In this document: positions 1 to 27,437 of the stretch, in pieces
Layout: each line of letters opens with the position of its first letter
How positions within the stretch are numbered: the stretch's first letter is position 1
Source: a virus
Length of the DNA stretch: 27,437 nt
Strand: one strand, 5' to 3'
IMG/VR virus record: IMGVR_UViG_3300031857_001098
Location: 1-27,437 of that record
The notes under the pieces: model-generated
What the model was told of the DNA's origin: nothing
What the model saw: only the letters and a program-made list of their open reading frames with translations
Database searches by the model: none
Program-made: the position numbers and the translations under genes

Positions 1-45
1 GCACGCGATCACCCTTGACTTATGGGAGGGCAAGGACCCAATTTT

Positions 46-375
46 TTAGGCTGGCAGCAAAAGCGGCAGCTGGGTGGCCTGTGGTTTGGATTTGAGCAGG
101 AGAGCTTGGATGAGCTGCCATCGCTCTGCGCTGTAAAACGATTGAGATGCAAACCAGTTATGGGCATCGTGATCACGCTTGTTGCTGTTGCATCGATGGC
201 AAGCAGGCACGATGTTGCCGAGGTGATGCTCGCCGCCTTTGCTGATCGGCACAACGTGTTCAATCTGCAGATCTCCAGTCGCACCGCAATAGGCGCAGGC
301 GTGATTGAACTCCCCCCACCGTCTCAAGAGGTGGGAGGGGGTCAAGTGATGGGGGGTGCCATCACGTTGCGCCAC
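46..375 (-). CDS. HNH endonuclease
   Basis: 109-residue HNH nuclease. A zinc knuckle (C27, C30, C59, C62) frames the core: E39-H40 of the first strand, then KGG and the LGNIVPACHRCN helix region. Such small HNH enzymes cut DNA with a beta-beta-alpha metal fold; in phages they often sit beside the terminase and help DNA packaging. The only possible start is a GTG at 375, because an in-frame TAG lies just upstream. It follows the 226-aa gene by 19 nt and is read in the same direction. The C-terminal tail (W, Q, F, S, then a helix) resembles that of the HNH gene at 13796-14113. The 45 nt beyond its stop, at the window edge, show no certain gene; a GTG at position 12 could begin one. Confidence 0.85.
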   Translation of the reverse strand: MAQRDGTPHHLTPSHLLRRWGEFNHACAYCGATGDLQIEHVVPISKGGEHHLGNIVPACHRCNSNKRDHDAHNWFASQSFYSAERWQLIQALLLKSKPQATQLPLLLPA

Positions 376-394
376 CTTGCGCTAGGCCACCACA

Positions 395-1075
395 TTAACG
401 CGCAGAGGCGACGGCGCGTTCAAGGCTTGTACGCAGGTATTCGTTGAATCGGCGTTGGACGACCTTACTGCCGATCTCATCAATCTTGAAGATGCGTTGA
501 TAGGTGGCTGATGGCTTGCCGACGAACAGGGGCCTAAGGCGCAGTCCGGTGCGTTTGGTGCCTGTTCGTTCGTAGACGCCTGGAGGCCGTGCCCCACCGG
601 CTGGTGTGCCGATAAAGACCGACCCTTTGCCTTTGGTGCTGATCTTCGCTGAAAGCCGCGTCAGAACGGACAGGGACACGTTGCCTTGTGCGTTGCGGTT
701 GATCGCGGCTGGGATAAGTCGAGAGGCATTGCCGACGCTTCCAGAAGCCTGTGCGAAGTATTTGGCCTCGAATGGCTTCGTGCCTCGCAAGCCACCAAGG
801 ATGTTGGCTTTGAGATAGGGGCGACGGCGAGCTTCTGGGTAAACCACTGCGATGAGCGTGGTTTTGGTGGACTTTTGAACCAGCCACGCATTTTGGATGA
901 AGGTGGTTGGTCGATCAAAGACCTCGCGTGAAGCGCCTTTAAGAGCATCACGGGCACTGAACGCTGCGCTGTTCAGCGCCTGACTGGTGGCGAAGGGTAG
1001 TTGCTTGGCGACCACGGCCGATCGACGTTGCAGGAGACCCATGCCCTGTTGGTCGATGGTGATGTTGATGGCCAT
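395..1075 (-). CDS. Putative virion-associated phage protein (DRPTxF family)
   Basis: 226 residues, basic, no membrane segment. The N-terminal half carries SQALNSAAFSARDAL and then DRPTTFIQNAW, a pattern I remember from proteins annotated as phage tail or head-tail completion proteins; I cannot name a Pfam family with certainty. The C-terminal half is rich in Arg and Lys. It starts at ATG 1075 and is followed after 19 nt by the HNH gene. A structural role is inferred from family resemblance only. Its position next to the primase, away from the tail genes at the right end, makes sense if missing head genes lie to the left in a circular or concatemeric map. Confidence 0.6.
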   Translation of the reverse strand: MAINITIDQQGMGLLQRRSAVVAKQLPFATSQALNSAAFSARDALKGASREVFDRPTTFIQNAWLVQKSTKTTLIAVVYPEARRRPYLKANILGGLRGTKPFEAKYFAQASGSVGNASRLIPAAINRNAQGNVSLSVLTRLSAKISTKGKGSVFIGTPAGGARPPGVYERTGTKRTGLRLRPLFVGKPSATYQRIFKIDEIGSKVVQRRFNEYLRTSLERAVASAR

Positions 1076-1125
1076 GCGCCAAGGGTAGGGGCGGCAGCGC
1101 GCCCCCTCCAGTGAAAAGGCGTGAA

Positions 1126-1566
1126 CTAGCGGCGAGCGAGAGGGTGCTCGATCACTTGCTCGGTGAACTGCTCTAGGTGATCGATGCTGCGCTTGCTGAT
1201 GCCGATGGATGCGTTTAGCCGATTGAAGTGCTTGGTGGTGACGGGAAAGTCCATGGCCATCGCCGCAACGATGCAGGAGCCGTTGTGGACGTAGCTGCCA
1301 CGGTCACCAACCATGAAGTGCTCTTCGATTCGGTGCTTCAGGTAGTAGCTGCTGACGCCCTTGGACTTGATGGGCTGGGCCTGGGTGAAATACCAGCGGC
1401 ATAGGCAGACCATGGCGTAGTCGTCGTCTGTCCAGGTCTCTGGCCGCTCTGGCGTGTACCAGTGAATGCCATTGGGGCAGATCTGAGGGAAACGGCGCTG
1501 GGCTTCACGGACGGCCTCTTGGGCCCATGCGAGGGCAGCTGCGTCGAAGTAGGTGGTCAATGTCAT
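1126..1566 (-). CDS. Hypothetical protein
   Basis: 146 residues, not recognised. It is acidic to neutral with many aromatic residues (NGIHWYTPERPETWTDDDY near residues 33-51), no signal peptide and no membrane segment. Coding is supported by the ATG at 1566, the clear reading frame and its tight fit 50 nt ahead of the 226-aa gene. A 10-mer (AGCCCTTACC) lies 14 nt upstream of the start and is also present upstream of the primase start. No function can be assigned. Confidence 0.65.
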   Translation of the reverse strand: MTLTTYFDAAALAWAQEAVREAQRRFPQICPNGIHWYTPERPETWTDDDYAMVCLCRWYFTQAQPIKSKGVSSYYLKHRIEEHFMVGDRGSYVHNGSCIVAAMAMDFPVTTKHFNRLNASIGISKRSIDHLEQFTEQVIEHPLARR

Positions 1567-1610
1567 GAGTGTGTGTCCGGGTAAGGGCTGGACGAGAGCA
1601 AATTAGCAGG

Positions 1611-1830
1611 ATGAAGGCAAGGTGAGGGCAAAACCCCAGTAATTGCAGTGGTGAAGGCAACAAAGGCAAGATTCGCCTCTTTCTCTACACACGTATTACT
1701 TACCTCTTATATCTTTCTCATACACGTGCGGTAGGCACGGGTTATTAGGGTTCGACATAGTGTTTGCAAGGGGTTTGGCCTTCGACTTGGGTTCGATTTA
1801 GCCTCGAAACGAAGGCAAGTTGCCTTCACC
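1611..1830. repeat. GAAGGCAA repeat cluster, candidate replication origin
   Basis: The gap between the primase stop and the next leftward gene holds copies of GAAGGCAA at 1613-1620, 1653-1660 and 1811-1818. Near copies lie at 1624-1631 (GAGGGCAA) and 1662-1669 (AAAGGCAA). Reverse-strand copies lie at 1820-1827 and, just inside the primase gene, at 1873-1880. The copies at 1811 and 1820 form a perfect palindrome with a single G in the middle. Between the copies, about 1678-1728 is clearly A+T-rich compared with its surroundings. Short iterated sites plus an A+T-rich stretch beside a primase-helicase gene are the usual anatomy of a phage origin. That it acts as one is inference. Confidence 0.45.
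1778..1816 (-). terminator. Nested hairpin after the primase gene
   Basis: Outer arms GCCTTCG (1778-1784) and CGAAGGC (1810-1816) enclose inner arms TTCGA (1792-1796) and TCGAA (1804-1808). It begins 10 nt beyond the primase stop on the transcribed strand. There is no U-tract, so it may be a Rho-independent-like stop, an mRNA-protecting stem or part of the origin. The outer arms overlap the GAAGGCAA repeats. Confidence 0.35.
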
Positions 1831-4225
1831 CGATCGAGGGTGGAATTTGGACGCCGACAAGGGTCACCGTTCTTGCCTTCGCATCTCGGGTCGTCTTCAA
1901 CTCGGGGAACACCACCTGCAGGCGCTGCACGAGCAGCCTCGATGCCTTGACCGGGGGGTCGTTCGGTGGATCGATGACCCACCTGCCATTGCCGTCCTTG
2001 AAGCCCTCTTCCTGGTACCAGCGGCACAGATGCGCCCAGACCGCCAGCAGGGGTGTCTCAGCCTCTTCCTCCCACTGAAGCCCCACCTCATCGCAGAAGT
2101 CCCAGAGGTGGCTGCCCTTGCGTCTGACAGCCTTCATAGCCTCCCGACCGGTCTCGTAGTCAATGCCGTGCTCTACCGCCAGCTGCAGGCCCTCTAGGAG
2201 CCAGTTGAGGAAGGCTGGGCAGATCTGGGTGGAGATGAACTCGGGGTCGTCCTTCAGGCGTGGATCGGCCTTGATGTGGTCGGGCCTTGTCGGCACCGAC
2301 ATGTAGGTGCGTCTGAACTGGAAGACGTGAAAGCGGGTCTCGATGGCGGCCTGCTCACCGGTCAGGGATGGCTCCTTGTTGAGATTGAAGACGAACAGGC
2401 AGTTAGGGGTGAAGGTGGACTCCTGGATCCCCTTCACCTCCCATGCCAGCTCTTCGCCTGAGATGGCGGACTTGAGTGCCTGCAGGCTGTCGATGTGAAC
2501 GAACTGGCTGTTCTCGGAAGACCAGTTGATTGAGGCGTCGCGGAGGGGTGCGATGGGGAATTTCCGGCCTTGGTCGTACTGGCGGAAATCGGCAAGGGTG
2601 CAGGAGCTGAAGTTGCGAGCGCCGAGGGTGTTGCGGAGCGCAGTGCGGATGGTGTCCTTGCCGTTGGAACCGGAACCGATCATGAGCAGCGCCCTGGGAC
2701 GGCCGCGTTTGGCGCGATAGGTGGCGAGATCTAGGGATGAACCGAGGATGCGCTGGATGGTGTCCTGATCGGTTGGCTCTACCGCCTCCAGCAGGGTGTG
2801 GAGGTATTTCGGATCAGCGTCCGGGTCGTAGTCGTAGCTGGTGACGTAGGTGAAGGGGACGGAGGGGTCGTGGGGTGAGAAGTCCAGCTCAAAGCGGCCG
2901 TGGTTCCAGTGCCAGCTGACGACACCATTGCGGCAGTTGACGGCATTGGGTGGGTTGACTTCGCAGCTACCGAGCCGGTCGCGGAACCATGCGAGGGACT
3001 CGGCTACATAGCGAGGGCGTGCCCATGGATGGATGATCGGACCGTTTTTGCCATCGCGGGCCTCAAGGGTTGACAGGAAATGGGCGAGCTGGGGCGTGAG
3101 GTTGGAATCGGGAACGGGCTCGTAGTGGGTGTCGTTCCAACGATGAAAGATGTTGTCGTGACAGATCCAACGATCCTTGGGGTAGCGAAAGACGCCTTTA
3201 AGCACCTCCGGGAGATAGTCAGCGGTCTTGCTGCCGAGCTGCGTGTTGATCACATCCACCATGTCGAGGGCGGATGCAGCGGGGACTTTGCGGACCACCT
3301 TCATGGCGGAAGGCGGCTGCCAGCCGTGCTGCTTGGCGAAATACCAGAAGGTGCCGGCAGTAATGCGTTCACCGCCTGAACGTGCAACCTGTTCGATCTC
3401 TGCAAACAGGGGGCTGTGCTTGGCCATGAGGCCCTTGGCGTAGTCGATGGTGCCGCCGGCTTCTTCGCACGCCTTGATGAGGCCCCAAAGCAGGTTGCGA
3501 TAGAGGGGATATTGCTTTTGCTTGGGCACTGCTGCGGGGATGCAGCTGAGTGCGTCTTCGACTTGGCTGAGGGGGCGCGGGTCGTAATCGGTGAAGCGTT
3601 GCGCGCGTTCCAGCTGCTCCAGCGTTTCCTCTGCTGGGAGGCAGGCTTCGATCTGTTCGAGGGTGTAGAGCTGCTCTGAGACGTGAACGATGGAAGCCTG
3701 GGCGCCGAGGGTGCCATCAGCTGAGACGTGAAATGTGCCCGGTAGGCGCATCACACGGGATGGGTTCTTGAGGGTGCGATCGGCGTCCGCGTGATCGAGC
3801 AAGCGTGTCTGGATGATGCGCCACCGTTGAGGACTGATCAGCTCAGAGAGCACCCAGTAGTTATGGATGGACTTGCCGCCGGTATCGACTTGAATGGTGG
3901 GTTCTGGCAGGCCAAGATCACGCCATGCAGTAACCTGCCAATCCTTAGGGCGATCATCCCATTCACAGAAGAATGCGCGGCAGGCTGTGATTTCTGCGTC
4001 AGTGTCACCGCCATCGTTAATGACGACGTAGACGCCGCGTCCTTCTGCTTGCCAGTTCTCTACAACAGAGCGAGATGGTGGCGCCTTGCGTCCTGAATCG
4101 TTGGGTTTATTAGGGTGTCCTGAGGGGTAGAAACCACGCAGGCGCGATGTGCCTGTTGGCTTCCCGATGATCGTCAGGAACTCACGGATTGCGCCGAAAT
4201 CTGGTGTTTTCTGTAGATTTGTCAT
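1826..4225 (-). CDS. Primase-helicase: AEP-like primase with SF3 (D5) helicase
   Basis: 799 residues from the ATG at 4225; the open frame extends to 4435, but that part overlaps the VRR-NUC gene and reads as junk. The N-terminal part looks like an archaeo-eukaryotic type primase of phage and plasmid replicons: acidic pair in FFCEWDD (85-91), SIH of the sxH motif at 119-121, then NPSRVMRLPGT (154-164). The C-terminal half is a D5-like SF3 helicase with Walker A GSGSNGKDT (517-525) and an INWSSE Walker-B-like strand further on. It would unwind and prime the phage DNA. It is last in a leftward cluster after the SF2 helicase and VRR-NUC. A candidate origin follows its stop. No Shine-Dalgarno is seen; AGCCCTTACC precedes the start. 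Confidence 0.85.
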   Translation of the reverse strand: MTNLQKTPDFGAIREFLTIIGKPTGTSRLRGFYPSGHPNKPNDSGRKAPPSRSVVENWQAEGRGVYVVINDGGDTDAEITACRAFFCEWDDRPKDWQVTAWRDLGLPEPTIQVDTGGKSIHNYWVLSELISPQRWRIIQTRLLDHADADRTLKNPSRVMRLPGTFHVSADGTLGAQASIVHVSEQLYTLEQIEACLPAEETLEQLERAQRFTDYDPRPLSQVEDALSCIPAAVPKQKQYPLYRNLLWGLIKACEEAGGTIDYAKGLMAKHSPLFAEIEQVARSGGERITAGTFWYFAKQHGWQPPSAMKVVRKVPAASALDMVDVINTQLGSKTADYLPEVLKGVFRYPKDRWICHDNIFHRWNDTHYEPVPDSNLTPQLAHFLSTLEARDGKNGPIIHPWARPRYVAESLAWFRDRLGSCEVNPPNAVNCRNGVVSWHWNHGRFELDFSPHDPSVPFTYVTSYDYDPDADPKYLHTLLEAVEPTDQDTIQRILGSSLDLATYRAKRGRPRALLMIGSGSNGKDTIRTALRNTLGARNFSSCTLADFRQYDQGRKFPIAPLRDASINWSSENSQFVHIDSLQALKSAISGEELAWEVKGIQESTFTPNCLFVFNLNKEPSLTGEQAAIETRFHVFQFRRTYMSVPTRPDHIKADPRLKDDPEFISTQICPAFLNWLLEGLQLAVEHGIDYETGREAMKAVRRKGSHLWDFCDEVGLQWEEEAETPLLAVWAHLCRWYQEEGFKDGNGRWVIDPPNDPPVKASRLLVQRLQVVFPELKTTRDAKARTVTLVGVQIPPSIG

Positions 4226-4298
4226 GTCTGCAGGTAAGGGCTGTGGACCGCGGCCGGGGTGTGTGGAGCACCGCCGGCCACCTTTTTGGGCAGGTGCA

Positions 4299-4658
4299 TT
4301 ATGGGGTGCCTTCCAGGATTGTGACGGCATCAGCCACCGATCTGGCCACGCCAGCGATGCCACCAGCACCACGCACCGCGCCGATCCAAGCGTGCTGCTC
4401 GGGTCTGACGCGACCATTGGGCAGCTTGATTTCAATGCTGGTGAATACAGCGATCCGCTGCCCGACCATCTCAGGGGTGACCACCACGGTGCGCCAGCCG
4501 ATCAGATCAGCAGATCCGCGAGCCAGGCCAAATGTGACGAGCCGACCCGTACGTGGATCGGGCAGCGATCCGACCTGATTGCGGAACAGCTTCAGATCAG
4601 ATCGCGTGCCAACGGCAAGTCGGATTTGCTGTTGAAGGGTGGTCTCAGCGTTGGCCAC
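4299..4658 (-). CDS. VRR-NUC domain nuclease
   Basis: 119 residues if started at GTG 4658, where the start overlaps the helicase stop by 14 nt; a TTG at 4688 is the alternative. The fold is shown by the PD-(D/E)XK signature of the VRR-NUC family: GSADLIG with D51, SIEIK with E76 and K78, and Q88 after GRVRPEQ. Stand-alone phage VRR-NUC proteins are small and probably act on branched or replicating DNA; the domain is also found in FAN1. Here it lies between an SF2 helicase and the primase, which suggests a helicase-nuclease partnership in replication or recombination. The substrate is unknown. Confidence 0.8.
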   Translation of the reverse strand: MANAETTLQQQIRLAVGTRSDLKLFRNQVGSLPDPRTGRLVTFGLARGSADLIGWRTVVVTPEMVGQRIAVFTSIEIKLPNGRVRPEQHAWIGAVRGAGGIAGVARSVADAVTILEGTP

Positions 4659-6003
4659 GGGCGAAGTAAACGTGCTTCGCCCATCCAACTGGATTCTTCA
4701 TGCCTCTGGCTTGCCCGACAGCAATGAGTTGTTGCAGGGTGCGTGCTTGCCGGCGCTCATCAGTGCGTTGGCGCACTTCCTCGCGCTTGAGCTCACGCAG
4801 CTCGCCAGCCATCTCGCGTATGACCCGCGATCTGATCGGCACACAGCCTGCCCCACACACCGGACAGATCGGCGCGGGCTTGAATGCTGCGAAGCATTCG
4901 GGGCATGTACGTACAGATGGCGCTGGTGTGCCTTTGCTGCGCCGCATACGGTCATCAAGCGACCAGTCACGGTGATCATCGGGGAATCCATGCCGCTTGA
5001 CGTTGCCGACGTGATCAAGGATCACTGCGTGCGCCTTGCCAGGTGCTGGCCGCAGCACACGACCGACCTGCTGCAGGTAGAGGCCTAGTGATTGCGTGGG
5101 CCTGAGCAGGATGGCGCAGCTGGCGGCTGGCACGTCGAATCCTTCGCTGACCACGTCGACGGTGACCAGCACGCGGATGCGATGCGCGGCAAAGTCGGCC
5201 ACGACCTGATCGCGGTCTGGAGTATTGCCTAGCAACAGTTCGGCGCCAATACCTGCCGTCTTAAATGCGTCGCACACTGAGACGGCATGGTTGACATTGC
5301 AGCAGAACGCGATCGCTTGCTGGCCTGCTGCAAGGCGCTGGTAATGGCTGATGGCGTCACCGGTGACGGTTGGCCGATCCATAGCGGCCGCGGCCTGATC
5401 GTTGGCGTAATCACCACCACGGCTGCGGATGCCCTTGAGATCGGCCACCACTGGCGGCGCGTAGATGCGGGCTGGTGATAGGTAGCCAGTGAAGATCAGA
5501 TCGGCCACTGATGGGCCGAGCACCATGGTGTCAAAGGTGCCGCGCAGGCCGCAACCATCTAGACGGCATGGCGTGGCGCTGACACCAAGACGGTAAGCAT
5601 CGGGCCAGTGGTCGAGGATGCGCGCCCACTGGCCTGCAGTGGCGTGGTGGGCCTCATCAATGATGATCAGAGTCGGCTGCCAGTCCAACCGGCTGAGCCG
5701 GCGCGCGAGTGTCTGGACGGATGCGATCTGCACCGCGTGATCGGATGACGGAATGCCTGCGGCGATGATGCCGTGCTCGAGGCCGACCCATGCGAGCTTG
5801 CTGCTGGTCTGGTGGATCAGTTCACGGCGATGCACAAGGATCAGGACGTGGCGATTGCGTGCTGCGGCGTTGGCTGAGATCGCGGCGATGATTACCGTCT
5901 TGCCCATACCCGTAGGAGCCACCAGCAGCACTGACTTAGCGCCCGACTGATAAGCCGAGCGCAGATCATCAATGGCGCGGTCTTGGTAAGACCTCAGTTG
6001 CAT
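4645..6003 (-). CDS. SF2 DEAH-box DNA helicase with zinc ribbon
   Basis: 452 residues. Superfamily 2 motifs are in order: APTGMGKT (29-36, Walker A), DEAH (116-119), SAT (142-144) and QQVGRVLRPA (311-320, motif VI with the arginine finger). After the helicase core comes a four-cysteine cluster, CPEC at 367-370 and CPVC at 380-383, a likely zinc ribbon for nucleic acid binding, then a charged helical tail. It resembles the phage and type III restriction (ResIII) class of helicases. The ATG at 6003 overlaps the stop of the upstream fusion gene by 10 nt, and its own end overlaps the VRR-NUC start, so the three are translated together. Confidence 0.88.
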   Translation of the reverse strand: MQLRSYQDRAIDDLRSAYQSGAKSVLLVAPTGMGKTVIIAAISANAAARNRHVLILVHRRELIHQTSSKLAWVGLEHGIIAAGIPSSDHAVQIASVQTLARRLSRLDWQPTLIIIDEAHHATAGQWARILDHWPDAYRLGVSATPCRLDGCGLRGTFDTMVLGPSVADLIFTGYLSPARIYAPPVVADLKGIRSRGGDYANDQAAAAMDRPTVTGDAISHYQRLAAGQQAIAFCCNVNHAVSVCDAFKTAGIGAELLLGNTPDRDQVVADFAAHRIRVLVTVDVVSEGFDVPAASCAILLRPTQSLGLYLQQVGRVLRPAPGKAHAVILDHVGNVKRHGFPDDHRDWSLDDRMRRSKGTPAPSVRTCPECFAAFKPAPICPVCGAGCVPIRSRVIREMAGELRELKREEVRQRTDERRQARTLQQLIAVGQARGMKNPVGWAKHVYFARGQR

Positions 6004-8261
6004 GGCAGCAGCTCCGCCTGCTTTGCCGCTTGTGCATTGGTCAGGTTCTTGACAGCGCAGTTGAAGTAGCTGGGCTTCAGTTCAAAGCCAACGAAGCGGC
6101 GATCCATCTCAAGGCTGACGTATCCCTCGCTGCCGATGCCAGCAAAAGGGCTCAGCACGAGATCGCCAGGGTTGCTCCACAACTGCAGGCCGCGGCGGAT
6201 CACCTCGAGTTGCAGCGGGCAGATGTGGCGTTCATCCTCATTGGCGCGAGCGCTGCGGTATTGCAGCGTGTCGGATGGATTGATGTCCATCCATACGGGG
6301 CTGGCGTAGCGCTGCCAGATATTGATCGAGTCTTTGATCGCATCACCGGTCTTGGCTGGTGGGTTCTCACCTGCAAACTCAGTGAACGGGCCAGCTACCG
6401 GCTCTGCGTTGTCGCCCAGCTTGCGCACGGTCACCAGGTAGTCAGGGATGCCTTGGCGGCTGAGTGCAGAGTCCTTGCGCACTTGCTTGTGCAGCAGACC
6501 GATCGCTTTGGTGCGCTGCATTGCGGTGACGGGATCCTTCCAGATGCACACCTCGCTATGAAACACAAAACCAGCAGCCTGGAAGATGCGCAGCATGTCA
6601 CCGCGGAAGTCCTTCACACCGATGAAGCCATCGCGTTCTTTGCTGCTGGGCAGATTCATGCAATGGAAGCTGATCAGTCTGCCGGGCATCATCACGCGGT
6701 GCAGCTCGCTGGCGAGGAATCCAAAGTGATCGAAGAACTCCTGCTCGGTGCGGCTGTTGCCCATATCGCGGTCGCTGTTGCTGTAGGTGTAGAGCGACGC
6801 GAACGGCGGGCTGAAAATGCTGTAGTGGATCGAATCAGAGTCCAGCTGGCGGATGCTCTCAACGCAGTCGCCCATGTACAGATCCCAGCTGTCGCCGGTC
6901 TTGTGCTCAGTGATGTGTGGAGCGACCTGGCGCTGGATCTTCTTGAGTTGTTCCATTGTGGATTGCTTCATGATGGTGACCATTGATTCGGCCATGGCGA
7001 TGCTGTCCGCTTCCTTGCGGCGGATGTTGTCGATCACGCGGCCTTCTGCCACGTCGTAGATGATGTGAGCATTGACGGGTTGCTGTTGCCCGAAGCGCCA
7101 GCAGCGGCGGATGGCTTGATAGAACGCTTCGTAGCTGTGTGACAGACCAACGAAGGCGACGTTGTGGCAGCCCTGGAAGTTCAAGCCAAAGCCAAAGATG
7201 CTGGGCTTGCTGACCAGCACGCGGATCTTGCCGTCTTGGAAGTCGATGGCGGCTTGCTGCTTGTGATCATCCGAATCGGAACCACTGACCTCGACTGCGC
7301 CATGTATGGCAGCAGTCAGCGCCTTGGATTCATCGTTCAGGTCACACCAGATCAACCACTGCTCGGTGCTGTTGTTGGCCAGGGTGGCTGCTGCTGCAAC
7401 GCGCAGATCGAGCGATGCCTTGCGCACCTGCCGCTGATCGCTCAATGTGCGGGCCTCCATGGCGAATAGTGCCATTTGGCCAGCGTCATCAGTTGCGGCA
7501 TCACGTGGCGCCTCAACTGTGCGGTCACTGATCTGAAGTGCCGGCAGGATGAAGCTGCCATCGTCGTAGCCAAGGTCTGATGGCTTGCGGATCGTGACGG
7601 CCCAGCTGCAGACCCACTCCCAGAACTTGCTCCGCGCGTGACCCTTGATCCGCCACTTAGCGGTATCGCCGCCGTCATGCACAAAGAACATGGCCAGCAT
7701 CTCAGTGCGGGTCATCACGCCGATGAACTCGGCATGGTTGCCGAGCTCCATGTGGTCGTTCGGTGCTGGTGTGGCTGAGCAAGCCAGACGGAATGGGGTC
7801 TGCGCGAAGGACTCGATGATCTGATTGCGGATCTTGCCCGTATATGCCTTGAGGATGCTGCTCTCATCCAGCACCACGCCATCGAATGCGGATGGGTCGA
7901 AGTGGCTCAGCTTCTCGTAGTTGGTGATCGTGATGCCGGGCTTGACCTCGGCCTGCGTTGCAGCAAACGAGCATGGGATGCCGAACTTGCTGCCCTCGCG
8001 CACGGTTTGATGTGCAACGGCAAGCGGCGCCAGCACCAGCACGTTGCCTTTGGTGTGCCGGCAGACCTGTGATGCCCATTCGAGCTGCATGGCGGTTTTG
8101 CCCATGCCGCAGTCGGCCCAGATGCAGAACCTGCCAACACGGCAGGCCATGGTCACGATGTCCCGCTGAAAGGGGAACAGCGGCGCGGTGAAGGATGCCG
8201 GATCAAATCCTGCTGGTGGGCAGGCTGTGGACTTTGAAGCCAGAAAGTCTGAGTAGGTCAT
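5994..8261 (-). CDS. SNF2-like helicase fused to a DNA methyltransferase
   Basis: 755 residues from ATG 8261; the frame runs on to 8378, but the extra 39 residues lie in the divergent promoter region and look non-coding. The first 440 residues are a SNF2/SF2 helicase: Walker A CGMGKT (51-56), Walker B DESS (132-135, in place of DEAH), SAT (162-164) and motif VI QAIRRCWRFGQ (382-391). From about 455 comes a DNA methyltransferase of beta-type order: catalytic SPPF (484-487) first, AdoMet-binding SPFAGIGSEG (704-713) last. SPPF favours N4-cytosine, but N6-adenine is possible. No separate restriction subunit is encoded nearby, so protection of phage DNA or epigenetic marking coupled to translocation is more likely than restriction. 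First gene of the leftward replication cluster. Confidence 0.85.
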   Translation of the reverse strand: MTYSDFLASKSTACPPAGFDPASFTAPLFPFQRDIVTMACRVGRFCIWADCGMGKTAMQLEWASQVCRHTKGNVLVLAPLAVAHQTVREGSKFGIPCSFAATQAEVKPGITITNYEKLSHFDPSAFDGVVLDESSILKAYTGKIRNQIIESFAQTPFRLACSATPAPNDHMELGNHAEFIGVMTRTEMLAMFFVHDGGDTAKWRIKGHARSKFWEWVCSWAVTIRKPSDLGYDDGSFILPALQISDRTVEAPRDAATDDAGQMALFAMEARTLSDQRQVRKASLDLRVAAAATLANNSTEQWLIWCDLNDESKALTAAIHGAVEVSGSDSDDHKQQAAIDFQDGKIRVLVSKPSIFGFGLNFQGCHNVAFVGLSHSYEAFYQAIRRCWRFGQQQPVNAHIIYDVAEGRVIDNIRRKEADSIAMAESMVTIMKQSTMEQLKKIQRQVAPHITEHKTGDSWDLYMGDCVESIRQLDSDSIHYSIFSPPFASLYTYSNSDRDMGNSRTEQEFFDHFGFLASELHRVMMPGRLISFHCMNLPSSKERDGFIGVKDFRGDMLRIFQAAGFVFHSEVCIWKDPVTAMQRTKAIGLLHKQVRKDSALSRQGIPDYLVTVRKLGDNAEPVAGPFTEFAGENPPAKTGDAIKDSINIWQRYASPVWMDINPSDTLQYRSARANEDERHICPLQLEVIRRGLQLWSNPGDLVLSPFAGIGSEGYVSLEMDRRFVGFELKPSYFNCAVKNLTNAQAAKQAELLPCN

Positions 8262-8312
8262 AGGCGGAGGATCGGGCTGGGTGTCCCAGCGCTCGGCACA
8301 GTAGCGCAGCCT

Positions 8313-8351
8313 GCCGCAACTGCTAGTATTTGGCCGCAATTGCCCGCAACT
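8313..8351 (+). promoter_or_regulatory. Divergent control region with three CCGCAA(C/T)T repeats
   Basis: The 90-bp gap between the leftward fusion gene and the rightward exonuclease holds CCGCAACT at 8314-8321, CCGCAATT at 8334-8341 and CCGCAACT at 8344-8351. Spacings are 20 and 10 bp, one face of the helix. An extended -10 candidate, TGCTAGTAT (8321-8329), lies between copies one and two; no good -35 is seen. The repeats would overlap a start of transcription near 8336, as expected for an operator. The binding protein is unknown. Confidence 0.4.
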
Positions 8352-9188
8352 ATGGACAACACCGCGTATCACGCGCATCCGGCTGTCTCAAAGTCTCATC
8401 TGGATCTCATCGCGCGATCACCGCTGCACTACTGGTCGCGCTACCTGGATCCGAACCGAATCACGCCGGAACCCTCTGCTGCCATGCGCCTTGGCACTGC
8501 GCTTCACACACACGTGCTCGAGCTGAGCAGGTGGGATGAAGAGATCGCCGTAGCGCCTGCCATGGATCGCCGCACCAAGGCAGGCAAGGAGTCTTATGCA
8601 GCGTTCGAGGCCGCTGCCAAGCGCAAGACCGTGATCACCGCCGACGATGCCGAAGTGGTGATGGCTATGGGGCGCAGCATCATGCGCCATCCCGGTGCAG
8701 CAATGCTGCTAGGGCTGCCGGGCAAGGCTGAGACCACGCACATGTGGACAGACGCCACCTATGGGATGGAGTGCAAGTGCCGGCCGGATTGGCTGACCGA
8801 TGACGGCAGCATCATGGTGGATCTCAAAACCACCAGAGACGCCAGCCCGCGCGGCTTCATGCGCAGCATCGCTGATTACCGCTACCACGTGCAGGCCGGT
8901 TGGTATCTGAACGGGGTTGAGCAGGCCACCGGCAAGCGCCCTGATCAGTTCATCTTCATCTGCGTGGAATCGATCGCGCCATACGCCGTAGCGGTGTATG
9001 CCGCTGATGAGGTGATGACTGATCGCGGCTACGAACAGGCCATGAAGGATCTAGGCAAGCTGGCCGTTTGCCGTGCTGCTGACAGCTGGCCGAGCTACAG
9101 CGATCAGATCGAGACCATCAGCTTGCCGGGTTGGATGACAGGCGCCAGTGGGGCGCAGCAGCAGCTCACCGAGATCGAGACGTACTGA
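8352..9188 (+). CDS. PD-(D/E)XK exonuclease (RecE/YqaJ-like) for recombination
   Basis: 278 residues from ATG 8352; a TTG 12 nt upstream is less likely. Motifs of the phage recombination exonucleases are in order: GTALHTHVLE (48-57, with H52), CRPDW with D146, VDLKT (D157, K159) and YHVQAGWY (178-185). These match the RecE C-terminal and Cas4/YqaJ-like nuclease core, which resects double-stranded ends from 5' to 3'. Its stop overlaps the start of recT by one base (TGATG), the usual pairing of exonuclease and annealing protein. First gene of the rightward early operon, next to the CCGCAA repeat region. Confidence 0.85.
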   Translation: MDNTAYHAHPAVSKSHLDLIARSPLHYWSRYLDPNRITPEPSAAMRLGTALHTHVLELSRWDEEIAVAPAMDRRTKAGKESYAAFEAAAKRKTVITADDAEVVMAMGRSIMRHPGAAMLLGLPGKAETTHMWTDATYGMECKCRPDWLTDDGSIMVDLKTTRDASPRGFMRSIADYRYHVQAGWYLNGVEQATGKRPDQFIFICVESIAPYAVAVYAADEVMTDRGYEQAMKDLGKLAVCRAADSWPSYSDQIETISLPGWMTGASGAQQQLTEIETY

Positions 9189-9856
9189 TGACTGAATCCA
9201 CAGCACTCACCACCACGCAACCGGGAGGCTCAGTCTTCTCAGGCATCCAAGCATTTGAGGATGCGCAGCGTATCGCCAAGGCCCTCGCCAGCAGCACGCT
9301 GATCCCGCCGCAGTTCCAAGGGCAGCAGGGCTTTGCCAACTGCCTCGTCGCGCTCGAGATTGCAGGCCGGATGGGCATCAGCCCATTTCTTGCCATGCAG
9401 CACCTGCACGTGATTCACGGCCGCCCATCGTGGAGCAGCAGCTTCATCATTGCGATGGTGAACGGCTGCGGCCGCTTCAGTCCGTTGCGGTTTGAGATGA
9501 GCGGTGAAGGCGATGGCCTGGCCTGCTATGCAGTGGCCACCGATCTGGCCAGCAGCCAAGAACTGAAAGGGCCAACGGTCACCATGGCGATGGCCAAGAA
9601 GGAAGGATGGGCCACCAAGAGCGGCAGCAAGTGGCAGACCATGCCGGAGCTGATGATCCGCTACCGCGCCGCGGCCTTCTGGGGCCGGCTGTATGCAAGT
9701 GACATGCTGCTCGGTATGCAGAGCCAGGAGGAGGTGTTGGACGTGCAGCCGGTAACGGTGAGCGCAGCACCGGCAACCACAAGCGTGGCCGATCTGAATG
9801 CCAAGCTGCGGCCTGAAACAGCAGCCGCTGCAACGGATGACGATGAGATCTTCTGA
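9188..9856 (+). CDS. recT: RecT-family single-strand annealing protein
   Basis: 222 residues. RecT-like features include NCLVALEIAGRMGISPFLAMQ early on, a central strand-rich part with TVTMAMAKKEGW, and the closing MIRYRAAAFWGRLYASDMLLGM typical of this family. It would coat the single strands made by the upstream exonuclease and promote annealing. The C-terminus is disordered, rich in Ala and Thr, and ends in DDDEIF, which resembles the acidic tip of SSB proteins (DDDIPF). The start ATG at 9188 overlaps the exonuclease stop. Confidence 0.88.
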   Translation: MTESTALTTTQPGGSVFSGIQAFEDAQRIAKALASSTLIPPQFQGQQGFANCLVALEIAGRMGISPFLAMQHLHVIHGRPSWSSSFIIAMVNGCGRFSPLRFEMSGEGDGLACYAVATDLASSQELKGPTVTMAMAKKEGWATKSGSKWQTMPELMIRYRAAAFWGRLYASDMLLGMQSQEEVLDVQPVTVSAAPATTSVADLNAKLRPETAAAATDDDEIF

Positions 9857-10034
9857 CTACTTAACCGCCACGCAGTTATGCGAGCGGTGGGGTGTCAGTC
9901 GTGACACGCTGCTGCGATGGCGCAAGACCGGTAAGGGGCCTGCGTACTTCCGCACGCCCGGTTTCGTGCTCTACCCCTTGGCCGAGGTGGAGCAATACGA
10001 ACAGGCCAACACCATCAACCCCGGAGAGCAATGA
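9837..10034 (+). CDS. Small helix-turn-helix protein (AlpA/excisionase-like)
   Basis: 65 residues. LTATQLCERWGVSRDTLLRWR is a MerR/AlpA type helix-turn-helix, followed by the wing (FRTPGFVLYPLAEVEQY) that defines the HTH_17 and excisionase-like family. It would bind DNA as a small regulator or directionality factor; no integrase is in the window, so a regulatory job is favoured. ATG 9837 overlaps the recT end by 20 nt; an in-frame ATG at 9843 is equally possible. Its stop overlaps the next start by 4 nt. It is a candidate reader of the CCGCAA repeats upstream of the exonuclease, which is a guess. Confidence 0.8.
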   Translation: MTMRSSDYLTATQLCERWGVSRDTLLRWRKTGKGPAYFRTPGFVLYPLAEVEQYEQANTINPGEQ

Positions 10035-10354
10035 GCTTCAAGCTGAACCTGGCGATCTTCAAATCCACCAAGCCTGAGAGCAAGGTGGATTTCAGCGGAA
10101 TGATGAGCGTGAAGGTGGAGGAGCTCGATGCGTTCTGTGCATTCGTGCTTAGCCAGACGCCAGATCAATACGGCAGCGTGCAGGTACCGATCAGCGGCTG
10201 GAAGAAGACCAGCAGCAAGGGGCTTGCCTATGTGAGCGCTGTGGCGCAACCGCCAATGGGATGGGAGCCGCCGCAGGCTGCTGCTGCTGCTCAGAGCTTG
10301 GCTGCCGCCACCGATGGCGTGGTGGCGGAGGTGATGGAAGAGCCGTTCTTCTAA
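10031..10354 (+). CDS. Small protein with SSB-like acidic C-terminal tip
   Basis: 107 residues, not clearly recognised. The first 75 residues are mixed and strand-forming (KVDFSGMMSVKVEELDAF, then VQVPISGWKK). After a proline and alanine linker it ends MEEPFF, close to the acidic phenylalanine-ended tip by which bacterial SSB recruits partners. Its place after exonuclease, RecT and the HTH gene fits a single-stranded DNA-binding or accessory role. The core is shorter than an OB fold of usual length and no OB motif is certain. The stop overlaps the convergent gene on the other strand by 4 nt. Confidence 0.65.
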   Translation: MSFKLNLAIFKSTKPESKVDFSGMMSVKVEELDAFCAFVLSQTPDQYGSVQVPISGWKKTSSKGLAYVSAVAQPPMGWEPPQAAAAAQSLAAATDGVVAEVMEEPFF

Positions 10355-10554
10355 CGACCCATCAGCTCGCACTCAAGGCGGGCGATCTCATGAACGGCCT
10401 GCTGCAGCAGCTGCTGCTGATAGCAGGCTTGCTTCAAGAGCGCCGCGGCCATCACGCCTGCATCTGGACTGGCAATCAGGGTGCGGGCTTGTTTTTCGAT
10501 TTCAAACTGCTGTTCAGCTGTCAGCTGAACTGCCATCCATTCACCGAAATTCAT
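10351..10554 (-). CDS. Small helical protein of unknown function
   Basis: 67 residues from ATG 10554; the frame extends to 10608, but that part overlaps the divergent zinc-ribbon gene. It is almost wholly helical with a Gln-rich stretch (QQQLLQQAVHEIARLE), and may form a coiled coil or dimer. I recall similar short proteins in Synechococcus genomes and phages, unnamed. It is the only leftward gene within an otherwise rightward block. Its stop codon interlocks with the stop of the preceding rightward gene, and its start lies 23 nt from the divergent start at 10578. Confidence 0.6.
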   Translation of the reverse strand: MNFGEWMAVQLTAEQQFEIEKQARTLIASPDAGVMAAALLKQACYQQQLLQQAVHEIARLECELMGR

Positions 10555-10561
10555 TCCGTTT

Positions 10562-10576
10562 GGGGCGCAGTGCCCC
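10562..10576. repeat. GC inverted repeat between divergent starts
   Basis: GGGGC (10562-10566), loop GCAGT, then GCCCC (10572-10576). It occupies most of the 23 nt between the leftward start at 10554 and the rightward start at 10578. It may be an operator or a stem hiding the rightward start codon. Confidence 0.35.
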
Positions 10577-10577
10577 C

Positions 10578-10859
10578 ATGTTGCCCTTGGACTGTCCGAA
10601 GTGCTCAAGCACGACCCTGCGCGTGCCGATTACAAACAACCGACTGAGTGATCAGATCGTGCGCCGGCGCGTGTGCGTCGACTGCGGCCACAAGTGGTTC
10701 ACGGTCGAGGTGGCGGTGCCTGATTACGCGGTGGGCTGGAGCGCTGCCCACATGCACAAGCCGGTGCTGCGCGTGCCGCTGGAGCTGAGCGCTGGGCACA
10801 CGAAGCTGCGCGTGGAGGCGGTGGAGGAGCGCGACCGCTGGGGACGTAACGAAGTGTGA
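10578..10859 (+). CDS. NrdR-like zinc-ribbon protein
   Basis: 93 residues from ATG 10578. The N-terminus is a zinc ribbon, C6-P-K-C9 and C33-V-D-C36-G-H-K-W, with RRRVC and WFTVE flanks as in the ribbon of the ribonucleotide reductase repressor NrdR. The rest (residues 45-93) has no ATP-cone motif, so it is not a full NrdR. It could be a phage transcription factor that mimics or competes with host NrdR, which would fit the dCTP deaminase elsewhere in the window. It could also be a ribbon-only DNA or RNA-binding protein. Ends 10 nt before the strong promoter that follows. Confidence 0.7.
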   Translation: MLPLDCPKCSSTTLRVPITNNRLSDQIVRRRVCVDCGHKWFTVEVAVPDYAVGWSAAHMHKPVLRVPLELSAGHTKLRVEAVEERDRWGRNEV

Positions 10860-10868
10860 CAGCAGCGG

Positions 10869-10897
10869 TGGACGGTGCGCGGCCTACGGTGTATAGT
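10869..10897 (+). promoter_or_regulatory. Sigma70-type promoter for the small-gene train
   Basis: TGGACG (10869-10874, 4 of 6 to TTGACA), a 17-bp spacer, and TATAGT (10892-10897, 5 of 6 to TATAAT). It is the best promoter match I see in the window. Transcription would start near 10904, giving a leader of about 130 nt before the ATG at 11035. The -10 and the bases after it (GTATAGTGGTG) recur on the other strand at 17729-17739. Confidence 0.6.
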
Positions 10898-11034
10898 GGT
10901 GACACGAGGGACGGGGATCCCTCGCTAAACAATCTCCCCCGCGGAACCGGGTACACGACGCGTCACCACGAGCCCAACACGGCCTAAGTAAGCCCACACC
11001 GCCGGTTGGTCCGGCACACCTATCCACTCCAGCC
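10896..11034 (+). promoter_or_regulatory. Structured 5' leader and inverted repeat
   Basis: Gene-free leader with several stems. CGAGGGA (10905-10911) pairs with TCCCTCG (10918-10924) over a 6-nt loop. GCCGG (11001-11005) pairs with CCGGC (11011-11015). An 8-bp inverted repeat GTGGTGAC (10896-10903) and GTCACCAC (10962-10969) encloses the first stem and overlaps the -10 element, so it may be an operator rather than RNA. No U-tract and no start codon with Shine-Dalgarno are present. It could be a cis-acting RNA, a small RNA or a repressor target; I match it to no known riboswitch. Confidence 0.4.
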
Positions 11035-11229
11035 ATGATCGCCACCACCCTGCTGCTGATCTGGAAGCTGATCCTGCCGCTGCTGCTTGTGGTCGCAGTG
11101 ATCGACTGGCTCACTGCCAGCGACGATCGCCGCGTCCGCATCCTGCACCGCACCGGTCTGAGCCAGCGACAGATCGCCGACCGCCTCAATATCACCCGTT
11201 ACCGCGTCCGCGTGGCGCTCGCATCATGA
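11035..11229 (+). CDS. Membrane-anchored helix-turn-helix miniprotein
   Basis: 64 residues. Residues 3-27 are a single hydrophobic membrane helix (LLLIWKLILPLLLVVAVIDW). The rest is basic with a helix-turn-helix, LSQRQIADRLNITRYRVRVAL (about residues 42-62), placing a DNA-binding motif on the cytoplasmic side. It would be a one-domain membrane-bound regulator or a DNA-tethering factor. First gene after the strong promoter and leader; no Shine-Dalgarno. Its stop overlaps the next start (ATGA). Confidence 0.7.
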   Translation: MIATTLLLIWKLILPLLLVVAVIDWLTASDDRRVRILHRTGLSQRQIADRLNITRYRVRVALAS

Positions 11230-11357
11230 TCAACCACATCAACAACGCCATCTGCTGTCTGATCGCCGCGAGCGTGTTCGCCATGATCGGCATCGAGTCC
11301 GGTGCCCACCACCAGCCCACACACTCCGGCACGCAGCAGGTGGTGCGGCATGACTGA
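11226..11357 (+). CDS. 43-aa small membrane or exported protein
   Basis: Translated from ATG 11226: a hydrophobic segment (AICCLIAASVFAMIGI, about residues 8-23) then a polar, His-rich tail (HHQPTHSG). It could be a signal-anchored peptide. The gene is supported by its ATGA overlap with the stop before it and an 8-nt overlap with the start after it, the same coupling as the whole train. No family recognised. Confidence 0.5.
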   Translation: MINHINNAICCLIAASVFAMIGIESGAHHQPTHSGTQQVVRHD

Positions 11358-11523
11358 CCGCCGCTACTACTTCCGCATTCAGAGCGCGAACGTGATCGAC
11401 TGCGTGATGGCAGTCAGCATCACGGACGCCAAGGCAAAAGTGTTTGAGGAATACGGCCATCAATGGCCTGATCTCGAATGGATCAACACCGATACCGTCA
11501 CCGAGTCGATCACCTATGGCTGA
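11350..11523 (+). CDS. Small hypothetical protein
   Basis: 57 residues from ATG 11350, starting MTDRRYYFRIQSANVI. It looks like a compact alpha-beta protein: a strand, a helix (SITDAKAKVFEEYGHQW), then a short strand. No membrane segment or known motif. It resembles the next gene in layout, with a strand, a helix around a SKSHAIRYA or SITDAKAKV stretch, and a W-P or W-PG turn. The two may be remote paralogues; this is a weak visual impression. Overlaps both neighbours by 8 nt. Confidence 0.6.
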   Translation: MTDRRYYFRIQSANVIDCVMAVSITDAKAKVFEEYGHQWPDLEWINTDTVTESITYG

Positions 11524-11749
11524 TGTAAAAGGCGCCCTCTTCCAATGGCGCAATGATGAACATGATGGCGGCTGCTATGGCGAAGGCATCAGCCGGCCAG
11601 CAGCCAAGGCACGCACGCGTCAGTTTCGGCTGATCGTCTATCCACAAGGCGCACGTCCGATGACGTGGATCACGCGTGCTGAGAGCAAAAGCCACGCGAT
11701 CCGGTACGCACAAAACCGCTGGCCGGGCGCAACCGTGGAGGTGGCGTGA
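11516..11749 (+). CDS. Small hypothetical protein
   Basis: 77 residues from ATG 11516 (MADVKGALFQWR). Soluble and basic, with a strand (RQFRLIVYPQG), then TWITRAESKSHAIRYAQNRWPGATVEVA, a likely beta-alpha-beta end. No catalytic motif seen. Start overlaps the previous stop by 8 nt (ATGGCTGA), and its stop shares one base with the next ATG. Confidence 0.6.
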   Translation: MADVKGALFQWRNDEHDGGCYGEGISRPAAKARTRQFRLIVYPQGARPMTWITRAESKSHAIRYAQNRWPGATVEVA

Positions 11750-12072
11750 TGGTGTGCCACCTGCTGACTGCAGCGCTGCTGCTGGCTGCTATGCCAGCCC
11801 ACGCGCGATCGGTGACGGCCACGGTCTATGACGGCTGGTACCACGGCCGGCAGACCGCCTGCGGCGGCACCTACGAGCACTGGGGCATCAGCGCGGCTCA
11901 TCCATGGTTGCCATGCGGCACGCCGGTGCGCGTCAGCCACCGCGGCCGCGTGCTCACGGTGCGCGTCACGGATCGCTGTGACTGCTCGAGCCTGGATCTG
12001 AGCGCCGGTGCTGCACATCGCCTTGGTGTGCCGCTGGATGGCATCGCCACCGTCACCATCGATCATCCATGA
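11749..12072 (+). CDS. Secreted RlpA-like double-psi beta-barrel protein
   Basis: 107 residues from ATG 11749. The N-terminus is a signal peptide (hydrophobic LLTAALLLAA, then AHA before a predicted cut at about residue 19). The mature part is an RlpA/expansin-like double-psi barrel: WYHGRQTACGGTY, then the AAHPWLPCGTPVRV turn, then VRVTDRCDC and LDLS with the two conserved Asp residues, then AAHRLG. Four or five cysteines remain after cleavage and could form disulfides. RlpA proteins bind or cleave naked peptidoglycan strands. Encoded far from the main lysis genes, it may help DNA entry, remodel the wall or act as a second lytic factor. Confidence 0.8.
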   Translation: MVCHLLTAALLLAAMPAHARSVTATVYDGWYHGRQTACGGTYEHWGISAAHPWLPCGTPVRVSHRGRVLTVRVTDRCDCSSLDLSAGAAHRLGVPLDGIATVTIDHP

Positions 12073-12266
12073 GCGACATCCGCCACCGCATCGAGCAGCT
12101 GCTCAGCGACACCAGCGCCTTCACCGCTGGTCAGACTGAGGAGCGCCAGCGGGTCCGCCAGCTGATTGACATCCGCATCGATCAGCTGTGCGGCAACGTT
12201 GGGCTCCGCAATCGCCAGCAGCTTTGCGCTGAGCTGCTCCGCATCCGCCAACACCTCGAACCATGA
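12069..12266 (+). CDS. Small helical protein
   Basis: 65 residues, all helical and charged (IRHRIEQLLSD, then EERQRVRQLIDIRIDQL, then QQLCAELLRIRQHLEP). Two or three amphipathic helices, possibly a coiled-coil bundle. No family recognised. ATGA overlaps tie it to the barrel protein before and the next gene after. Confidence 0.6.
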   Translation: MSDIRHRIEQLLSDTSAFTAGQTEERQRVRQLIDIRIDQLCGNVGLRNRQQLCAELLRIRQHLEP

Positions 12267-12529
12267 ACGCACAACAGCTTGACCAGCAGCGCGCCGACAT
12301 GATGGACGCGCTGTATGAACGCAGCGGCCGCACCTGCTGCACCTACACCGGCCTGTGGCAGGAGTTCTGCGGCGACATCGCCGCCAACTTCCGCGACACG
12401 TCCTATCCCGAGCTTCTGGCGCTTGTCATGCACGGCATCGATGGCACGCAATCGGTGATGACTGAGCCAGCCGCTCGGGCAGCGATCGAGATCTGCCGCC
12501 AGCAGCTGCTGGGAGACAAGTGGCGATGA
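12263..12529 (+). CDS. Small hypothetical protein
   Basis: 88 residues. Helical, with a Cys pair (RTCCTYTGLWQEFCGD) and a C-terminal AARAAIEICRQQLLGDKWR helix. No signal peptide or membrane segment. The overall look recalls the short unnamed proteins of cyanophage accessory blocks. Overlaps both neighbours by 4 nt. Confidence 0.6.
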   Translation: MNAQQLDQQRADMMDALYERSGRTCCTYTGLWQEFCGDIAANFRDTSYPELLALVMHGIDGTQSVMTEPAARAAIEICRQQLLGDKWR

Positions 12530-12714
12530 GCCGGCCATTCAAGGCTGGCGAGGAGAACATCGCCGCGATCCTCACGCCGGAGCTGGTGCGCAAGCTGCGC
12601 CGGCTCCGCACCGAGGGGTGGAGCTACCGCCAGCTGGCGGCTGAGTTCGATGTGGACGAGAAACACGCATGGCGCATCTGCAAACGCATCGCATGGGGAT
12701 GGCTTGATGACTGA
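12526..12714 (+). CDS. Small HTH DNA-binding protein
   Basis: 62 residues from ATG 12526. The second half is a helix-turn-helix, WSYRQLAAEFDVDEKHAWRIC (about residues 33-53), preceded by a helix with LVRKLRRLR. The layout resembles the DNA-recognition helix found behind HNH homing nucleases, here standing alone. It may be a regulator of this block or a remnant of such a nuclease. Start overlaps the previous stop by 4 nt; end overlaps the DUF3310 gene by 8 nt. Confidence 0.65.
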   Translation: MSRPFKAGEENIAAILTPELVRKLRRLRTEGWSYRQLAAEFDVDEKHAWRICKRIAWGWLDD

Positions 12715-12919
12715 CCAGATCAACCCGGATCACTACCGGCAAGGTGGCATCGAGTGCATTGATGCGATCGAGGCTGCGCTGACGCCCGAGGAGTTCCGCG
12801 GCTACTGCAAGGGCAACGTGATCAAGTACACCTGGCGTGAGCGCCACAAGGGTGAGGCGGTGTCGCTGGCCAAGGCGCAGTGGTATCTCCGTCGCCTGCT
12901 CGGCAAACTGGAGGGATGA
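12707..12919 (+). CDS. DUF3310 family protein
   Basis: 70 residues from ATG 12707. It matches the phage family DUF3310 closely: NPDHYRQGGIECIDAIEA, LTPEEFRGYCKGNVIKY, WRERHKG and KAQWYLRRLL. Members are common in phage genomes and are sometimes labelled nucleotide kinase without strong proof; the real function is unknown. Length is that of the bare domain. Ends in a run with GGAGG, which serves as a Shine-Dalgarno for the next gene. Confidence 0.88.
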   Translation: MTDQINPDHYRQGGIECIDAIEAALTPEEFRGYCKGNVIKYTWRERHKGEAVSLAKAQWYLRRLLGKLEG

Positions 12920-13146
12920 TGCACCTGCCCGGCCTCAACCTGCTCGAGCGCGCTGCGCTGTGGGTACTAGTGCGCAGTCGCCGCACCAGCCTGGTGGTGG
13001 TGAAGGAGCTGCACTGGCCAACCGTGTTTGTGGCGGCCAACCCGGCCGATCCGGTGGCGGCACACGTCACAGCCGGTGAGCCCGAGCCGGCCAGCATGAC
13101 GCTCGAGCGTCTCTTCCACCTGCCGAGCTACGGGGAGAAGGAGTGA
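12919..13146 (+). CDS. Small hypothetical protein
   Basis: 75 residues from ATG 12919, chosen over the ATG at 12916 because GGAGG at 12910-12914 is then 4 nt away. It contains LERAALWVLVRSRRTSLVVVKE, a partly hydrophobic strand-helix, then a Pro and Ala-rich region and LERLFHLPSYGEKE. No convincing membrane helix or family. Confidence 0.55.
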   Translation: MHLPGLNLLERAALWVLVRSRRTSLVVVKELHWPTVFVAANPADPVAAHVTAGEPEPASMTLERLFHLPSYGEKE

Positions 13147-13466
13147 TCAGCCTGCACGCCGGCCGTCTGCTGCTGGTGTGCAGCCGCTTCGACCGGAACT
13201 GGCACGCGCGCATTGTGCTGGGTCCAAAGCCCGAGCTGCAGATCGAGGCCGACACCGGCACGGTGCAGCTGCAGGAAGCGCTGCTGCGGGCGCAGTCGAT
13301 CTACCGCGCAGCGGTCACCAACCTGCGGCCGGCCAGTAGCCCGCCAATGTGTTGGGACTGCAAATATTGGGAGATGCGGCAGCAGTGCTGCGGATACGAG
13401 TTGCCAGAATCGAAGAGAAGCGGCGGCCGTTTCGCGGCCAGGTGTGGCCTGTATGTTCGGTCCTGA
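13143..13466 (+). CDS. Cys-rich putative zinc-binding protein
   Basis: 107 residues from a GTG at 13143 that overlaps the previous stop. The first 60 residues form a strand-helix unit (LLLVCSRFDRNWHARIVLG, then VQLQEALLRAQSIYRAA). A Cys cluster follows: C70-W-D-C73-K-Y-W, C82-C83 and C101, with GGRFAARC. The spacing suggests a small zinc ribbon. I remember similar CWDCK and GRFAARC endings in cyanophage proteins of unknown role. Its start region fits translational coupling. Confidence 0.6.
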   Translation: MISLHAGRLLLVCSRFDRNWHARIVLGPKPELQIEADTGTVQLQEALLRAQSIYRAAVTNLRPASSPPMCWDCKYWEMRQQCCGYELPESKRSGGRFAARCGLYVRS

Positions 13467-13623
13467 GGTGATCAGCCGCACTGATCGAGACGGCGGTTAC
13501 ATCGAGACACTCATGCCCGTGCATGGTGAGGTGTACTACCGCAGCTGTGTAGGCGGCACCTGCAGGTACAGCAGCGACCTGTGGCAGGCGGAGCTGTATC
13601 TGGACCACCTGCTCGGCCGCTGA
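13453..13623 (+). CDS. Small hypothetical protein
   Basis: 56 residues from ATG 13453, overlapping the gene before it by 14 nt in another frame. EVISRTDRDGGYIETLMPVHG is followed by VYYRSCVGGTCRYSSDLWQAELYLDHLL. A CX4C pair might bind metal or form a disulfide. No family recognised. The stop shares one base with the ATG at 13623. Confidence 0.5.
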   Translation: MFGPEVISRTDRDGGYIETLMPVHGEVYYRSCVGGTCRYSSDLWQAELYLDHLLGR

Positions 13624-13709
13624 TGCTCCGCGACGTGCTGATCTTGGTGGTGGAGTATTGGGTGACGTGCCTGATCGCGCTGTGGGTATGCAGCAGGATC
13701 CTGCCGTGA
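13623..13709 (+). CDS. 28-aa putative membrane peptide
   Basis: Translated from ATG 13623: a single hydrophobic span (VLILVVEYWVTCLIALWVC) with basic ends. It is the size of a minimal transmembrane peptide. Support comes from the TGATG junction with the previous gene and membrane-like composition; a chance ORF this short cannot be excluded. Confidence 0.35.
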   Translation: MLRDVLILVVEYWVTCLIALWVCSRILP

Positions 13710-13780
13710 TTGTGGTGGCCGGTGGCGGGTCCTCACGCGGTGCCCGCCTCACCGCAGCCGGCCGCTGCGGTACCGCCTAG
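13688..13780 (+). CDS. 30-aa possible peptide ending the train
   Basis: ATG 13688 to TAG 13780. Gly, Ala and Arg-rich (AVIVVAGGGSSRGARL), overlapping the previous short ORF by 22 nt. The 3' end lies inside two hairpins. Coding is weakly supported and it may be the tail of the transcript. Confidence 0.2.
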   Translation: MQQDPAVIVVAGGGSSRGARLTAAGRCGTA

Positions 13781-13801
13781 ATCCTCGAGAAAGGTCTAGG
13801 C
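13751..13801. terminator. Two hairpins at the convergent junction
   Basis: ACCGCAGC (13751-13758) pairs with GCTGCGGT (13764-13771) over 5 nt. Next, GCCTAGA (13775-13781) pairs with TCTAGGC (13795-13801), with a further CCT/AGG pair inside. They lie between the end of the rightward train and the stop of the leftward HNH gene, so they may stop transcription from both sides. Neither has a U-tract. Confidence 0.45.
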
Positions 13802-14113
13802 CGCAAGATTAGCGCTGCTGGAGAGCCACTGCACGATCGCCCACTCGCCGAGTGCTGACCAGAACGGCTGCTGGCGGTACCAGTCCACCCATGGCTTGTG
13901 CCCCTTGGAGCAGTTGCAGCCCATGCAGCAGGCGACCATGTTGCTGGGCACCGTGAGCCCGCCGTGAGCCTTGGGGATGACGTGATCGAGCGTCGGACTG
14001 CGATCCAGATCCGCGCCGCAGTAGGCGCAGCGGTAGCTCCAGGCGAGAAGGATCTGATCACGCGCTGATCGCCGGGTGATCAGGCGCGTCTCATCAATGC
14101 GGTGTCGATCCAC
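13796..14113 (-). CDS. HNH endonuclease
   Basis: 105 residues from a GTG at 14113. Zinc Cys pairs C29/C32 and C63/C66 surround LDHVIPKAHGG with the catalytic D43-H44 and the VPSNMVACCMGC helix. A tail of W, W-YRQQPFWS and a helix follows, echoing the tail of the HNH gene at 46-375. Role as for other free-standing phage HNH enzymes: possible packaging helper, nickase or mobile nuclease. It lies between two transcription blocks, in a small leftward pair with the next gene, whose end it overlaps by 20 nt. Confidence 0.85.
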   Translation of the reverse strand: MDRHRIDETRLITRRSARDQILLAWSYRCAYCGADLDRSPTLDHVIPKAHGGLTVPSNMVACCMGCNCSKGHKPWVDWYRQQPFWSALGEWAIVQWLSSSANLAA

Positions 14114-14279
14114 AGAGATCCTCAGGCACCGGCATGCAGTTCACTTCGATGTCGATGATGTCTTCATCGGATCGGACATGCTCAGCGATTTGACTGTAGA
14201 CATCACCAGGTATGTCATCGGCTGGCGTGTCTGATCGGATGAAGATCTTGGCGGAAACCTCTAGGTAGTAACCGGGCAT
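14094..14279 (-). CDS. Small acidic hypothetical protein
   Basis: 61 residues if started at ATG 14279; a GTG at 14327 would add 16 residues. It begins MPGYYLEVSAKIFIRSD, a strand pair, and is then Asp/Glu-rich (SDEDIIDIEVN). Small acidic proteins of phages often bind or mimic nucleic acid-binding surfaces, but no family is recognised. Overlaps the HNH gene start, so the two are probably co-translated. Confidence 0.6.
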   Translation of the reverse strand: MPGYYLEVSAKIFIRSDTPADDIPGDVYSQIAEHVRSDEDIIDIEVNCMPVPEDLCGSTPH

Positions 14280-14382
14280 GGACTGGCCGCCGCTGGTGCC
14301 ACGGTAGCGGTCGCCACTGAGTCTCACGGGATTACAGAATTGCTATGGGATTGAGCGGCATGATTCGCGCTACGGTCCCGCA

Positions 14383-14571
14383 ATGCAATACATCCTCCGC
14401 ATCGGCCCGTGGCACATCGGGCCATTTATCACCCATCAGTCCGCCAGCCACTTTGCTGAATCGCACGGCTGCGACGATTACACCATGATCCCAATGGATG
14501 ATCCGGCTGAGGCACCCGGCAAGATCTATCGGCTGCGCATGGCGCCGCTTGCTACCCCTTGGATGCCGTGA
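14383..14571 (+). CDS. Small hypothetical protein
   Basis: 62 residues, the only rightward gene between two leftward ones. MQYILRIGPWHIGPFITH looks like two strands, followed by SASHFAESHGCDDYTMIPMDD. No family recognised. Its last 20 nt overlap the 3' end of the convergent dCTP deaminase gene. No good promoter is visible in the 100 nt before it. Confidence 0.5.
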   Translation: MQYILRIGPWHIGPFITHQSASHFAESHGCDDYTMIPMDDPAEAPGKIYRLRMAPLATPWMP

Positions 14572-15067
14572 CACCCAGATTTGCGTTATAACGGCCGCTC
14601 TCTGCATAGCTGCGTTCCACGGTGCCGCTCACCAGCAGGAACTTCATCTGCCCGATGCGTAAGCCCGGCCAGATCGGTAGCGGATGCAGGCGCCGCTGAT
14701 TGCGCAGCTCCATGGTGAGCCTGCTGCCAAACCACCCTGGATCCGCCCATCCGGCCTCAGCATGATCCCATCCTTCGCGTGCGCGGCTCGACTTCAGGAC
14801 AAACTGAGCGCCGACGTGATTGGGTAGGTTGAAGATCTCCAGCGTCTCAGCCAGAAAAAACTCGCCAGGCTGGATCCAGAACGGATCATCCTTGCTGTGA
14901 CCATGCAATTGCACCTTCTGCAGCTCTGGTGTGCTGGCCACCTCCATCATGATCTGACCGCCGAGCGTCACGTCATAACTGGCTGGGTTGAGCTGCTCTT
15001 CGTTGTATGGCTGCAGCATTGAATGCTGCTTGCACAGCCGGCGGATCTCGTGGTCAGGTAGCAGCAC
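14552..15067 (-). CDS. dcd: dCTP deaminase / dUTPase-like protein
   Basis: 171 residues from a GTG at 15067. Family motifs: LNPASYDVTLG (26-36), SSRAREGWDHAEAGWADPG (93-111) and the LTMELRN strand with the catalytic Glu at about 120, then PGLRIGQM. The enzyme converts dCTP to dUTP, and some members go on to dUMP, feeding thymidylate synthesis for phage DNA. It lies 6 nt after the endolysin stop in the leftward lysis operon, an unusual partner for lysis genes but common in compact phage genomes. Which activity it has cannot be read from sequence. Confidence 0.88.
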   Translation of the reverse strand: MLLPDHEIRRLCKQHSMLQPYNEEQLNPASYDVTLGGQIMMEVASTPELQKVQLHGHSKDDPFWIQPGEFFLAETLEIFNLPNHVGAQFVLKSSRAREGWDHAEAGWADPGWFGSRLTMELRNQRRLHPLPIWPGLRIGQMKFLLVSGTVERSYAESGRYNANLGVTASKG

Positions 15068-15073
15068 AGGCGC

Positions 15074-16156
15074 TTAGTAATCCCAGATGACCTTAGGCCG
15101 CCCTTGCCGGATGCCGGTATGGATAAATCCTTTAGGCGCGCCCTTGCCGGTGCTGTATGGCCAGTGATTGATGCACCACTCCTGCAGCTTGTAGATATCG
15201 ACTCCCTGGATGTACCAGTCCACAGCGCCGACACCTGGCGCGTTGTAAAGGTGCTCCGATCCAGATGCGCCGCCAACTGAGCGATTGACAGCCGATGGCC
15301 TGAATCCGCTGGTGATGATGATCGCCTTTCCACCGAATGCCGTGCGAGCGCGCTCCAGAAATGCCGCCAACTCCGCTGCTGTGTCCAGCTGATACTGATG
15401 CTGGAACCTGCGCGCCTCCTGATCCAGCGCAAACTCTCCGAGCCTGATGTGCGGCGTGATGCGCGCGGTAAATGAACTGTTGGGACGCAGCTTGGCGGTC
15501 TCTGGTTCTGCCGCGGCCTGATGCTGCCCCCAGAGTTTGCCTTCTGCCCTGCGGCGCCGCAGCAGCCCAGCCTCCACGTTGGTGCCAGGGTTGCGGTAGA
15601 GCTCGAATGCTGCGGGCACTGCTGCCCAATCACGATCGCGCAGGCACCTGCTGATCGTCTCAAATCCAGCGGAGCCGTAGAAGCCAGCGCCCAGGTTGTA
15701 GGCGAAGCTGACCAGCGCAGATCGCTGGTTGTCATCCATCACATTCCAATGCGGCACGGTGGTGCGCAGCTTGTCTGTGATGCGATCGATCTCGAGGCGC
15801 AGCAGCATGTCAGCCTCGATCACATTGATCTTGTCGCCGCGCTTCACGGGTGTACCGCTGCTGTAGCGCGTGGTGCCATAGCCGATCGTCCAGGGCTCAC
15901 CACCGCTGAGCGGGTCAGGGTATGCGCTGAGGTGACAGCCCTCAAACTCCTTGATCAGTGCGATGGCCGCGGCCAGATCGGTCTGCTTGCCGTCTTGGCT
16001 CCAGGTTTGGAACCAGTCCCGATCGCGCCGCATCACAGCGTCGTAGGCATTGGCGGCCAGGTCAGCCTCTAGCTGCTGGATTGCTGCAGCCTGGTGCGGC
16101 TGGCCCTTGTAGTACTTGAACAGCTGTTGGAGTGTGATCGGCGCATCGTTCGCCAT
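15074..16156 (-). CDS. Bifunctional endolysin: GH24 lysozyme plus M15 peptidase
   Basis: 360 residues in three parts. Residues 6-56 (ITLQQLFKYYKG, then MRRDRDWFQTWS) form a short N-terminal element that I recall before cyanobacterial and cyanophage lysozymes. Residues 60-210 are a T4-type GH24 lysozyme: catalytic E72 in FEG, D81 in YPD and T90 in TIGYG. Residues 225-360 are an M15-type D-Ala peptidase: SGFRPSAVNR, then zinc ligands H302, D313 and H346. One enzyme would cut both the glycan and the peptide stems. There is no signal peptide, so release needs a holin; two small membrane genes lie just upstream. ATG 16156 is 3 nt after the stop of the 48-aa gene. Confidence 0.9.
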   Translation of the reverse strand: MANDAPITLQQLFKYYKGQPHQAAAIQQLEADLAANAYDAVMRRDRDWFQTWSQDGKQTDLAAAIALIKEFEGCHLSAYPDPLSGGEPWTIGYGTTRYSSGTPVKRGDKINVIEADMLLRLEIDRITDKLRTTVPHWNVMDDNQRSALVSFAYNLGAGFYGSAGFETISRCLRDRDWAAVPAAFELYRNPGTNVEAGLLRRRRAEGKLWGQHQAAAEPETAKLRPNSSFTARITPHIRLGEFALDQEARRFQHQYQLDTAAELAAFLERARTAFGGKAIIITSGFRPSAVNRSVGGASGSEHLYNAPGVGAVDWYIQGVDIYKLQEWCINHWPYSTGKGAPKGFIHTGIRQGRPKVIWDY

Positions 16157-16159
16157 GGT

Positions 16160-16306
16160 TCAGCGGCGCTGCTTTGGGAACACGATGCGCAGCGCTTGGA
16201 AGATCAGCTGCAGCCAGCTGTTGGATTTAAGCGGCGAGACGGCGATCACCTCAGAGCCTGCTGCTACAAGGATGGCGATCACCGCAATGGTGCTTGCATG
16301 ATCCAT
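16160..16306 (-). CDS. 48-aa small membrane protein, holin candidate
   Basis: ATG 16306 to TGA 16160. Residues 6-24 are a hydrophobic helix (TIAVIAILVAAGSEVIAVS), followed by SPLKSNSWLQLIFQALRIVF and a basic end. The SEVI and SPLKxNS pattern is one I remember from small cyanophage and marine phage proteins near lysins. Direct contact with the endolysin gene makes a holin or lysis regulator plausible. Whether it has one or two membrane spans decides that. Confidence 0.7.
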   Translation of the reverse strand: MDHASTIAVIAILVAAGSEVIAVSPLKSNSWLQLIFQALRIVFPKQRR

Positions 16307-16308
16307 GG

Positions 16309-16560
16309 CTAGCAGGATGGCGGACGTGCTTCCAACTTAGAGACGCGCTGCTCCACCGTCGATATGCGGGTGAATGTCTCGCGCCGATCTTCCTTGATGT
16401 CTTGATGCAGCACCTCTAGCTGCGTAGCAATGTGCTCCACAGCTGAGGTGAGTCTGATTACCGCCTCGCGGGCTTCATCTGATTTGCGGCTGAAGCCAGC
16501 AGCACCCATGGCTGCAACTGAAATTGAAGCGCCAGCAATGGCGGCGATCACTTCGACCAT
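16309..16560 (-). CDS. Membrane plus coiled-coil protein, holin or spanin candidate
   Basis: 83 residues from ATG 16560. The first 22 residues are a membrane helix (VIAAIAGASISVAAMGAAGF). The rest is a charged helix with heptad spacing (EAVIRLTSAVEHIATQLEVL, then DRRETFTRISTVEQRVSKLEA), a likely coiled coil. This is the build of an inner-membrane spanin or of XhlA-type holin partners. Two nt separate it from the next small membrane gene. I recall close relatives in Synechococcus phages without a proven role. Confidence 0.75.
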   Translation of the reverse strand: MVEVIAAIAGASISVAAMGAAGFSRKSDEAREAVIRLTSAVEHIATQLEVLHQDIKEDRRETFTRISTVEQRVSKLEARPPSC

Positions 16561-16585
16561 GGCGCCATGGTGGTACCTGTTCAGC

Positions 16586-16723
16586 TTACCGACCTTGTCC
16601 GCGGAGGGGTTTCTTGCCGCGCCTACGTGGCCGTGACCGCTGGCCATAGCCTTGGCGCGTGGTCTTAGGTGGCCCGACATGATGCTCGATGCGAGCGGTG
16701 CCGGTCTTGACTTTTACTGCCAC
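16586..16723 (-). CDS. 45-aa very basic protein
   Basis: GTG 16723 to TGA 16586. Rich in Arg, Lys, Gly and Gln with GPPKTTRQGYGQ near residues 17-28 and KKPLRGQGR at the end. A KTTRQG ... RGQGR pattern recurs in tiny marine phage proteins that I remember, all unnamed. The start overlaps the preceding gene's stop by 10 nt and is preceded by AAGG at a suitable distance. Its charge suggests nucleic acid or membrane binding. Confidence 0.65.
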   Translation of the reverse strand: MAVKVKTGTARIEHHVGPPKTTRQGYGQRSRPRRRGKKPLRGQGR

Positions 16724-17025
16724 GGCAGACCTTGACCGGTGACGGGCTGACGCTGCTGATCCAGCTGCTGCTGGAGTGCGCCCTCGATCTCGGCAACCTT
16801 CTCGGCGCCGAAATGGTCTTTCACCCACTGCACGCAGGTCTCGGGTATGAGATCGGCGAAGGGGATCATGGCGTCGGGGTCAGGCTCCGGCAGGCCGATC
16901 GAGCCATAGGCGCCGGCGCTGTAGGTGCCGTCATGCGCCGAGATGGTCCAGTGGATCGTGGTCACTGCACCATCGGCGAGCTGGCGATCCATGTTGGCGA
17001 TCGCCCAGGTGAAGGTGGTGGCCAT
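16714..17025 (-). CDS. Conserved phage protein (DUF7936-like)
   Basis: 103 residues. MATTFTWAIANMDRQ is followed by VTTIHWTISAHDGTYSAGAYGSIGLPEP, a beta-rich half, then a helical half ending WVKDHFGAEKVAEIEGALQQQL and GLPW. I recognise this layout from cyanophage and other marine phage proteins placed next to tail or lysis genes; the DUF7936 name is given from memory. Role unknown. It heads the lysis block after a 126-bp gap. Confidence 0.7.
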   Translation of the reverse strand: MATTFTWAIANMDRQLADGAVTTIHWTISAHDGTYSAGAYGSIGLPEPDPDAMIPFADLIPETCVQWVKDHFGAEKVAEIEGALQQQLDQQRQPVTGQGLPWQ

Positions 17026-17106
17026 GGGTGGGGTCCTGTGGTGGCAGCTTAGGTGTGGTGCAACCAGTTGAGTAGGCCGGTTGCCCGCCTAGTGACGTGG
17101 ACTGGC

Positions 17107-17137
17107 CAACTTCAAACTTGAATCAAATTAGAAGTTG
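17107..17137. repeat. Inverted repeat between two leftward genes
   Basis: CAACTTC (17107-17113) and GAAGTTG (17131-17137) frame a 17-nt A+T-rich loop that itself holds TTCAA/TTGAA. It lies in the gap 17026-17151 between the 175-aa gene and the lysis block. It could end the upstream transcript or be an operator. I see no convincing promoter in the rest of this gap. Confidence 0.35.
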
Positions 17138-17151
17138 ACTAGAGAAGGTGA

Positions 17152-17679
17152 CTACTGGGCTTCAAGCTGCTCCACGGCACGACGAAGATCTTGCAGGATT
17201 TCAGGCAGGTAATGCCCGTCCCGCTCCATCACTTCTAGATGCTTCAGGGATTGCTCCTTCAGTGTTGCGGGTTTTGGACGGCGGGCGGCGCGGAAGGTTC
17301 TTAAGTCAAGATCAACCCATGACTCGGTTTTATAAAACTCTTGGAACCACTCGCAGCACGCATCCAATTCCTGATCGGCGCCGTACTGAGCAGCCAGCTT
17401 GGCTAAGCAAATGTCGTCACTACCGACAACTGCACCGGGACCGCCGTAGATCTCATCAGTCCACTGCTGCACCAAGGCAATCGTTACGTCCAGATCGGAA
17501 CTCCTAATTTGGGGATTATTAGGAGATGATTTGGAGTTCAGCGCCCAGTCGATGCAGAGCTTGGCAAACGTCTTGCAGTAGCCAGGATGACCGCGCTTTT
17601 GGCTGTCTACCCTCGCTTGCTCGGAAAACTTTTTGAGCAGGTGCGGCGGTGGCACCTTCGAGTAATCTTCGTTGGTCAT
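17152..17679 (-). CDS. Hypothetical protein
   Basis: 175 residues, soluble and mostly helical, with several Cys and Trp. No known motif, signal or membrane span. ATG 17679 is preceded by CTGGAG with only 3 nt spacing. It is the first gene after the TATAGTGGTG element (17729-17739), so it may head a leftward unit that runs into the lysis genes. Composition is similar to its neighbours. Possibly a regulatory or accessory protein; nothing visible decides. Confidence 0.65.
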   Translation of the reverse strand: MTNEDYSKVPPPHLLKKFSEQARVDSQKRGHPGYCKTFAKLCIDWALNSKSSPNNPQIRSSDLDVTIALVQQWTDEIYGGPGAVVGSDDICLAKLAAQYGADQELDACCEWFQEFYKTESWVDLDLRTFRAARRPKPATLKEQSLKHLEVMERDGHYLPEILQDLRRAVEQLEAQ

Positions 17680-17728
17680 GGTCTCCAGGGGATCGTGGCC
17701 AGGGGCAGGAGGTGCAAACTCGCTGCCC

Positions 17729-17788
17729 CACCACTATACGCTTGACGCGGGCGATCAGACCATATTGGTGACATCAACAAAATGGTCT
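17729..17788 (-). promoter_or_regulatory. Candidate leftward promoter with inverted repeat
   Basis: On the minus strand TATAGT (17738-17733) followed by GGTG repeats the 11-mer of the promoter at 10891-10901. A weak -35 (TGGTCT) lies 18 bp further up, inside one arm of an inverted repeat AGACCAT (17757-17763) / ATGGTCT (17782-17788). The repeat would cover the -35 and the bases above it, a normal place for an operator. It lies between the 45-aa gene and the 175-aa gene. Confidence 0.4.
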
Positions 17789-17799
17789 AGTGAGTAGGG

Positions 17800-17937
17800 C
17801 TACTTGCCCCAGCGCTCTAGAACAGTACGAGCAAACTCAATGCAAGTAGGAGTTTCCGTGTCACCTGTTCTGTAGATCAGATCAAAGAGTTCAAGAAGTT
17901 CTTTGTCGGTCGGAGGTTGAAGGTCTGTTGTCTGCAT
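17800..17937 (-). CDS. 45-aa acidic protein after the tail fibre
   Basis: ATG 17937 to TAG 17800, 4 nt after the tail fibre stop. It reads LQPPTDKELLELFDLIY, then CIEFARTVLERWGK. This PPTDxELLEL ... FARxVLERWG pattern is one I remember from small Synechococcus phage proteins. Function unknown. Placement suggests translation from the tail transcript. Confidence 0.65.
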   Translation of the reverse strand: MQTTDLQPPTDKELLELFDLIYRTGDTETPTCIEFARTVLERWGK

Positions 17938-17941
17938 AGGT

Positions 17942-20308
17942 CTAGTTGCTTTCAAGGGCTATAACTTTAGCCTCAAGGGTTTCGATGCGAAGCTGTGCTT
18001 CTTGGAGAGCCTTAATTGCCATCCACATCATTTGCTGATCTTTGACGCCGAGCTTTTCGGGCTGGTCTTCGGTTGCCTCTTGGAAGACGGTGATCACTTC
18101 CGGGCAGCTTTCGGCAACCTGCTGGGCGATAACGCCCATGTTCAGATCCGCATCATCGGGCTGATCCTTGTAGCGGAAGTTGACGATCTCCCACTCTTTT
18201 AAGCAGTCCCAAGTGCTAGCGGCAGGGGCAATGCCTTTCTTGACGTTGCGGTCGGAAAGGTTGACGTTGTTCGCGCTGTAGTTCTGTATGCCACCATTAG
18301 TAAGGATGGTGGTACGGTTAGTTGCGCTCCCAATGCACTGAAGGAAGTAATTAGTGTTGCTATTCTGATCGTTGGCCGTGGTGATGTTGATGCCGTATTG
18401 CTGGCCGCTCGTTCCGTTGTGAGCGACGTATAGAGCCTGGCTGCCATCCTTTACGCATGTAATATCTGTTCTGCCCTTATTATCTATCCTCATCCGCTCC
18501 GTCGGGCTGCTCGCCCCGTCGGCGGTAGTGGAGAACACTAATCGTCCCGGCATGTCGTTAGCGCCGGGGGTGCCGTCTACTTGAGCAGCGATAGCTGCTG
18601 CTTCAACAAATTCGGTTCCATCAGATGCTTGGTATGAAACTACTCCAATAAAATCTGAATCATTTACAATAGCTGTTCCGCCAACGGCAGATCCGCGAGT
18701 TTTTCCGAGAAATAAATAAGGTGGACCCGAATTAGCTTGGTTTCTAATAATTGATACAGAAGAGCTACCAACTGAGACTCCTTCTACTTGAAGATTGCAA
18801 TCAGAACCTGTTGTATTAAAGAAACTTCCTCGGCTAGTAGACGTGCCAACTAACAACCTGCCGGAGCTGTCAATAGTGGACCGCAAAAGTCCGGTAGTGT
18901 AAAATTCTAAATTATCAGAAGCGTGGTTATAACCGACAATACCTCGGTATGGCTCCGTCCCGGCTGTTCCGTCTGCAAAATAAACCGCTGAATACGAACT
19001 AGAACCTGCTGCAATAGTGATGCCTTGATTGCCAGAAGCGCTGCCAACAACTAATTGATTTGCGGCAGAGCTATAGCTTCCAGGCGAAGTAGTGCCAATC
19101 CCTACGCGGCCTCGATTAGAGGCAAGAATCACATTCCCGTCAGTGCCGGTCCCTCCTTTTTGACCGCCGTCAATAAAGACATTGCCGCCATTTGCAGTGC
19201 CGCCCCATGAAGGGTCTTGACCGCCAGCTTCAAGGTAGAGAGCGCCACCGTTATAGTTTGTTTGCCGTGTGTCGCCGGCCTGGATGTAGAGGGGGCGCCC
19301 ACTTTCAGCCTTGGTATTTGGCTTGATATATGGAGCAGCGGATGAAAATAGGAGATGTCCGTTGATATCAAGAATCGCCCCTGCCAACACATTCCCTGAA
19401 TTGTCTTCAGGTGTTTCAGCACCAGGGCTACTAGTGCCCAGCCCCAAGCGGCCACTGGAGTCCAGGCGCAGGCGCTCAGTTCCGCCGGTGGCCACGGAGA
19501 CCTGATCTGCACCAGGGCTGTAGATGCCGGTATTTGGATCCCCGGTGAAGGTCAGCGATGGCGCCGTTGCGCTACCGAGTGGATAGCTGAAGCGCTCGCT
19601 GCTAGTCCACGCATCGGTGGCGTCAACCCAGTTGATCGTCTTATCGGTTGCGCCTTTTAGCGTGATGCCACCACCGTCGGCTGTCACATCAGTCGGGCTA
19701 GTGACATTGCCGATGATGATGTTCTTGTCTTCAACCAGGAGATTCTCCGTGTTGATCGTGGTGGTGGTGCCATTCACGGTTAGATCACCGGCCAGTGTCA
19801 GATTGTCTGACCAGCTCACATTGGTGCCATCAGTGACAATCACCTGATTAGCAGTGCCATTCGCCAGCTTGCTGACAGCGATCTCGGCGCTGCCGCTGAT
19901 GTCTGCATTAACGATGGTGCCATCGGCGATCATCGTGCTGGTAACGCTGCCGGTGTCGCCGGTGGTGATGACGGTGCCGCTTGCGTTGGGCAGCGTGATC
20001 GTTCGGTCGGCAGTGGGATCACTGACTGCCAGCGTCGTTTCAAAGCCATTGGCGGTGCTGCCTTCAAAGGTCAGGCTGCCAGTGGTACCGATCTCAAGGT
20101 TGCCCGTGATCGTCAGATTGCCGCTGCCATCAGGAATGGGCAGATAAGCAAGGCTGTTCCAGTTGGTGGTGCCGTCACCAATCTTGAACTTCTTGGTGTC
20201 TGTCTCATAGCCGATCTCACCAGATAGCAGAATCGGATTGGCGGCTGTCCAATTTGCAGCGGTATCTTTCCGCTGCGCCATCTGTACGCGGATCGTAGTT
20301 GCAGTCAT
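17942..20308 (-). CDS. Tail fibre with S74 intramolecular chaperone
   Basis: 788 residues. The N-terminal part (TTIRVQMAQRKDTAANW, GEIGYETDTKKFKIGDG) is the particle-attachment motif of many phage fibres. A beta-rich shaft follows with GTSSPG and RLGLGT or RVGIGT repeats, which mark short beta-helix units, plus variable insertions. The last 114 residues are the S74 chaperone: SDRNVKKGI with Ser at about 675, a Lys, then MGVIAQQVAE and a C-terminal coiled coil (AQLRIETLEAKVIALES). The chaperone trimerises the shaft and then cuts itself off before that Ser. The middle of the gene (roughly 18240-19100) is richer in A+T than both ends, as if the receptor-binding part was exchanged. Confidence 0.88.
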   Translation of the reverse strand: MTATTIRVQMAQRKDTAANWTAANPILLSGEIGYETDTKKFKIGDGTTNWNSLAYLPIPDGSGNLTITGNLEIGTTGSLTFEGSTANGFETTLAVSDPTADRTITLPNASGTVITTGDTGSVTSTMIADGTIVNADISGSAEIAVSKLANGTANQVIVTDGTNVSWSDNLTLAGDLTVNGTTTTINTENLLVEDKNIIIGNVTSPTDVTADGGGITLKGATDKTINWVDATDAWTSSERFSYPLGSATAPSLTFTGDPNTGIYSPGADQVSVATGGTERLRLDSSGRLGLGTSSPGAETPEDNSGNVLAGAILDINGHLLFSSAAPYIKPNTKAESGRPLYIQAGDTRQTNYNGGALYLEAGGQDPSWGGTANGGNVFIDGGQKGGTGTDGNVILASNRGRVGIGTTSPGSYSSAANQLVVGSASGNQGITIAAGSSSYSAVYFADGTAGTEPYRGIVGYNHASDNLEFYTTGLLRSTIDSSGRLLVGTSTSRGSFFNTTGSDCNLQVEGVSVGSSSVSIIRNQANSGPPYLFLGKTRGSAVGGTAIVNDSDFIGVVSYQASDGTEFVEAAAIAAQVDGTPGANDMPGRLVFSTTADGASSPTERMRIDNKGRTDITCVKDGSQALYVAHNGTSGQQYGINITTANDQNSNTNYFLQCIGSATNRTTILTNGGIQNYSANNVNLSDRNVKKGIAPAASTWDCLKEWEIVNFRYKDQPDDADLNMGVIAQQVAESCPEVITVFQEATEDQPEKLGVKDQQMMWMAIKALQEAQLRIETLEAKVIALESN

Positions 20309-20829
20309 GATTCAGCACCACCAGCTTGAATGATAAGAGTGGCAGCCACTGCCGGATCGGCATCGTCTGCTTGCAAGATGAATGGCGCGGTGCCACTCAT
20401 TGCGTAGGAGGTGAAGGCAGCCTCTGCACCAAGCGCAGCAGGTTCGCCCACGAGGGTGTAGAGCAGGAAGTTGCCGATCAGTGCGACCAGCTCAACGGTC
20501 ATATCGGTGTAGACGCCACGTTGCACCTCGTCTGGTTTGGCGCCATAGCGGTAGAACGCATCAGATGGCACTACATCAGCGCTGCCCCATAGGGTGCTTG
20601 ATACCGTGAAGGTGCGATGACTGCCGGCCGCGTCGACGTAGTGATCACGGATCAGCGTGGCCTGAGCTTCTGTCAGGTTGGTGTAGGTCAGCACCAAGCG
20701 GTAGTTGCTTTGCCGCAGGCTGTGCCTGAACAGAACGGGCGCACCATTGATCGTGTCCTCAACGCTGACATTCAATCCGCCAAGGTCATAGCTGAAACCA
20801 GCAGGTGATAGCGATGGGTAGGCGTTCAT
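20305..20829 (-). CDS. Tail protein, tandem paralogue A
   Basis: 174 residues. It shares a layout with the next gene: YPSLSPAGFSYD near the start, RHSLRQSNYRLVLTYTNLT, a HY turn, then FTVSST, an RYG/RYL element and a final TVEL strand. These look like two copies of a small beta-rich tail domain. The C-terminal extension (about 40 residues, Ala-rich) is only in this copy. The ATGA overlap with the fibre gene indicates that they are co-translated. Role inferred: tail tip or fibre attachment. Confidence 0.65.
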   Translation of the reverse strand: MNAYPSLSPAGFSYDLGGLNVSVEDTINGAPVLFRHSLRQSNYRLVLTYTNLTEAQATLIRDHYVDAAGSHRTFTVSSTLWGSADVVPSDAFYRYGAKPDEVQRGVYTDMTVELVALIGNFLLYTLVGEPAALGAEAAFTSYAMSGTAPFILQADDADPAVAATLIIQAGGAES

Positions 20830-21194
20830 ATCAGGTATGGCGGCAGGAGCTGCAGCTCTACTGTGGCATCAGTGATGTCACATGACTGCTCGATCTGCGG
20901 CGGCGATAGGTAGCGCCATAGATAGCCTGATGGAAACGTCAGGTTTGTGGCGATCAGAACTGAGCTTGGCAGATCAAACGGCTCGAAGATGCCATGCAAG
21001 CTGTAATGGCTGACGAGGTTGAACGACTCGGCAGATGTGAGCCGTGTGAAGGTCATGCGCAGCACGTGGCCAACGCTTGCATTGCTGTGGCGCACGCTGG
21101 ATTGATAGCCATCCAATACGGCGAATTCACTGCTGGCATTGGTGCCAGGCGTATAGGTGCGACTTGCTGGTGATAGCGCGGGAAAGGTGGCCAT
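20826..21194 (-). CDS. Tail protein, tandem paralogue B
   Basis: 122 residues. FPALSPASRTYTPG, VRHSNASVGHVLRMTFTRLT, VSHYSL and then TVELQLLPP line up by eye with the neighbouring gene. It lacks the C-terminal Ala-rich extension. The start is 3 nt after the stop of the tail tip gene, and its stop overlaps the next start by 4 nt. A structural role in the tail tip is likely from context; no named family is claimed. Confidence 0.65.
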   Translation of the reverse strand: MATFPALSPASRTYTPGTNASSEFAVLDGYQSSVRHSNASVGHVLRMTFTRLTSAESFNLVSHYSLHGIFEPFDLPSSVLIATNLTFPSGYLWRYLSPPQIEQSCDITDATVELQLLPPYLI

Positions 21195-21197
21195 GGC

Positions 21198-23528
21198 TTA
21201 ACTTGTTTTCGTGAAGGATCCTGTGATCGTATGTTGCGTGCCTGAAGGATAGAAGCATGACATGGTTATTCCACCCAGGTAAGTTACTGATATGATCGAA
21301 CCAGTCGAAGACTTTCTGTAGATGTAGAAACCGCTTCCGCCTCCCGAGCAAGGCACGCTTGTTCTTGTTATTGTGGCGTTGGCGTTAAATTTCGACGCGC
21401 TGCCTTCTATTGGGTTTCCAATGATCACGTCGCTGATCGTATCGGCGGCAACGGTTAGATACTGTCCGGCCGACAAGGTAAATGTCTCTGAAACATTTGT
21501 TGTTGCAGATGTGTACCCATCTGTCATGACGCCCGAATAGCCCCATGTTCCAGCTGTTGCAATAACCGCTGGCGTCTGTCCCAGTGTTTGCGGAGGTCCC
21601 CACCCATCTGGTGTTGATGGGTCCTTGCATCGGCCAGTCGCAACGATGTAATGATCAATTTCGTTGGTTGTGAGTAATAAATCCCACGATCCAGCAATCG
21701 GTTGGTCTTGACAGGCAATATTGGTTTCTACTCCTGTGTTTTTGTTGATCTTGCTCCAACACACTTGGCCAGCACAAGCAAAGTTGACCTGTGGCACTGA
21801 TAGTATGTCGTCAACTATTGGCACGTCATCAGGACCTGTTGCTCCATCAATCGGCTGCTTGGGGATTGGTTTTTCAAGCGGATCAGCCGGATTGTCCCAT
21901 CCGCCGATTGGTGTCTGACCGCCACTGGACTCGCCGGGAGGCTGCGTCACATCAGGACCGATGGGCGGGCTGCCGCCTTCTGGCCATGTTGATTCAGTCG
22001 GTGCAGGCAGATCAACCGTGGCATCGCCTATATCAGGCGTGTCATCAAACGCCGGGTAATCAATGCCGCCACCACCGACTGGCGTGTTGTCTGATGATGA
22101 GTTGTCGTCGCAGCTGTAATCACTGCGGCCTGCTGCGATCGTGATACCTGGCGCTGTTGCAGCTGCCACTTCAAGCGCCACCAAGCTGCGGCCTTGTGAA
22201 TCGATCGGATAGTGCGTCAGATCAAAGACGCACGCACCACTCGCCGTTTTCTCAATCCGCTCGACCTCATACAGAAAGTCGTGATAGTCCAATGCTGCTA
22301 GCGCTGTCTCGCGGCGCAGCCTGACGCGCACGATATCGCCCAGTGTCAACGTGCTGTTGTAGCTGGCAGGACGCACTGTCAGCCTCAGCGTATGCGTGAT
22401 GTATTTGCGTCGCGCCAAGCGGTACGCGCCAACCTTGACGGCATGTGTTTCGCTGGTGCAGTAGCCGCTGAGGTCATACTGCTCAAACGGACCAGCTGAT
22501 GCTTCGCCGGTATAGCTGATCTCAGTAGTGCGCGCAAATCCAATGTCAGAATCTGGTTGCTGCCGCCACATCATCTGCAGCGTGACAGGCTGCCGCTCGC
22601 TCAGAGGGATGTATTGGATCTCGAAACCATCCGGTAGCAGGTGATCCTCAGTGAACGTGAACGACCATCCGATGGCAGTGGTCTTGATCGTATGGTTTGC
22701 ATTCACCGGTAGCCGTGGCTTAAATCCGAACTTGCCGTTCAGCTCCACAAGGCGCAGCAGGTAGTCGTTGCTGATCTGCTCGAGCCATTCGTCAAGGTTC
22801 AGGCTCTCCTGAAACACGCCATTGAAATGCAGCCCATTGGTCTCGGTGAAGTTGGCCGCGGCCAACATCTGCGTGTTGTCGATCAGCGTGCTCGGGATCC
22901 GGCCTGATTGATTCATCAGGTAAATCGCCAGATCAATCACGTTGTTACTAGGTCCCAACGTGCTATCAATGATCCGCGTGATCTGAATGCCTTGACGCAC
23001 GAACACATGCAGCTGATGCTCCCATCGTTCGCTGCCATCCACGAACGTGTTCACATAGCTCATTGTGGTCATGTCTTCATATCGCCCTGATGTGCCGCAG
23101 TAGTAAGGGCACGCCCATGGATCCTTGCCGGATACGGTGGTGACGAAGTTGCCGGGCGTCCATGTACCGGCTCTTCGGTCATAGGTTTGATTCCAAGTGC
23201 CTTGGCGGCATGGCCCGACGAAACAATCCTTGATGGCGATCTGCGGCAGTTCGCCTTCACTGAGCACCACCATTAAGCTGACGGTCAGCGCATTGGTGGT
23301 GCCATCGTTCTGATAGCGCGCTTCTGTTGCGCCGGGGCTGACCATGACGCCGCCATTGTTGGAGACGCGGCGACAGAAGACGATCGGTACCGGATCGCCG
23401 ATCTTGTATGCGCGCTGCTGGCTGGTCAGATCATCAGCGGCTTGTGCTGCTGCCTCGAGTAGTGGCGGATCAGCTAGGCCGCTTTGGTAAGCCAAGAGCG
23501 ATAGCGGATCCGAGATGTTGAGGCTCAT
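21198..23528 (-). CDS. Tail tip / host-specificity (gpJ-like) protein
   Basis: 776 residues, long and beta-rich. The N-terminal 450 residues contain the pattern of tail tip hub proteins: YKIGDPVPIVFCRRVSNNGG, VVLSEGELPQI, a W-Q-VFVRQGI strand, and LTLGDIVRVRLRRETALAA with the closing YEVERIEK strand. Residues about 490-590 are a Pro, Gly and Asp-rich linker (PPIGPDVTQPPGESSGG). A separate C-terminal module with Cys residues and Thr/Ser-rich strands follows. It would bind the host receptor at the tail tip. The last module is more A+T-rich than the first, which may reflect module exchange. Confidence 0.75.
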   Translation of the reverse strand: MSLNISDPLSLLAYQSGLADPPLLEAAAQAADDLTSQQRAYKIGDPVPIVFCRRVSNNGGVMVSPGATEARYQNDGTTNALTVSLMVVLSEGELPQIAIKDCFVGPCRQGTWNQTYDRRAGTWTPGNFVTTVSGKDPWACPYYCGTSGRYEDMTTMSYVNTFVDGSERWEHQLHVFVRQGIQITRIIDSTLGPSNNVIDLAIYLMNQSGRIPSTLIDNTQMLAAANFTETNGLHFNGVFQESLNLDEWLEQISNDYLLRLVELNGKFGFKPRLPVNANHTIKTTAIGWSFTFTEDHLLPDGFEIQYIPLSERQPVTLQMMWRQQPDSDIGFARTTEISYTGEASAGPFEQYDLSGYCTSETHAVKVGAYRLARRKYITHTLRLTVRPASYNSTLTLGDIVRVRLRRETALAALDYHDFLYEVERIEKTASGACVFDLTHYPIDSQGRSLVALEVAAATAPGITIAAGRSDYSCDDNSSSDNTPVGGGGIDYPAFDDTPDIGDATVDLPAPTESTWPEGGSPPIGPDVTQPPGESSGGQTPIGGWDNPADPLEKPIPKQPIDGATGPDDVPIVDDILSVPQVNFACAGQVCWSKINKNTGVETNIACQDQPIAGSWDLLLTTNEIDHYIVATGRCKDPSTPDGWGPPQTLGQTPAVIATAGTWGYSGVMTDGYTSATTNVSETFTLSAGQYLTVAADTISDVIIGNPIEGSASKFNANATITRTSVPCSGGGSGFYIYRKSSTGSIISVTYLGGITMSCFYPSGTQHTITGSFTKTS

Positions 23529-23989
23529 ATCCGCAGTGGCGACCCGATCTGATAGGTGGTGAACTTACGCGGCGGCACCTGCGCGCCTACTGGTGACAGG
23601 CTACTGCCAAGCTCCACATCAAGCCGTGTGAAGCTACCAGAGACATCCACCACCTCAGCGGTGTAGCTGGCGATCAAGTCCTGCCCAGCTTGCGGTGCGG
23701 TGTTATCCAGTCGGCTGTCAAACTCATAGATCTTGAGCTCGCAGAACCGGCCGTAGCTCAATGCGAGCGTGAATGCTTGCACCACGCTGTTGGTGGCTGG
23801 CACTGTGATGCTCACCGATTTGCCGCCACTGGCGCCGGATTCAATGATGCCGCTAGCGCTGAATGGCATGTATGACCAGCTGGCGCCACCAAGCGTTACG
23901 GTCTGATTCACGTAGTAGGTCTGCCACCTGGCGTAGGTGGTGGTTGCATCAAAGATGCGCAGGTATTGGCTTTGCGCCCTGTTGCTCAT
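23525..23989 (-). CDS. Small tail protein (minor tail assembly type)
   Basis: 154 residues, beta-rich. It starts with RAQSQYLRIFDATTTYARW, followed by VNQTVTLGGASWSYMPFS and a final LGSSLSPVGAQVPPRKFTTYQIGSPL. It lies between tape measure and tail tip, where lambda encodes gpM and gpL; it most resembles gpL-like proteins by place, and by the many strands. No catalytic or iron-sulphur Cys cluster is seen. It overlaps both neighbours: 1 nt with the tape measure, 4 nt with the tip gene. Confidence 0.65.
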   Translation of the reverse strand: MSNRAQSQYLRIFDATTTYARWQTYYVNQTVTLGGASWSYMPFSASGIIESGASGGKSVSITVPATNSVVQAFTLALSYGRFCELKIYEFDSRLDNTAPQAGQDLIASYTAEVVDVSGSFTRLDVELGSSLSPVGAQVPPRKFTTYQIGSPLRI

Positions 23990-25725
23990 CAGAATGCACC
24001 TTGATAACGCCGGCCGCCATAAGAGCGATTATTGCGAAAGATTTGATCGCCAAACTGTTTTAATGCTAGCTCAAGATCTTTAACAGTCACATATCGCTGG
24101 CTATCTTGCTGCAGCACCGGGCCGGTAGTGATCTGCACAGTGGTATTTGCTGCACCACCCTTCAGGGCAAAATCACCTGGCCCACCGCTCAAGGCAAAAC
24201 CACCTGGCCCACCAACATATCCGCCACTTGCAAATGCAGGAATTACATTGCTGCCGCGAAGACCTGAAAGATAGTTAGTCGCGGCCTTGGCCATCTTGTG
24301 TTCGGGGATGATGTATTCAGGACCAGCCTCGCCAACCATGGCCAGGGTGGGGCCTGAGACGACACCACCAGCAGCAAAGGCCGGAACTGTGACTTGTGGG
24401 ATTGTCGGAATGTCAGGCGCAGGTAGACGGTTGTAGCCAGCGATCAAGACGTTGATGCCACGTGTTGCCGTGTTGATGCCATTGGCGATGAACTGCAGCA
24501 AGCCACGGAATACGTTTTTGATTACGTTGATCGCCGCTGTGAATGGCGCAGTCAAGATGCTGGCCAGCGAGCTGAATCCTGCCTTGATGCCGCGAATCAC
24601 TATGTCAACGCCAGTGACCACTGGCTTGATGAAAACGTTGTAATACAACTTGGCAGCAGCAGTGATCACCTCGCCTATCGCCTTGAACGCCTCAGCGATA
24701 TCATCACGGAATGCGTAGATCGCAATGCCTGCAGCAACGGCAAGTGCAACCCACCCAACTGGCCCACTAAACACAGCAGCGATAGCGGCAAGTAATCCAC
24801 CGGATCCGGTTAATGCACCTATGACTGTGCCGATGGCCGGGCCGATCGTGGTGATGATTGAAATTACCGCGGAGATAGCTGGCGCCAGTGCAGCGAAGGC
24901 AGTAACCAATCCACCGAAGATGAGAATCGCGGACTGCAGTGGTTCAGGCAATGCCGAGAATCCTTGGATGAGTCCCACCAACGCCTCAGCAATCGCTGTG
25001 ATGGCAGGCAGCAATGCCGTCACGGCATCACTGAATGGCCCAGCTAATGCAATGCCAATCGCGTTTAGCGTGTCGTTGAACTTGTCTGATGCCTGCGCCA
25101 ACTCTGTGTCGATCGTTGCTGAGTATTGACTGAGAGCTTCACGGCCTTGATTCAAAAGCGGAATCAGGTTGACGCCACTCTTGCCGAACAGTTCCTGCGC
25201 AAGCGCTGCTTTTTCAGCACCGTCTGGCAGCTTGGCAAAGACATCCGAGATCGACAGCATGATCTCATCAAGGCTCTTCACCTTGCCGTTTGCGTCAACC
25301 GCACTAATGCCAATGCTTCTGAGTGCTTCAGATGTCTTGGATGCAGGATCAACAACACCTCGCGCCAGTCGGCTCATGGCCTTGGCAACCTCATCAACCG
25401 AGCTGCCGCTGTCAGCTGCAGCATTGCCAAACCGGCTGAGGCTTTCAACAGCCACGCCAGTTCGCTGGCTCAGGTCGTTCAGATTGTCTGCTGCATCAAT
25501 TGTTCGCTTTGCGATGGCAGCCAACCCGGCCAATGCAGCGGCTGGAATCAACGATCCAACGCCAGCAGTGATCTTGCCTGTTACCTGGCCAAGCTTGCCG
25601 AATGCACCTGCTGCGCTAGTGGCCTGCTGGCTTGTCTTACCCAGTGCAGCATTAAGCGCATTGACTTCATTGGTGCCATCGACCTTGGCTCTGATGGTCA
25701 GAGCCGTAGTCATGTCCAACGCCAT
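23989..25725 (-). CDS. Tape measure protein
   Basis: 578 residues. The N-terminal 230 residues are helical (TTALTIRAKVDGTNEVNALN, then DLSQRTGVAVESLSRFGNAA and FGKSGVNLIPLLNQG), a standard tape measure start. Residues 240-340 form a run of hydrophobic helices, ending near GPVGWVALAVAAGIAIYAF, which can cross the host membrane. The C-terminus has a Gly-rich GGVVSGPTLAMVGEAGPEYIIP motif found in many tape measures. At about 1.5 angstrom per residue it would set a tail near 85-90 nm. It follows the tail assembly chaperones, as expected. Confidence 0.85.
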   Translation of the reverse strand: MALDMTTALTIRAKVDGTNEVNALNAALGKTSQQATSAAGAFGKLGQVTGKITAGVGSLIPAAALAGLAAIAKRTIDAADNLNDLSQRTGVAVESLSRFGNAAADSGSSVDEVAKAMSRLARGVVDPASKTSEALRSIGISAVDANGKVKSLDEIMLSISDVFAKLPDGAEKAALAQELFGKSGVNLIPLLNQGREALSQYSATIDTELAQASDKFNDTLNAIGIALAGPFSDAVTALLPAITAIAEALVGLIQGFSALPEPLQSAILIFGGLVTAFAALAPAISAVISIITTIGPAIGTVIGALTGSGGLLAAIAAVFSGPVGWVALAVAAGIAIYAFRDDIAEAFKAIGEVITAAAKLYYNVFIKPVVTGVDIVIRGIKAGFSSLASILTAPFTAAINVIKNVFRGLLQFIANGINTATRGINVLIAGYNRLPAPDIPTIPQVTVPAFAAGGVVSGPTLAMVGEAGPEYIIPEHKMAKAATNYLSGLRGSNVIPAFASGGYVGGPGGFALSGGPGDFALKGGAANTTVQITTGPVLQQDSQRYVTVKDLELALKQFGDQIFRNNRSYGGRRYQGAF

Positions 25726-25728
25726 GGC

Positions 25729-26055
25729 TTAATCCTTGCGGCTGTTGACGATCTCAACCACTTTAGCCTCGATCACCTGCAGGTCCTCAAGCATCATGCG
25801 TGGGTCGTCGATCTGATACAGATCCATGACCCATCGCACAGCGCCATAGTCCAAACCGACGATGCCGGATGATCCGGCACGCCACTGCGTCTGCACCCTG
25901 AGGAACAGCTCAACCACCGGCCACGCATCAGCAATCACTTCGTAGTGCTCGTTGCGTTGACTGAGATCTGGCAGCACCAGCCCGAAGGCTGCAGCGTCAT
26001 CCTCAGTTTCATCAATCGTTGCGCCACTGGCCCAATACTCAGCGGCGCCGATCAG
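25729..26055 (-). CDS. Tail assembly chaperone T part (DUF1799-like), -1 frame
   Basis: The -1 frame after the slippery site is open from CTG at 26055 to the stop at 25729, 108 codons. It begins LIGAAEYWASG and continues through VELFLRVQTQWR, GLDYGAVRWVMDLYQIDD and RMMLEDLQVIEA, which match DUF1799, the gpT-like family. There is no ATG at the front; a GTG at 25977 has no Shine-Dalgarno and would cut off the conserved AEYW part. So it is most probably made as the tail of a G-T fusion of about 234 residues. The fusion chaperone keeps the tape measure soluble for tail assembly. Confidence 0.8.
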   Translation of the reverse strand: MIGAAEYWASGATIDETEDDAAAFGLVLPDLSQRNEHYEVIADAWPVVELFLRVQTQWRAGSSGIVGLDYGAVRWVMDLYQIDDPRMMLEDLQVIEAKVVEIVNSRKD

Positions 26056-26432
26056 TTTTTTCGCTTCTGCTCAACAAGCGACTCGAAGTATGCGCCAATC
26101 AATGCGCCAGCCACCATGGGCACATCAAGCAGCTGAGCCTTGGCAGCCTCAGTGAATGGCACCTCATCACCATCGGCATCCACCACGCCAGACCAGCCGA
26201 CGAGCAACTCATCGGCAACGCTCTGATCTGTCACGCCATTGTCCAGATCCTCGTTGTGCTCAGCAGCCTTGAGTCGTTGCTGCACCAGCTGTTGGATCTC
26301 ATTGATGCGGCTTTGTGGTAGGCGCTTGAAGACCGCATCAAATGTCGACTTTTCACGCTTGCCGCCATCAGCCGGCAGGCGGAGCACCACCGGCCAGCTG
26401 TAGCTCTGCGATTGACTGAGGACAAATGCCAT
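26052..26432 (-). CDS. Tail assembly chaperone G part
   Basis: 126 residues from ATG 26432. MAFVLSQSQSYSWPVVLRLP is the small N-terminal beta-sheet half. STFDAVFKRLPQSRINEIQQ and the helical region after it resemble lambda gpG-like chaperones that coat the tape measure. It ends VEQKRKN, and the heptamer AAAAAAC just before its stop allows a -1 shift into the T frame. It lies between tail tube and tape measure, the standard site of this gene. Confidence 0.85.
   Translation of the reverse strand: MAFVLSQSQSYSWPVVLRLPADGGKREKSTFDAVFKRLPQSRINEIQQLVQQRLKAAEHNEDLDNGVTDQSVADELLVGWSGVVDADGDEVPFTEAAKAQLLDVPMVAGALIGAYFESLVEQKRKN
26055..26061 (-). other. Programmed -1 frameshift site A AAA AAC
   Basis: On the minus strand the heptamer AAAAAAC is read AAA-AAC in the zero frame and is followed at once by TGA (26052-26054). 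A slip by one base back reads AAA-AAA and then CTG ATC GGC, which is the T frame. Six nt after the heptamer, GCGCC can pair with GGCGC 18 nt later, a possible stimulatory stem. This is the X XXY YYZ form used in many tailed-phage G/GT pairs. Confidence 0.8.
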
Positions 26433-26436
26433 GCGA

Positions 26437-27372
26437 TCAGGTGAAGACCAGACTCATCTCATCATTGCCTGAACTGGTCGGAACCGCAATGAATGGCAGG
26501 TTGAGCATCTGGATGCCGTCCTGATCCGAGTAGGTGAGATTGCCCAAGTCGGATTGTGCAGTGGTCATCGTGACGATGTTGCCAGCCGTCTGGCCGTGCT
26601 GGAAGGTAATGCTGCCAGTGCTGCTGCCAGTAGCCGCGGCAAAGAAATCCTTGGCCGTGATCGTCGGCGCCTCAATCACTACGGTGCCGCTGGGTGCGCG
26701 GTTGGTGATCATGATCTCCTTGGTGCAACCCACCAGCTCGCGGTAGATCACATCATTGGCCATGTTGAAGCTGTAGCTCATCAGGCAGCCGGCATAGCTG
26801 AATGCTGAGAAGCTGGTGGTGTTGCCTTCCTTAAAGATCACTGGCGTTGCCTGATCGTTGTAGGTAGGCGTCGGCAGCGCTGTGTCAGTCGGTGCGTTGT
26901 AGATCCCAGTCAGCGTGAAGCTGATCACCGGGATCTGGCCCACCTCGCAGTTCATCTCGAAGGTACCGCGGCAGCCGGTCACCTTGTGGCGGATGCCGTC
27001 TTGGTGGTAGTAGATGGTTGAGCTTTCAAAGCCAGCGCTCTCTGGCGCATAGGTAGCGCTCGTGCTGGTCACTAGCGTTTCGCTGAGACCGCAGCTCCGC
27101 AGAATCGGACCATAGGCCGGTGCAGTGCCAGCAGTGCCGGAGCCAGCCAGTTCAACCTCAAACGAAACCTCGACACGCGTCTGACTGAGCAGCTGATCAG
27201 ACTGACCAAGGAAGGGGCGCACCAGCTCGCGGTTCACTGTTTCGGACAGCAACGGCTGGATCTCAAGGTTCCGCACCAAGATGGCATCACTGCCTGCTGG
27301 TGTTGAGTCAGTGCCGTAGGTGGTCTCGATCTTTGCCAGGATCAGGCGCCGGCGTGTCAGAACTGATGCCAT
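26437..27372 (-). CDS. Major tail tube protein
   Basis: 311 residues from ATG 27372, preceded by a good Shine-Dalgarno. The start, LTRRRLILAKIETTYGTDSTP with AILVRNLEIQPL, is typical of the phage tube family of long-tailed siphophages. The middle is beta-rich (VEVSFEVELAG, FEMNCEVGQIPVISFTLTG), as needed for stacked hexameric rings. It is the first tail gene at the window's right end and would be followed by the chaperones and tape measure. Its strong ribosome site fits a protein made in high copy. Confidence 0.85.
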   Translation of the reverse strand: MASVLTRRRLILAKIETTYGTDSTPAGSDAILVRNLEIQPLLSETVNRELVRPFLGQSDQLLSQTRVEVSFEVELAGSGTAGTAPAYGPILRSCGLSETLVTSTSATYAPESAGFESSTIYYHQDGIRHKVTGCRGTFEMNCEVGQIPVISFTLTGIYNAPTDTALPTPTYNDQATPVIFKEGNTTSFSAFSYAGCLMSYSFNMANDVIYRELVGCTKEIMITNRAPSGTVVIEAPTITAKDFFAAATGSSTGSITFQHGQTAGNIVTMTTAQSDLGNLTYSDQDGIQMLNLPFIAVPTSSGNDEMSLVFT

Positions 27373-27378
27373 TGGTGG

Positions 27379-27384
27379 CTCCCC
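27379..27384 (-). promoter_or_regulatory. Shine-Dalgarno of the tail tube gene
   Basis: GGGGAG on the minus strand, 6 nt before ATG 27372. It is stronger than in most genes here, where none is seen. The remaining bases to the window edge (27385-27437) show no complete promoter or gene. Confidence 0.65.
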
Positions 27385-27437
27385 AGAGTTGAATCAACGG
27401 GCGCCGAGGCCCTGCTCAGCTTCTATCGTAGCCGCCA

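Follow-up and report, generated by a model that had tools for sequence, protein, structure and literature searches.

A candidate replication origin of PICI-like layout just past the primase-helicase gene of an uncultured tailed phage

Copies of the octamer GAAGGCAA are clustered around the 3' end of a primase-helicase gene in the viral record IMGVR_UViG_3300031857_001098 (the window: the whole stretch of DNA that was analysed, 27,437 b long and itself a fragment), and the question is whether this cluster is an origin of DNA replication. A sequence-only reading had proposed a candidate origin here, based on octamer copies on both strands around an A+T-rich stretch. These positions are borne out, with five exact copies and three one-mismatch copies at 1624(+), 1662(+) and 1776(-). 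That reading had also named equal density of the octamer elsewhere as an argument against an origin. Over the 27,437-b record, five of the seven exact copies are packed into 268 bp (1613-1880), and the only others lie at 15537 and 26822. In 2000 dinucleotide shuffles of positions 1567-1896, GAAGGCAA was absent from 1972 and occurred once in 28, against five copies observed, and the commonest 8-mer of any of these shuffles never exceeded three copies. In a test of 8-mer repetition as such, six other 450-b segments of the whole stretch also hold five copies of some 8-mer, and the case from the window alone therefore rests on the octamer-specific shuffles together with the relatives.

The array proper of the window consists of the copies at 1613, 1624 (one mismatch) and 1653, the A+T-rich centre, the copy at 1776 (one mismatch) and the palindrome at 1811/1820 (Table 1). 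The centre corresponds to the lowest-GC 60-mer (about 1668-1727). The perfect palindrome that two copies were said to form is confirmed: these copies are inverted relative to each other and 1 bp apart, and the hairpin fold of the pair has a z of -2.7. The accompanying statement that the repeats are not explained by coding stands for the intergenic copies and must be limited to them, because the copy at 1873-1880 is in frame and that at 1820-1827 overlaps the stop codon of the primase-helicase gene (1826-1828). It is uncertain whether the 1873-1880 copy is part of the array. An octamer is also found at -55 in L035, L036, L012-L014 and L039, and this copy may be explained by coding. The position of the AAAGGCAA copy at 1662 is not kept in relatives; the 1776 copy is the counterpart of a copy at +42 to +56 in near relatives. 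The array of the window is weaker than most: four exact copies lie beyond the coding sequence or at its border, and there are two near copies whose position is conserved.

Table 1. Octamer copies, A+T-rich centre and adjoining gene, in window coordinates
Feature	Position	Strand	Remarks
Outer iteron, distal arm	1613..1620	+	Exact GAAGGCAA; 11 bp beyond the 1624 copy
Second iteron, distal arm	1624..1631	+	One mismatch, GAGGGCAA; 29 bp from the inner copy
Inner iteron, distal arm	1653..1660	+	Exact GAAGGCAA
A+T-rich centre, candidate melting region	1668..1727	.	Separates both arms; 37% GC versus 59%
Inner iteron, gene-proximal arm	1776..1783	-	One mismatch, GAAGGCCA
Palindromic iteron pair GAAGGCAA-G-TTGCCTTC	1811..1827	.	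Exact copies 1811-1818(+) and 1820-1827(-)
Octamer copy within the primase-helicase reading frame	1873..1880	-	Exact; codes part of Ala-Lys-Ala-Arg
Primase-helicase gene, proposed initiator	1826..4225 (ATG at 4225)	-	AEP/PrimPol N-terminus, D5_N/DUF5906 helicase, C-terminal predicted winged helix
C-terminal domain (residues 706-799), proposed iteron-binding	1829..2110	-	Predicted winged helix; putative recognition helix 762-772

Homologues of the primase-helicase are encoded by 46 IMG/VR loci. In most of these, the most 8-mer-repetitive part of the locus is the stretch just past the primase-helicase stop codon, and in most loci tested a clade-specific octamer (GAAGGCAA, GGAGGCAA or GGACGCAA) is repeated there 5-12 times. 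The sequence-only reading had raised the prospect of relatives lacking repeats at this place; instead the repeats are present, with clade-specific sequence and conserved geometry. Neither this comparison nor the density test refuted the candidate origin, which they support. The repeats past the gene are degenerate in L016-L018, L034 and L037, and no clear array was found there in the more distant L042, L044, L045 and L050. Three cyanobacterial/Melainabacteria-type MAG relatives with 28-31% identity have no array, and by 7- to 9-mer counts no iterons stood out beyond the primase genes of S-2L, Arthrobacter phage Ascela, Vibrio phage Artemius and Microbacterium phage Floof. Other repeated octamers are seen just 3' of the primase gene in the more distant L046, L052 and L053, and for this reason the arrangement may reach beyond the clade of the window's relatives. 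Just past the primase gene, AGCCCACA was found in two distant loci and GTGTCCAA in one.

Array geometry was measured on 49 distinct arrays, whose shared ancestry means that the following counts are not independent trials. Copy orientation in the gene-proximal arm is 205:0, leaving aside the 49 palindrome mates, and in the distal arm it is 182:0 in the opposite sense. Octamer spacings fall at 10-13, 19-22, 29-33, 40-44 and 50-52 bp, with one at 59, and none falls at 14-18, 23-28, 34-39 or 45-49 bp; the spacings are thus close to multiples of the helical repeat. In each of the 49 arrays, the inner copies enclose a gap whose G+C content is below that of the locus. The window shares its 29 and 11 bp spacings with L035, L013 and L039. 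The geometry stays constant while the octamer changes, as the assembly of a protein on DNA would demand. The A2 alignment also contains a second conserved element, about AAACCCCTTGCAA..ACTA, which lies in the gene-proximal arm beside the inner iteron (window about 1742-1775) and has an apparent inverted counterpart in the distal arm (about 1625-1650).

The association with the gene was also approached by a scan that is independent of the protein. The palindromes GAAGGCAANTTGCCTTC and GGACGCAANTTGCGTCC, picked after seeing the relatives, were searched for in 2.9 million viral contigs and gave 89 matches, some of which are loci already known. A primase-helicase gene ends 7-20 bp away in 63 of the 89, that is, in all 63 of the primase-bearing matches, and the remaining 26 matches are without such a gene and have just 2-3 octamers each. 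All 62 arrays with at least four octamers (within 450 bp on either side) lie 7-20 bp past a primase-helicase gene. Satellites with an array and no primase gene were not found among the matches of the two scanned palindromes.

Because the same layout with clade-specific repeats follows the gene in dozens of relatives, the block at 1613-1827 is very probably a phage replication origin that is recognised by the product of the gene ending within it. Direct and inverted repeats also occur at packaging (pac/cos) and partition sites, and the block might be one of these; such a function is highly improbable, given that every scanned array accompanies a primase-helicase gene and that the neighbours of the block (a 146-aa unknown, a minor tail protein and an HNH nuclease) include no recognised terminase. 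Still less credible is an origin of the repeats in chance, in a mobile repeat family or as a by-product of coding. The 1873-1880 copy and part of another do lie within coding sequence, but the shuffles, the geometry that is kept as the sequence changes, the gene association in 62 of 62 arrays and the mere two stray copies elsewhere in the record all argue otherwise, and the relatives have already refuted this explanation.

The repeats could also be an operator at which the primase-helicase or a repressor controls transcription of the downstream gene, with replication starting elsewhere. The location of the block between two same-strand genes, upstream of the 146-aa gene, would suit this function, which is nevertheless unlikely. 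The next gene downstream is unrelated between clades, whereas the block stays with the primase-helicase gene; no sigma-70-type promoters or terminators were matched in the region; and an A+T-rich centre with an iteron set on either side is how PICI origins are arranged (PMC6092414). An Rfam search gave no matches. Comparison with relatives gives good support to an origin organised like those of PICIs in a tailed phage that is not a satellite.

One kind of evidence is not used in support of the origin. Cumulative GC skew, which had been suggested as a check, does not switch within the 27,437-b window. The detrended cumulative minimum does lie less than 2 kb from the array in five long close relatives (G001, G005, G008, G016 and G017), but a minimum near the array is seen in only one of ten further long contigs, and GC skew was dropped because of this inconsistency between relatives.

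The AEP part of the proposed initiator matches PDB 6zp9 (S-2L PrimPol) at 1.1e-33, and the helicase core matches PDB 7ola (SaPI5 Rep) at 9.5e-5 by phmmer and 0.0011 by profile. Pfam domains DUF5906 (2.9e-8) and D5_N (9e-4) were detected, and the PHROG match is DNA primase/helicase. In the AlphaFold2 model, pLDDT is mostly 60-90 in the C-terminal domain and about 30 in the poorly modelled helicase core. The C-terminal domain is a predicted winged helix and is probably DNA-binding; the Foldseek matches of the AlphaFold2 model, to vaccinia D5, MPXV E5 and winged helices, are not significant by E-value.

In SaPIs, Rep uses its C-terminal domain to bind the iterons of an origin situated immediately past its own gene, apparently as two hexamers (PMC7581432). 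For the PICI EcCICFT073, the gene plus ori was assayed for plasmid maintenance (PMC6092414). If the block is an origin, the phage protein would bind the octamers via its C-terminal winged-helix domain. On the precedent of SaPI Rep and the PICI origins, one helicase ring would then be assembled per arm, in opposite orientations, the A+T-rich centre would be melted and the two helicases would depart in opposite directions, with the AEP domain making primers and perhaps also DNA.

The closest parallel is the SaPI/PICI origin with its Pri-Rep initiator, which likewise lies directly 3' of the primase-helicase gene and in which an A+T-rich region is likewise flanked by two sets of iterons (PMC6092414); SaPI5 Rep (PDB 7ola) is homologous to the helicase of the window. 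The window phage differs in bearing tail genes, in having a primase part of the AEP/PrimPol type of S-2L, and in its own octamers, strictly inverted arms and palindromic pair just past the gene. A PICI, as a satellite, depends on a helper phage and is without tail genes of its own; a minor tail protein family is found in the window, and the phage is therefore not a PICI but only has a PICI-like origin. The PrimPol of cyanophage S-2L is related to the AEP part (39% identity), but its C-terminal part, unlike that of the window protein, has been described as VirE/papillomavirus-helicase-like (PMC8065100). Past the S-2L PrimPol gene, no octamer array of this kind was found, the top 8-mer count there being 3 and not outstanding. 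In SCCmec, the D5-related helicase Cch2 uses its C-terminal domain to bind direct repeats that lie beyond the 3' end of its gene (PMC7581432), but that origin has a single set of three 5-nt AAGTG iterons and the helicase has no primase fusion. ORF904 of plasmid pRN1 is also an AEP-helicase fusion with a C-terminal winged helix and an origin directly 3' (PMC4234260), which differs in being a 100-bp stem-loop without iterons. In satellite phage P4, too, a primase-helicase initiator, the alpha protein, is paired with a cognate ori (PMC6092414), but its primase is of the TOPRIM type (PMC4234260) rather than AEP.

How closely is the octamer tied to the protein? On the primase tree, the octamer types require 5 changes, against a possible minimum of 4 and a value of 21.7 after shuffling. 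Over most of the gene, the nearest relative of the window is L008/L033 (84% identity), and the difference between the GAAGGCAA of the window and the GGAGGCAA of this sister is a concerted one. Residues 330-640 of the window protein group with L008, the alternative being rejected (AU p=0.0002). Residues 690-799 instead group with the GAAGGCAA phages L035, L036, L012 and L013, with moderate support (91/90) and with groups that were named after seeing the data, and a clade with L008 is rejected (AU p=0.006). By these sequence comparisons the window primase-helicase gene is a mosaic, and it looks as if recombination jointly exchanged the C-terminal domain and the origin that matches it. Residues about 176-350 are about 64-88% identical to L008 and mostly only 8-40% identical to L036, L035, L012, L039 and L037, a contrast that points to an independent exchange of domains between the AEP and helicase parts.

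Near GAAGGCAA and GGAGGCAA proteins can be told apart at a set of positions, about half of which fall within the last 80 residues. Among these positions, Gln/Pro767 lies within the predicted recognition helix and is not confounded by the coding octamer copy, but it was rejected as a universal specificity rule, since L009-L015 have GAAGGCAA with Pro767. Ala784 tracks the octamer and was also rejected as a specificity residue; it is not independent, because the octamer copy at 1873-1880 itself encodes it. A more tentative proposal, which we regard as possible rather than probable, is that the C-terminal domain makes up, with the iteron array, an exchangeable module for specificity, and that phages of this family exchange both together, giving incompatibility-like groups. 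If so, a small number of residues, Gln/Pro 767 among them, should tell the groups GAAGGCAA, GGAGGCAA and GGACGCAA apart.

The searched phage collection includes no cultured relative covering 80% of the primase-helicase and no close isolate. The locus supplies a predicted pair of origin and initiator for this family of uncultured phages. The layout has been described as a peculiarity of PICIs and would now extend to ordinary tailed phages, and origins in related phages could be found simply by inspecting the stretch just past the primase-helicase gene. The clades also provide naturally matched sets of initiator domains and octamers, from which a recognition code might be derived.

The gene neighbourhood of the window includes a VRR nuclease, SF2 helicases, an exonuclease and RecT, and its resemblance to the similar neighbourhood of S-2L suggests a cyanobacterial host. 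In one reading frame (5994-8378), an SF2-type helicase is followed at the C-terminal end by an N6/N4 DNA methylase domain, and the endolysin (15074-16156) is a single protein that unites a phage lysozyme domain with a peptidase M15 domain at its C-terminus. An HNH endonuclease gene lies at 46-375, and a second reading frame at 13796-14113 is HNH-like by eye.
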